From Alphaproteobacteria bacterium (lineage in GTDB: Bacteria; Pseudomonadota; Alphaproteobacteria; JAPYRI01), in contig JAPYRI010000009.1 in the NCBI GenBank assembly GCA_029941135.1, positions 1-53,947 on the forward strand: 53,947 bases of DNA, written 5' to 3'. This document shows positions 1 to 53,947 of the stretch, in pieces. A program made the position numbers and the translations under genes. Positions within the stretch are counted from its first letter, which is position 1, and every line of letters starts with the position of its first letter. Under the pieces are notes generated by a model. That model ran no database searches. It was not told where the DNA came from and saw only the letters and a list, made by a program, of their open reading frames with translations.

Positions 1-111
1 TTGCAGCTTATGGGCTGCCAAGTCCTGATCCGGATCGTCTGTGAGCGCACCCATACTGCGCAGTTTGCGGTAGGCGTCGAGGGCACCGTCATTAGTGAGG
101 AGCTGATTCAT
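1..111 (-). CDS. zapE: ZapE/AFG1-family ATPase, N-terminal fragment
   Basis: Only the first 37 codons are present; the gene runs off the left edge. The reading frame opens with ATG at 111 and contains the pattern LDAYRKLRSMGALTDDPDQ, which resembles the N-terminus of the AFG1/ZapE P-loop ATPases (a 'Y..L...G.L..D..Q' stretch ahead of the Walker A motif). In the family the protein is a cytoplasmic ATPase linked to cell division or respiratory-protein turnover. It lies directly downstream of sdhB on the same strand, a neighbourhood seen in other alphaproteobacteria. The Walker motifs are outside the window, so the name rests on the N-terminal pattern and context only. Confidence 0.55.
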   Translation of the reverse strand, partial: MNQLLTNDGALDAYRKLRSMGALTDDPDQDLAAHKLQ

Positions 112-233
112 GAAAATAAAAGGGTACTGCCCGCTAACTGATACGTGAACTGACAAATCGTCCCGATGTTATGCCTAAAATGCATTAGGGAATGCTTGTT
201 CTTGCTTCAATCCGGCAATTCTCGGAGCTTTGC

Positions 234-1019
234 TTACAGTCTGCGCTCCACCAGCATTTGTTTGATTTCCGCGATTTTCTTGCCAGGTTCCAAACCTTTG
301 GGGCAGGTTTTAGTGCAGTTCATAATCGTGTGGCACCGATATAGTTTGAACGGATCTTCCAAGTCATCCAACCGCTCACCGGTACTTTCATCCCGGCTGT
401 CGACGATCCAGCGATAGGCTTGAAGCAAGGCGGCCGGACCCAGATAGCGATCCGGATTCCACCAGTAACTGGGGCAAGCGGTCGAGCAGCACGCGCACAA
501 GACACACTCCCAGACCCCGTCCATTTTGTCCCGCTCTTCTTGGCTTTGCGGTCGTTCCATGCCGGTGGGCGCCGGTGTATCTGACTGCATCCAGGGCTTC
601 ACCGAAGCATACTGCGCAAAAAACTGGGTGAGATCGGGCACTAAGTCCTTGATGACCGGCATGTGCGGCAAAGGCGAAATTTTGATCGTCTTGCCTCTGA
701 TATCTTGAATGGATTTGGTGCACGCGAGTGTGTTGGTGCCATCGATGTTCATCGCGCAACTGCCACAAACCCCTTCCCGGCACGAGCGCCGAAAGGTGAG
801 CGTCGGGTCCATCTCGTTTTTAATTTTGATCAGAGCGTCCAGAACCATGGGTCCGCAGGTGTCCAAATCAACTTCAAACTTGTCCATATGCGGGTTGGCT
901 TCATCGTCCGGATTCCAGCGATAGACCTCAACCGTAGTCACGTTTTTGGCGCCAGCGGGCGCCTTCACAGTTTTGCCTTTTCCAACTTTCGAATTTGCGG
1001 GCAGGGTAAATTCGACCAT
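234..1019 (-). CDS. sdhB: Succinate dehydrogenase iron-sulfur subunit
   Basis: Electron-transfer subunit of complex II, on the cytoplasmic side of the inner membrane, passing electrons from SdhA's FAD to quinone. The 261-residue product is of normal length. The [2Fe-2S] ligands are C80, C85, C88 and C100 (CREGVCGSC then C100). The [4Fe-4S]/[3Fe-4S] ligands lie in [12 protein letters not shown] (172-183) and in the C229/C235/C239 set ([14 protein letters not shown]). It is the last gene of sdhCDAB, 42 bases after sdhA. The ATG at 1019 is preceded by an AGGGAA Shine-Dalgarno-like stretch. No convincing terminator was seen in the 122 bases before the zapE fragment. Confidence 0.97.
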
Positions 1020-1061
1020 AACTATTGTGTTCCCTGATTTTGGGTTTCGGCAGTGGCGCGT

Positions 1062-2849
1062 TCAGTAGACTCGCGCTTTGGGTTCTATGTATTCGGCTTC
1101 ATCGGTCAATGTGTAGGTATGAACCGGGCGAAAATCGAGGTTCACTTTGCCGCCTGCGTCAATCCGCGCGAGCGTGTGTTTCATCCAATTTTCGTCGTCC
1201 CGGTCAGGAAAATCTTCGCGCGCATGGCCGCCCCGGCTTTCTTTGCGGTTCTCGGCCCCCGCCATGGATACCACGGCCTGGGCCATTAGATTGTCGAGCT
1301 CTAAGGTTTCAACCAAATCCGAATTCCAGATCATTGACCGGTCACTGACCTTCACGTCGCTGAGGCCATCCCACACCTCGCCAATCAATTTGACGCCTTC
1401 TTCCAGCGTTTCGCCAGTGCGGAACACGGCGCAATGGTTTTGCATGATACGCTGCATTTGCAAGCGGATATCGGCAGTCAATTGACTGCCATCAGCGTGA
1501 CGGCGCGCATCAAACCGCGCGACCGCCTCGTCGCCCGCATCCGCGGCCAAGGAACTATGGGCTTGACCCGGGGTTACCAATTCAGCCGCCCGAATGGCTG
1601 CCGCGCGGCCAAACACAATAATATCCAACAACGAATTACAGCCAAGCCGGTTGGCGCCATGCACCGAGACGCTGGCCGCTTCGCCGATCGCCATCATACC
1701 GGGCACGACTGCGTCCGGATTCCCATCTTTGGGGCACACCACCTCGCCGCGATAATTTGTCGGAATACCACCCATATTGTAGTGAACCGTCGGCAGGACC
1801 GGAATGGGCTCCTTGGTCACATCGACGCCGGCAAATATCTGGGCACTTTCAGAGATACCCGGCAGCATTTTTGCCAACATGTCCGGATCCAGATGATCCA
1901 AATGAAGATAAATATGATCCTTGTCGGGCCCAACTCCTCGTCCCTCACGAATTTCGATGGTCATGGCCCGGCTGACCACATCTCGGCTGGCCAGATCTTT
2001 AGCCGTGGGCGCATAGCGCTCCATAAAGCGTTCGCCCTCGGAATTGCGCAAAATACCGCCTTCTCCGCGCGCACCCTCCGTAATTAAGGGGCCCGCACCA
2101 TAAATACCAGTCGGGTGAAACTGAATAAACTCCATGTCCTGCAAGGGCAGACCTGCACGCAATGCCATGCCACCGCCGTCGCCGGTGCAGGTATGCGCCG
2201 ATGTGCACGATAAAAACGACCGGCCATAACCGCCGGTCCCCAACACGACCAGATGGGCTTGGAAGCGATGCAAGGTGCCGTCGTCCAAATTCCACGCAAT
2301 AACGCCCCGGCATGCCCCGTCTTCCATGATCAAGTCGATCACAAAATATTCGATGAAAAACTCGGCACCATGTTTGAGTGATTGCTGATACAGCGTATGC
2401 AGGATGGCATGTCCGGTTCGATCCGCCGCCGCGCAGGCGCGCTGGGCCGGGGCCTCGCCAAAGTTTTTCATGTGTCCGCCAAAGGGGCGCTGATAAATTT
2501 TGCCATCTTCAGTGCGTGAAAACGGCACGCCAAAGTGTTCGAGCTCAATCACCGCGGCCGGCGCCTCACGGCACATATATTCGATTGCGTCTTGATCCCC
2601 CAGCCAATCAGAGCCCTTGACCGTGTCGTACATATGCCAGCGCCAATTGTCGTCTGACAAATTCCCCAGACTGGCGGCAATACCGCCTTGCGCTGCAACC
2701 GTATGACTGCGGGTCGGAAATACCTTGGTCACACAAGCCGTGGTCAATCCTTTGGCCGCCATACCCAGTGTCGCCCGCAAACCCGCGCCGCCGGCGCCCA
2801 CTACCAGGACGTCATACTGGTGGTCGATTATTTCGTACGCATTGCTCAT
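1062..2849 (-). CDS. sdhA: Succinate dehydrogenase flavoprotein subunit
   Basis: Catalytic subunit of complex II, oxidising succinate to fumarate. The 595-residue protein has the N-terminal dinucleotide-binding motif [11 protein letters not shown] (about residues 17-27) and the FAD-attachment histidine in [10 protein letters not shown] (H49). Active-site regions include HPTGIYG and a C-terminal HARED stretch typical of the family. An upstream in-frame start (2873) is possible, but a strong GGAGG at 2861-2865 lies between the two, so ATG 2849 is chosen. That ribosome binding site overlaps the end of sdhD, which suggests translational coupling within sdhCDAB. Confidence 0.97.
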
Positions 2850-2856
2850 GCTCGTT

Positions 2857-3237
2857 TCATCCTCCGACCGCAAGCTTCAGCACCGCGAGAATGCTGGCGA
2901 GGCCTAGTACAAAGCAGAAAAATGTGACGCCGATCAAGGCTCCGGTCTTGGCCCACGGACTATGCACGTAATCCTCGATCACCACTTGAACCCCAAGCTT
3001 AAGGTGAAAGAAAGTGGTTCCCAGCATCAAAATCATACACACGGAAGTGATCGGCGACGACAGCCAGTCAACGACTTGGTTGTGATCCGCGCCAGCTAAA
3101 CAGGTAATGGAAGCAACGAACCAAACGGAGAGCGGGATCAAAGCGATCGCCGTCAGCCGCTGCAACCAAAAATGATTTGTGCCTTCCTTGGCCGAGCCGA
3201 GGCCGCGTACCTGCCCAAGAGGTGTTCGCAAACCCAT
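2857..3237 (-). CDS. sdhD: Succinate dehydrogenase membrane anchor subunit
   Basis: Small hydrophobic anchor of complex II (126 residues, about three transmembrane helices). It starts [20 protein letters not shown] and has the family pattern [18 protein letters not shown], in which the conserved H..Q R.TA motif binds heme b/quinone. The start ATG overlaps the sdhC stop by one base (TAATG), so the two membrane subunits are probably translationally coupled. It ends 7 bases before sdhA. Primary similarity is low in this family; position between sdhC and sdhA confirms the call. Confidence 0.93.
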
Positions 3238-3632
3238 TACAGCACCCCCATCGACATATAGCCGTAAACCCAGATGCCCAAAGTCAACACCACACTGCCG
3301 ATGGCAACCGCCCAGCCCGTGGCTTCGACCGTATCCATCTCAAACCCCTTGCCTATATCCCAAAACAGATGGCGAACGCCGTTCAAGGTGTGAAACATCA
3401 AAGCCCAAGTGAACCCGAACAGCAGCAGGCGCCCGATAAATGTACCGCTAAAGATTTGCACGGCATCAAATGCCTCGGGCCCGGTGGCAGCGGCGATCAA
3501 CCACCAAGTGAGCCATATTGTGCCCAGACCCAGGCCAAGCCCGGTTATCCGGTGAATGATCGACCACATCATGGTGAAGTGGAAAGTATAGACCTGGAGG
3601 TGAGGGGAGAGAGGACGGTTCGCCTGCGACAT
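3237..3632 (-). CDS. sdhC: Succinate dehydrogenase cytochrome b556 subunit
   Basis: 131-residue membrane subunit of complex II. The opening RPLSPHLQVYTF and the SIIHRITG segment are the SdhC signature; helix II carries the heme-ligand histidine in the HTLNGVRHLFWD segment. Three transmembrane helices are visible. The start at 3632 is preferred to an in-frame ATG at 3641 because an AAAGGG sequence sits about 8 bases upstream of it. It is the first gene of sdhCDAB and follows the mch-like gene on the same strand with a 133-base gap that contains a plausible promoter. Confidence 0.95.
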   Translation of the reverse strand: MSQANRPLSPHLQVYTFHFTMMWSIIHRITGLGLGLGTIWLTWWLIAAATGPEAFDAVQIFSGTFIGRLLLFGFTWALMFHTLNGVRHLFWDIGKGFEMDTVEATGWAVAIGSVVLTLGIWVYGYMSMGVL

Positions 3633-3694
3633 AATGCGCACCCTTTGGGCAGAAATCTTAAGACTTTTAGGCGCCCGGTTCAGCGCTGGGGCCG

Positions 3695-3722
3695 ATCCTA
3701 GCCAGGACGGCTCTTAAGTCAA
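3695..3722 (-). promoter_or_regulatory. Candidate sigma-70 promoter for sdhCDAB
   Basis: On the minus strand TTGACT (3722-3717) and TAGGAT (3700-3695) are separated by 16 bases. They match 5/6 and 4/6 of the housekeeping consensus. Transcription would begin near 3688, giving a leader of about 55 nucleotides before the sdhC ATG. No operator was recognised. The upstream mch/mcl genes could also read through into sdh. Confidence 0.4.
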
Positions 3723-3765
3723 TGGCAGGCTTGATTTTTTGGTCGAATTCCTAGCCCCTCAAGCC

Positions 3766-4845
3766 TTATTGGGCCCGCCGGGGCATGAGCACCCAATAGT
3801 CCAGATCAAGGACCACTTGATCATGATACTTACCGTCTTCCAGTTTGCCGGGAAATTCGCCGCACGGCTGATCCTTGACGGCCGTGGTTTGCACGCGCAG
3901 CGCACCCACGTCGTCATGGCCGTCAATTTTGGCACACGCCAGGATTTTGCTCCAGGCAAAGACGGTATCACCGGCAAATGTGGGCGCCACGTGCCGGCCG
4001 CCATTGATGGCAGCGACGAACGCCGCGTTGCTGAGGCCGTTGAAGCTGAGGCAGCGCGCCAAACTGATGATGTGGCCGCCGTACATGAGGCGGCGGCCAA
4101 ACCGGCCTTTACTCTCGGTGAACTGATTGAAATGAACTTTGGCGGTGTTTTGATAAAGGCGGGTTGCCGTCATGTGGTCGGATTCCTCGACCGTCATGCC
4201 GTCCACATGATCGATGCATTCGCCCACTTCATAATCGTCCCACAAATAGCGGGAGCCACCGAGCACCGGGTCATAGTCGGAAAAATCGAGCCCCTCGGGA
4301 ACGGTGAGCGTTTCCGGCGACACTTCCGTCGCAAGCTCCGGCACACTGGCATCCGGCGCGGGCGCACTTTCATCGCGTTTTCGTACCATCACCCAGCGCA
4401 CATACTCGATCACCTTCTCGCCGATCTGGTTGGTGCCGGTCGAGCGCACGTACACAACGCCGGTCTTGCCATTGGAGTTTTCCTTAAGGCCAATCACTTC
4501 GGACGTGGTGGACACGGTGTCGCCGGGATAGAGTCGGGTCAGAAAACGGCACTCGGCATAACCAAGATTAGCAACTGCGTTCAAGGATATGTCCGCTACG
4601 GTTTTGCCAAAGACAATGTGAAAGGCGAGCAAATCATCGACCGGGGCGCCCGGCAACCCAAGGGTGCTGGCAAAATCATCCGACGAATTGACGACAAACC
4701 GTGCTCCATAGAGGGCCGTATAGAGCGATACATCGCCCTCGGTCACGGTGCGGGGAGTAGCATGCACCAGGGATTGCCCGAGGGAAAAATCTTCAAAGAA
4801 ATTTCCGGTTTCGGTCTTGGTGGACACAATTACTTTGTCAGACAT
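3766..4845 (-). CDS. mch: MaoC-family dehydratase, mesaconyl-CoA hydratase-like
   Basis: A 359-residue protein with two hot-dog/MaoC units: residues about 10-150 (FFEDFSLGQSLVHATPRTVT, then LYPGDTVSTTSEVI) and about 185-350 (DYEVGECIDHVDGMTVEESD, then AGDTVFAWSKI). This length and layout fit the mesaconyl-CoA hydratase (beta-methylmalyl-CoA dehydratase) group of the ethylmalonyl-CoA and 3-hydroxypropionate pathways rather than short single-domain enoyl-CoA hydratases. It lies 26 bases downstream of a CoA-ester lyase gene, as mcl and mch do in Rhodobacter. Crotonyl-CoA carboxylase/reductase and the mutases are not in the window, so a complete ethylmalonyl-CoA pathway cannot be claimed. Confidence 0.8.
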   Translation of the reverse strand: MSDKVIVSTKTETGNFFEDFSLGQSLVHATPRTVTEGDVSLYTALYGARFVVNSSDDFASTLGLPGAPVDDLLAFHIVFGKTVADISLNAVANLGYAECRFLTRLYPGDTVSTTSEVIGLKENSNGKTGVVYVRSTGTNQIGEKVIEYVRWVMVRKRDESAPAPDASVPELATEVSPETLTVPEGLDFSDYDPVLGGSRYLWDDYEVGECIDHVDGMTVEESDHMTATRLYQNTAKVHFNQFTESKGRFGRRLMYGGHIISLARCLSFNGLSNAAFVAAINGGRHVAPTFAGDTVFAWSKILACAKIDGHDDVGALRVQTTAVKDQPCGEFPGKLEDGKYHDQVVLDLDYWVLMPRRAQ

Positions 4846-4871
4846 GGCGCACCTCGGGCGTCAAAAAAGGA

Positions 4872-5768
4872 TTAGACAGGATCGGCGACCGCGAGGCGCG
4901 CGATGGCATCCGCCAGCCCAACGATACGCTTAGCGTTTTCGACGTGCAGGTTTTCAACCAACTTACCATCGACCACAACCACTGCTTTGCCCTCGTCAGC
5001 GGCTTCTGCGAACGCTTCGATGATCCGCCGGGACAATTCAACTTCCTTGTCCGACGGGCCAAACACTTCATTCGCCGGACCCACTTGGCTCGGATGAATA
5101 AGGGTTTTGCCGTCAAAGCCAAGCTCCAGCCCCTGCCTGCAGGCGCTACGGAAGCCGTCTTCGTTCTTGAGATCGAGGTAAACGCCATCGACGATCGCGA
5201 GACCTTCGGCGCGCGCGGCCAGCAAACAAATCGCCAGGCTGGGTACCATGGGCATCCGGTCCAGCGTGTGCAGCGCGTGCAAATCTTTGGTGAGGTCGGA
5301 CGTGCCCATAACAAAGCACTTGAGGCGCGGATTTGACCCGGCGATTTCCTCGGCTTGCAAAATGCCGCGCGGGGTTTCCATCATGCACCAAAGGTTGGTG
5401 CCGTCCGGTGCCCCGGCAGCGGTCATCTTCGCCGCTGCATCCTGTACCATCTGCGCGCTTTCCACCTTGGGAATTAAAATCGCTTCTGCGCCAGCTACCG
5501 CCGCCGCCTTCAGGTCGTCGTCGCCCCAGGGGGTGTCGGCGCCATTTACGCGAATGATGATCTCGCGATCCCCATAGCCGCCGTCGTGCACGGCCGCGCA
5601 AACTTGGGCGCGGGCTTCGGCTTTGGCATCCGGCGCGACCGCGTCTTCCAGGTCCAATATGAGCGCATCGGCCGGCAGGCCTTTGGCTTTTTCGAGCGCC
5701 CGGGCGTTGGAGCCGGGCATATACAACACGCTCCGCCGTGGGCGGGCGGCTGAGCCATCGGAGGTCAT
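4872..5768 (-). CDS. HpcH/HpaI-family CoA-ester lyase (malyl-CoA lyase or thioesterase)
   Basis: 298 residues, CitE-like TIM barrel. It shows RSVLYMPGSNARALEKA near the N-terminus, LILDLEDAVAP (Mg-binding/CoA region), IIIRVNG, and the ETPRGI ... MGTSDL block that supplies the metal-binding Glu and Asp. Family members cleave or hydrolyse (3S)-malyl-CoA or beta-methylmalyl-CoA. The N-terminal wording is closer to the Mcl2 thioesterase/CitE branch than to R. sphaeroides Mcl1, so substrate is uncertain and no symbol is given. ATG 5768 (preceded by AGGGGA) is preferred to the in-frame TTG at 5774. It appears to be the first gene of an mcl-mch unit leading into sdhCDAB. Confidence 0.85.
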   Translation of the reverse strand: MTSDGSAARPRRSVLYMPGSNARALEKAKGLPADALILDLEDAVAPDAKAEARAQVCAAVHDGGYGDREIIIRVNGADTPWGDDDLKAAAVAGAEAILIPKVESAQMVQDAAAKMTAAGAPDGTNLWCMMETPRGILQAEEIAGSNPRLKCFVMGTSDLTKDLHALHTLDRMPMVPSLAICLLAARAEGLAIVDGVYLDLKNEDGFRSACRQGLELGFDGKTLIHPSQVGPANEVFGPSDKEVELSRRIIEAFAEAADEGKAVVVVDGKLVENLHVENAKRIVGLADAIARLAVADPV

Positions 5769-5831
5769 GGTCAAGTCCCCTATTTGTCCTACGTTTATGG
5801 GTCCATATGCGGGAGGATTTCAATCGGCGCG

Positions 5832-5866
5832 CACTATAGAGTGGGGGAACCTCTATTCCAATAGTG
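5832..5866. repeat. Nested inverted repeats upstream of pdxY
   Basis: CACTAT (5832-5837) pairs with ATAGTG (5861-5866), and ATAGAG (5836-5841) pairs with CTCTAT (5851-5856). Both stems are perfect but share two bases, so they are alternative or competing structures. The element lies 23 bases before the pdxY ATG and within the 120-base space that pdxY shares with the divergent lyase gene. It could be an operator or a leader hairpin; no known motif was recognised. Confidence 0.3.
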
Positions 5867-5888
5867 TGTGGTCCTAAAGTCTACGGCT

Positions 5889-6752
5889 ATGAATATTCTC
5901 TCGCTCCATTCCCAGGTCATCGCCGGGCACGTTGGCAACAATGCTGCTGTTCTCCCCTTGCAGATACTGGGGTTCGAAGTTTGGGCAATACCCACTGTCG
6001 TTTACTCCAACCATCCCGGTCACGGGGCGTTTACCGGTAGAATGACGCCTGCGGATGAAATCACCGCTCTCGTGGACGGCTTGGATGACAGAGGCCTGCT
6101 CGGCCACTGCGACGGGGTATTGGTGGGGTATTTGGGGGACCCGGCGCAAGCGCGCGCCGCTGCGGATACGATCGAACGGGTCCGCCAACAAAGCCCGGCG
6201 GCAACCGTATGCTGCGACCCCATATTGGGCGACCGGGACACCGGGCTTTATGTGCACGAAGAGGTACCGGAGGCAATTTCTACGTACTTAATACCGTTGG
6301 CGAATTTGGCAACCCCCAATCATTTCGAATTGGAATTTTTGACCCGCACAACAATCAAAACCCTGGACGATGCGCTGGACGCCGCTCAACAACTGCGGAT
6401 GAACGGTCCTGATTTCGTCGTCTGTACGTCGCTAGAGCGGGCGCAAGCGCAGGCAAACCACATGGAAACATTGCTAGTGGGACCATCGGGCAATTGGCTC
6501 GGGCGTCACGACAAGATCGTCGATGCACCGCATGGGACCGGCGACCTGTTTGCCGCCCTGCTGCTTGGCCAGCGACTGCAGGGCAAAACACTCGAAATGG
6601 CTCTTAAGGCCGCACTCAGTTCAGTTTGGTCGGTCGTACAGGCCAGTGAGGGGGCAAGTGAAGGGGCAAGGGATCAGGAGTTGGCGCTCGTCGCCGCGCG
6701 CGCGCAAATCACGGCGCCTGAATTATCTGTGGAAATCGAAAAACTGGAGTAA
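5889..6752 (+). CDS. pdxY: Pyridoxal kinase
   Basis: Ribokinase-fold kinase that phosphorylates pyridoxal to PLP in the B6 salvage pathway. The 287-residue product has the substrate-binding GHVGNNAAVLPLQ and TVVYSNHPGHGAFTG blocks near the N-terminus and the PfkB-type catalytic motif PHGTGDLFAALLL (about residues 216-228), where the Asp of GTGD is the base. The in-frame extension to 5868 is not supported; ATG 5889 aligns with the family start MNILSLHSQV. It is divergent from the CoA-lyase gene and convergent with the broken PAS gene. Confidence 0.93.
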   Translation: MNILSLHSQVIAGHVGNNAAVLPLQILGFEVWAIPTVVYSNHPGHGAFTGRMTPADEITALVDGLDDRGLLGHCDGVLVGYLGDPAQARAAADTIERVRQQSPAATVCCDPILGDRDTGLYVHEEVPEAISTYLIPLANLATPNHFELEFLTRTTIKTLDDALDAAQQLRMNGPDFVVCTSLERAQAQANHMETLLVGPSGNWLGRHDKIVDAPHGTGDLFAALLLGQRLQGKTLEMALKAALSSVWSVVQASEGASEGARDQELALVAARAQITAPELSVEIEKLE

Positions 6753-6771
6753 AGCCTTACCCGGCGAATTC

Positions 6772-7155
6772 TTACCCGGTCAGCACATCTTCAAAAACGC
6801 TGGGCAAGCCATTGTCGTCACCCACTTTGCATGCCGCTGAGAAAACCGTGATAACACCAATGGCGACCCCAAAGGCGTCGCGCAGCAGGGTTTGGGGGGC
6901 GGGAAAACGGGAAATTATTCCGCCTTTACCCTTAATCGGCAAGTTAACCAGGAGCGGGTCAAAGGCAACCTCGCCGCTCTCGATGGCTTTGTTGAAGCCT
7001 GCCCAGTGGCGTTCGTGATACGCGTCAGCCACCAGAAATTCCATCTATTTCCCAGCGACTTCGTCCGTGCCATAGCCGAAAATTTCTTCGGCATCGTTAC
7101 TCCAATGGACGATGATGCCTTTGGTATCCACCAGAAGTATTGCGCCTGTAATCAT
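6772..7155 (-). pseudogene. Single-PAS-domain protein interrupted by an in-frame TAG
   Basis: Reading from ATG 7155 (GGAG upstream) gives 36 residues with PAS features (ILLVDTKGIIVHWSNDAEEI, then FGYGTDEVAGK). An in-frame TAG at 7045-7047 follows, and the same frame continues for 90 residues with MEFLVADAYHERHWAGF and a GGIISRF strand. PAS proteins of this kind usually have Ser at the interrupted position (G[KR]S..FLV.E.Y.ERHW), so a single TCG to TAG change explains it. Without the stop the product would be a stand-alone sensor domain of about 127 residues with no output domain. Translation restart at the ATG directly after the stop (7044) would give only a partial PAS fold. A sequencing error is possible. 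Confidence 0.75.
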
Positions 7156-7206
7156 AAATAAAGCTCCTTAAGGTTCGACAAACCGCGACGTCGAACAGGA
7201 CTGCGC

Positions 7207-8229
7207 TCACGCCGCTTTTTTGAGGAAGCGGGTTCCCAGTATTTCGGCGATCTGGACCGCGTTCAGGGCAGCCCCCTTGCGCAAATTGTCGGACACGACC
7301 CAGATACTCAACCCATTATCGACAGTTGGGTCTTTGCGAATGCGGCTGATGTAAGTCGCGTACTCGCCTACGCATTCAATCGGGCTCACGTAACCGCCGT
7401 CTTCCTGTTTGTCGACAACCATACAGCCAGGCGCCGCGCGCAAAATCTTCCGCGCCTTGCCCGGGGTCATGGCATTTTCGAACTCAATATTTACCGCTTC
7501 CGAGTGACCGACAAACACCGGCACCCGCACACACGTGGCGGTGAGCGCAATATCCGGGTCCAGAATTTTGTGCGTTTCCTGGACCATCTTGGTCTCTTCC
7601 TTGGTCGACCCGTCCTTCATGAACTCGTCGATATGGGGAATGACGTTGAACGCGATCTGCTTGGTGAACTGATTCGGCTGGACTTCATCGTTCACGAATA
7701 TGGCCCGGGTTTGCGAGAAAAGCTCGTCCATGGCTTCATTGCCGGCACCCGATACAGATTGATAGGTCGACACCACCACGCGCTTGATGATCGCGACGTC
7801 ATGTAATGGCTTTAGCGCGACCAGCAACTGCGCGGTCGAGCAATTGGGATTGGCGATGATGTTGCGCTTGCTGTATCCGGCGACGGCGTCACCATTAACT
7901 TCCGGCACGATCAGCGGCACCTTGGGGTCCATGCGAAAGTAGGAACTGTTGTCAATCACCACGCAGCCCGCGTCGGCGGCCTTGGGGGCATACTCTTTGG
8001 ACACGCTCGAGCCCGCCGCAAACAAGGCAATGTCAGTCCCGGTAAAGTCATAGTATTCGAGCGACTTGGCCTGAAGCGTGCGGTCACCGAAGCTCACATC
8101 TTTGCCAATTGATCGGCTCGACGCGATCGCGACCACTTCGTCTGCCGGAAACTCACGCTCCGCCAGGATGTTTAATATTTCATGGCCGACCACGCCGGTC
8201 GCGCCGACCACTGCAACTTTGTAACCCAT
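7207..8229 (-). CDS. asd: Aspartate-semialdehyde dehydrogenase
   Basis: NADP-dependent reduction of aspartyl phosphate to aspartate semialdehyde, the branch enzyme to lysine/DAP, threonine and methionine. It begins MGYKVAVVGATGVVG (nucleotide-binding GxTGxVG) and has the catalytic cysteine in NPNCSTAQL and the active-site histidine in VFVGHSEAVNIE. Length 340 is normal. The start at 8229, preceded by GGAACGGGAC, fits the family better than the in-frame start at 8262. It follows leuB on the same strand, so its expression may be linked with leucine synthesis; dapF lies 9 kb away. Confidence 0.97.
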   Translation of the reverse strand: MGYKVAVVGATGVVGHEILNILAEREFPADEVVAIASSRSIGKDVSFGDRTLQAKSLEYYDFTGTDIALFAAGSSVSKEYAPKAADAGCVVIDNSSYFRMDPKVPLIVPEVNGDAVAGYSKRNIIANPNCSTAQLLVALKPLHDVAIIKRVVVSTYQSVSGAGNEAMDELFSQTRAIFVNDEVQPNQFTKQIAFNVIPHIDEFMKDGSTKEETKMVQETHKILDPDIALTATCVRVPVFVGHSEAVNIEFENAMTPGKARKILRAAPGCMVVDKQEDGGYVSPIECVGEYATYISRIRKDPTVDNGLSIWVVSDNLRKGAALNAVQIAEILGTRFLKKAA

Positions 8230-8262
8230 AGTCCCGTTCCAAATTTTTACCGCCACTACCAA

Positions 8263-9375
8263 TTAAGCGGCCAATTTGTCCAATTCGCTAATTATAGCTT
8301 CGCCCATCACAATCGTGGAAACGCGGGTTTTGCCTGTCTGCATAATGTCGGCGGTGCGCAATCCGCCTTCAAGAACGTTTTTGATCGCGTTTTCAATCAG
8401 GTCCGCATCATCACTCAGGTCGAACGAATAGCGCAAGGCCATGGCGAAACTGAGCAGGCTGGCGATCGGATTAGCCACGCCTTCGCCCGCGATATCAGGT
8501 GCACTGCCATGGACCGGCTCATAGAGCGCTTTGCGGCGCCCGGTCGCGTCGGCCGCACCCAAGGATGCGGACGGCAGCATGCCGAGGGATCCGGTCAACA
8601 TGGCAGCCTCGTCCGACAGCATATCGCCAAACAAATTGTCGGTCACGATGACGTCAAACTGCTTTGGCGCGCGCACCAATTGCATCGCGCAATTGTCCGC
8701 ATACATGTGGGATAGCTCAATGTTTGGAAATTCCGCGTCGTGCACTTTTTGTACTTCTTCGCGCCACAAGATGCCCGATTCCATAACGTTGGCTTTCTCG
8801 GCGCTGCACACTTTTCCAGACCTCTTACCGGCAAGCTCGAATGCAACTTTTGCGACACGCTCGATTTCGGGGCTGGTATAAACCTGGGTGTTGACCCCGC
8901 GCCGGGTGCCATCTGGCAGGTTTTCAATGCCGCGCGGCTCGCCAAAATAAACCCCGCCGGTGAGCTCGCGCACGATCAAAATATCAAGACCCCGCACCAC
9001 CTCGGGCTTAAGACTTGACGCATCTACTAAGGCGTCAAAACAAATCGCCGGGCGCAAGTTGGCAAACAGGTCCAGGTCCTTCCGCAACCGCAACAGACCG
9101 CGCTCCGGCTTTAAGGAAAAGTCGAGATTGTCCCATTGGGGCCCTCCGACCGCACCCAGCAATACGGCGTCCGCGTTCATGGCGTCGTCGACCACTTCGT
9201 CGGTAACGGCCACTCCGTGCGCTTCGTATGCGCAACCGCCGACCAGGCCTTCCTTGATGTCAAAGCCAACCGAACGCCGATCGCCGAACCAGTCGATCAC
9301 GCAGCGAACTTGTCCCATAACCTCGGGCCCGATGCCGTCACCGGGAAGCATTAGCAAAGATTTGTTGGAACCCAT
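8263..9375 (-). CDS. leuB: 3-isopropylmalate dehydrogenase
   Basis: NAD-dependent oxidative decarboxylation in leucine biosynthesis. The 370-residue protein has the N-terminal [12 protein letters not shown], the GAVGGPQWD loop, the arginine-rich substrate site ([19 protein letters not shown]) and the metal/substrate block [20 protein letters not shown]. The NAD-binding [12 protein letters not shown] loop follows. It lies in the order leuC-leuD-leuB-asd with short gaps, consistent with one operon. Confidence 0.97.
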
Positions 9376-9413
9376 GTTACTCGCTCTTGATTATTGTTGC
9401 CCGACGCCGCGCG

Positions 9414-10037
9414 TCAGCCTGCCGGTCTGCGACTAAGCCAAGGCAGTGATGCCTGTTGCTCAGCTTCAAACTTATCGATTGCCTTCGTTTTCTGGAGGGT
9501 TAAACCGATATCATCGAGACCGTTCAGCAGGCAATGCTTGCGGAAAGGATCCACGTCGAAGGTGACCACGCCGCCATCCGGACGGCTGATCTCTTGCGTT
9601 TCAAGGTCCACCGCCAATACCGCATTTTCGCCTTTTTGCGCATCCGCGGTCAGTGCATCCACTTCGCTTTGCGGGAGTACGATGGGAAGAATACCGTTCT
9701 TGAAGCAGTTATTAAAAAAGATGTCGGCGAAACTGGGGGCGATCACACATCGGATACCGAAATCAAGGAGAGCCCAGGGGGCGTGCTCGCGGCTTGATCC
9801 GCAGCCGAAATTCTCACCCGCGACCAGAATTTTCGCATCCCGCCCCGGCGCCTGGTTGAGCACAAAGTCGGTTATTTCCGAGCCGTCGTCGGCGTAGCGC
9901 ATTTCGTCAAACAAGTGCACGCCGAGGCCCGTACGCTTCACGGTTTTCAAATATTGCTTGGGGATAATGGCATCGGTATCGATGTTGATCATCGGCATTG
10001 ACGCGGCAACACCTGATAGAGATACAAATTTTTCCAT
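9414..10037 (-). CDS. leuD: 3-isopropylmalate dehydratase small subunit
   Basis: Swivelling-domain subunit of isopropylmalate isomerase; forms a heterodimer with LeuC. The 207-residue protein contains [14 protein letters not shown] near the N-terminus and the substrate-specificity/active site [14 protein letters not shown]. It begins 16 bases downstream of leuC and is followed by leuB after 38 bases. Confidence 0.97.
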
Positions 10038-10052
10038 GGCTTCAACCCTCGC

Positions 10053-11459
10053 CTATTCCAAGTCGCGCACGTCGGCCAAATGGCCGGTGATCGCCGCCGC
10101 GACCGCCATGCCGGGGCTGACCAAATGAGTGCGTCCGCCGCGCCCTTGCCGGCCCTCAAAATTGCGATTGCTGGTGGCCGCGCAGCGTTCCCCCGGCTCT
10201 AACCGGTCGGCGTTCATGGCGAGGCACATGGAACATCCCGGCTCGCGCCACTCGAAGCCGGCGTCCAAGAATATCTGATCCAGCCCCTCTTCCTCGGCCT
10301 GTAGTTTAACCAGTCCTGATCCGGGCACCACCATGGCATCAACACTCGCGGCGACCTTGCGGCCTTTGGCAACTTCGGCCGCCGCCCGGAGATCTTCGAT
10401 GCGGCCATTGGTGCACGAGCCGATAAACACCCGATCAACTGGAATGTCGACCAGCGGTGTACCGGCGGTAAGGCCCATATACTTGAGCGCCCGCGTAATC
10501 GCATCGCGCCGGGCATCGTCAAGCGCGTCCGCCGGGTCGGGCACGACGCCGGTGATCGGCAGCACATCTTCGGGGCTCGTCCCCCACGTCACCCGCGGCT
10601 CAATGGAAGCAGCGTCAATGCTAATTTCGGCGTCGTAGACGGCGCCTTCATCAGTCCCAAGCGTCCGCCAATATTGCACTGCCATTTCCCAGGCGGCGCC
10701 CTTAGGCGCCATTGGCCGCCCCATCACATAGTTGAAAGTCACATCGTCAGGCGCAATGAGGCCCGCGCGGGCGCCGGCTTCAATCGCCATGTTGCAGACC
10801 GTCATGCGGCCTTCCATGGATAAATCACGGATCGCCGACCCGGCAAATTCAAGAACAAACCCCGTGCCTCCCGCTGTGCCCAACTCACCAATGATGGTGA
10901 GCACGATATCTTTGGCGGTGACGCCTGGCCCAAGGTCACCCTCAACCGACACCCGCATGTTTTTGGACCGCTTCTGGATCAGGGTCTGCGTCGCGAGCAC
11001 ATGTTCTACTTCGGACGTGCCGATGCCGAACGCCAGCGCGCCGAAAGCACCATGGGTTGCCGTGTGGCTATCACCACAAACCATGGTGACGCCGGGCAAT
11101 GAGAAACCCTGCTCAGGCCCGATAATATGAACGATCCCCTGGCGGGGGTCGTCCATGCCGTAGTGCTCGATGCCGAACTCGGCGCAGTTTTGCGCGAGGG
11201 TTTCCACCTGCAAAGCTGATTCGGGGTCGGCGATGCCCGCCGACCGATCGGTCGTCGGCACATTGTGATCGGCAACCGCAAGAGTTGCATCGGGCCGCCG
11301 CACTTTACGGCCGCTCGTGCGCAAACCTTCGAATGCTTGCGGGCTGGTCACTTCATGAACCAAATGCCGATCTATGTAGATGAGCGTGGTGCCATCTTCT
11401 TGCTGATCGACCAGGTGATTGTCCCAAATTTTGTCGTACACAGTGCGCGGCGACGCCAT
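10053..11459 (-). CDS. leuC: 3-isopropylmalate dehydratase large subunit
   Basis: Aconitase-family [4Fe-4S] enzyme catalysing the 2- to 3-isopropylmalate isomerisation. Length 468 is standard. The cluster ligands are in [13 protein letters not shown] and CSMCLAMN; the [20 protein letters not shown] block is the aconitase signature. It is the first gene of the leu cluster. No leader peptide or T-box was recognised in the 160 bases before it, although a G+C-rich hairpin lies there. Confidence 0.97.
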
Positions 11460-11582
11460 CGTGCGAACTCCCAGTTGTCATATGCGTCAGCTCAAGGCCA
11501 GCGCCAGATTTCTTTAGAGGGTCGCAGATCAACTACCGGAGTGGCCTGGAACTTTCCGGGCCCGGCGGCTAACCCGAACCCT

Positions 11583-11597
11583 GGCCCCAGTGGGGCC
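11583..11597. other. Perfect GC hairpin between rplS and leuC
   Basis: GGCCCC and GGGGCC flank a three-base loop. It lies 23 bases past the rplS stop and about 124 bases before the leuC start, both on the minus strand. There is no T tract on either side, so a simple intrinsic terminator is not supported; a processing or attenuation element is possible. Confidence 0.3.
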
Positions 11598-11619
11598 CAC
11601 AGTTTCGAAAGCCGAAGAA

Positions 11620-12027
11620 TTAACTGGCAGTGGTCGTGCCGCCGGTTTTTGCTTTGGCTTTGGGTCGGTGATCCTGCTTCTCGGCGATGCGCGCTTTACG
11701 GCCGCGTAGCGAACGAAGGTAATAAAGTTTGGCCCGCCGTACCCGCCCCCGACGAATTAGAACGATGCTTTCAAGCCGAGGTGAATACAGTGGGAACACC
11801 CGCTCCACACCTTCACCGTGAGATATTTTGCGTACGGTGAAATTCGAATTGACGCCTTTATTCGAGCGCGCGATGCACACGCCTTCAAACGCCTGCACCC
11901 GCTCGCGGGCGCCTTCGACAACCCTCACATTAACCCGCAAGGTGTCGCCCGCGGCAAAGACGGGAATATCCTTATTCTCAGTCAGTTTCCCGATCTGCTC
12001 TTGATCGATCTGTTCGATAATGTTCAT
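11620..12027 (-). CDS. rplS: 50S ribosomal protein L19
   Basis: Large-subunit protein at the 30S/50S interface. The 135-residue product begins [11 protein letters not shown] and contains the L19 core ([20 protein letters not shown], then [20 protein letters not shown]) followed by a basic tail. It is the last gene of the conserved rpsP-rimM-trmD-rplS block, 55 bases after trmD. Confidence 0.97.
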
Positions 12028-12082
12028 GGCTTCACCTCGTCATCTTTTCTTCACCGGGCGTTCGGCCTCATAGCAGGTCGAA

Positions 12083-12838
12083 TTAGTCCGCGCTACCCTT
12101 GTTCTTGCCGCTGGCGTAGTCCGACCACAAATCGGGACGCCGCTGTTCCGTTATCCGTTCAGCCTGTTGCCGACGCCATGCCTTAATGCGGTCATGGTGA
12201 CCTGACAAAAGCACTTCCGGCACTTCACGGTCCCGCCATTCACGGGGACGCGTGTACTGGGGATACTCCAGCAGGCCTTCTTCAAAACTCTCTTCATCTA
12301 AAGTTGCCGGGTCTCCTACCACTCCGAGCAGCAGTCTGACAACCGAATCGATAATCACCGTTGCCGCCGGCTCACCGCCTGACAGCACGTAATCACCAAT
12401 ACTTACCTCTTCAACCCCGGACGATTCCAGGGCCCGTTCGTCAACCCCTTCATAGCGCCCGCAAACAAACGTAACGCACTGCGCTTTCGCCAGTTCCCGT
12501 ACTCGCGCCTGGGTAAGCAATCGCCCTCGCGGAGACAAATACAAACACGGCATGTCCCCAACTTGGGTCCCGTCGGGCAGTGACCTTCTGACCGTCGCCT
12601 CGATAGCATCGGTCAAAACATCGGGCCGCATCACCAATCCGGCGCCACCGCCAAAAGGGGCGTCATCGACGGAGCGGTGTTTATCGCGCGCAAAATCGCG
12701 AATGTCCACCGTTTCCAGCCCCCAAATGCCATTTTTAAGGGCTTTACCAGATAATGACTGGCCCAATGATCCCGGAAACATGTCAGGGAACAAAGTGAGC
12801 ACCCGGGCTGTCCACAGGGGAAATGAAGGCGCGGCCAT
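12083..12838 (-). CDS. trmD: tRNA (guanine-N1)-methyltransferase
   Basis: SPOUT-class enzyme that makes m1G37 in tRNAs and prevents +1 frameshifting. Its 251 residues contain the trefoil-knot AdoMet site ([12 protein letters not shown] and [13 protein letters not shown]). The start overlaps the rimM stop by one base (TGATG), indicating coupling. A short N-terminal extension (MAAPSFPLW) precedes the canonical [14 protein letters not shown]. Confidence 0.97.
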
Positions 12839-13425
12839 CAGTCCAGATCCTCCTTGAGGCTTTCGGGCACGTCTATCCGAAGGATGGCGGCGGCCTTGTC
12901 AATATGCGGAACCACGTCCCGATTGAACGGCAGCAGGACGGAATTCCCGCCACTGACCGGTTTTAATTCCAGCACGTCGCCCGCACCGTAGTTATTGACA
13001 GCAATCACTTCACCCAAGGGTGCACCGTCCAGATCAACCGCCCGCATGCCCACCAAATCGGCCCGGTAAAACTCGTCTTCATCCGTTGGATCGGGCAGGT
13101 CGGCGCGGCTGATGAAGAGCAGCGTGCCTTTCAACGCCTCTGCCGCTTCCCGGCTGTCGATGCCAACAATGCGCGCTATCACACCGGATTTGCGCCGCCG
13201 CTCAATTTTCAACTGATAACGCTGCGCGCCGTCTTCAGAGTTCAATGCCCCATAAGCGGCTATATCCTCGGGCACGTCGGTATAAGTCTCAACGTTGACC
13301 GCGCCGCGTACGCCGTTAGCGCCGCCGATTCGTCCAAGACAAACCTGCCTTGGCGACTCAGAGCGCGGGGGCGTGTTGGATGGGGTCATGGCCGCGCATA
13401 ACCTGTCGGCCCGGGGACACCTCAC
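12838..13425 (-). CDS. rimM: Ribosome maturation factor RimM
   Basis: 16S processing factor that binds S19 and helps assemble the 30S head. The family start is visible as [13 protein letters not shown]; an N-terminal RimM domain and a C-terminal PRC-barrel ([22 protein letters not shown]) follow. The longest frame starts at GTG 13425, which overlaps the rpsP stop (GTGA); an ATG at 13389 is an alternative that removes 12 non-conserved residues. Neither has a strong ribosome binding site, so translational coupling to rpsP is likely. Confidence 0.93.
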
Positions 13426-13883
13426 TCCCCGCTTTTTTCCTCAGGGGCCGCCTCTTCAGCGGGCGCATCTTCTGCCGGGGTCTCTTCGGCGGGCGCTTCC
13501 TCCGCCGGAGCAGCAGCGGCTTCCTCGGCGGCAGCGGCGGCAGCTTCTTCTGCTTCCTTCGCGGCGGCTAAGCGTTCTTGCGCTTTTGCCTTGGGTTTCG
13601 CCTTGTTCGGATTATTCTTCTTCTTGGGAATCGGAATAATCTCGGCTTGCCCGAGGAAAGTGGCCACCCGATCACTTGGTTTCGCGCCCTGATCAAGCCA
13701 ATGCTTAATCCGGTCCACTTTCAGCCTTACCCGCTCTTCGTCATCTTTGGCGAGCAATGGATTGTAGGTGCCCAGGCGTTCGATAAAGCGGCCGTCACGG
13801 GGTCGCCGCGAATCAGCGACGACGATGCGATAGAAGGGGCGTTTTTTCGCGCCACCCCGGGCTAAGCGTATTTTAAGAGCCAT
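13422..13883 (-). CDS. rpsP: 30S ribosomal protein S16 with long Ala/Glu tail
   Basis: The first 80 or so residues are standard S16 ([20 protein letters not shown], then [16 protein letters not shown]). The protein continues to 153 residues with a basic [12 protein letters not shown] patch and then a low-complexity Ala/Glu/Pro tail (about residues 102-153). Bacterial S16 is commonly about 80-90 residues. Extended tails occur in alphaproteobacteria, so the extension is notable but not unique. First gene of rpsP-rimM-trmD-rplS. Confidence 0.97.
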
Positions 13884-13969
13884 TCTGTTGTGTTTCCTTG
13901 CCTGATTAATTCAGTGGTTTACGTGGTGTTGGTCAAAAAGTCTTGAAAAAATTTATCGGCACATGCGGG

Positions 13970-15331
13970 CTAATGGGGTGGCATCAAGCCAGGCATGCCC
14001 GGCATGCCGTTGCGCATCAGGCCTTTTGTGCCCATTTTGCTCATCTTTTTCATCATTTGTGCCATTTGTTTGTGCTGTTTGAGCAATCGGTTGACGTCCT
14101 GAACCGTGGTGCCCGAGCCGGCGGCGATCCGTCGCTTTCGTGACGCCGCCACTAATTTTGGATGCGTGCGTTCTTTAAGGGTCATTGAGCTGATGATCGC
14201 TTGCTGCCGAGTAATCATATTTTCATCGATGTTGGCGGCATTAACCTTACTTTTCATTTTGCCCATTCCGGGCAACATGGCCAAGATCCCCTCCATGCCG
14301 CCCAATTTGCGCAATTGACCTAACTGGAGGGACATATCCGCCAAATCGAAAGTGCCCTTCTTCATCTTGGCGGCGAGTTTTTCCGCCTCTTCGATTTCGA
14401 TGGATTCGGCGGCTTTTTCAACCAGGCTCACCACGTCTCCCATGCCCAAAATACGCGACGCAATCCGGTCCGGATGGAACACCTCCATCTCGTCCAGTTT
14501 TTCGCCCACACCCATGAGCTTGATCGGGCACCCCGTGACCGCGCGCATGCTGAGCGCCGCGCCACCACGGCCGTCGCCATCAACGCGGGTGAGCACAATC
14601 CCGGTTAAATTCATCCGCTTGTTGAACTCGGTCGCCACATTGACCGCGTCCTGGCCGGTCAACGCATCGGCGACCAGCAGGGTTTCCTGGGGCACTGATA
14701 TTCTGCGCACTGCTTCCAGCTCGGCCATCAAAGCTTCATCCACATGAAGCCTTCCCGCCGTGTCCAGCATCACCACGTCGTAGCCGCCGAGCTTGCCGGC
14801 GCTGATGGCGCGCTCGGCGATATCGACCGGCATCTGCCCCGGTATAATCGGCAGGGTCGCCACTTCGGCCTGCTCGCCCAGCACGCGCAATTGTTCTTGC
14901 GCCGCCGGGCGTTGAACGTCCAGGGACGCCATCAATACTTTTTTCTTTTGGTGTTTGCCTAAGCGCATGGCAATTTTAGCGGTGCTTGTGGTCTTACCCG
15001 ATCCCTGCAGACCGACCAGCATGAAGACAACTGGCGGAACTGCATTCAGGTTGAGCTCGACATCCTCGGACCCCAGCATTTCGACCAGATGCTCGTGGAC
15101 GATCTTAATGACCATCTGACCGGGAGCGACGCTCTTTAAGACTTCCTGGCCAAGGGCGCGGTCCTTGATCGCGGTGACAAAGTCCTTCACCACCGGCAGA
15201 GCGACGTCGGCCTCAAGCAACGCCACGCGCACATCGCGGAGCGCATCATTGATGTCGCTCTCTGAAAGCGTGCCCTGTTTTGTGAGGCGGTCGAAAACGT
15301 CACCGAGACGACCGGTCAGGCTGTCAAACAT
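13970..15331 (-). CDS. ffh: Signal recognition particle protein Ffh
   Basis: GTPase that binds 4.5S RNA and signal sequences and docks on FtsY. The 453-residue protein has an N domain, the G-domain P-loop GLQGSGKTTSTAKIA, DTAGRLHVDEALM and TRVDGDGRGG, and a methionine-rich M domain ending in MAQMMKKMSKMG and GMPGMPGLMPP. The in-frame extension to 15649 is rejected because the family start is MFDSLTGRLGDVFDRL at 15331. It precedes rpsP with an 86-base gap; its partner ftsY is 4 kb away on the other strand. Confidence 0.97.
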   Translation of the reverse strand: MFDSLTGRLGDVFDRLTKQGTLSESDINDALRDVRVALLEADVALPVVKDFVTAIKDRALGQEVLKSVAPGQMVIKIVHEHLVEMLGSEDVELNLNAVPPVVFMLVGLQGSGKTTSTAKIAMRLGKHQKKKVLMASLDVQRPAAQEQLRVLGEQAEVATLPIIPGQMPVDIAERAISAGKLGGYDVVMLDTAGRLHVDEALMAELEAVRRISVPQETLLVADALTGQDAVNVATEFNKRMNLTGIVLTRVDGDGRGGAALSMRAVTGCPIKLMGVGEKLDEMEVFHPDRIASRILGMGDVVSLVEKAAESIEIEEAEKLAAKMKKGTFDLADMSLQLGQLRKLGGMEGILAMLPGMGKMKSKVNAANIDENMITRQQAIISSMTLKERTHPKLVAASRKRRIAAGSGTTVQDVNRLLKQHKQMAQMMKKMSKMGTKGLMRNGMPGMPGLMPPH

Positions 15332-15452
15332 TGTACCCTCGGAAGGTCGGGTGTCACATTTAGGAAGAGGGGTCTTGGGCCACCTAAGGCCCTGCCGTAG
15401 CTTGGTGGCCGCCACCCTCGCGCCGGCGCGGAAAGTAGGCCCGTTGGCTACC

Positions 15453-15506
15453 TGAGTCAATAACGGGACCGTATCTTCAGGGACCGTAAATGCAGAGATT
15501 GACTCA
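15453..15506. promoter_or_regulatory. 54-bp inverted repeat with GANTC arms and internal direct repeats
   Basis: TGAGTCAAT (15453-15461) and ATTGACTCA (15498-15506) are perfect inverted copies. Each contains a GANTC site, the target of the CcrM methyltransferase in alphaproteobacteria. Between them GGGACCGTA occurs twice in direct orientation (15465-15473 and 15480-15488), with starts 15 bases apart. The element lies in the 264-base divergent region between ffh and the SLC13 transporter gene. It looks like an operator; the factor is unknown. Confidence 0.45.
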
Positions 15507-15595
15507 TTTGCCCACAATCTCCGTCTTGCATCGGTGACCCGCCATGAGTAGCCTCTCGGCCCAGTGCAGAACTTAGTCCCGGTGACCCCCCAGAT

Positions 15596-17125
15596 ATGAA
15601 CGCGCCCGAGACCTCCGCGCAGGCGAGCGACATGGCCCCCAGCCGTCACCTATACCAGACCGTCGGCCTCTGGTTGGGGCCGGTCTTGTGTATGGCCGCT
15701 TTGCTCTCGCCACCGCCGACCGGACTGGAGCCGATCGCTTGGAAGACCGCTGCTGTGGCTATTTTGATGGCGGTCTGGTGGGCGACCGAGGCCATACCGG
15801 TCGCCATCACCGGCGTCTTGCCGCTCATTTTATTTCCGCTGCTCGGTATAACCGACATTCGCGGCGCCGCCAAAGATTTCGCCCACCCGATCATTTTTTT
15901 GTTCTTGGGCGGCTTTATTCTGGCGCTCTCCATGCAGCGCTGGAACCTCCACCGGCGCATCGCACTCAATATTATTTTGTTCGTCGGCACCAATCCGCAA
16001 TCCATTGTTGTCGGTTTCATGATTGCGACCGCATTTCTCAGCATGTGGATCAGTAACACAGCGACCACCATGATGATGTTGCCGGTGGCCCTGTCGGTGA
16101 TCGGTGTGTTGACCAACAATCCGGCCCTTGACCCGGAAAACGGCGATCCTAACGTGCGCCCGGTGCTGGATAAAAACAGCCGCAACTTCGCCGTCGCGCT
16201 GTTACTGGCAATTGCCTATTCGGCCAACGTCGGCGGCATGGGCACGTTGATCGGCACGGGGCCCAATGCGCTGGTCGCCGCATTTTTGAAAGAAAACAGT
16301 GGCATCGATTTGGGCTTCGCCCAATGGATGGCCATCGGCGTCCCGGTTATATTTCTCCTGTTGCCTGCGGTCTGGGTGGTGCTGACCCGTATTGCCTACC
16401 CGTTTACTGTGCCTGAAAACCCGAAAGGCGGAAACGTTATCAAAGATGCGCTCGCTGCCATGGGCGCGGTAACCACCCCGCAGAAGCGACTGTCCACTCT
16501 GTTTGTAATTGTTGCCGGCATGTGGATTTTACGCCCGTGGCTCGGCGTGCCGGGGCTCTCGGATACCGGGATCGCCATGCTCGGCGCCATGCTCTTATTT
16601 CTAATTCCGGCGGGCAGCGGCAAAAAGGGCGAAGTGTTGCTTAATTGGGAGCGCACCACACGCCTGCCCTGGGGTGTGCTGATCTTGATCGGCGGCGGCC
16701 TCAGTCTTGCAACCGCCGTGCGGACCACCGGCCTCGCCGAATGGGCAGGCACTGAGATCATGGCTCTCGACATCACTCATACGCTCATACTGATCGCCGC
16801 GGTGATCACCTTGATCATATTTTTGACCGAGCTCACCAGCAACACAGCTACCACGGCGGCCTTGCTGCCGGTGGTGGCAGTGATCGCCACTGCGGGCGGA
16901 CTCGATCCGATCGCGCTGGCGGCGCCAGCGGCGCTCGCCGCCAGTTGCGCATTCATGTTGCCGGTGGCAACGCCGCCAAACGCCATTGTGTTCAGCACCG
17001 GCCTTGTGACCATTCCGCAGATGGTGCGAGCGGGCTTTATTATCAATTTGGCGGGGATTGTCCTGTTGTCGGGATTTGCCTATTGGCTTTTACCGATCAT
17101 ACTCCGCGCCACCGGCGGCGAGTGA
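15596..17125 (+). CDS. SLC13/DASS-family anion:sodium symporter
   Basis: A 509-residue membrane protein with about 11-12 hydrophobic segments. Two copies of the SNT signature of the divalent anion/sodium symporters are visible: ISNTATTMMMLPVALSVI in the first half and TSNTATTAALLPVV in the second, each followed by a GTxPNA-type motif (GTGPNALVAAF and ATPPNAIVFSTG). Characterised relatives carry C4-dicarboxylates, citrate or sulfate; the substrate is not readable from sequence. Succinate or citrate would fit the sdh and acn genes in the window, but that is inference. It starts the plus-strand block leading to dapF, 62 bases downstream. Confidence 0.9.
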   Translation: MNAPETSAQASDMAPSRHLYQTVGLWLGPVLCMAALLSPPPTGLEPIAWKTAAVAILMAVWWATEAIPVAITGVLPLILFPLLGITDIRGAAKDFAHPIIFLFLGGFILALSMQRWNLHRRIALNIILFVGTNPQSIVVGFMIATAFLSMWISNTATTMMMLPVALSVIGVLTNNPALDPENGDPNVRPVLDKNSRNFAVALLLAIAYSANVGGMGTLIGTGPNALVAAFLKENSGIDLGFAQWMAIGVPVIFLLLPAVWVVLTRIAYPFTVPENPKGGNVIKDALAAMGAVTTPQKRLSTLFVIVAGMWILRPWLGVPGLSDTGIAMLGAMLLFLIPAGSGKKGEVLLNWERTTRLPWGVLILIGGGLSLATAVRTTGLAEWAGTEIMALDITHTLILIAAVITLIIFLTELTSNTATTAALLPVVAVIATAGGLDPIALAAPAALAASCAFMLPVATPPNAIVFSTGLVTIPQMVRAGFIINLAGIVLLSGFAYWLLPIILRATGGE

Positions 17126-17187
17126 GGCGCCAAACGCCCACCCCAAATCAGTGGACGGCGTGGGCTTCAACCCCATATAACCCGTGT

Positions 17188-18042
17188 ATGACCGAGGACC
17201 GTAGCGGCCCGGCACAACCGTTCATTAAGATGCACGGGCTGGGCAACGATTTCATCATTCTTGACGCCCGCACTGAACCGGTGCGATTGGCGGTTGGGCA
17301 GGTGCGCGCGTTGTCCAACCGGCGGACCGGCGTCGGCTTCGACCAGATGATCACCCTCGAGCCGTCCGCCAATACCGACGTGTTCATGCGTATTCACAAC
17401 GCCGACGGTGGCGAGGTGGAGGCCTGTGGCAATGCGGCCCGTTGCGTGGCGGCGCTGATCATGGCCGAAACCGGCACGAACCAAGCCACTATCGACAGTC
17501 CAGGCGGCAGGTTGAGCGCGACAGCCAGCGGCGACGGCCAGGTGACGGTTGATATGGGTACCCCGCAGCTCGACTGGCAGGACATCCCCCTGTCGTCTGA
17601 GCAGGACACCCTTCATTTGGACTTGTCGGCGGGCGGCTTGGTTGATGGCGTCGGGGTCAATATCGGCAATCCTCATGTGGTGTTTTTTGTGGACGACATG
17701 GCTGCGATTGATCTCGGCGCACTGGGACCCACTCTCGAGCACGACCCTTTGTTTCCCGAGCATGTCAATGTGAGCGCGGCTCAAATTGGCAACGACGGCC
17801 ACATTCGTCTACGCGTGTGGGAACGCGGGGTTGGCTTGACGAAAGCCTGCGGCACCGCGGCCTGCGCAACACGGGTTGCCGCCGTTCGCAGAAATATTTC
17901 TTCCCGTACGGGCCCCGTCGAGTTGGATGGCGGTACTCTTATGGTCGCGTGGCGGGACGACGGTCATGTCACCATGACTGGACCGGCCGCGACTGCCTAT
18001 CATGGCAGTTTTAATCTTACTAACTTGCCCGGCAAAGTGTGA
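17188..18042 (+). CDS. dapF: Diaminopimelate epimerase
   Basis: Cofactor-free epimerase converting LL- to meso-DAP for peptidoglycan and lysine. The two catalytic cysteines are in EACGNAARCVAAL and TKACGTAACATR. It opens with FIKMHGLGNDFIILD. ATG 17188 is chosen over a long in-frame extension into the transporter gene. Length 284 is typical. The stop overlaps the mtaB ATG by one base (TGATG). Confidence 0.97.
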   Translation: MTEDRSGPAQPFIKMHGLGNDFIILDARTEPVRLAVGQVRALSNRRTGVGFDQMITLEPSANTDVFMRIHNADGGEVEACGNAARCVAALIMAETGTNQATIDSPGGRLSATASGDGQVTVDMGTPQLDWQDIPLSSEQDTLHLDLSAGGLVDGVGVNIGNPHVVFFVDDMAAIDLGALGPTLEHDPLFPEHVNVSAAQIGNDGHIRLRVWERGVGLTKACGTAACATRVAAVRRNISSRTGPVELDGGTLMVAWRDDGHVTMTGPAATAYHGSFNLTNLPGKV

Positions 18043-19286
18043 TGACGGAGCCGCAAATCATCACCTTCGGCTGCCGAATGAATGCGTTCGAGTCGGAAGT
18101 GATGCGCCGTAATGTCAAACAAGCGGGGCTCAACGAAGCGGTGATCATCAACACGTGCACGGTGACCGCCGAAGCCACCCGCCAGGCTCGGCAGTCGATC
18201 CGCCGCGCCCGCCGCGAGCGGCCACGGGCAAAGATAATCGTGACCGGCTGCGCGGCCCAACTAGACCCCGAAAGTTTTGCCAGCATGCCCGAGGTGGACC
18301 GGGTTCTCGGTAACGCGGAGAAGCTCGACGCCGCTAACTTCGGCGCCGACCTCGACGAGCGGGTGCTGGTAAACGACATCATGTCGGTGACCGAAAACGC
18401 CGGGCATTTGATCGATGGCTTCGACGGGCGCGCGCGTGCCTTTGTTCAAATCCAGAACGGCTGCGATCACCGTTGCACGTTTTGTATTATTCCGTTTGCG
18501 CGCGGTCCCAGCCGCAGCGTGGCGCGCGGTGCGATTGTCGCGCAAGTGCAGCAATTGGTCGAGAACGGATACAATGAAGTGGTACTGACCGGCGTCAATA
18601 TCACCGACTATGGCCGCGATTTGCCGGGCGCGCCCAGCTTGAGCCACTTGATTGAAAGTTTGCTTGCACAAGTCCCCAACCTTAAACGGCTGCGCCTATC
18701 GTCGATTGATCCGGTTGATGTGGACGCTCGTCTTATAGACTTGCTTGGCAATCAGCCGCGCCTCATGCCCCATTTGCACCTGAGCCTTCAGGCCGGCGAT
18801 GACATGGTATTGAAGCGCATGAAGCGTCGCCACACCCGCACTGATGCGATTAAAACATGCGAAAAGATACGGAATTTGCGTCCCGACACCGTCTTCGGCG
18901 CCGATTTGATTGCTGGTTTCCCGACTGAATCCGACGCCATGTTCGAAAACTCATTGCGCCTTGTGGACGACTGCGGGCTCACATACTTGCATGTGTTTCC
19001 CTATTCAGTCCGGCCAGGCACACCCGCTGCCAAAATGCCGCAAACGCCGGGCCCGATTGCAAAGGCGCGGGCCGCCAAATTGCGGGCGGCAGGCACGCGC
19101 GCCTTGCAGACCTACCTGGATCGCCAAACCGGCACGGAGACCGACGTGCTGATGGAAACCGACCATGGGGGGCGCACGCCTCAGTTTGCCGGTATCAAAT
19201 TCGCTGAAGCGCAGACCGCCGGTGCCATCGTGCGTGCGCGTGTCCTGGGCCGCAAAGAAAATACTTTGCTTGGTGTCACGCTGTGA
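18042..19286 (+). CDS. mtaB: tRNA t6A37 methylthiotransferase MtaB
   Basis: Radical-SAM methylthiotransferase that adds a methylthio group to t6A37 in ANN-decoding tRNAs. Domains in order: UPF0004 with cluster cysteines in FGCRMNAFESE, NTCTVTAEA and VTGCAAQ; a radical-SAM core with CDHRCTFCIIPFARG; and a C-terminal TRAM region. The CDHRCTFC wording and 414-residue length fit MtaB rather than MiaB or RimO. ATG 18042 overlaps the dapF stop; a GTG three bases earlier is an alternative. Confidence 0.93.
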   Translation: MTEPQIITFGCRMNAFESEVMRRNVKQAGLNEAVIINTCTVTAEATRQARQSIRRARRERPRAKIIVTGCAAQLDPESFASMPEVDRVLGNAEKLDAANFGADLDERVLVNDIMSVTENAGHLIDGFDGRARAFVQIQNGCDHRCTFCIIPFARGPSRSVARGAIVAQVQQLVENGYNEVVLTGVNITDYGRDLPGAPSLSHLIESLLAQVPNLKRLRLSSIDPVDVDARLIDLLGNQPRLMPHLHLSLQAGDDMVLKRMKRRHTRTDAIKTCEKIRNLRPDTVFGADLIAGFPTESDAMFENSLRLVDDCGLTYLHVFPYSVRPGTPAAKMPQTPGPIAKARAAKLRAAGTRALQTYLDRQTGTETDVLMETDHGGRTPQFAGIKFAEAQTAGAIVRARVLGRKENTLLGVTL

Positions 19287-20242
19287 CGACAGATGCCGGG
19301 CCAGAAAACGGGCAAGGGTTTTTTACGCGGCTAAAGTCCGGCTTATCACACAGCAAAACCGCGCTGTCAGACGGTATTGCCGGCATTTTCAACAAACGCA
19401 AACTCGACGACGACACTTTGGATGAGTTGGAAGACCTGCTGATCACATCGGACATCGGGGTTGAGGTCGCAGCAGCGGTCACCGGCCAATTGCGGCAAAC
19501 CCGCTACAACAAGGAAATTACCGCCGACGAAGTGCGCGCGGCGCTGGCGGAAGAGGTTGCCAGTATCCTCGCGCCGGTGGCCTTGCCTCTCGCCATTGAT
19601 CCCACCCGCAAACCCCATGTCATATTGGTGGTGGGCGTGAACGGTACCGGCAAAACCACGACCATCGGCAAACTCGCGCAGCAACTGCGGGATGATGGCA
19701 AATCCGTCATGCTGGCGGCGGGTGATACCTTCCGCGCGGCCGCCATCGAGCAATTGCAAATCTGGGGTGAGCGTACCAATTGCCCGGTCGTCGCGGGCAA
19801 AGTGGGGGCGGATGCGGCGGGTCTGGCGTTTGACGCGCTTGCGCGCGCGCGCGCCGACAACATCGACGTGTTACTCGTGGATACAGCCGGCCGCCTCCAG
19901 AACAAAGCCAACCTGATGGCCGAACTGGAAAAAGTGGTGCGGGTGATACGCAAGCTCGATGCCGACGCGCCCCATTCGACGTTACTCGTGCTCGATGCCA
20001 CCACCGGGCAGAACGCGCTCAATCAAGTCGAGGTATTTCAGCAAGTGGCTGACGTGTCCGGCTTGATCATGACCAAACTAGACGGCACCGCGCGCGGCGG
20101 TATTTTGGTCGCCATTGCGCGCCGATTTGGCTTGCCCATCCACGCGATCGGGGTCGGCGAGGGGGTTAACGACATGCAGGCCTTCGATGCCACCGGTTTT
20201 GCCCACGCACTCGCCGATGTGGAAATAAACGGCAAGTCTTAG
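19283..20242 (+). CDS. ftsY: Signal recognition particle receptor FtsY
   Basis: Membrane-associated SRP receptor GTPase. The 319-residue protein has an NG core (GVNGTGKTTTIGKLAQQL, DTAGRLQNKANLM, TKLDGTARGG) and only a short N-terminal segment (GFFTRLKSGLSHSKTALSDG) in place of the long acidic A domain of E. coli, as is common in alphaproteobacteria. It starts with GTG overlapping the mtaB stop (GTGA). Its stop overlaps that of the convergent NUDIX gene by four bases. Confidence 0.97.
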   Translation: MTTDAGPENGQGFFTRLKSGLSHSKTALSDGIAGIFNKRKLDDDTLDELEDLLITSDIGVEVAAAVTGQLRQTRYNKEITADEVRAALAEEVASILAPVALPLAIDPTRKPHVILVVGVNGTGKTTTIGKLAQQLRDDGKSVMLAAGDTFRAAAIEQLQIWGERTNCPVVAGKVGADAAGLAFDALARARADNIDVLLVDTAGRLQNKANLMAELEKVVRVIRKLDADAPHSTLLVLDATTGQNALNQVEVFQQVADVSGLIMTKLDGTARGGILVAIARRFGLPIHAIGVGEGVNDMQAFDATGFAHALADVEINGKS

Positions 20243-20772
20243 TCTAGGATCATGCCCGGTGGATTAGTAAAAGGCGCGAAATCTATTCGGTCTCCGGCCT
20301 CGCGAAAATGTTCCAAAGCCCAGGTAACCGTCGGAAACGCGAGGTCAGACCAGGGTATTTCATCCCAGGCGTAAAGACCCACTTCGAGGCTTTCGATCCC
20401 CGGCGCCACATTGTCCGACACCAGTTTCGCCCGGTACATGAGCTGCACCTGACTAATGCGCGGAATGGTGTAAATGCCGAGCAAGGCGTCAATCTCGATT
20501 TTTGCCATGGCTTCTTCGTCGGCCTCACGGGCGGCGCCATGTTCCGGGCTTTCGTTCTCTTCCAAAAAACCGGCCGGGATGGTCCAATAGCCCAAGCGCG
20601 GATCAATTGCGCGCTTGCACAAGAGTATTTTGTCGCCCCAAGTGCACACCGCGCCGACGACAATCTTGGGATTCTCGTAATGAATCCACCCGCAGTCGTC
20701 GCACACCTGGCGCTTTAAATTATCGCCGGTAGGGATTTTCCATGAAAAAGAATGATCGCCGGTGTCACTCAT
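20239..20772 (-). CDS. NUDIX hydrolase with N-terminal zinc-ribbon-like segment
   Basis: 177 residues. A CDDCG pair followed by WIHYENPKIVVG precedes the NUDIX box GFLEENESPEHGAAREADEE (about residues 68-87), which keeps the Mg-binding REx2EE core. The CxxCG...H.ENPK arrangement is known from COG1051-type nucleotide pyrophosphohydrolases (ADP-ribose or NADH type); the actual substrate is unknown. Its ATG overlaps the stop of the upstream 116-residue gene (ATGA), so the two are probably one transcription unit behind a CtrA-type promoter. Confidence 0.85.
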   Translation of the reverse strand: MSDTGDHSFSWKIPTGDNLKRQVCDDCGWIHYENPKIVVGAVCTWGDKILLCKRAIDPRLGYWTIPAGFLEENESPEHGAAREADEEAMAKIEIDALLGIYTIPRISQVQLMYRAKLVSDNVAPGIESLEVGLYAWDEIPWSDLAFPTVTWALEHFREAGDRIDFAPFTNPPGMILD

Positions 20773-21119
20773 AGCTCAAGTTTGGCATGGCAAAGCAAGA
20801 GGGTCCAGCCTGGAGCTGGCTTGTCATACGTAATGTCGAAAATCGAACCGGGTGAGGTGTAGGCTTGATCGCGGTTGCCTGCCAAGGGGGCTTCGCGCAA
20901 ATTTGCATTCCCTTGGATGCCATCGGTCTCGACCTGACCGCTTGCATTTATGACAATGTGAGGGGGTTCCAGTTCTGACTTTTCCGCACGCACGCCGCGT
21001 GGCGCCGAACCGCCATCCGCTGCACCACTGTCTTTTGTCCGTTTCTCCGAATTTCTCTGGACTGTCTGCACTTGCGACGATAGTGCGGCAAACAAAGCAT
21101 TCGTCGGGGTCACCTGCAT
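20769..21119 (-). CDS. Unknown 116-residue protein
   Basis: No family recognised. The protein starts MQVTPTNALFAALSSQVQTV, has a charged, Gly/Ser-rich middle (about residues 22-50), and a more ordered second half with YTSPGSIFDITYDK. No signal peptide, membrane segment or Cys motif. It is translationally coupled to the NUDIX gene (4-base overlap). The 107 bases before it carry two GANTC sites and a TTAA-N7-TTAA box, which suggests cell-cycle-controlled expression. The frame has no competing long frame on this strand and sits neatly between neighbours, so it is probably a real gene. Confidence 0.65.
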   Translation of the reverse strand: MQVTPTNALFAALSSQVQTVQRNSEKRTKDSGAADGGSAPRGVRAEKSELEPPHIVINASGQVETDGIQGNANLREAPLAGNRDQAYTSPGSIFDITYDKPAPGWTLLLCHAKLEL

Positions 21120-21157
21120 GGGCTATCAATCCGTCTTAAGTATTTGTGGGGACGGCG

Positions 21158-21220
21158 GATTCTCCGAGTCGCCAGCTAATGTCGCAGATCGCGGTTATTT
21201 ATTCATTAACGACCGGTTAA
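21158..21220 (-). promoter_or_regulatory. CtrA-type box plus paired GANTC sites
   Basis: TTAACGACCGGTTAA (21206-21220) is an exact TTAA-N7-TTAA, the consensus bound by the alphaproteobacterial master regulator CtrA. GATTC (21158-21162) and GAGTC (21166-21170) are two CcrM-type GANTC sites 8 bases apart, lying between the box and the start codon at 21119. The region reads toward the 116-residue and NUDIX genes. A clear -10 was not identified. Confidence 0.55.
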
Positions 21221-21226
21221 GTTTTT

Positions 21227-22621
21227 TTAACGCGAGGTTAACGACCTTAACTGCTCGGCGATGACAGATCTACGGGGGTCATTGGCCGCCAGCCCGGCGA
21301 GCGCTTTTTCCCACAAAGGCCGTGTTTGTTCAGGCTGCCCGACTTGCAAATAACCAAGGCCCGAAAACCAGAGGCCATCATAGTTACCGGGGTCCAGGGT
21401 AAGTACCCGACGGAACGCCGCGATTATCGGAGGGGGCACGGGGATACCTTTTGTGACGTTTTTGAGATTTGCATGCGCGCTCGCCAATTGGGCATCAAGG
21501 TCATTGGGCCGCAAACCGGCCGCTCTCGCGTACGCATTCGCCGATGCGACAGTGTCTCCCAACACTGAATGTGCGCGCCCGAGACGCATCCAACCGTCAG
21601 CATCACTCGGATTGTCTTCAAGTTTTTTGGCCAGCCGATCGACCATACTACGCACGAAAGCGTCTCGCTCTTCGTCGGTCAGCTCGGCGGCGGCGGCCAT
21701 GTCTGCCGCCGACGGACCTACCGCCGCCGGTGTCTGCGCAAACCGCGCAGCTTCGATGCCAAGCGCCGCCGCGGCGTCGTCAATGTCTTTTTGCAGACCG
21801 GGCAGCCAGGGGGCCCCAGGTTCGCTTCCCCGAGCGAGCGCCACCCAGCCATCATAGGCGAGCCGGTATTGCCCTGCTTGAAAGCGCGAAAGCCCGACAT
21901 AATAGCGCGCCGCCGGGATGCCGTGATCGATCTTGAGCGCCGCCTCGAACGCCTTTAGAGCGCGCGGCGTCACCGTACCCTCGGCAGCAAATACCAGATT
22001 TTCCCCTTCATAGGCGCGCAAATCCCCGTCACTGGGAAGCAGCTCCGCTGCACGCGCGTAGGCCGTGGCGGCTTCACGGTAACGGGCCAATTCCTGCAAG
22101 GTCCGGCCGAGCAACCGCCAGCCATCGCCATCGTCAGGAACCTCGTTAAGCCGCGCGGCCAGATTGTCGGCGAGGGTGGACAGCTCACCAGCGAGTACGG
22201 CAGGCGTCACCCCGCCGGAGGCAGCCTCGCGCCCGGCCAGTGGCATGTCCGGCATTCGGGGAGAGCCCAGCTCATCGTACAGAAAGTATGCGCCCGCCAG
22301 TACGGTCACGATAACCAGGGGAATGAGCAGGCGCCGAGCGCCAGTTTGATAATTCATAGCGGGCTCTTTCATCAGTATGTCTTCAGCGTCCCGTGCGCGG
22401 CCGGCGCGCAATAGACGACGTTCAATTTCCAAGCGCGCGGCATCAGCTTCGTCAGCCGGCAGGGCGCCACTTGCGGCGTCCAGGTTAACTTCGCGCAATT
22501 GGGCTTTATAGACTTCTATATCATAGGCGCCCCGGCGTAGCCGGCCGGGCGACCGCCACAGGGGGAACAAAAGCGCCAACGCTGCCGCCAGCGTAAGCAC
22601 GCCGAAGCTCATCCACAGCAT
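21227..22621 (-). CDS. ccmI: Cytochrome c maturation protein CcmI
   Basis: Apocytochrome c chaperone of system I. The 464-residue protein has an N-terminal transmembrane segment (LTLAAALALLFPLW), the CcmI-1 loop (YKAQLREVNLDAASGALPAD), a second membrane segment near residue 105, and TPR repeats (for example DDGDGWRLLGRTLQELARYR and DADGWMRLGRAHSVLGD). It closes the ccmABCDEFGHI run, 36 bases after ccmH. A CtrA-type box overlaps the region just past its stop. Confidence 0.92.
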   Translation of the reverse strand: MLWMSFGVLTLAAALALLFPLWRSPGRLRRGAYDIEVYKAQLREVNLDAASGALPADEADAARLEIERRLLRAGRARDAEDILMKEPAMNYQTGARRLLIPLVIVTVLAGAYFLYDELGSPRMPDMPLAGREAASGGVTPAVLAGELSTLADNLAARLNEVPDDGDGWRLLGRTLQELARYREAATAYARAAELLPSDGDLRAYEGENLVFAAEGTVTPRALKAFEAALKIDHGIPAARYYVGLSRFQAGQYRLAYDGWVALARGSEPGAPWLPGLQKDIDDAAAALGIEAARFAQTPAAVGPSAADMAAAAELTDEERDAFVRSMVDRLAKKLEDNPSDADGWMRLGRAHSVLGDTVASANAYARAAGLRPNDLDAQLASAHANLKNVTKGIPVPPPIIAAFRRVLTLDPGNYDGLWFSGLGYLQVGQPEQTRPLWEKALAGLAANDPRRSVIAEQLRSLTSR

Positions 22622-22657
22622 GGCGCGTACTGCTGGATAGGATCTCCGGGCATTGGA

Positions 22658-23158
22658 TTACCCGTCATCCGCGTCATTTAACAATGACTTCAATTGGTTT
22701 CGTTCTTCCGCACTCAGGCTCTCAACCTTTTCTTCCCTTCGACCCCGTCGTCGGTAAACCCCGAGACCCAACCAAGCGGCCAATGCGAGCAGCAATAGCG
22801 GCCCAAACCACAGTAACCAGGTTGTGAACTTGAGAGGCGGTTGCAAAAGCACCCAATCCCCATAGCGATCAACCAGAAAAGTGCGCGCTTCTTCGTCCGT
22901 GTCTCCAGCGACAACGCGTTCGCGCACGATGGTGCGCAGATCGCGGGCCAGGTCGGCGTTGGAGTCGGAGATCGACTGGTTTTGACACACTAGGCAGCGT
23001 AAATCCAAAAACAACGCCTGCGCCCGGGCTTCCAGTGCGGAGTCGTCCAACGGCGGGTCGACCGCGACCGCCTGCGCTATTCCTGGGAGCAGGGCCACCT
23101 GCAAAATAACCAGTAATAAAGCGCCTCTTATTAATCGAGATGTTTTTACTTTGAACAT
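22658..23158 (-). CDS. ccmH: Cytochrome c maturation protein CcmH
   Basis: Membrane-anchored thiol-reductase component of the heme-lyase complex. It carries the redox motif RCLVCQNQS in the periplasmic domain, after a signal-anchor (IRGALLLVILQVALL), and a C-terminal transmembrane helix (LWFGPLLLLALAAWLGLGVY). The start at 23158 gives 166 residues and overlaps the end of ccmG by 13 bases; an in-frame start at 23191 lies deeper inside ccmG and is less likely. Confidence 0.95.
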   Translation of the reverse strand: MFKVKTSRLIRGALLLVILQVALLPGIAQAVAVDPPLDDSALEARAQALFLDLRCLVCQNQSISDSNADLARDLRTIVRERVVAGDTDEEARTFLVDRYGDWVLLQPPLKFTTWLLWFGPLLLLALAAWLGLGVYRRRGRREEKVESLSAEERNQLKSLLNDADDG

Positions 23159-23697
23159 TGGTCGCCACCGCGCGCAATGGTATCCAGACACTCGAGAAAT
23201 GCTGTCGTTCGATCACTGTTATCGAGGGGTCCCAAGTACTTCATACGAATACGGCCCGCGCCATCGACAATGAACGTTTCCGGTACGCCATAAACGCCCC
23301 AGTCGATGCTGACCCGGCCCTCAAGGTCGGCCCCAATGCGGGCAAACGGATCGCCCACTTCAGCCAACCATTTTGCGACTTTTTCCGGTTTGTCTTTGTA
23401 ATTGATGCCGTTTACCGTCGCCCTGCCTGATTTTGCCAATTGCATCAAAAATGGATGCTCATCGCGGCACGGCAAACACCAAGAAGCAAATACATTGACG
23501 ACTTGCACGCTGCCGGTACGCAGATTGTCGCTCGCAAGACCATTGGTTTTGCCTTCGAGAGGCGGCAACTGAAAGTCGGGAACAGGCAAATTAATCAGTG
23601 CCGAAGGAATTTCCTTGGGCTTTAACGTGAGCCCAACCCCCAGTGACACGACGACAACGACGAACAAAATAAACGGGACTAAATGGCGAAACGACAT
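23146..23697 (-). CDS. ccmG: Thiol:disulfide interchange protein CcmG/DsbE
   Basis: Periplasmic membrane-tethered thioredoxin that reduces apocytochrome c or CcmH. It has an N-terminal anchor (LVPFILFVVVVVSLGVGL), the active site ASWCLPCRDE, and the cis-Pro loop YGVPETFIVD. ATG 23697 is two bases after the ccmF stop and fits the family start MSFRHLVPF, so a 44-residue in-frame extension into ccmF is rejected. Length 183 is usual. Confidence 0.95.
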   Translation of the reverse strand: MSFRHLVPFILFVVVVVSLGVGLTLKPKEIPSALINLPVPDFQLPPLEGKTNGLASDNLRTGSVQVVNVFASWCLPCRDEHPFLMQLAKSGRATVNGINYKDKPEKVAKWLAEVGDPFARIGADLEGRVSIDWGVYGVPETFIVDGAGRIRMKYLGPLDNSDRTTAFLECLDTIARGGDQCSK

Positions 23698-23699
23698 GC

Positions 23700-25688
23700 T
23701 CAGGCCACTTCTTGTGCAGCCGGGGACTTGAGCAGGCGGCGGCGCGCGGGCGCGCCCACCCGGTGACGGCGATCCATGAGCGACATCAGCCCGCCCAACA
23801 TCATCACCAACGCGCCACCCCAAATCCACGAAACCAGGGGCTTATAGTATATCCGTGTTGACCAACCGCCAGTGCCATTGGGGTCGCCCACCACGGCGTA
23901 CAAGTCACCGCTGATCATGGGGTAGATCGCGGCTTCGGTGGTGGTCATCGGCGGTACCGGGTAGTGGCGCTGCTCAGGGCTCAGACGCACGAACGGCGCC
24001 CCCTTGTGATGCACCTGAAATGTCCCGCGCACGGCCGTGTAGTTAGGTCCTGCCAGAGGCTCGCTGCCCTCGAAGGTAAAGCGATAATCGCCAACCTGAA
24101 CACTCTCCCCCGGCCGCATGATCTGCAGTTTCTCGATCTGCCAGGTTTCGGACGCGGTGACCCCGAGTATAAAAATCGCCACGCCCAAATGCGCGATGGC
24201 GTTACCCCAAGTAGCGGTTGGGGTGCGCGCGAGGCGGATCAAACTTTGACCCACTTGTCCGGAGCTGAACTTTGCCCTCTCAGCCAAAATAGCCATGCAG
24301 CCGATCAACAGCCAGCCGGCCAAAGCCATGCCTGCCAGCGCCAGCGCCGAGCGGGCGTCGGCCCAGGTCAACGCGACAACGACCACCAGCATGGCCCCCA
24401 GCACGCCGGCTTTGAGGCGACCGGCGATGCCCAAGATGTCGCTGCGTTTCCACTTGAGCAGCGGACCTACCGCCATCAGTACTACCAGCGGCACCATTAT
24501 TGGAACGAACGTACGCTCAAAAAAAGGCGGCCCCACCGACACTTTTTCCCCGGTCAGCGCATCAAGGAACAGGGGATAGAGCGTCCCCAGAAATACCGTT
24601 CCCACGGCCGCCGCCAAAAACAGATTGTTGAGCACCAAAAAGCCTTCTCGGCTTATCGGCGCAAAATAGCCCCAGCCTTTAAGGCTCGACGCACGCGCGG
24701 CAAACAGCACCAGCGAACTGCCCACCACAATCACCAGGAAGGCGAGAATAAACACCCCGCGCGCGGGATCGGTGGCAAACGCGTGCACCGACGTAAGCAC
24801 GCCTGAGCGCACGAGGAAGGTCCCGAGCAGACTCAGGGAAAACGTCAATATGGCCAGCAGAACAGTCCAGGTTTTGAGCGCATCGCGCTTCTCGACCACA
24901 ATTACCGAATGCAACAACGCCGTGCCCGCAAGCCACGGCATGAAGGAGGCGTTTTCAACCGGATCCCAAAACCACCAGCCGCCCCAGCCGAGTTCGTAAT
25001 AAGCCCACCAGCTGCCCAAGGCGATGCCGCCGGTCAGCGCACACCACGCCCCCAGAACCCAGGGCCGCACCCAACGGCCCCAAACCGGATCAATCCGGCC
25101 TTCGATGAGGGCCGCGATGGCAAACGAAAACGCCGTCGAGAAACCGACATAGCCCAAATAGAGGAGCGGTGGGTGAAAGGCGAGGCCCGGGTCCTGCAAC
25201 AGCGGATTGAGGCCCCCACCATCCATAGGCGGCGGGAACACCCGCAAAAATGGATTGGACGTAAACACGACAAACAGGAGAAAACCGATACCGATAAGCG
25301 CTTGAACGGCCAAGACGCGCGCCCGAAAGGCAGCCGGCAAATTACGCCCAAATACGGCGACCGCCGCGCCAAAAAAAGTGAGGATCAATACCCACAGAAG
25401 GAGTGAACCCTCGTGATTGCCCCACACGCCGGCAATTTTGTAGAGCAAGGGTTTTGCGGAGTGCGAATTGTTGGCAACGTTGATGACCGAAAAATCCGAG
25501 GTGATAAAAGCGGTCATCAGACAACCGAAGGCAAGGGCCACCAGAAAAAACTGCACAATGGCTGCGGGCCGGGCCAGCCCGACCAGACCAACAATGCCGC
25601 GCCAAGCGCCGATCAACGGCAGGCTGCCTTGCAGCAGGGCCACGGCCAGCGCGAGAACGAGCGCGAAATGTCCGATTTCCGTGATCAT
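23700..25688 (-). CDS. ccmF: Cytochrome c heme lyase subunit CcmF
   Basis: Large membrane protein (662 residues, about 15 hydrophobic segments) that ligates heme to apocytochrome c. The WWD heme-handling motif is visible as GWGGWWFWDPVENASFMPWL; conserved histidines lie in NNSHSAKPLLYK, WGNHEGS and PPLLYLGYVGF contexts. It lies between ccmE (13-base gap) and ccmG (2-base gap). Confidence 0.97.
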   Translation of the reverse strand: MITEIGHFALVLALAVALLQGSLPLIGAWRGIVGLVGLARPAAIVQFFLVALAFGCLMTAFITSDFSVINVANNSHSAKPLLYKIAGVWGNHEGSLLLWVLILTFFGAAVAVFGRNLPAAFRARVLAVQALIGIGFLLFVVFTSNPFLRVFPPPMDGGGLNPLLQDPGLAFHPPLLYLGYVGFSTAFSFAIAALIEGRIDPVWGRWVRPWVLGAWCALTGGIALGSWWAYYELGWGGWWFWDPVENASFMPWLAGTALLHSVIVVEKRDALKTWTVLLAILTFSLSLLGTFLVRSGVLTSVHAFATDPARGVFILAFLVIVVGSSLVLFAARASSLKGWGYFAPISREGFLVLNNLFLAAAVGTVFLGTLYPLFLDALTGEKVSVGPPFFERTFVPIMVPLVVLMAVGPLLKWKRSDILGIAGRLKAGVLGAMLVVVVALTWADARSALALAGMALAGWLLIGCMAILAERAKFSSGQVGQSLIRLARTPTATWGNAIAHLGVAIFILGVTASETWQIEKLQIMRPGESVQVGDYRFTFEGSEPLAGPNYTAVRGTFQVHHKGAPFVRLSPEQRHYPVPPMTTTEAAIYPMISGDLYAVVGDPNGTGGWSTRIYYKPLVSWIWGGALVMMLGGLMSLMDRRHRVGAPARRRLLKSPAAQEVA

Positions 25689-25701
25689 CCAGTTTAGGTC
25701 C

Positions 25702-26166
25702 TTACCAGTTATCCGGAGCGTTTCGTCCCTTGTCGCCCTGCCACTTTCCGGATTTCTTCAGCGCCTCGGCAACTTCGGCCGGCATGTAATTCTCGTCGTG
25801 TTTCGCCAAAACATTGGACGCAACGAACACCCCATCAAGCCCCATCGCCCCCTCGGTCACCACACCTTGGCCTTCGCGGAACAAATCGGGCAACAAACCC
25901 CTGTACCTGACCGGCACCGCCGCCGACAAGTCAGTCACCCTAAATCGGGTTTCGATCCCGTCGTCGACTTTCTCAACACTGCCTTCCTCGACCAATCCAC
26001 CCAAGCGAAATCGCCGTCCGGGGTCAACATCACGGATCGCCAATTCGCTGGGGGTTAGAAAAAACACCAGGTTTTCGTCGAACGCGGTGAGCACCAGGGT
26101 TGCCGCCGCGCCCAGTACTGTCACTGCAACAATGACAAATATCAAGCGGCGACGCTTAGGTTTCAT
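25702..26166 (-). CDS. ccmE: Cytochrome c maturation heme chaperone CcmE
   Basis: Periplasmic OB-fold heme chaperone with an N-terminal anchor (RLIFVIVAVTVLGAAATL). The covalent heme histidine is in AKHDENYMP, and the conserved FREGQGVV and PSELA elements are present. 154 residues. Its ATG overlaps the ccmD stop by four bases. Confidence 0.96.
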   Translation of the reverse strand: MKPKRRRLIFVIVAVTVLGAAATLVLTAFDENLVFFLTPSELAIRDVDPGRRFRLGGLVEEGSVEKVDDGIETRFRVTDLSAAVPVRYRGLLPDLFREGQGVVTEGAMGLDGVFVASNVLAKHDENYMPAEVAEALKKSGKWQGDKGRNAPDNW

Positions 26167-26360
26167 GGATCAATTCCAGGCTGTTCGGTTGCAGCCCGTC
26201 GACGCCGGGGATGCCGTGCTTCCAGATCGCCGAGGACTTTTTGGTTGGCGGTCACCGCGCGCCAAGATGTGATCGCGACCCAGGCAAGAACAATCGTCGC
26301 CACCCCAAACGATGACCATACGTAAGTTCCATAACCTCCCATATGCAAAAATTCGGTCAC
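26163..26360 (-). CDS. ccmD: Heme exporter small subunit CcmD
   Basis: A 65-residue single-pass membrane protein that helps release holo-CcmE from CcmC. The diagnostic start is MTEFLHMGGYGTYVWSSFG, followed by a hydrophobic helix and a basic tail. Translation begins at GTG 26360, which overlaps the ccmC stop (GTGA); its stop overlaps the ccmE ATG. A longer frame to 26561 reads into ccmC and is not real. Confidence 0.9.
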   Translation of the reverse strand: MTEFLHMGGYGTYVWSSFGVATIVLAWVAITSWRAVTANQKVLGDLEARHPRRRRAATEQPGIDP

Positions 26361-27103
26361 GATATAATCCCCTGCGCCTGCATCAGCCGCACACTGTGAA
26401 TGCGACGAGCCAGTACTTCCGCCTTGATGCGCCAAAGCAAAACAACAACAAAATAGGCAGTGAACCCCGCCGCCATCACCAACAATGGGATCAGGATAGA
26501 CGCGTGGATTGCCGGGCCGTCCATCCGCACAACACTGGCCGGTTGATGGAGCGTATTCCACCAGTCGACCGAAAATTTGATAATCGGCAAATTGACCGAC
26601 CCCACCAGCGCCAGTATGGCCGCGGCCTTGGCGCCGCGCACCGGGTCATCAATGGTTTGCCACAGTGCCATATAGCCGATGTATAGAAACAGCAGGATCA
26701 ACATCGAGGTCAGCCGCGCGTCCCACACCCACCACGTGCCCCACATGGGTTTGCCCCAGAGCGACCCGGTCACCAGCGCTATCAGCGTAAACGCGGCGCC
26801 AATGGGCGCAGCTGATTTGGCCGCGATTTCGGCCAAGGGCTGTTTCCACACGAGGCCGACCACACTCGCACCCGCAATGACCACATAAGTGAACATGGCC
26901 ATCCAGGCGGCGGGCACGTGTACGAACATGATCCGCACCGTATCGCCTTGCTGGTAGTCGGCGGGCGCAACCACCAGACCGAGATAAAGCCCGGCGCCAA
27001 TCAGAGCGATCGCCAAACCGGCGGCCCAAGGCAAGATGGCATCGCTCAGGCGCAAAAATCGGGTCGGATTAGCCAAACCATGGATAAAAGTGGAAAGGGT
27101 CAA
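26357..27103 (-). CDS. ccmC: Heme exporter protein CcmC
   Basis: Six-helix membrane protein that delivers heme to CcmE. The WWD signature appears as WGTWWVWDARLTS and the conserved periplasmic histidines are in MFVHVPAAWMA and the SVDWWNTLHQPASV region. 248 residues. Unlike the other tightly joined ccm genes it is separated from ccmB by 139 bases containing two hairpins. Confidence 0.96.
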   Translation of the reverse strand: MTLSTFIHGLANPTRFLRLSDAILPWAAGLAIALIGAGLYLGLVVAPADYQQGDTVRIMFVHVPAAWMAMFTYVVIAGASVVGLVWKQPLAEIAAKSAAPIGAAFTLIALVTGSLWGKPMWGTWWVWDARLTSMLILLFLYIGYMALWQTIDDPVRGAKAAAILALVGSVNLPIIKFSVDWWNTLHQPASVVRMDGPAIHASILIPLLVMAAGFTAYFVVVLLWRIKAEVLARRIHSVRLMQAQGIIS

Positions 27104-27112
27104 CTGTTCATA

Positions 27113-27169
27113 CCCGCTATTGCGGGCCCTTGGGTCAGGTCGTTGCGGGAACCTACCACTCGAAAGTGG
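27113..27169. other. Two perfect hairpins in the ccmB-ccmC gap
   Basis: CCCGC-TATT-GCGGG (27113-27126) and CCACT-CGAA-AGTGG (27156-27169) are 5-bp stems with tetraloops. They lie in the 139-base gap between ccmB and ccmC, the only long gap in the cluster. Neither has a T tract. They may shape stability or relative expression of the ccmAB and ccmC-I parts of the message. Confidence 0.35.
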
Positions 27170-27242
27170 AGCGTCACCACTTGAAAATTGGGATTAATGA
27201 AGCGTGGGTCAAGTTCTGTCATATTTCTCTCCGACCTCCCCC

Positions 27243-27908
27243 TTATTCACCCGACGCCCGTAGCGCGGCTGCCGTGGCCCAAGGTGCCGCTACACCTGTA
27301 AATAATGTAATCGCGGCCAAAATCATCAGGTGAGGCTCGGGCCCAAGGCCATGGATGCGAGCGTCGACGGCACCCACCCCAAATATCAATATCGGCACAT
27401 ACAGCGGCAATACAACCAACGACAGCAGCACCCCGCCTCGCCTTATTCCGACTGTCAATCCCGCGCCCACCGCACCCACCAGACTGAGCGCCGGGGTCCC
27501 GAGCAAAAGGGCATAGACGAGCGTTGGGATACCCTGTGTATCCATATTTAGCAATAAGGCGAGCACGGGCGCCACCACCACCAAGGGTAGGGCCGTGGTC
27601 AACCAGTGGGCCGTGCATTTGGCGAGCACAATGAGCTCCAGCGGCACCGCCGACAACACCAGCAAATCCAGGCTGCCGTCCTCAAAATCTGCCTGAAACA
27701 AACGATCCAAAGATAGGAGGCATGACAGCAGCGCCGCCACCCACAGGACACCCGCGCTTATCCGCGCGAGGACACTGAGTTCGGGTCCAACTCCCAGTGG
27801 GAACAACACGATGACAATAACAAAAAACCCGACCGCCATGGTGCCGGCGCTGCCTTGGCGTAAGGCCAGCCTCACATCCCGCGTGACCAAGCGGACAAAC
27901 GCCTTCAT
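27243..27908 (-). CDS. ccmB: Heme exporter protein CcmB
   Basis: ABC-type membrane subunit partnering CcmA; the complex uses ATP to release holo-CcmE. The 221-residue protein has six hydrophobic segments and the family pattern FQADFEDGSLDLLVLS followed by the KCTAHWLTTALPLVV helix. The ATG overlaps the ccmA stop by four bases. Confidence 0.95.
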   Translation of the reverse strand: MKAFVRLVTRDVRLALRQGSAGTMAVGFFVIVIVLFPLGVGPELSVLARISAGVLWVAALLSCLLSLDRLFQADFEDGSLDLLVLSAVPLELIVLAKCTAHWLTTALPLVVVAPVLALLLNMDTQGIPTLVYALLLGTPALSLVGAVGAGLTVGIRRGGVLLSLVVLPLYVPILIFGVGAVDARIHGLGPEPHLMILAAITLFTGVAAPWATAAALRASGE

Positions 27909-28576
27909 GACACCAATTCCAAATTTGGTCCCAAAGCGGACTCGGGCCGATAATCATTCATATCCAAAGACTGCGCCGCCTCAATGCCCAAATCCTGATG
28001 GGTGGTCACAACGGCCATGCCGCCCTGGGCACAGTGCTCTTGAATAATATCCGCGACAGTGCCCGAGGATTTATCGTCGAGCGCCGCGGTGGGCTCGTCC
28101 AAAAGCCACAATGACGCTGGTTTTGCAACCAGTCGCGCCAAATTGAGTCGCCGCTTTTGTCCGGCCGACAGAAAACCCGCCGGCAAATTCGCTTGCGCCA
28201 CCAAATCGACACGTTGCAACGCCAGCTGTACCCGCGTGTCACCCACGGCCGAGCCATCGAAATGGGCCCAAAACGCGAGATTTTCCTCTACTGTCAGCGC
28301 CGATTTGACGGCATCTAAATGACCCACGTAGGCGGTACGCGCGCCAAAGACTTCTCGATCTTCGGCAATCGGCGCGCCGTCCCAAAGCATGGCGCCGCTG
28401 GAGGGCCGCAGAAACCCGGCCAACAGCCGCAACAACGATGATTTACCACTGCCATTGACTCCGGTGACCGTGAGCAACTCGCTGGGGGTGAGCGTGAAAT
28501 CAAGACCGGAAAAGACCTCGCGGCCACTCCGGCAGCAACTCAGATTTTTCACCTCGAAGGTCACGCGAATTTGCAC
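27905..28576 (-). CDS. ccmA: Cytochrome c biogenesis ATP-binding protein CcmA
   Basis: ABC ATPase of the CcmABCDE heme-handling system. Walker A is GVNGSGKSSLL, the signature LSAGQKRRLNLARL, and Walker B LWLLDEPTAALD. 223 residues. The longest frame begins at GTG 28576; a second GTG at 28564 is possible. It is the first gene of ccmABCDEFGHI and is divergent from acnA. Confidence 0.95.
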   Translation of the reverse strand: MQIRVTFEVKNLSCCRSGREVFSGLDFTLTPSELLTVTGVNGSGKSSLLRLLAGFLRPSSGAMLWDGAPIAEDREVFGARTAYVGHLDAVKSALTVEENLAFWAHFDGSAVGDTRVQLALQRVDLVAQANLPAGFLSAGQKRRLNLARLVAKPASLWLLDEPTAALDDKSSGTVADIIQEHCAQGGMAVVTTHQDLGIEAAQSLDMNDYRPESALGPNLELVS

Positions 28577-28593
28577 TCCTGCCCGGTAATCGG

Positions 28594-28716
28594 CGGCAAT
28601 CTAGCAGAAGACACCCTATTGCCGGAAACTATGGCGCTCGGGGTCGCGGGAGGACTCAGAAACAGGCACTGGAATTGCCCCGGTAAACTGCCTATTGTGC
28701 GCCCCGATCGCGATCG
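28594..28716. promoter_or_regulatory. Palindromes in the ccmA-acnA divergent region
   Basis: CGGCAAT (28594-28600) and ATTGCCG (28618-28624) form a perfect 7-bp inverted repeat with a 17-base spacer, close to the ccmA start. CGATCGCGATCG (28705-28716) is a perfect 12-bp palindrome about 64 bases before the acnA GTG. These are candidate operators for the two divergent transcripts; no known factor motif was recognised. Confidence 0.3.
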
Positions 28717-28779
28717 TTTGCGTCGTCTTCGCGGCAAGTTCCTTTAAATTTCCGAAACCCTTAGTTAAGGAGTCGTCCT

Positions 28780-31473
28780 GTGATTGCCCTGGGTCAAGAC
28801 ACGCTGAAATCCCGCAGAACCCTGGACGTCAACGGCGCGTCCTACGAATATTACAGCCTGGAGGCCGCCGCCGCCGCTGCGGACTTGGGCGAGATTGAAC
28901 GATTGCCGGTGTCACTGAAAGTGCTGCTCGAAAACCTGCTGCGCTTCGAAGATGGTCGCTCGGTCACCGTCGATGACGTGCGCGCCATGGGCCAGTGGTT
29001 GGATGAGCGAAAATCTGACCGCGAGATCGCCTACCGGCCCGCGCGCGTTCTGATGCAGGATTTCACCGGCGTTCCAGCCGTCGTTGACCTAGCGGCGATG
29101 CGCAATGCCGTTGCCGACCTGGGCGGCGACCCCACTGATATTAACCCCCTGGCTCCGGTCGATTTGGTGATTGACCACTCGGTTGCGGTCGACAATTTCG
29201 GCAGCGACCACGCGTTCGAGAACAATGTTAACATCGAGATGTCACGCAATCAGGAACGTTACGAGTTCCTACGCTGGGGCCAGAACGCCTTCGATAATTT
29301 CCGTGTGGTGCCGCCAGGCACCGGCATCTGCCACCAGGTCAATTTGGAATGTTTGGGTCAGACGGTTTGGACCGACGACGTGGACGGCAAAACGATTGCC
29401 TACCCGGATACGCTGGTCGGCACCGACAGCCACACCACCATGATCAATGGTCTCGCCGTCCTCGGCTGGGGCGTGGGCGGGATCGAAGCCGAAGCCGCCA
29501 TGCTCGGTCAGCCGGTTTCCATGCTGATCCCGGAAGTGATCGGCTTTCGACTGTCCGGCACTTTGCGCGAAGGCACGACCGCGACCGACTTGGTGTTGAC
29601 CGTGGTTGAAATGCTGCGGGCGCGTGGCGTGGTTGGTAAGTTCGTTGAGTTTTTCGGCCCGGGCATCGAGAGTTTGTCTTTGGCCGACCGCGCGACCCTC
29701 GCCAACATGGCACCGGAGTACGGCGCCACCTGCGGCTTCTTCCCGGTCGACGAGGAAACCATTCGCTATCTCTACTTCACCGGCCGCGACCCCACGCGCG
29801 TTGCCTTGGTTGAAGCCTACGCCAAAGCGCAAGGCATGTGGCGGGATGGAGACACGCCTGAGCCCTTGTTTACCGATACCCTCGAATTGGACATGTCCCA
29901 CGTTGTGCCGAGCCTCGCCGGACCGAAGCGGCCTCAGGATCGGTTCGCGCTCTCCGACGCGGCTTCCAACTTCAAAACCGCCGCCACCGACACCTACGGC
30001 AAGGGCAGTGAGCTCAGCAAACGTGTCCCGGTGGAGGATGAAAATTTCGACCTCGGTCATGGCGACGTGATGATCGCAGCGATCACCAGTTGCACCAACA
30101 CATCGAACCCCAGTGTCATGTTGGCGGCCGGCCTGTTGGCCCGCAATGCGGTTGAAAAGGGCCTGCGCACCAAGCCATGGGTAAAAACCTCATTGGCGCC
30201 GGGCTCTCAAGTGGTCACCGATTACCTCGCCCGCGCCGCCGTCCAGGGCGACCTGGACACACTCGGCTTTAATCTGGTGGGCTACGGCTGCACAACCTGC
30301 ATTGGCAATTCAGGGCCACTTGCACCAGCTATCTCAAAGGCCATACACGACAACGACCTTATCAGTTGCTCGGTGCTGTCAGGAAATCGCAACTTTGAGG
30401 GCCGCATTGGACCTGACATCAAAGCCAACTATCTAGCATCGCCGCCATTGGTGGTCGCCTATGCCATCGCGGGTTCGATGCAGGTGGATGTCTGGACCGA
30501 GTCTCTGGGGGCAGACAACGACGGCAACCCGGTCTACCTAAAAGATATCTGGCCATCGAACGCTGACGTGAACGCGGCGATGGATACCGCCGTCACACCC
30601 GATATGTTCCGCACCCGGTATGCCGATGTGTTCCAAGGCACAGAAGCCTGGCAAGCGATTAAGACCGCATCGGGCCTTACCTATCCTTGGAACGACAACA
30701 GCACCTACATTCAAAACCCGCCCTACTTCCAAGGGATGGAACCGTCCCCGACGGAGCCGACGGACGTGACCGGCGCGCGCGTGTTGGCGTTGCTGGGCGA
30801 CAGCATCACCACCGATCACATCTCGCCCGCGGGTTCGATCAAACAGGACGGGCCGGCCGGCGATTATTTGTCATCGAACGGCGTGCCCTTGTCTGAGTTC
30901 AATTCGTTTGGCTCGCGGCGTGGCAATCACGAGATTATGATGCGCGGCACGTTTGCCAACATCCGATTGCGCAACGAAATGGCGCCGGGCACCGAGGGCG
31001 GCATCACCCGCCACCTTCCCGATGGCGAACAGATGTCGATTTATGATGCGGCGATGAAGTACGCCGACGAAGGCGTGCCGCTGGTGGTCATCGGTGGGGC
31101 CGAATATGGCACCGGCTCGTCCCGCGATTGGGCCGCCAAAGGCACGCGCCTCCTTGGGGTCAAAGCCGTCATCACTGAAAGCTTCGAGCGCATTCACCGC
31201 TCCAATTTGGTCGGCATGGGCGTGCTACCGCTGTGCTTTAAGGATGGCGAGAGCCGCAAGTCACTCAATCTCACCGGCGAAGAGACCGTCGATATTGTGG
31301 GCGTGGAAGCAGGGCTCAAGGCAGGTATGGACCTTACCGCGCGTTTCACATACCCGAATGGCGCAGTACGGGAGATCGCGGTTCTGTGCCGCATCGACAC
31401 CGAGGACGAAGTTGACTACTTCAAGAACGGCGGCATTCTTCAGTACGTGCTCAGAAACCTGGTCGCCAACTGA
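28780..31473 (+). CDS. acnA: Aconitate hydratase A
   Basis: TCA-cycle [4Fe-4S] enzyme interconverting citrate and isocitrate. The 897-residue protein has the cluster cysteines in [14 protein letters not shown] (about residue 437) and [13 protein letters not shown] (about 503), and the swivel domain with [13 protein letters not shown]. It starts at GTG 28780, with TAAGGAG ending 8 bases upstream. The AcnA/IRP-type layout (about 890 residues) separates it from AcnB. It is divergent from ccmA and followed by a nitroreductase gene. Confidence 0.97.
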
Positions 31474-31518
31474 ACCCGGCGCCTCATTTCAGATTTAGTT
31501 TTAGGGAAACAGCACCTT

Positions 31519-32190
31519 ATGCAAGTTGAAGAAGCACTCCGCACGCGTAAATCCATCCGCGCCTTTTTGCCGGATGCGGTGCCGCACGAGACCATTACCC
31601 GCATTCTCGACTTGGCCGCCCGCCAGGCCAGTGGCACCAACTTGCAGCCGTGGAAAGTGCACGTGGTGACCGGGGACACGAAGCAACGGATTACCGACGA
31701 AGTTTTAGAGGTCCGCCATAGCGGCGAGGATAACCATGAAGGCGAGTTTGGGTTTTACCCCACTGAATGGACCGAACCCTATCGAAGCCGCCGCCGCAAA
31801 GTCGGCTTCGGCCTCTACGATCTGGTTGGAATCAAAAAGGGCGAAACCGAAAAAATGTTCGCCCAGCACGACCGCAACTTTAAATTTTTTGATGCACCGG
31901 TCGGTCTCTTTTTTGCCGTCGATAAGATCATGCAGTATGGCATTTGGCTCGACTACGGCATGTTCGTCGGCTCACTGATGACGGCAGCCCGCGCCGAGGG
32001 TTTGCATACCTGCCCCCAGTACGCCTGGTCGACCTATCATAAAATCTTGCGGACTCATTTGGACATCCCCGATACGGACACGCTTATTTGCGGTATGTCG
32101 TTGGGTTATGCGGATATGAGCGCGCCGGAAAACACGCTGGTGACCGACCGGGTACCCGCGGAAGAGTTCGCCAACTTCTACGGCGAGTAG
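31519..32190 (+). CDS. Nitroreductase-family flavoprotein
   Basis: 223 residues of the NfnB/NfsB-like FMN fold. The N-terminal RTRKSIRAFLPDAV is the FMN-phosphate loop (R[RK]S.R.F), and QASGTNLQPWKVHVV the second FMN site; LICGMSLGYAD closes the fold. It probably reduces quinones, nitroaromatics or enals with NAD(P)H; substrate not predictable. It follows acnA after 45 bases and ends 23 bases before the convergent htpG. Confidence 0.9.
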   Translation: MQVEEALRTRKSIRAFLPDAVPHETITRILDLAARQASGTNLQPWKVHVVTGDTKQRITDEVLEVRHSGEDNHEGEFGFYPTEWTEPYRSRRRKVGFGLYDLVGIKKGETEKMFAQHDRNFKFFDAPVGLFFAVDKIMQYGIWLDYGMFVGSLMTAARAEGLHTCPQYAWSTYHKILRTHLDIPDTDTLICGMSLGYADMSAPENTLVTDRVPAEEFANFYGE

Positions 32191-32213
32191 AGACGAAAGG
32201 TATTTACCGCGCG

Positions 32214-34136
32214 CTACATTTTTAAGCCGCGGGACATGGCGTTCGCCAATCGACGCGAGAATGCTGCCGGGTCAGCCACCGGCTCGCCTTCGACGATCCG
32301 TGCTTGATCCAAGAGCAGCCACGCGTCATCCGCATACGTGTCGGCAGCCCCTTTCTCCGCCGCCCTTTCTGACAGCGCCAGAATGAGGTCATGCTTGGGG
32401 TTAATTTCGAGCACTCTCGGCGTGGTGCCGGTGTGACCCTGATGTTGCTTCAGCAAGCGCTCCAAGTGCATGTCCGTGTCGCCCTCATCGGCGACCAGAC
32501 AAACCGGGCTTTCGGTCAGTCGCGAGGATACGCGCACGTCCTTCACATGATCGCCGAGCGTTTCTTTCAACAGCGCGATCAAGGGGCTCACATTGCTGTT
32601 AGCGGCCGCATCTTTGTCCTTGTCTTCTTCATCGCTGGCGCCCGACAAAGCGTCCAGATCGTCACCCGAACGGGTGGCCGACTTGAGCGCCTTGCCTTCA
32701 AAGTCGGGCACCGATGTGATCCAGAAATCATCAACCGCGTCGGTCATCAGCAGAACTTCGACGCCCTTGGCGGCAAACCCTTCCAACTGCGGGCTGCGCC
32801 GGATGGCTTCCAGGTCATCGCCGGTGATGTAGTAGATGGCGGTCTGATCGTCCTTCATGCGCCCGACGTATTCCTCAAGCGACGTGTAACCGTCGCCCGA
32901 CGTGGTCGACTTAAACCGCGCCAGCTTCAAGAGCCGGTCCTTGCGTTCGAAATCCTCGTAGATGCCTTCCTTCAGCACGGCACCGAAGCTCTGCCAAAAT
33001 TTGAGGTAGCCGTCCGCGTCTTTCTTGGCCTTTTTTTCAAGCTCGGTGATTACCCGCTTGGTCACTGCGGTTTTAATTCTAGCGATCACCGGGTTGTTCT
33101 GCAGCATCTCCCGGCTCATGTTGAGCGGCAGGTCTTCCGAGTCGATCACGCCCCGTAAAAACCGCAGATAGGGCGGCAATAATTCGTCGCAGTCGTCGGT
33201 GATAAACACCCGCCGCACATAAAGTTTAAGATGAGATTTGCGGGTCGGCTCAAACAAGTCGAAGGGCGGCATGGTCGGCACAAACAGCAGTACCGAGTAT
33301 TCGATCTTGCCTTCCGCTTTGTAGTGGATGGTGAGCGAAGGATCGTCGAACGTGTGGCCGACATGATTGTAAAACTCTTTGTATTGCTCGACGTTAATAT
33401 CTTTCTTGGGACGGGCCCACAATGCCGACGCGGTGTTCAATGTCTCAGACTCGCCCTCACTGTCTTTGGCGCTGGGATCTGGCATCAACACCACCGGCAG
33501 GTCGATATGATCCGAATGGGTTTTGATGATCCGGCGCAGGTTTGCGGGATCCAGATAATCCTTCTGGTCCTTTCGAATGTGCAGGACAATTGTTGTGCCC
33601 CTTCCGTCGCGCGCGCTGGGCGATAGGGTGTACTCGCCCAATCCATCAGATGACCACAGCCACGCGTCCTCTTCACTGGCTTTGCGGCTGGTAACATCCA
33701 CGTTGTCGGCCACCATAAATGACGAATAAAAGCCGATGCCGAACTGCCCGATCAGTGACATATCGGCCGGATCATCGTCGGACAGCCCATCAAAAAATGC
33801 GCGCGTGCCAGAGCGCGCGATGGTGCCCAGGTTTTCAATCAAGTCTTCTTTGTTCATGCCGACGCCGTTATCGGAAATGGTCAGCGTCTTCGCTTTTTTA
33901 TTGGGGGTGAGAGTGACCTGCAAGTCCGAGTCGCCGGACAGGAGCTTTGCGTCGGTCAACGCCGCATAGCGTAAACGGTCGCAGGCGTCGGACGCGTTTG
34001 ACACCAATTCGCGCAGAAAAATTTCTTTTTCGCTGTAGACCGAGTGGACCATCAAGTGCAGCAAGCGCGACACCTCAGCCCCAAACGTGCGCTTCTCTTC
34101 CGATTGCGACTCTGAATTCACTTCTGCCTCGGCCAT
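32214..34136 (-). CDS. htpG: Chaperone protein HtpG (Hsp90)
   Basis: Bacterial Hsp90 of 640 residues. The GHKL ATPase domain shows ELVSNASDACDRLRY, DNGVGMNKEDL and GQFGIGFYSSFMV; the middle domain has LPLNMSREMLQNNPV with the catalytic-loop arginine. ATG 34136 is chosen; an in-frame start six codons upstream (34154) is less likely. An acidic stretch (SDEEDKDKD) marks the middle/C-terminal linker. Confidence 0.97.
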   Translation of the reverse strand: MAEAEVNSESQSEEKRTFGAEVSRLLHLMVHSVYSEKEIFLRELVSNASDACDRLRYAALTDAKLLSGDSDLQVTLTPNKKAKTLTISDNGVGMNKEDLIENLGTIARSGTRAFFDGLSDDDPADMSLIGQFGIGFYSSFMVADNVDVTSRKASEEDAWLWSSDGLGEYTLSPSARDGRGTTIVLHIRKDQKDYLDPANLRRIIKTHSDHIDLPVVLMPDPSAKDSEGESETLNTASALWARPKKDINVEQYKEFYNHVGHTFDDPSLTIHYKAEGKIEYSVLLFVPTMPPFDLFEPTRKSHLKLYVRRVFITDDCDELLPPYLRFLRGVIDSEDLPLNMSREMLQNNPVIARIKTAVTKRVITELEKKAKKDADGYLKFWQSFGAVLKEGIYEDFERKDRLLKLARFKSTTSGDGYTSLEEYVGRMKDDQTAIYYITGDDLEAIRRSPQLEGFAAKGVEVLLMTDAVDDFWITSVPDFEGKALKSATRSGDDLDALSGASDEEDKDKDAAANSNVSPLIALLKETLGDHVKDVRVSSRLTESPVCLVADEGDTDMHLERLLKQHQGHTGTTPRVLEINPKHDLILALSERAAEKGAADTYADDAWLLLDQARIVEGEPVADPAAFSRRLANAMSRGLKM

Positions 34137-34227
34137 AACCCCATCACCCTTCATCTACAAACAAATTCGCCGGGACACATATGGTGTCTGGGCCGCGTTC
34201 GTCAAGAGAGTCGTCTAGAGGAATGAA

Positions 34228-34920
34228 TTAGAGGGGGAAGCCTTTGGCCTTAGCGGCGAGGCCGTCAAACAGGTCAAGCATGCGCGTGCGCCAGCCAAAT
34301 ATTGGGTCATCGTCCGCGAGCAGAGCGTAGGAGCTGGTCAAGCGCGCCCATTGAAAGACACCGAATAAGATGTAATCGGCATAGGCTGGTCGGTCGCCGG
34401 CGACAAACGGCTGTCGGTCCAACACCATTCGTAATGGCTCAAGACTGCCACGAAACCCAGGGAGACGATCCTCTTGGCCGGCTGCCGCCGCTTCTAGCGA
34501 CATGCCCAGCCGCTTCTCGCGCGATTGCCGGAAATAGGGCTGATCCGCTTTATCCGCGCAAGCGAACACGTCGAGGACCAGCAGCGGGAACATGCCTGGG
34601 GTGAGAACCGTATCGGCCCAGGTGTTTACAAACAACGCCTGTCCGCGACCAATATCACCGCCGAACAGGCTTGGCCGGTCCGGATACGTGTCTTCCAAAT
34701 GGCAGGCTATTTCCCACGAATCGGAAACAACAAGGTCGCCGTCCACAAGGACCGGCACCCGGTCTTGGCCACTGAAGGTCAGCTTGTATTTCTGGCCAAA
34801 AGTCACCGGCACTGTCTTGGCGCTCAGGCCTTTGTGCGCAAGCGCAAGCCGTGTGCGCCAGCAATACGGGCTGAAGCGGTTATCGGCGACGCCCGCAAGT
34901 TCGTAGAGTTTGAGACCCAT
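34228..34920 (-). CDS. Glutathione S-transferase family protein (LigE-like)
   Basis: 230 residues with an N-terminal thioredoxin-like domain (RFSPYCWRTRLALAHKGL, RVPVLVDGDLVVSDSWEIA) and a helical C-terminal domain. The SPYxWRTRxALxHKGL and DSWxIAxxLExxYPDRPxLF patterns recall the LigE/beta-etherase branch, but ether cleavage cannot be inferred. Divergent from the TorF-like gene 44 bases away. Confidence 0.85.
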   Translation of the reverse strand: MGLKLYELAGVADNRFSPYCWRTRLALAHKGLSAKTVPVTFGQKYKLTFSGQDRVPVLVDGDLVVSDSWEIACHLEDTYPDRPSLFGGDIGRGQALFVNTWADTVLTPGMFPLLVLDVFACADKADQPYFRQSREKRLGMSLEAAAAGQEDRLPGFRGSLEPLRMVLDRQPFVAGDRPAYADYILFGVFQWARLTSSYALLADDDPIFGWRTRMLDLFDGLAAKAKGFPL

Positions 34921-34964
34921 AAATTATTTATTCGCATGTGTTTCGGATGCAGCGCATCCGCACT

Positions 34965-36455
34965 ATGATACGGCAACCGTTGGGGGAGTGTATATTTTTG
35001 TTGATACGATTGGTTGTGTTAACGGTCGCCTTGTGGCTGGCTGCTTTGTCAGATCATGCGCGCGCGCAGACGTCCGAGTTCCCCCTGCCGGGCGAACTGA
35101 CAGGCGCCGTTTATCTGGCGAGCGATTACGTGTTTCGCGGGATTAGCTTCACCGATGAAGAGCCGACCATCCAAGCCAATGTTTTTTACACCCACCCCAG
35201 CGGATTTTACGTCGGGCTGTGGGGCACCAACACGGATTTCGGCCCGGCCAGTACGGCGGGCGAACATTTGGAGTTTGACCCAACCGGCGGATATGCTGGC
35301 GAAGGCCCGTTCGGCATCCACTACGATTTCAACTACTTTTATTTTCACTATCCAGGGGTCGACTCCTCCTACAATTACGACATGCACGAGTTCGGCCTGT
35401 TTCTGAGCCGCGATTTCGGCTTTTTAAATGTCGCCACGCAAACCATCTACAGCCCGGAATACGCGGGCGACCGGGGGCCGTCTGAATACTACGCGCTCGA
35501 TATCGGGGTGCCGGTGCCTTACCCCTTTGCCCATCGATTGCCGCTGTCGCTTAAATTTCATATTGGCACTCAACAGTTAGACGACGACGATCCGTTGGCG
35601 TTTGACGACTACGCGGATTGGAGTGTCGGCGCGACCATCCCCTTGAAAGCTTTCGACTTAACCGTCACTTACACGGATTCAGATCTGGATAATGTCGATG
35701 CGGCGGGCGAGCAGATTATCTTCATACTCTCGCGTGTATTCGGCGCCGGCAAAAAGGCCGGCCTGCACACAGAGGAGAGCGAGTCATCCCTCGATTTCCC
35801 CGGCGAAATCACTGGGGAACTGGGCTTTACCACCGACCACGTATTCCGGGGGTTGAGCCTGTCGGACGAAGAAGGCGCGGTTATTGGCAGCCTTAAGTAC
35901 ACTCATCCGAACGGCTTTTACGCCGGCTTGTGGATGTCCGATATTCACTTAAGCGGCGCAAGCACCGCGGACGAGCATGTCAAAATGCGGTTTTGGTCGG
36001 GCTTCACCGGCAAGACCGATTTTGGCCTCATGTGGAACGCCGACTATTACTTCGTACAGTTTCCCGGGGTCGCGACCGAATTTGAGTTCGACTTTCACGA
36101 GTTCGGCGGGGGGCTCGCCTACGACTTCAGGCACTTTGTGCTCTGGGGCGGGGCTTATTATTCGCCGGATTATTTCCTCGGCAGTGGCGATGCCACGTGG
36201 ATTGGACTGGAAGCCGGTCGGGCCGTGCCGCATCCGTTCTCAGAGATTGTGCCGGCCTATTTCAGCGCCCACTGGGGCAATCAGTTTGTCGACCAGGATC
36301 AGCCCACAGCTTTCCAGGATTATCAGCATTGGGGTGCTGCGTTCACCCTGGATGCGGTCGGCTTTAAGTGGCGGTTTGAAGCCACGGACACCAACGTGAA
36401 GCACTTGGACGGCGCCGACGAACGTCTTTTCCTAACCGTCACAAAATCGTTCTAG
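34965..36455 (+). CDS. TorF-family putative porin, tandem duplicate
   Basis: An outer-membrane-type protein built of two homologous units of about 220 residues each. Unit 1 (from about 35091) has GELTGAVYLASDYVFRGISF, THPSGFYVGLW and HEFGLFLSRDFGF. Unit 2 (from about 35802) has GEITGELGFTTDHVFRGLSL, THPNGFYAGLW and HEFGGGLAYDF. Each matches the single-unit TorF/TIGR02001 pattern. The product ends in Phe (TVTKSF), as beta-barrel proteins do. A signal peptide (LIRLVVLTVALWLAALSDHA) is present. Start codon is uncertain: ATG 34965 has no ribosome binding site, while TTG 34998 has GGGGGAG 9 bases upstream and would begin right at the signal peptide. Confidence 0.85.
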   Translation: MIRQPLGECIFLLIRLVVLTVALWLAALSDHARAQTSEFPLPGELTGAVYLASDYVFRGISFTDEEPTIQANVFYTHPSGFYVGLWGTNTDFGPASTAGEHLEFDPTGGYAGEGPFGIHYDFNYFYFHYPGVDSSYNYDMHEFGLFLSRDFGFLNVATQTIYSPEYAGDRGPSEYYALDIGVPVPYPFAHRLPLSLKFHIGTQQLDDDDPLAFDDYADWSVGATIPLKAFDLTVTYTDSDLDNVDAAGEQIIFILSRVFGAGKKAGLHTEESESSLDFPGEITGELGFTTDHVFRGLSLSDEEGAVIGSLKYTHPNGFYAGLWMSDIHLSGASTADEHVKMRFWSGFTGKTDFGLMWNADYYFVQFPGVATEFEFDFHEFGGGLAYDFRHFVLWGGAYYSPDYFLGSGDATWIGLEAGRAVPHPFSEIVPAYFSAHWGNQFVDQDQPTAFQDYQHWGAAFTLDAVGFKWRFEATDTNVKHLDGADERLFLTVTKSF

Positions 36456-36460
36456 GCAAA

Positions 36461-36490
36461 AAAGCCCCCGGGTTTAACGCCGGAGGCTTT
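36461..36490. terminator. Bidirectional intrinsic terminator
   Basis: AAAGCCCCCGG (36461-36471) pairs with CCGGAGGCTTT (36480-36490) with one mismatch and an 8-base loop. The A run before the stem gives six Ts after it on the minus strand, so it is strong for the Bax-inhibitor gene and weaker for the TorF-like gene that converges on it. Confidence 0.8.
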
Positions 36491-36517
36491 GTTGTTAGGG
36501 CTTTCTAGAGTGGCGAC

Positions 36518-37237
36518 CTAGCGGCGTTCACCGAATAGGCGCAGCAGCATGAGGAACAAGTTGATGAAGTCGAGATAAAGCCGCAATGCACCCATGATCG
36601 CCTTCTTGCCGGCAACTTCCGAGCTGTCCATTTCAAAGTACATTTCTTTGATTTTCTGGGTGTCGTAGGCGGTGAGACCAACAAACACCAAAACACCAAT
36701 GACCGAAATGATGAAGTGCATCATGGTCGACTGCAGGAACATATTGACCACCGAAGCGATGATGATGCCGATGAGGCCCATGAACAGAAACGAGCCGAAC
36801 TTAGTCAAGTCGCGCTTGGTGGTGTAGCCATAGAGGCTCATGGCGCCAAAAGTGCCGGCGGTGATGAAAAACACCCGCGCAACACTGGCGCCCGTGTACA
36901 TGAGAAAGATAGACGCCATGGAGAGACCCATGATACCGGCGAAAATCCAGTAGGTGGTTTGTGCCGCCGAAAAGCTCATTTTATTGATGCGGGCGCTGAG
37001 GAAAATGACAAAGCCTAGCGGCGCCAATATGACAATCCACATCGTTATGGTGTTGCCAAAAATCGCATTATAAAGCGCCGGTGTTGACGCGGTGGCCAGG
37101 GCAACAATCCCGGTCAGCAGCAGACCCGACCCCATATAGTTGTATACCTTCAGCATGTAACTGCGCAGGCCTTCGTCGATATCAGCCTGGGTGCCGGTAG
37201 CCGTAGTCGAATATTGTTTCTCCATGTTGGTCGCCAT
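36518..37237 (-). CDS. Bax inhibitor-1/YccA family membrane protein
   Basis: 239 residues with seven hydrophobic segments, BI-1 (YbhL/YccA) fold. The N-terminus is hydrophilic (EKQYSTTATGTQADIDEGLR), followed by YNYMGSGLLLTGIVALATA; the C-terminus has ALRLYLDFINLFLMLLRLFG, the conserved BI-1 ending. Family roles include pH-sensitive Ca leak and FtsH interaction; function here is unproven. ATG 37237 is preceded by AAGGAG at 37249-37254. Confidence 0.93.
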   Translation of the reverse strand: MATNMEKQYSTTATGTQADIDEGLRSYMLKVYNYMGSGLLLTGIVALATASTPALYNAIFGNTITMWIVILAPLGFVIFLSARINKMSFSAAQTTYWIFAGIMGLSMASIFLMYTGASVARVFFITAGTFGAMSLYGYTTKRDLTKFGSFLFMGLIGIIIASVVNMFLQSTMMHFIISVIGVLVFVGLTAYDTQKIKEMYFEMDSSEVAGKKAIMGALRLYLDFINLFLMLLRLFGERR

Positions 37238-37361
37238 GGTGCACTCAACTCCTTTGATCAAACTGTGGTGGGTATTTTGTCAATATATTTGGTCAAATCC
37301 CAGTAAATTCAAGTGGCTGAATAATCGAACAATATCAACGCCTTATGTGACGTAAATCTAT

Positions 37362-39902
37362 TCAACCCGCGCGCAGGACCCCGGCGGGCCGGGCGCCCAG
37401 CACCCGCCAGGTGCCGATCAACCCCAAAAGCACGGTCACCGCCACCCCGGCCACCAGGGTGCCGAAGAGCGTCAGGGGCATAAAGCTCCAGGTGGCGTTC
37501 ATGGCCTGGGTCACGATAAAAAAGGCAGCCGTACTGCCGATAAGCCCGGCAATCACGGCGGTGATCACGCCCAAAATCGTATACTCCAACAGAAACGCAA
37601 AGAGCACCGAACGCCGGGTGGCCCCCAATACTTTTATCACCACCGCATCGTAAACCCGGTGCCGATGACCGGCGGCAACCGAGCCCGCCAGCACCAGCAG
37701 GCTAGCGATCAAAGTCACCAACGCCGTCGCCCGGCCGGCCAATGACACTTGATCCAGTATGTCTTCAATGGTCGCCAAAGCTTCTTTGACCCGGATGACC
37801 GTCACATTGCGGAAGCGGTCGGTGATTGTCCGAAACAACTGGTCTTCCGCATCCGCCCTCACATCGACCGTGGCGTTATGGGTATGGGGTGAGGACTCCA
37901 ACGTTCCGGGAGCGAAGATGATCGCATGATTGATCGACAGGTCGCTCCAATCGACCCGGCGCAAACTGCCGATGGTCGCGGTAATCTCGCGGCCTAATAT
38001 ATTCAAGGTCAAGGTATCGCCAACCCCGACACCAAAGCCGTGCGCTATGCCTGCGTCCAATGACAGCAGCGGCGGGCCGCTATACTCAGTATCCCACCAG
38101 TCCCCCGCTTCCAACACATTGTTGGCTGGCATGTCGCGGGCGTAGGTCATCACCCGGTCGCCGCGCACGGCCCAACGTGCTTCGGGGGCGATCTCTGCGT
38201 CTTCCACTGGTGTGCCGGCAATGCCGATGATCCGCCCCCGAATAGAGGCCGCCCGGCGGAGGCCGCTCACCCCGTCGATGCCGGTAGCAATTTTTTCAAA
38301 CTCGGCAATTTGATGCTGCTGAATATCGACAAAAAAGAACGCCGGGGCGCGCTCCGGCAACTGTTCGTCAATTTCCCGCGCGAGGTTGCCTTCGATGAGC
38401 GCAACTGTGGCCAGCAACGAGAGCCCGACCCCCATGGACAACATGACGCTCAAGGTGGCGGCCCCCGGCCGGTGCAGCGCGCCCAACGCCAAGCGCAGCA
38501 CCACCCCACCCGATCTTTGGGCCGCGCGCGCCGCTTTGGCGACCCCCCAGGACGCGCCTCGCAGCACGAGAAATGTGACCGCGACCCCACCGACAAACCA
38601 AAGGGCAAATCCCCGATCCGCCGTGGTTGCTACCGCCAAGACCGCCAATCCCGCGCCTGCAACCCCCGCGCCCAGACCATACATCCGTCCCGGCAATCGT
38701 CGCTGGCGGGCAACCAAATCCCGGAACAGACCGGCGGGTGGGACCTCACACGCGCGCCCCAACGGCCACAGCGTAAAGGCAAGGGCGGTCAAAAAGCCGT
38801 AACCGGTGGCCAACATAAGCGGGCCCGGGTAAACGCCGAAGCGGGCCTCCACCGGCAATCTGCCCGCCAGCACCTCATCCGCCACCAGGGGCAACAAGGC
38901 GCCCGCCGCCAAACCGGCGGCAATGCCGAGGGTCGCCAGCATCATGATTTGGGCGACGTAGATGCGCCCGATGTCGGCCCCTGTGGCGCCCAGGCACTTC
39001 AATGTGGCGATGGTTTCGGTTTTGCCTACCAAATAACTTTTGACCGCATTACCCACCCCCACGCCGCCGACGACGAGGGCGGATAGGCCGACCAAGGCGA
39101 GGAACACGCCAATGCGTTCAACGAACCGGCGGACCCCGGGGGCCCCATTGTCGCGCGCGCGGATGCGCCACCCGGCGCCGGGAAATCGTTCTTTTAAGCT
39201 TTCCGTCCATACGGAAGGTTGCATCGACGGCGGCAGGCGCAGGCGCGCGTGATAGCGCACCAGACTACCGGGACGGATAAGACCGGTCGGCGCCAAACTG
39301 TCTTCGTGCGCCAAAACGCGCGGACCCAGACTGAATACGTCGCCGCCCCGGTCTGGCTCGCGGACGACCGTGGCGGTCACCTCGAACGCGATGTCTCCGA
39401 CCGTGAATTGATCGCCGATCTTGAGGCCAAAGCGTTCCAGCAGGGAGGGATCAACGGCGGCCCCCCAGGCGCCTTCCCGTTTTTTCACGGCCTCAGAAAC
39501 CGATAATGGCGGATCGAGGACCACATCGCCATAAAGAGGATATGCCCCATCGACCGCCTTCAGTTCGACGAGTGACCGGGCCTCATCGTCGGGGCTGTAA
39601 GCCATGGCCCGCATTTTAGCCACCACCGATACTTGACCGGCGGCTTCAAAAAAGGCGCGCTCATCCGGGGTCGGACGCCGTTGGGTGAGCCGCAGTTCCA
39701 CATCGCCGCCCAAGAGCGCGGCGCCGTCCGCCTCCAATCCTTTAACAATCCCGGCAGACAGCGACCCAACCCCGGCGATGGCGGCGACGCCGAGCGCCAG
39801 ACATAAGAGGAAAATACGAAACCCCTGGAGACCGCCGCGCATCTCCCGGCACGCAAGGCGCAAGGCCAATCCAACCGTCGTGGTCATGCTGAGTTTATCC
39901 AT
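37362..39902 (-). CDS. ABC transporter permease, YbbP-like
   Basis: 846-residue permease of the FtsX/MacB fold. It has an N-terminal membrane helix (FRIFLLCLALGVAAIAGVGS), a MacB-type periplasmic domain, and two FtsX blocks (about residues 250-370 and 720-840, the second containing ATRRSVLFAFLLEYTILG). This layout matches YbbP. Starts at 39902 (overlapping the ATPase stop) or 39887 are both possible. With YbbA and a TesA-type esterase nearby it forms the conserved tesA-ybbA-ybbP group, linked to lipid or lipoprotein handling in the envelope by analogy only. Confidence 0.9.
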   Translation of the reverse strand: MDKLSMTTTVGLALRLACREMRGGLQGFRIFLLCLALGVAAIAGVGSLSAGIVKGLEADGAALLGGDVELRLTQRRPTPDERAFFEAAGQVSVVAKMRAMAYSPDDEARSLVELKAVDGAYPLYGDVVLDPPLSVSEAVKKREGAWGAAVDPSLLERFGLKIGDQFTVGDIAFEVTATVVREPDRGGDVFSLGPRVLAHEDSLAPTGLIRPGSLVRYHARLRLPPSMQPSVWTESLKERFPGAGWRIRARDNGAPGVRRFVERIGVFLALVGLSALVVGGVGVGNAVKSYLVGKTETIATLKCLGATGADIGRIYVAQIMMLATLGIAAGLAAGALLPLVADEVLAGRLPVEARFGVYPGPLMLATGYGFLTALAFTLWPLGRACEVPPAGLFRDLVARQRRLPGRMYGLGAGVAGAGLAVLAVATTADRGFALWFVGGVAVTFLVLRGASWGVAKAARAAQRSGGVVLRLALGALHRPGAATLSVMLSMGVGLSLLATVALIEGNLAREIDEQLPERAPAFFFVDIQQHQIAEFEKIATGIDGVSGLRRAASIRGRIIGIAGTPVEDAEIAPEARWAVRGDRVMTYARDMPANNVLEAGDWWDTEYSGPPLLSLDAGIAHGFGVGVGDTLTLNILGREITATIGSLRRVDWSDLSINHAIIFAPGTLESSPHTHNATVDVRADAEDQLFRTITDRFRNVTVIRVKEALATIEDILDQVSLAGRATALVTLIASLLVLAGSVAAGHRHRVYDAVVIKVLGATRRSVLFAFLLEYTILGVITAVIAGLIGSTAAFFIVTQAMNATWSFMPLTLFGTLVAGVAVTVLLGLIGTWRVLGARPAGVLRAG

Positions 39903-40617
39903 GCGCATCCACACCATTGACGATGAGGCCATCGCGCATTTGCACAACCCGGTCGCAGCGCGCCGCCAAGGCTTCGTCATGGGTAATGAGCAACAGGGTA
40001 GTGTCGAGAGCGTCCTGGAGCGACAGCATCAGATCGATGATCTGCGCGCCGGTGTCCCCATCCAGATTGCCGGTGGGCTCGTCCGCCAACAACAACTTAG
40101 GCCGCCCCGCCACCGCGCGGGCGAGTGCCACCCGTTGCTGCTCGCCGCCCGAGAGCTGACCTGGGTAATGACTTTCGCGCACGCCTAGTCCGACGGCCTC
40201 CAACTGCGTACGTGCCACCTCAAAGGGATCTGGAACCCCGGCAAACTCTAGCGGCACGGCGACGTTTTCCAATGCCGTCATGGTGGGAATCAGGTGAAAC
40301 GACTGAAATACAATGCCGACGGTGCCGCGCCGAAACAGGGCCAATTGGTCCTCATTCAGGGTCTCGAGCGCTTTCCCCGCTACCCGAACCACGCCCGATG
40401 TGGGCCGCTCCAGCCCGGCAATAACCGACATGAGGCTCGATTTCCCCGAACCCGATGGGCCGACCAAGCCAACTGCTTCGCCCGACTCCAAATCAAGATC
40501 GATGCCGCGCAAAATATTGACCGCACCGGCGCCACTGTCCAAGGTAAGGGTCACGTCGCGAAGTTGGATCATGCGGTCCGGCTGATGTGCACTTTGCTTA
40601 TTCATGAAACCCGTCAT
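39895..40617 (-). CDS. ABC transporter ATP-binding protein, YbbA/LolD-like
   Basis: 240 residues. Walker A is GPSGSGKSSLM, signature LSGGEQQRVALARA, Walker B KLLLADEPTGNLDGD; the TGNLD wording is typical of the LolD/MacB/YbbA branch. The longest frame starts at 40617; ATG 40605 is an alternative. It overlaps the start of the YbbP-like permease gene and is divergent from the esterase gene. Confidence 0.92.
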   Translation of the reverse strand: MTGFMNKQSAHQPDRMIQLRDVTLTLDSGAGAVNILRGIDLDLESGEAVGLVGPSGSGKSSLMSVIAGLERPTSGVVRVAGKALETLNEDQLALFRRGTVGIVFQSFHLIPTMTALENVAVPLEFAGVPDPFEVARTQLEAVGLGVRESHYPGQLSGGEQQRVALARAVAGRPKLLLADEPTGNLDGDTGAQIIDLMLSLQDALDTTLLLITHDEALAARCDRVVQMRDGLIVNGVDAHG

Positions 40618-40635
40618 ACTCCCCGTGGATCGCTG

Positions 40636-41316
40636 ATGCTCTTAATCAAAATCTTTCGCAAGTTCAGCCGTACTTCTTATAGCAGCCTCTTCGTGGGCGT
40701 CACGCTCACGATTATATTGGTGGTGCAAGCGGTTGCAGCAACGACGAGCGCCGACAACGAGATTAGGGTCCTTGCCTTTGGCGACAGTCTGACCGCCGGA
40801 TATGGGCTGCCCAAGACCGATAGCTTCCCGGCAAAGCTTGAGACATCGTTGCGCGCTCGCGGCATAAACGTGACCGTCACGAACGCGGGCGTCTCGGGCG
40901 ACACGACCGCCGGTGGTCGCGCCCGCCTCGATTGGGCGCTCGCCGGTCGTCCGCATTTGGTGATTGTTGAATTGGGCGCAAACGATGCCTTACGCGGCCT
41001 GCCTCCGGCCACCACTTGGCAAAATTTGGACGACATCCTCACGCGGCTCAAACAACGCAATATTGCTGTATTGCTGACCGGGATGATGGCACCGCCCAAC
41101 TATGGTGATCAGTTCGCCGAGGTGTTCGATAGCATTTACCCGCGCCTCGCCGAGCGCCATGGGGTAGCGCTGTATCCATTTTTTCTGGAAGGCGTCGCCT
41201 CTGACCCTAAACTCAATCAGTCCGACGGCATTCACCCGACCGCCGAGGGGGTGGACATCATCATTGAACGCATGCTGCCCGATGTACTGGAGCTGATCGC
41301 CGCCATTGTCCCCTAA
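40636..41316 (+). CDS. tesA: TesA-like GDSL arylesterase/lysophospholipase
   Basis: SGNH hydrolase of 226 residues exported by an N-terminal signal (YSSLFVGVTLTIILVVQAVA). Block I AFGDSLTAGYGL carries the catalytic Ser, block III ELGANDALRGL the oxyanion Asn, and block V SDGIHPTAEG the Asp-His pair. Relatives hydrolyse thioesters, aryl esters and lysophospholipids. Start ATG 40636 is used; a longer frame from 40294 overlaps ybbA and is rejected. The next gene (phosphatase) converges 10 bases away. Confidence 0.92.
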   Translation: MLLIKIFRKFSRTSYSSLFVGVTLTIILVVQAVAATTSADNEIRVLAFGDSLTAGYGLPKTDSFPAKLETSLRARGINVTVTNAGVSGDTTAGGRARLDWALAGRPHLVIVELGANDALRGLPPATTWQNLDDILTRLKQRNIAVLLTGMMAPPNYGDQFAEVFDSIYPRLAERHGVALYPFFLEGVASDPKLNQSDGIHPTAEGVDIIIERMLPDVLELIAAIVP

Positions 41317-41326
41317 ACGGCAGTTT

Positions 41327-41800
41327 TCACAAATGGCGCGCGCGGATGTGCGCGATCAACCCCTCGGACGCGGCCTCAATCAAATCGAGGACATGATCGA
41401 AACCACTCTCGCCGCCATAGTATGGGTCCGGCACATCGGTTGCGTCTAAATCAGACGCGAACTCCAAAAACAATTGTACCCGCGCGGTGCCGTCCTTCAC
41501 CGCCGCGTCCACCATGTCATTGAGGTTATCCCGGTCCATGGCGAGTATGTAGTCAAACTCGGTAAAATCAGACGGGCGTACTTTTCGGCTTCGCACGTAG
41601 CTGATATCGATGCCCCGGTCTCTGGCAGCACTGACCGACCGCGGATCCGGCGGATTGCCCGCATGCCAGCCGTGGGTCCCCGCCGAGTCGACCGATACCT
41701 GGCCCTCCAGACCCTGGGCCGCAAGATGATGCTGGAACACGCCTTCAGCGGTGGGCGAGCGGCAGATGTTGCCCATGCAGACGAAAAGAACTTTGACCAT
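41327..41800 (-). CDS. Low-molecular-weight protein-tyrosine phosphatase
   Basis: 157 residues. The P-loop VCMGNICRSPTAEG (C-x5-R-S) and the general-acid DPYYGG loop near the C-terminus are both intact. It dephosphorylates phosphotyrosine, or in some relatives phosphoarginine. ATG 41800 (MVKVLFVCMG) is the family start; the in-frame extension to 41995 lies inside the divergent sirtuin gene. The divergent starts are only 46 bases apart. Confidence 0.95.
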   Translation of the reverse strand: MVKVLFVCMGNICRSPTAEGVFQHHLAAQGLEGQVSVDSAGTHGWHAGNPPDPRSVSAARDRGIDISYVRSRKVRPSDFTEFDYILAMDRDNLNDMVDAAVKDGTARVQLFLEFASDLDATDVPDPYYGGESGFDHVLDLIEAASEGLIAHIRARHL

Positions 41801-41846
41801 ATTTACCTGGAGTGCGAATTGCCGGAGCGGTTTGCTTAAGACTATT

Positions 41847-42566
41847 ATGACTGCCATGAAAGACAAGCGTATCGTCATATTGACCGGCGCCGGGGTGTCC
41901 GCCGAATCGGGTCTCGGCACGTTCCGCGATAAGGACGGCCTGTGGACCAAATACGACTTGAACGATGTGGCAACACCGGAGGGTTTCGCCCGCAATCCCG
42001 AGTTCGTTCATAATTTTTATAACCAGCGGCGGCAGAATCTGGTCGATGCCACCCCAAATGCAGCCCACCACGCGCTGGGTCGTTTGGAATCCGAGTTTCC
42101 CGGCGACGTGCTGGTGGTCACCCAAAACATCGACCGCCTGCACGAAATGGGGGGCTCAAAAAACGTCCTTCATATGCACGGTGAAATGCTCAAATCCCGC
42201 TGCGATTTCTGCCAGCATGTTATCCACTGGGAAGGCGACCTCAACTTGGCAATGCGCTGCGAACAATGCGGGACAGCCGGCGCCATGCGGCCCCACGTGG
42301 TGTGGTTCGGCGAAATGCCTTTCTACATGGACGACATTCAACACGCGCTGGATCTCTGTGACCTGTTCCTCTCGATCGGCACCTCCGGCAATGTCTACCC
42401 GGCCGCCGGGTTCGTCGCGCAAGTCCGTCACAGGGGCACGGCGCATACGGTCGAGCTCAATCTGGAGCCATCCGAAGGCAGTGCCCTATTTCATGACAGT
42501 GTCCTCGGCCCAGCGACGGAGGTGGTGCCATCCTATGTCGATGATCTGCTGGCGAACGGATGGTAA
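41847..42566 (+). CDS. cobB: Sirtuin NAD-dependent deacylase
   Basis: NAD-dependent lysine deacylase, 239 residues. Visible motifs: GAGVSAESGLGTFRD, TQNIDRLHE, catalytic HGEM, zinc cysteines in CDFC...CEQC, and VWFGEMPF. The FYNQRRQNL segment keeps the Tyr-x-x-Arg pair that in class III sirtuins (E. coli CobB, SIRT5) favours succinyl/malonyl substrates. ATG 41847 or 41856 may be the start. The stop overlaps the start of the broken uracil-DNA-glycosylase-like gene. Confidence 0.95.
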   Translation: MTAMKDKRIVILTGAGVSAESGLGTFRDKDGLWTKYDLNDVATPEGFARNPEFVHNFYNQRRQNLVDATPNAAHHALGRLESEFPGDVLVVTQNIDRLHEMGGSKNVLHMHGEMLKSRCDFCQHVIHWEGDLNLAMRCEQCGTAGAMRPHVVWFGEMPFYMDDIQHALDLCDLFLSIGTSGNVYPAAGFVAQVRHRGTAHTVELNLEPSEGSALFHDSVLGPATEVVPSYVDDLLANGW

Positions 42567-43152
42567 CCCCCGCTCTTGATTCTTTTGCGCAGGTTCTTGA
42601 GCAAGCGCGCGCCTGCAAAGCATGCGCCGAACACTTGCCTTTGGGACCGAGACCGGTACTGCGTGCGGCCGCCACCGCGCGACTACTGATTATCGACCAG
42701 GCCCCCGGAACAAAAGTGCATGAAACCGGCATTCCGTGGAATGATCCCTCGGGGAATCGCTTGCGTGCTTGGCTTGATCCCGACCGGGATACATTTTACG
42801 ACGAAAATCGCATCGCCATTATGCCCATGGGGTTCTGCTACCCGGGCCGCAATCCAAAGGGCGGTGACAATCCGCCACGCCCTGAATGCGCCCCCCTGTG
42901 GCACCAACGCCTCTTAGCCCTACTGCCCGAATTGCAACTCACCCAGCTTGTCGGAGGCTACGCGCAAAAATATCATTTGGGCGCACGCAACAAAAAGACG
43001 TGACCGAGACCGTGGGTCGGTGAGAGTATGGCCCCCGGTTCATACCGACACCTCACCCCAGTTGGCGGGTGAATGGCTGGCTGAAGCGCAACCCCTGGTT
43101 CGAAGCGGATCTGGTGCCCGCCTTGCGCAAATCGGTCCATCGCCTGTTGTAA
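42560..43152 (+). pseudogene. Uracil-DNA glycosylase-family protein, frameshifted
   Basis: The first frame (42560-43003) has the UDG-superfamily pattern: ACKACAEHLPLG, LLIIDQAPGTKVHETGIPWN, and MGFCYPGR. It breaks after KYHLGARNKKT. From 43000 another frame gives VTETVGR, an in-frame TGA (43021-43023), then EYGPRFIPTPHPSWR and NPWFEADLVPALR to TAA at 43152. HPSWR is the C-terminal active-site motif of this family, so the two parts were one gene of about 198 codons. One lost base near the A5 run (42992-42996) and a 3-base loss that created the TGA would explain both lesions. The predicted product ends before the catalytic C-terminal motif. Confidence 0.8.
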
Positions 43153-43213
43153 GAGACTTCCACTAGGCCCAATGTAGCGGCTGTAGTCGATGAAGCGACT
43201 GGAGGGAATGCCA

Positions 43214-43504
43214 ATGGCAACAAAATTAGGGGGGGATGATCGCAACGCGGCTCTGGCCGAACTCACCGGCTGGCGCGATGTGGACGGCCGGGATGCAATT
43301 ACCAAAACATTTGTATTTGCCGATTTCAATGAGGCGTTTGGGTTCATGTCCAGGATCGCTTGTCTGGCCGAAAAAATGGACCACCATCCGGAATGGTTCA
43401 ATGTCTACAAAACCGTGGACGTAACTTTGAGCACCCATGACGCGGGCGGTGTGACCGAGTTGGATATCAAATTGGCGACTGCCATGAACGGTTATGCCCG
43501 CTAA
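43214..43504 (+). CDS. Pterin-4a-carbinolamine dehydratase
   Basis: 96 residues, PCD/DCoH family; recycles 4a-hydroxytetrahydropterin or assists related hydrations. The active-site motif [13 protein letters not shown] is intact, as is the terminal AxxMNGYAR region. ATG 43214 is chosen because GGAGG (43201-43205) sits 8 bases before it, whereas ATG 43208 directly abuts that site. No aromatic amino-acid hydroxylase gene is in the window. It overlaps the DUF1232 gene by 11 bases. Confidence 0.92.
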
Positions 43505-43868
43505 CAGTCCCAACCTTCCAGTACCGGTCAATCCGGCAGAACAGAAACAGCAGGAAGCCCTAGTCCGGGTGCGATTTTGGCGAAAAGCGAAAAAGCTGGC
43601 CGGGCGCCTCCCGTTCGCAAGTGATTTGTTAACGGCCTATTATTGCGCCATGGACCCCACCACCCCGCGCAAGGTGCGCGTTATTTTGATGGCGGCACTC
43701 GCCTACTTCGTCGTGCCGACCGACATGATCCCCGATTTCATCGCAGGTCTTGGCTACACTGACGACGCGACCGTCCTGATGGCTGCATTAGGGACCGTGC
43801 GCCAACACGTCCACCCCAGGCACCGCGACCAGGCTGAAATCGCACTCGACGGAGCAGATGCGAACTAA
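43494..43868 (+). CDS. DUF1232 (YkvA-like) protein
   Basis: 124 residues with the family core: [20 protein letters not shown], then [27 protein letters not shown]. The P.D.IPDF...GY.DD pattern defines DUF1232. A hydrophobic segment ([12 protein letters not shown]) suggests membrane association. Function unknown. It overlaps the upstream PCD gene and is followed after 19 bases by the frameshifted RidA-like gene. Confidence 0.88.
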
Positions 43869-43887
43869 AACAAGGAACACTGAATAG

Positions 43888-44369
43888 ATGTCAACATCGA
43901 ACAGCGGCTGGAACAACTCGGAATCATTGTTTTCGATCCGCCCGCAGCCATTGGCAACTTCACCGCCGACACTGTTCATAACAATGTCCTCTATGTTTCA
44001 GGTACTTACGGCACAGTGAAAAACGATCAAAGTGTTGACGTCATTCCAAAAGCCGGAAAACTCGGTACGGAATTGACCGTTGAGGGTGGCTATGCGTCCG
44101 CGCGACAGATGGCGCTCAATCAACTGGCGATGGCCAAAGCGTTTATGGGAAGTCTCGACAAATTGATCAGCCCCATTCTGTTGGTCGGCTATGTAAATGC
44201 GGCGCCGGGGTTCCAAGATGCGCCGTCCGTTCTGAACGGTGCGTCTGATCTATTGATAGAGATCTTTGGCACCGACCTTAGACGGCACGCCCGCATGGCT
44301 CTCTATCAACACGAGCTTGCCCGCAATGCACCGATCGCGGGCGAGATTATGTTCGCTGTCAAAACTTGA
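43888..44369 (+). pseudogene. RidA/YjgF-family protein with frameshift at codons 2-3
   Basis: From about 43890 one frame reads NIEQRLEQLGIIVFDPPAAI, then NVLYVSGTYG, then NGASDLLIEIFGTDLRRHAR to the stop at 44369. This is a complete RidA-like fold (the long YjgF subgroup, about 160 residues). That frame has no ATG, GTG or TTG before GTG 44016, which would delete the first 42 residues. An ATG at 43888 sits at the right place but one base out of frame: one extra A in the AA at 43893-43894 would give MSNIEQRLEQLG. The gene is therefore either broken or mis-sequenced by one base. Confidence 0.7.
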
Positions 44370-44407
44370 CAATTGACATGAACGATTAAGACCCATCCCG
44401 CGACGGG

Positions 44408-45337
44408 CTAGGTTGGGGGTACCGCCGTTTTAGGTTTGCCAAGGACCGCTTCGCGCCGGGCGATGTAAAGTGTCGAACCGACAATCACAACCCCCCCAGC
44501 CACGGTCCATACATCCGGAATTTCCGCGAAAAAATAAAATCCGGCGATCGCCGCGAACAGCAGGCGCATAAACCCGTAAGGCGCGAGCTCACTCGCATCA
44601 GCGATGGCGAGACCCTGGATGTACGCGCCCTGGGCAGCAACGCCAAAAGTGGACAGCAACACCAGTAATCCCAGATCCTCCCAACTGGGGGTGACCCAGG
44701 TGTATATGGCTGGCCCGATAGTGATCATTGACGCGATCATGCCATAGTAAAAGATCACCACGACCGGGTCGTCATCAGCAAGAAGCCGTTTGATCATGAT
44801 GATGCTAGTGCCGAAGAAGAATGCACTGCCTAAGGCGACGAAGGATGCTAACTCAATATCACCTGTGGGCCGCAGCATGATCAGTACGCCAACGAAACCG
44901 ATCGCCGTTGCTGTCCAGCGGCGCGCCCTTACCGTTTCCCCCAATATAAGGGCTGCCAAGACCAATACGAACAAAGGCCCAGCAAACGAGATGGCGATCG
45001 CGGTCGCCATGGGCAAATGAATGACCGCATAAAATCCACACAATTGCGCGCCTGCACTGGACCCGCCGCGTGCCAAATGAAACCACGGCCGGCGACTCCA
45101 CATGCCGCCTTCACTCTTTCTCAAAACAAATGGAAGAGTGACCAACAGGCCAATAAACGAGCGAAAAAACCCGATCTCGAAGACGCCGATGCGCGGACCC
45201 AGGTATTTGACCGTCGTTACCATGCCGGTCATGAATACGGTCGACACCAGAACCCATAGAATGCCGCGCACGCTCGCGCTTTGCCACGCGGGCGGTTTTT
45301 CTTCAATAGGCGCCGGCTCGTCCGTTTGTTTGGTCAT
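44408..45337 (-). CDS. DMT-superfamily transporter (EamA type)
   Basis: 309 residues with ten hydrophobic segments in two EamA repeats. The first half shows YLGPRIGVFEIGFFRSFIG and MATAIAISFAGPLFVLVLAA; the second half ends YFFAEIPDVWTVAGGVVIVG. Relatives export metabolites or amino acids; substrate unknown. Flanked by the RidA-like gene (convergent) and the CoA-transferase genes (same strand). Confidence 0.9.
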   Translation of the reverse strand: MTKQTDEPAPIEEKPPAWQSASVRGILWVLVSTVFMTGMVTTVKYLGPRIGVFEIGFFRSFIGLLVTLPFVLRKSEGGMWSRRPWFHLARGGSSAGAQLCGFYAVIHLPMATAIAISFAGPLFVLVLAALILGETVRARRWTATAIGFVGVLIMLRPTGDIELASFVALGSAFFFGTSIIMIKRLLADDDPVVVIFYYGMIASMITIGPAIYTWVTPSWEDLGLLVLLSTFGVAAQGAYIQGLAIADASELAPYGFMRLLFAAIAGFYFFAEIPDVWTVAGGVVIVGSTLYIARREAVLGKPKTAVPPT

Positions 45338-45388
45338 GGGATGCTCAAAGCTCCCGCTTCGAGCGAAAGAATGCCCGCGGCAAAGAAA

Positions 45389-46036
45389 TCAGGCGGCAAT
45401 TTCGGCGGCAACTGAAAAGTCGGCATCGGTGCGCTTGCGGGCTTCATCGACGGTCACGCCGTCGGCAAGTTCAGTTAGCACCAGGCCGCTACCGCCGATT
45501 TCAAATACGCCCACGTCCGAAATCACCAAATCGACGACGCCCGCGCCGGTCAATGGCAAATTGCATTCTTTGAGTAGTTTTGGTGATCCGTCACGCGCGT
45601 TATGGTCCATGATGATCACCACCTGCTTCACCCCCGCGACCAAGTCCATGGCCCCGCCCATGCCCTTGACCATTTTGCCGGGAATCATCCAGTTGGCCAG
45701 ATCACCGTTTTGCGCGACCTGCATGGCACCGAGGATCGACAGATCAATATGTCCGCCCCGGATCATGCCGAACGAGGTGGCGCTGTCGAAATAGCTGCTG
45801 TCGGCGAGCTCGGTAATTGTTTGTTTTCCAGCGTTGATCAAGTCTGGGTCTTCGTCGCCCGGATACGGAAACGGCCCCATGCCCAGCATACCGTTCTCGC
45901 TTTGCAGGGTCACGGTCATGCCCTCTGGTATGTAGTTAGCAACCATTGTCGGTATGCCGATGCCTAAGTTGACATAGTAGCCATCTCTGAATTCCCGGGC
46001 CGCCCGCTGGGCCATTTGCTCGCGTGTCCACGCCAT
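45389..46036 (-). CDS. scoB: 3-oxoacid CoA-transferase subunit B
   Basis: Beta subunit of a class I CoA transferase, 215 residues. The catalytic glutamate is in SENGMLGMG, and GIGIPTMVANYIPEGM and GGAMDLVAGVKQVVIIMDH are family blocks. With subunit A it transfers CoA from succinyl-CoA to acetoacetate or a similar acid. It follows scoA after 18 bases. The exact acid specificity cannot be read from sequence. Confidence 0.93.
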   Translation of the reverse strand: MAWTREQMAQRAAREFRDGYYVNLGIGIPTMVANYIPEGMTVTLQSENGMLGMGPFPYPGDEDPDLINAGKQTITELADSSYFDSATSFGMIRGGHIDLSILGAMQVAQNGDLANWMIPGKMVKGMGGAMDLVAGVKQVVIIMDHNARDGSPKLLKECNLPLTGAGVVDLVISDVGVFEIGGSGLVLTELADGVTVDEARKRTDADFSVAAEIAA

Positions 46037-46054
46037 GGTTTTAGCTCCCCTAAC

Positions 46055-46756
46055 CTACGCCCGCTCTCTAGTGGTCAAATGTTCGATGGTTTTGTCGTAA
46101 CCTCCGCCCCGGATGATCCGCTGCACGAACACGCCCGGTGTATGTATCTGGTCCGGTTCGAGCTCACTCGGGTCGACAATTTCTTCCACTTCGGCAATCG
46201 TGACTTTGGCCGCCGTCGCCATCATCGGATTAAAGTTGCGCGCAGTTTTGCGATACACTAAATTACCCGAAGTATCGGCTTTCCACGCCTTTACAATCGC
46301 CAAGTCGGCAAACAGGCCGGTTTCCAAAATGTAACGCTTGCCATTGAACTCACGCTCTTCCTTGCCGTCGGCGATCACTGTGTCCACGCCGGTTTTGGTG
46401 TAAAAGCCGGGAATGCCGGCGCCGCCCGCACGGATGCGTTCGGCCAAGGTGCCTTGCGGATTAAATTCAAGCTCCAACTCGCCGTTGAGGTACAGCTGCG
46501 CGAACAGCTTGTTTTCGCCCACGTAAGACGACAGCATTTTTTTGATCTGGCGGGTTTCCAAGAGCAGTCCAAGGCCGGCTCCATCGACGCCCGCGTTATT
46601 ACTCACCACAGTCAAATCTTTGGCACCGGTGTCTCGCAGCGCCAAAATGAGAAACTCCGGGATGCCGCACAGGCCGAAGCCCCCGGCCATCACCATCATG
46701 CCATCCTTCACCACGCCGTTCAGCGCGGAAGGCGCATCCGGAAATACCTTGTCCAT
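46055..46756 (-). CDS. scoA: 3-oxoacid CoA-transferase subunit A
   Basis: Alpha subunit, 233 residues. GGFGLCGIPEFLI is the oxyanion/CoA-binding G[NF]GxxGxP motif; the GAGIPGFYTKTGVDTV stretch is conserved in ScoA/AtoD. It forms an operon with scoB and is divergent from the frameshifted gene at 46965 across a 208-base region with several hairpins. Confidence 0.93.
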   Translation of the reverse strand: MDKVFPDAPSALNGVVKDGMMVMAGGFGLCGIPEFLILALRDTGAKDLTVVSNNAGVDGAGLGLLLETRQIKKMLSSYVGENKLFAQLYLNGELELEFNPQGTLAERIRAGGAGIPGFYTKTGVDTVIADGKEEREFNGKRYILETGLFADLAIVKAWKADTSGNLVYRKTARNFNPMMATAAKVTIAEVEEIVDPSELEPDQIHTPGVFVQRIIRGGGYDKTIEHLTTRERA

Positions 46757-46854
46757 TGTCTCCCCTTATGTCGCTTTGGCCGCGTGGGAAGCGGCAATCA
46801 ATCGCTCAAGTTTGATAGGCCCGGGGGCAAAGCCGGTCAAGACCTAAGTCGATG

Positions 46855-46902
46855 CCGCATTCCATGCGGTAACCGCAATCAAGGAGCGAAAGGGGTCGCT
46901 CC
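46855..46902 (+). other. Structured leader with competing hairpins
   Basis: CCGCAT-TCC-ATGCGG (46855-46869) and TGCGGT-A-ACCGCA (46865-46877) are perfect stems that share bases and so exclude each other. A third perfect stem, GGAGCGA-AAGGGG-TCGCTCC, follows at 46883-46902. They lie 63-110 bases before the ATG at 46965. The layout resembles an attenuator or switch, but it matches no riboswitch class I know and lacks a T tract. Confidence 0.4.
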
Positions 46903-46964
46903 ATGAACTCTATTTTAACTGAATCCAAGGATAGTAATAAACGACTTAACCAAAGGTCTTCGTG

Positions 46965-47359
46965 ATGGCAGCACACATCTCCGAACTTCAGCTACAGAAT
47001 GCGGTCTCGCCGCCCCAGCCGGTGGACTTGGAGCACAAGATTGACCCAAATAGCTCCCCTGGGTTGGTCCCCGTGCAACAGGCATTTTTTCCCGTGACGA
47101 CTTGTCACAGATCCACCACCGTTATGAACAGCAAAGTTTGGGGGGCACTTGGTATAGTTATAGCTTCATCGGCTCGGTCCGCACACACGTCCCGGCGGTC
47201 ATTGTTTTCACCGAATTTGGCGACCGGGATCATGTGCTGATCGTGCGTTTAATCGAAGGCACTTATGCCGTAATGTCGGACAACGACACTGTGCGGGCGA
47301 TTGCCGGTGAAATCAGCGAACTCCTCGATATCTTTGACGAAAACATGCATCGAAGTTAG
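46965..47359 (+). pseudogene. Unknown small protein with frameshift at a T6 run
   Basis: The first frame from ATG 46965 (AAAGG upstream) reads MAAHISELQLQNAVSPPQPV and on to PVQQAFF. It then loses sense at TTTTTT (47085-47090). One extra T joins it to the downstream frame SRDDLSQIHHRYEQQSLGGT, then VIVFTEFGDRDHVLIVRLIE, ending at 47359. The restored protein would have about 131 residues, soluble, with no family recognised. The continuous sense across the run makes a single-base loss the simplest explanation. No signal peptide or metal motif is visible. Confidence 0.6.
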
Positions 47360-47384
47360 TCTCGGCGCACCAGATGAAAAGCAA

Positions 47385-47921
47385 GTGAGCGTTGAGGACT
47401 ACCAATATGACGGCGGATTTCTCGCACCTTTTTTTGGACGTCTGGCGTCCTACAATCGGCGGGCCAATCACTTACTTCTCGATAATTATCGACGCCTAAA
47501 AGACGATGAGATAAACGCTCCACGGCCGGCCTTTTTTGGCTCGATCCTCGCAACTCTCAATCACATTCTGGTGGGAGATCAAGCCTGGCTCGCCCGGTTG
47601 CACGGCGACCCGCCACCAGGCCGCGCCCTTGATCACATCCTGTGCCATACGTTGAGTGCCCTGACCACTGCGAGAGAACTGCAAGACGATGAGATCACCG
47701 CTTACGTGAAAGGCCTAACCGAACTCGAGTTTGCCGCGACCATCCGATACCAAAACATGAGTGGCGTCGATTTCGAAAATTCAGTGTCGGTAGTGCTCAC
47801 TCACATGTTCAATCACCAAACCCATCACCGCGGGCAAGTGCATGACATGCTTAGCCAGACTTCGGTCCCGCCACCTGAGCTGGATTTCATCTTCTTTATC
47901 CGGGAAGCATCCGCGTCTTAG
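47385..47921 (+). CDS. DinB-family protein
   Basis: 178-residue four-helix DinB/YfiT-like protein. The putative metal-binding histidines are in LATLNHILVGD and in FNHQTHHRGQVHDML, which is the DinB signature (H.xxHRGQ). Members include bacillithiol- or other thiol-transferases and maleylpyruvate-isomerase-like enzymes; the substrate is unknown. GTG 47385 (MSVEDYQYDG) is preferred to a longer frame from 47301 that overlaps the preceding gene. Its stop overlaps that of the convergent quinone-oxidoreductase-like gene by four bases. Confidence 0.88.
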   Translation: MSVEDYQYDGGFLAPFFGRLASYNRRANHLLLDNYRRLKDDEINAPRPAFFGSILATLNHILVGDQAWLARLHGDPPPGRALDHILCHTLSALTTARELQDDEITAYVKGLTELEFAATIRYQNMSGVDFENSVSVVLTHMFNHQTHHRGQVHDMLSQTSVPPPELDFIFFIREASAS

Positions 47922-48895
47922 CCGGTCGTCAACACAACCTTGCCCACAACTTTACGGGCCAGCACTTCATTCAATGCGTCGACGGCCTTCTCCAACGGAT
48001 ACGTCTTCGAGATGAGGGGCGTCAATGTACCGTCTTCCACCATCCGAACCAGGTCGCGAATGTTTTGCGCGTTGACCTCAGGTTCACGCTTGGTGAATTG
48101 TCCCCAGAACACACCGACCACTTGGCAATCTTTGAGCAGCACCAAGTTGACCGGTAGTTTTGGAATGACACCACTGGCAAATCCAATCACCAGCATGCGT
48201 CCCTTAGGCGCTATCGCCCGCAGGGATTGCTCGAACAGTTCGCCGCCGACCGGGTCATAAATGACGTCAACCCCTTTGCCGCCGGTAAGCTCCTTCGTCC
48301 GATTTTTAATGTCTTCGGTTGAGTAATTGATGGTCATCTCGGCGCCGTATTGGGTCGCCAACTCGAGTTTCTCATCGGTGGAAGCAGCGGCGATAACCTT
48401 GGCGCCCAGCGCACGCCCGATATCGACCGCCGCCAGACCAACGCCGCCCGCAGCGCCCAGCACGAGCAAGGTTTCGCCGGGCTGGATTTTTGCCCGCTGA
48501 AGCAGTGCGTGATATGAGGTGCCGTAGGTGAGAAACATCCCGGCGGCGGTTTCGTAATCCATGCTGTCGGAGATCGGCATAACGTCCGATTGTTCGGCGA
48601 CAATCTCTTCCGCATAGCCCCCAGAGATCGAAAACCAGACGACCCGGTCACCGACTTTGACCGTGGTCACCTCCACGCCCACCTCGGTTACATCCCCTGA
48701 CGCCTCAGCGCCAGGCGAAAACGGGAGGTCGGGCTTAAATTGGTATTGACCCTGGATAACGAGCGAATCGGGGAAATTAACTCCCGCCGCCTTTACGGCA
48801 ATCCGAACCTGGCCCTTGCCCAGTGGTGGGCATTCTATCTCCTCAAACACAAGAGATTCAGGCGGCCCATATTCCTTGCACAGCATGGCCTTCAT
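47918..48895 (-). CDS. NADPH:quinone oxidoreductase-like MDR protein
   Basis: 325 residues of the medium-chain dehydrogenase/reductase superfamily, zinc-free quinone-reductase branch. It has the GroES-like N domain (VKAAGVNFPDSLVIQGQYQ, PGAEASGDVTEVG) and a Rossmann domain with LLVLGAAGGVGLAAVDIG. Zinc ligands of classical alcohol dehydrogenases are absent. ATG 48895 (MKAMLCKEYGPPE) fits the family start. Likely reduces quinones or enones with NADPH. Confidence 0.9.
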   Translation of the reverse strand: MKAMLCKEYGPPESLVFEEIECPPLGKGQVRIAVKAAGVNFPDSLVIQGQYQFKPDLPFSPGAEASGDVTEVGVEVTTVKVGDRVVWFSISGGYAEEIVAEQSDVMPISDSMDYETAAGMFLTYGTSYHALLQRAKIQPGETLLVLGAAGGVGLAAVDIGRALGAKVIAAASTDEKLELATQYGAEMTINYSTEDIKNRTKELTGGKGVDVIYDPVGGELFEQSLRAIAPKGRMLVIGFASGVIPKLPVNLVLLKDCQVVGVFWGQFTKREPEVNAQNIRDLVRMVEDGTLTPLISKTYPLEKAVDALNEVLARKVVGKVVLTTG

Positions 48896-49058
48896 GTCGG
48901 CGCTCCCCATTTATGCTTGGCAAATTGATTTTCGCCTTGGGCTTTACCACAAGAATCGGAGCAGAAAAACCTTGGAGCCTTCACGAATGATCAAACTTCT
49001 TTGCGAACACAGCTTGTGGCACCTGGATATCCCGTGGCTGCGCACCTATGGTAGGTCC

Positions 49059-49583
49059 ATGTCACGACTTCCAATTTTACCCCTGCTCGCCATATTCACT
49101 TCCCTCACGGTGTCTGCTGCCCAAGCCGCCGCACCCAAAATGCTGGGCACATATAAAGATTGGTCGGCTTTAATGCTGGTCCAAGGTGGCGAAAAACAAT
49201 GCTATATGGTGTCTGAACCCAAATCAAAAACGCCTAAAGGGGTGCGACGGGGCAAAGTCTATCTGATGGTCACTCACTGGCCCGCCCGTGAAATCGTTAA
49301 TGAAGTCAGCATCGTCACTGGCTATCCCTACAAAAAGGGCAGCGAAGTAAAAGCGACCATCAGAAAATCTAAAAACTTCACCCTATTCACCAGCGAGGAC
49401 CGCGCCTGGGCCAACAACGCAAAGGAAGACCGGGCCATGGTGAAAGCCTTGAAGGCAGGAGCCTCGGTGACTGCGACCGGCACATCGGCGCGCGGCACGG
49501 TGACGAAAGACAAATACTCTTTGCGTGGATTTACGGCCGCCTATCGGGCGATCAGCGAAGCCTGTAAAGTAAAAGGCGTTTAG
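49059..49583 (+). CDS. Invasion-associated locus B (IalB) family protein
   Basis: 174-residue exported protein. A signal peptide (LPILPLLAIFTSLTVSAAQA) precedes the IalB domain: YKDWSALMLVQGGEKQCYMV, RRGKVYLMVTHWP, TLFTSEDRAWANNAKEDRAM and TGTSARGTVTKDKYSLRGFT. Named after a Bartonella factor, but common in free-living alphaproteobacteria, so no virulence role is implied. ATG 49059 places the signal peptide at the N-terminus; an in-frame ATG at 48987 has a better ribosome binding site (GGAG) but would prepend 24 residues. Neighbour of rlmN-argG as in related genomes. Confidence 0.9.
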   Translation: MSRLPILPLLAIFTSLTVSAAQAAAPKMLGTYKDWSALMLVQGGEKQCYMVSEPKSKTPKGVRRGKVYLMVTHWPAREIVNEVSIVTGYPYKKGSEVKATIRKSKNFTLFTSEDRAWANNAKEDRAMVKALKAGASVTATGTSARGTVTKDKYSLRGFTAAYRAISEACKVKGV

Positions 49584-49658
49584 GGTGAGCGCCCAGACTA
49601 ATGAATACATCTGAATAACCTGGTCCCGAGGACCTTCGACTTGATCGCATTCACCAGC

Positions 49659-50807
49659 ATGAACCCTTGTGCCCCCAAGAGAGCACTCCCGAACTATTCC
49701 CAATCGCCGAACCTGGTTGGGCTGACGCACGATAAATTGACGGCGCAGTTGCAATCCCTCGGGGTGCCTGAGCGCGCGCTTAAAATGCGTACGAGACAAG
49801 TATGGCACTGGTTGTACCATCGAGGTGTGCGCTCGTTCGATGACATGACCAATGTGTCCAAGGAACTGCGCGCGCTGCTTTGCAGCTCGGCGCGGATAGG
49901 GCGACCTGAGGTCATACGCGAGCAAATCTCTAAGGATGGCACCCGCAAATGGTTGCTGCGCTTCGACGATGGGGAAGAAGTGGAAACCGTTTTTATCCCC
50001 GAGGATGACCGCGGCACGCTATGTGTGTCGTCGCAGGTGGGCTGCACGCTAAATTGCACATTTTGCCATACCGGCACCCAGAAACTGGTGCGCAACTTGG
50101 GTCCGGCAGAGATCGTCGGGCAGCTTTTGGTCGCCCGCGACGCGTTGGGTGAATGGCCGTCGCCGCCCGATGGCAGGTTAGTCTCAAACATCGTCCTCAT
50201 GGGTATGGGCGAGCCCATGTACAACTTCGACAATGTGGCCGAGGCAGTCAAAATTATGATGGACGGCGAAGGATTGTCTTTGTCTAAGCGCCGGATCACA
50301 TTATCGACGGCGGGCGTCGTCCCGATTATGGCTCGCTGTGGCGATGAGTTGGGGGTCAATCTCGCTGTGTCGTTGCACGCGGTAACCGACCAAGTACGCG
50401 ACCAAATCGTACCGCTCAATCGCAAATACCCGATCGCCGAGCTAATGGCCGCGTGTCGGGCTTATCCGGGGCTCAATAACGCCCGCCGCATTACCTTCGA
50501 GTACATCATGCTCAAAGGCATCAATGACAGCGACGCGGACGCGCGCAAATTGATCAAGTTGTTGAAGGACTGCCCGGCCAAAGTGAACCTTATTCCATTC
50601 AACCCGTGGCCTGGTGTTGCCTACGAGACTTCGGACCCGGACACCATCAAGCGCTTTTCCGACATGGTGTATGCCGCCGGTATTTCGGCGCCGGTGCGCA
50701 AGACGCGCGGCCAAGACATTATGGCGGCCTGCGGTCAGTTGAAGTCGGACAGTGTCAGATTGTCGAGAGCCGACCGTGACCGCGCGGCAGCAACTGCCAA
50801 CCCCTAG
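49659..50807 (+). CDS. rlmN: Dual-specificity RNA methyltransferase RlmN
   Basis: Radical-SAM enzyme making m2A2503 in 23S rRNA and m2A37 in tRNAs. The cluster motif is [27 protein letters not shown] and [10 protein letters not shown] are family blocks, and the catalytic C-terminal cysteine is in [13 protein letters not shown] 49659 gives 382 residues; an in-frame TTG at 49641 is an alternative. Located between ialB and argG. Confidence 0.96.
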
Positions 50808-50840
50808 TTCTCCCTCAATAAATGGCAACACGCGCTGCGC

Positions 50841-50897
50841 TTGCAGCCCGCGTCGCTTTCCCTATACTCAGCGCGCTTTTTGAGGCGCCAATTGGCG
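50841..50897 (+). promoter_or_regulatory. Candidate argG promoter and leader palindrome
   Basis: TTGCAG (50841-50846) and TATACT (50863-50868) are 16 bases apart; the -10 matches 5/6 of consensus, the -35 only 3/6. The perfect palindrome CGCCAATTGGCG (50886-50897) follows just after the expected start of transcription and 23 bases before the argG ATG, where a repressor could bind. It does not resemble an E. coli ARG box closely. Confidence 0.35.
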
Positions 50898-50919
50898 TCC
50901 GTAAACGGATAAAACAACC

Positions 50920-52143
50920 ATGACCCGCCCTGTCAAAAAAGTTGTGCTCGCCTACTCCGGCGGCCTCGATACTTCAATCATCCTGAAATGGCTGCAGGAG
51001 ACCTATGCTTGCGAGGTTGTGACTTTCACGGCAGACTTGGGTCAGGGCGCGGAGCTGGAAGAAGCCCGGCGCAAAGCCGAAATGCTGGGCATCAAGGAAA
51101 TTTACGTAGAAGACCTGCGTGAAGAGTTCGTGCGCGACTACGTGTTCCCGATGTTTCGGGCGAACACAGTATACGAGGGGGTCTACCTGCTCGGCACGGC
51201 GATCGCCCGGCCCTTGATTGCCAAACGGCAGATCGAAATCGCCGCGGAAACCGGCGCCGATGCCGTATCCCACGGGGCAACAGGGAAGGGCAACGATCAG
51301 GTCAGATTCGAGCTCGGCTACTATGGCCTTAATCCGGACATTACAGTCATCGCACCGTGGCGGGAATGGGACTTCAAATCGCGCTCGGATCTGAACGCCT
51401 TTGCCGAAAAGCATCAAATTCCGGTGTCCAAAGATAAGCGCGGCGAAGCGCCGTTCTCAGTCGACGCCAATCTTCTCCACACATCGGCAGAGGGTAAAGC
51501 CCTTGAAGACCCGTGGGCGCCGGCGGAAGAGCACGTCTACAGCCGTACGGTCGCGCCCGAAGACGCGCCTGACTCGCCAATCCTCATTGACATCGAGTTC
51601 GAGAAGGGCGATCCGGTCGCCATCGACGGCGAGGCCCTGAGCCCCGCAAGACTGCTTGAGCGCTTGAACGATCATGGGCGGGACAACGGTATTGGCCGGC
51701 TGGATTTGGTGGAGAACCGGTTCGTCGGCATGAAGTCGCGGGGCGTTTACGAAACCCCAGGCGGCACCATTATGTTGGCCGCCCACCGCGCGATTGAAAG
51801 CATCACCCTTGACCGGGGTGCGGCGCACCTGAAAGACGAGCTCATGCCGCGCTACGCTGAATTGATTTACAACGGCTTTTGGTTCTCACCCGAGCGCGAA
51901 ATGCTGCAGGCATTGATTGACCAAAGCCAAATCGATGTCGCCGGCACCGTGCGGCTGAAGCTCTACAAGGGCGGGGTTTATTTGGTCGGGCGAAAAGCGC
52001 CCAGGTCTCTGTATAGTGAAAAGCACGTCACTTTCGAAGAAGATGACGTCTACGACCAGCGCGATTCAGAGGGCTTTATTAAGTTGCAAGCGCTTCGGCT
52101 ACGTCTGCTGCGGCAGGGCAAAATCGAATCCGGTGTGGATTGA
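50920..52143 (+). CDS. argG: Argininosuccinate synthase
   Basis: ATP-dependent condensation of citrulline and aspartate in arginine biosynthesis. The N-terminal PP-loop [15 protein letters not shown] is intact, as are [15 protein letters not shown] and the aspartate/citrulline block [17 protein letters not shown]. 407 residues. It is transcribed away from rlmN with a 112-base gap and ends 10 bases before convergent folD. Confidence 0.97.
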
Positions 52144-52153
52144 CGGCTCGATA

Positions 52154-53068
52154 TCAGTCCGGCACATCAACCCCCGCCTGGCGGCAGGCGGCGATGAGCG
52201 CGTTATTCAACAAGCACGCAATGGTCATCGGGCCAACCCCGCCGGGCACTGGGGTGATCGCGCCCGCGACCTTGACCGCTTCGCCAAAGTGAATGTCGCC
52301 GACGAGGCGGGTCTTGCCGTCTTCACCTTCCTTGGGGACGCGGTTAATGCCGACGTCGATCACTGTTGCGCCCGGTTTTATCCAATCGCCACGGATCATC
52401 TGCGGACGGCCCACGGCGGCCACCAGGATATCGGCAGTGCGGCATTCGGCGGCCAAATCTTGGGTGCGTGAGTGAGCCAAGGTAACCGTGCAATGCTCAC
52501 GCAACAAGAGTTGCGCAATCGGTTTGCCGACAATGTTGGAGCGTCCGACAATGAGCGCCTTTTTGCCGGTCAAGTTCCCCAAGGTGTCTTTGAGCATTAT
52601 CAAACATCCCTGGGGCGTGCAGGGAACGAGACTGGGAAGGCCGGTCCATAGACGCCCGACGTTAATGACGTGAAAACCGTCCACGTCTTTGGCCGGGTCG
52701 ATGGCGTCCAGAATGCGGGCCTCATTGACTTGCTCGGGCAACGGCAGTTGTACTAATATGCCGTGCACATCGGGGTCAGCGTTGAGCGCTTCAACGCGCG
52801 TTAATACTTCGTCTTCACTGGCGGTATCGGGCAATTTGAATTCATAGGAGTTCATCCCGGCTTCGAGGGTCTGCTTGCCCTTGTTGCGCACGTAAATTTG
52901 GCTCGCCGGATCTTCGCCCACGAGAACAACAGCCAAACCGGGGGTCAGACCATGTTCGCTTTTGACCTTAGCCACCTTCGCACCGACAGTCGCCCGCAGA
53001 CCAGCCGCAAACGCTTTGCCGTCGATGATGCAGGCCTCGCCCGTTTTCTGTTCCGCCGCGTCCGCCAT
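52154..53068 (-). CDS. folD: Bifunctional methylenetetrahydrofolate dehydrogenase/cyclohydrolase
   Basis: Interconverts methylene-, methenyl- and formyl-THF using NADP. The 304-residue protein keeps the YVRNKGK motif (Y-x3-K catalytic pair), [19 protein letters not shown] and the nucleotide site [20 protein letters not shown] 53068 is one base after the stop of the DUF167 gene and gives the family N-terminus; a longer frame to 53137 overlaps that gene. Confidence 0.96.
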
Positions 53069-53069
53069 A

Positions 53070-53411
53070 TTAATGTGCTCCTGTTTGGTGCTGCTTAAGC
53101 CACTCCTGCAGATGGCGCAACTGCGATGTCGCGTCACCTGAAATTACCAAGGCTTTGAGGCGAGCCGTGGCGCCGGAAATGAGGGTCACTTCCCGGGGAG
53201 CCGCGCCCCAGAGCTTAGCGAGAAGTTTGATGACCGCCCGATTGGCTTTGCCGTTTTCAGACGCGGTGGTTACGCGCACCTTCAGATAAGTCCTGCCGTC
53301 AGCCCCCAATTCAGTCCCTGAAACTTCAATTCGCGACGCCTTGGGCGTGACGCGCACTAAAACTCTCACCCGATCTCCCCGGATGGTGAATGGCAACTGG
53401 AATGTGGGCAA
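53070..53411 (-). CDS. DUF167 (YggU) family protein
   Basis: 113 residues. [19 protein letters not shown] and [20 protein letters not shown] are the DUF167 core, followed by [19 protein letters not shown]. Small cytoplasmic alpha/beta protein of unknown function that typically sits beside yggT, as here (8-base gap) and before folD (adjacent). Confidence 0.92.
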
Positions 53412-53419
53412 TGAGAATT

Positions 53420-53710
53420 CTAGAGAATGTTGCTGGAGTAGGCTTCATGCAAAAGGTTGCGAAAAAAATAAAGCAGAAGAATCAACACCACGGGAGATAT
53501 ATCAAAACCACCTAAATCTGGCATAAAGCGGCGTATGGGACCCAACGCCGGTTCGGTCGCGCGATAAAGAAAATCGCGCACCATGCTAACAAACTGGTTG
53601 TAGGTATTGACGACGTTAAACGCAATCAACCAACCGAGCACGATTGAGATGATGATCATCCAGATATAGAGAGAGATCAACGTGTCGATCAGAATAAGAA
53701 GTGAACCCAT
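53420..53710 (-). CDS. yggT: YggT family membrane protein
   Basis: 96 residues with two hydrophobic regions (ILIDTLISLYIWMIIISIVL and SPVVLILLLYFFRNLL) separated by TEPALGPIRRFMPDLGGFD, the YGGT signature (the P..R.....GG.D pattern). Members have been linked to osmotic tolerance and septal or membrane organisation. First gene of yggT-DUF167-folD; a TATAAA stretch lies about 35 bases upstream but without a good -35. Confidence 0.93.
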   Translation of the reverse strand: MGSLLILIDTLISLYIWMIIISIVLGWLIAFNVVNTYNQFVSMVRDFLYRATEPALGPIRRFMPDLGGFDISPVVLILLLYFFRNLLHEAYSSNIL

Positions 53711-53892
53711 GGTCTTACAGCCCCCAAAAAAACTGGGTCGATTTTATACTGGGACGCCCAAGACGCAAGACCTGTGTATGCGACTATGAGGCCGATACTT
53801 ATCTTGACAGCTGGTGCTCGCCCGCAGACATTAGCGCCGACTGGCGGACACAGTTTTTTTGGCCGGTATTCCGTAGGTCAAAAACACCTTCA

Positions 53893-53947
53893 GGGGCCGT
53901 AGCTCAGTTGGGAGAGCGCTACGTTCGCAACGTAGAGGTCAGGGGTT
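53893..53947 (+). tRNA. tRNA-Ala (CGC), 5' part
   Basis: The window ends inside the gene. Acceptor strand GGGGCCG, TA, D stem GCTC/GAGC around AGTTGGGA, and anticodon stem CTACG/CGTAG with loop TTCGCAA, giving anticodon CGC. About 55 of 76 bases are present; the T arm is starting. The perfect -35 hexamer TTGACA at 53804-53809 lies upstream with a weak -10 (GACATT, 17-base spacing), so it is only a tentative promoter. Confidence 0.93.

Follow-up and report, generated by a model that had tools for sequence, protein, structure and literature searches.

Outer-membrane proteins with more than one barrel on a single chain form a class described by Solan et al. (2021), as cited in the accessible portions of PMC11494523 and PMC8592465; the same portions present GfcD as a two-barrel protein, and its barrels are unlike, having 12 and 13 strands, and are accompanied by a periplasmic middle domain (PMC11494523, in the part available). 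Among engineered proteins, OmpX constructs with duplicated strands fold, and the source cited for them claims a functional pore in its title (Arnold et al. 2007, as referred to in the available part of PMC6340704). The TorF family has a sparse literature: in the accessible parts of two papers, the name torF is given to SO4694 of Shewanella oneidensis, a ‘TMAO reductase system outer membrane porin’ (PMC5955497), and the shell of gold nanoparticles includes a 36-kDa TorF family putative porin (PMC13303613). A limited search of the open-access literature found no published description of proteins with two TorF units, and no link in print between TorF and amtB.

The window, that is, the whole stretch of 53,947 nt that was analysed, contains a double TorF gene on the forward strand (34965..36455; 496 aa). 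An open reading frame check places it in one uninterrupted frame that runs from 34938 to the end of the stop codon at 36455, which agrees with the span and single frame given in a preliminary description of this DNA. The ATG at 34965, also the start in that description, is the likely one, with the GTG at 34938 as the alternative (505 aa); read by eye, a hydrophobic, signal-peptide-like stretch directly follows the ATG, and the putative signal peptide region (34965..35069), which ends in HARAQ, consists of this stretch and then ARA-Q. The first TorF unit (35070..35741, ending in ILSRVF), a hydrophilic linker (35742..35792) and the second unit (35793..36452, ending in VTKSF) make up the remainder; no second signal peptide was seen in the linker, again by eye. 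The neighbouring frames in the window were named by eye as GST, htpG, Bax-inhibitor-like and FtsX-like, and a promoter and terminator scan gave nothing useful. The host genome (3.02 Mb in 178 contigs) encodes one more TorF, a single, on a different contig (C31).

Scored whole, the protein presents two stretches to NCBIfam TIGR02001 (204.3 bits; cut-off 47.15) and two to Pfam PF09694 (Gcw_chp; 173.6 bits; cut-off 24), and, scored apart against TIGR02001, each unit exceeds the cut-off by itself (138.8 bits for unit 1 and 76.2 bits for unit 2). The earlier claim of two complete TorF units in one polypeptide is borne out by these matches, and every motif quoted as common to the two was found in both: GELTG/GEITG, VFRGIS/VFRGLS and THPSGFYVGLW/THPNGFYAGLW (unit 1/unit 2, respectively), together with HEFG in each. 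With two units, the frame departs from the one-unit architecture that is usual in the family, although not part of its definition. Compared with each other, the units score 157 bits (E 1e-52), far above chance, with 78 of 223 residues identical (35%) and no gaps. At the DNA level, the two halves are 48% identical and their longest exact common stretch is 12 nt, so an assembly duplicate looks unlikely. It had also been argued that the units have diverged and that the fusion is, therefore, not recent: the divergence is evident from the 35% identity, but the age of the fusion does not strictly follow, because divergence dates the duplication and not the fusion, and both units have, moreover, lost more of the conserved family positions than single TorFs have (see below).

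Double TorFs are rare, albeit not unique: they occur in two lineages among the matches listed from about 1,450 genomes (1,568 genome searches in all, some genomes being searched more than once). Within the class of the window, 83 of 385 genomes have TorF matches, and in this complete list two units occur only in the window's frame; the window's order and family are represented in the searched set by this one genome. A phylum sample of 398 genomes held no other double among the matches listed, its two longest frames having one unit each, and a sample of 369 genomes from a different class gave two matches within the same frame in a single family, f329, likewise among the matches listed. These two samples, and that of the 196-genome order mentioned below, comprise best matches only, and weak doubles could be missed in them. 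We read f329 and its class as Gammaproteobacteria, because the f329 units group with Haliea and Sedimenticola singles in a quick tree. Of its 24 genomes, 16 encode a complete double (open frames of 466–500 aa), one a double cut by a contig end, one a single only and one a fragment, with five having no match; the complete doubles are at loci L135–L137, L144–L150, L152–L156 and L158, L151 being a repeat of L135. Two further TorF-rich orders (196 and 194 genomes) and an order of two genomes yielded no additional pair among the matches listed. The unusually long once-matched frames from the class, the phylum sample, the other class and the 196-genome order (L138–L142 and L187–L197) have one unit each, which holds for the 11 listed once-matched frames of more than 430 aa in that order, and at L198 (genome G153) there is no frame of at least 80 aa that matches the TorF profile. 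No double was present in the best 80 of 541 relatives from a genome-contig collection, no close relative was found on viral contigs (in a search sensitive to close relatives only), and none of the 12 matching plasmid records covers >45% of the query. The domain-architecture survey that had been suggested at the outset, thus, gives two lineages among the matches listed, the window's alphaproteobacterium and f329, and the statement that members of the family normally have a single unit applies in the genome samples (matches listed) with f329 as the one exception. The preliminary description had allowed that double-unit TorFs might turn out to be common and described already; a second lineage does exist, yet such proteins are rare and the literature search described above returned no account of them.

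The preliminary description had posed two tethered barrels against one larger barrel and had looked to structure prediction for an answer. AlphaFold2 was run on the mature protein with an alignment of 67 further rows, the protein's own two units among them; being built from single-unit proteins, this alignment skews the model in favour of single, closed barrels. The model has 24 strands, arranged as 12 (residues 9–225) and 12 (residues 246–460), with a disordered linker between them (residues 228–243, pLDDT <50). In the first half, pLDDT is at least 90 in 17 of the first 22 ten-residue blocks, and in the second half it is mostly 60–80; the pTM of the model is 0.53, and the mean pLDDT of the five models ranges from 78.8 down to 59.4. 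The lower confidence in the second half arises because the aligner placed all of the single homologues on the first half, leaving zero depth there: with the same relatives, unit 2 modelled alone has 12 strands, a mean pLDDT of 93.6 and a pTM of 0.86.

We propose that a TorF gene was duplicated and fused in frame within this lineage, independently of f329, to give an outer-membrane multi-barrel protein with two TorF-type channels, and put the probability of this proposal as a whole at roughly 0.8. Of its elements, the two units, their homology and sister relationship, the 12 predicted strands in each and the placement of each half on single barrels were computed directly. The chain would begin with one signal peptide, followed by two 12-stranded TorF channels joined through a short periplasmic linker. 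Since the linker is hydrophilic and no second signal peptide was seen, the BAM machinery would receive both barrels on a single exported chain and insert them, each closed, side by side, which would keep the two channels at a 1:1 ratio. One channel would be near the family type and the other electrostatically altered.

The altered character of the second channel is suggested by the residues predicted to line it. Strand faces were assigned from the alternation of hydrophobicity, a procedure that uses no coordinates, and this places positions 35, 39, 68, 70 and 107 (unit 1 numbering) on the inside. The signature Q-D-E-D-E at these positions, defined in this analysis and with no published definition, occurs in 87 of 96 single TorFs (the genome's own paralogue included); the other nine differ at one site each, and both glutamates are present in 96 of 96. 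It is found, too, in all 16 units of the f329 doubles examined (8 of 16). Unit 1 reads Q-F-E-D-E and keeps four of the five residues, whereas unit 2 reads I-K-K-R-E, a combination absent from all 96 singles compared, and keeps one: it lacks Q35, E68, D70 and the family's D39, with the aspartate, glutamate and aspartate replaced by lysine, lysine and arginine, respectively, and retains E107. The inward-facing residues sum to a net charge of −9 in unit 1 and −1 in unit 2, as against −12 to −3 for 65 in-set singles and −13 to −1 for 31 held-out singles (the tree singles absent from alignment A3); the value for unit 2 is extreme rather than unique, because one of the 31 held-out singles also has −1. 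Moreover, 31 columns are shared by 80% or more of the 65 singles, and of these, 20 are retained in unit 1 and 16 in unit 2, the corresponding numbers being at least 24 for the in-set singles, 24–31 for the held-out singles and 26–28 for the 16 f329 units (8 of 16 doubles); each of the 96 singles compared retains more of the conserved family positions than either unit does, unit 2 being the poorest.

These same figures invite the strongest of the alternatives, namely, that barrel 2 is a decaying copy without function, which persists only as a passenger or a membrane anchor: its retention is the lowest (16/31), and Q35, E68, D70 and D39 have all gone. However, the frame of unit 2 is intact, with no gaps relative to unit 1; unit 2 retains E107 as well as the R-G and W positions; the outward hydrophobicity is close to that of unit 1 (1.08 versus 1.21; mean of the singles, 1.55); a 12-stranded barrel is confidently predicted; and the exchange of the family's D, E and D for K, K and R resembles change more than decay. 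On this balance, we consider a degenerating copy unlikely. In the proposed protein with two channels, barrel 1 has kept most of the acidic inward site and would probably favour cations, or else the solute that is usual for TorF, whereas barrel 2, judging from its residues, may have another selectivity or a structural or regulatory role, because the acidic site is lost and the charge is reversed at three positions. It is possible, as a tentative extension of which we are ourselves doubtful, that the protein is an asymmetric double channel, in which an acidic, cation-type barrel 1 and a rebuilt, basic barrel 2 would have different, perhaps opposite, charge preferences at a fixed 1:1 ratio. If so, uptake of a cationic nitrogen source could be paired with that of an anion, an idea prompted by the frequent location of single TorFs next to glnK-amtB.

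Whether the two units form separate barrels was addressed through superposition of the models, from which barrel closure is deduced. With VIA-align, residues 248–461 of the double superpose on 168 of the 171 residues of KdgM, a 12-stranded barrel (Z 17.4, rmsd 2.4), residues 9–224 on 196 of the 278 residues of FapF (Z 15.9, rmsd 3.1), and the first half on 184 of the 240 residues of OMPLA (Z 14.1). Taking the best row per entry, KdgM, NanC and VhGalP fall on the second half, and the FapF and OMPLA entries on either half; for unit 2 alone, KdgM is again the top match (Z 17.4, rmsd 2.3). OmpG and FadL, which have strand numbers other than 12, also match, with Z values of 12–14, i.e. below that of KdgM. 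Foldseek on the whole double gave strand-order matches only (rmsd 14–21) and served solely for comparison with the translocation domain of FimD, a 24-stranded usher barrel, to which the fit is poor (TM only 0.38, rmsd 16.7). Two tethered barrels are much likelier than a single 24-stranded one, because unit 2 superposes on almost all of KdgM, and unit 1 on most of FapF or OMPLA. For the units instead to open and fuse into a single barrel of 24 strands, whose pore would be much wider, the topology would be permissive, as both unit ends are periplasmic and the linker could serve as a turn, and the folding of duplicated-strand OmpX constructs offers a precedent (PMC6340704, in the part available); against this, all 12 strands are kept in each half, each half superposes on single barrels, the hydrophilic linker is much longer than a barrel turn and the FimD match is poor, points that all depend on an alignment with a single-unit bias. 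We regard such a merged barrel as very improbable. Of the two options posed at the outset, that of two barrels is, thus, favoured by the 12 + 12 strands and by the VIA-align superpositions, and the one larger barrel disfavoured: two tethered 12-stranded barrels on one chain are, on the predicted models, the most likely arrangement by a good way, and, by prediction, the chain carries more than one complete barrel domain, as in the multi-barrel class.

The origin of the fusion was traced with trees whose rows were picked by hand. Three of 80 loci (L060, L068 and L077) had been excluded earlier for an unknown residue or a partial hit, and alignments A2–A4 contain 65 of the 77 full-length singles, 12 similar ones having been dropped by hand with no identity cut-off; the quick tree has 75 rows (57 singles and 8 of the 16 f329 doubles), and the careful tree has 38 rows and includes four f329 doubles. 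In the latter, units 1 and 2 are sisters (99/95) and the units of the four f329 doubles group in a separate clade (100/100); the quick tree, with eight f329 doubles, agrees. A joint clade of the window units and those of the four f329 doubles is rejected with a p-AU of 0.028; this value is not overwhelming, the test was run after the quick tree had been seen, and unit 2 sits on a long branch and is odd in composition. The grouping of unit 1 with the single TorF encoded elsewhere in the genome is likewise disfavoured (p-AU 0.046). By tree, the window double and the f329 doubles arose independently. The contrary possibility, one old double architecture inherited by both lineages, can point to the same unit order and a similar total length (466–500 aa in f329) but is highly unlikely, since the window units are sisters, the f329 units form their own clade, the joint clade has the p-AU given above, and homogenisation could mask common descent in f329 and not in the window's diverged pair.

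Such homogenisation is indicated within f329 itself. The halves of each protein are 68–89% identical (mean 82%), unlike the window halves with their 35%, and between genomes N halves average 72% identity to N halves, as do C halves to C halves. In 5 of the 16 proteins (L136, L137, L144, L147 and L156), the best match of each half is its own other half; in L150, the same is true of the C half alone, and the remaining ten best-match another genome. The pattern suggests that the two halves have been homogenised in some f329 members, with separate duplications as the alternative. Additionally, unit 1 of the window protein has a C-terminal phenylalanine (ILSRVF), as in single TorFs, and the first units of f329 end in SKSI, SKAI, SKAL or similar. 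Among the best 80 of 541 relatives, four loci (L065, L075, L108 and L116) have two TorF frames on the same strand within a few kb, and such adjacent pairs are plausible as a precursor state of fusion; L077 also has two adjacent TorF frames, and these look like one gene split between two frames.

The genomic context of the family offers a hint to its role. Of 80 TorF loci (L043–L122, the best 80 of 541 relatives), 33 have an Amt or P-II gene within the flanking sequence covered (up to 5 kb per side), with the nearest on the same strand in all 33 and within 500 nt in 31, using as queries four proteins, three of them confirmed by Pfam; the frequency describes these 80 loci, which are a non-random sample. 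The arrangement suggests TorF as an outer-membrane partner of ammonium uptake, and from this neighbourhood and the sparse TorF literature, our guess would be that the family serves in the uptake of small, probably cationic, nitrogen compounds. No Amt or P-II gene was found at the double itself (L002 and L003, about 3.7 kb each), within 11 kb around the single paralogue (L173), in five f329 loci (L135, L136 and L174–L176) or beside two plasmid TorFs; the Amt genes of the host genome are on another contig (C32). At four of these five f329 loci (L135 and L174–L176), the double is near frames that by eye resemble a Rep-type helicase and thioredoxin, and the neighbours of L136 differ.

With its own family (TIGR02001, PF09694), the window protein shares the cut-off passed by both units, the motifs and a predicted 12-stranded outer-membrane barrel; it differs in that nearly all members surveyed are single, whereas it has two units per chain, the second without the Q-D-E-D-E signature. 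The closest solved fold is predicted to be that of KdgM, of the KdgM/NanC oligosaccharide porins (Z 17.4 and rmsd 2.3–2.4 over 168 of 171 residues for the second unit), but the likeness does not extend to sequence: identity in the structural alignment is 6%, Pfam reports Gcw_chp and a sub-threshold Porin_4 only, with no similarity to the KdgM family, and a PDB sequence search up to E 1 has filamin as its sole match (E 0.18). The predicted model has the 12-stranded KdgM fold; a shared fold says nothing about function. The f329 doubles likewise have two TorF units in one frame, of 466–500 aa, but they are of independent origin, with halves that are 68–89% identical and the signature in both (8 of 16 examined), where unit 2 of the window protein has lost it. 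As far as the accessible portions of the sources describe it, GfcD/YjbH resembles the window protein in having more than one barrel domain per chain, GfcD including a 12-stranded one, but GfcD has unlike barrels and a periplasmic middle domain, whereas two homologous TorF barrels joined by a short linker only are predicted here. The engineered OmpX duplication, again as described in the available part of its source, is similar in that a small barrel gene was duplicated in frame; it is, however, an 8-stranded laboratory construct, and the window protein is natural, with units predicted to be separate.

Multi-barrel outer-membrane proteins, a small class, may thus gain two independent natural TorF fusions, of which one has similar halves and occurs in the majority of the genomes of its family, and the other has halves that have diverged strongly; together, they would provide a direct test of what is gained by tethering small barrels, and of whether duplicated barrels merge or stay apart. 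A possible role also emerges for the little-studied TorF family, as an acidic channel often encoded beside glnK-amtB. The multi-barrel class itself is known; the window protein stands out in having arisen independently and in the strong alteration of its second barrel.
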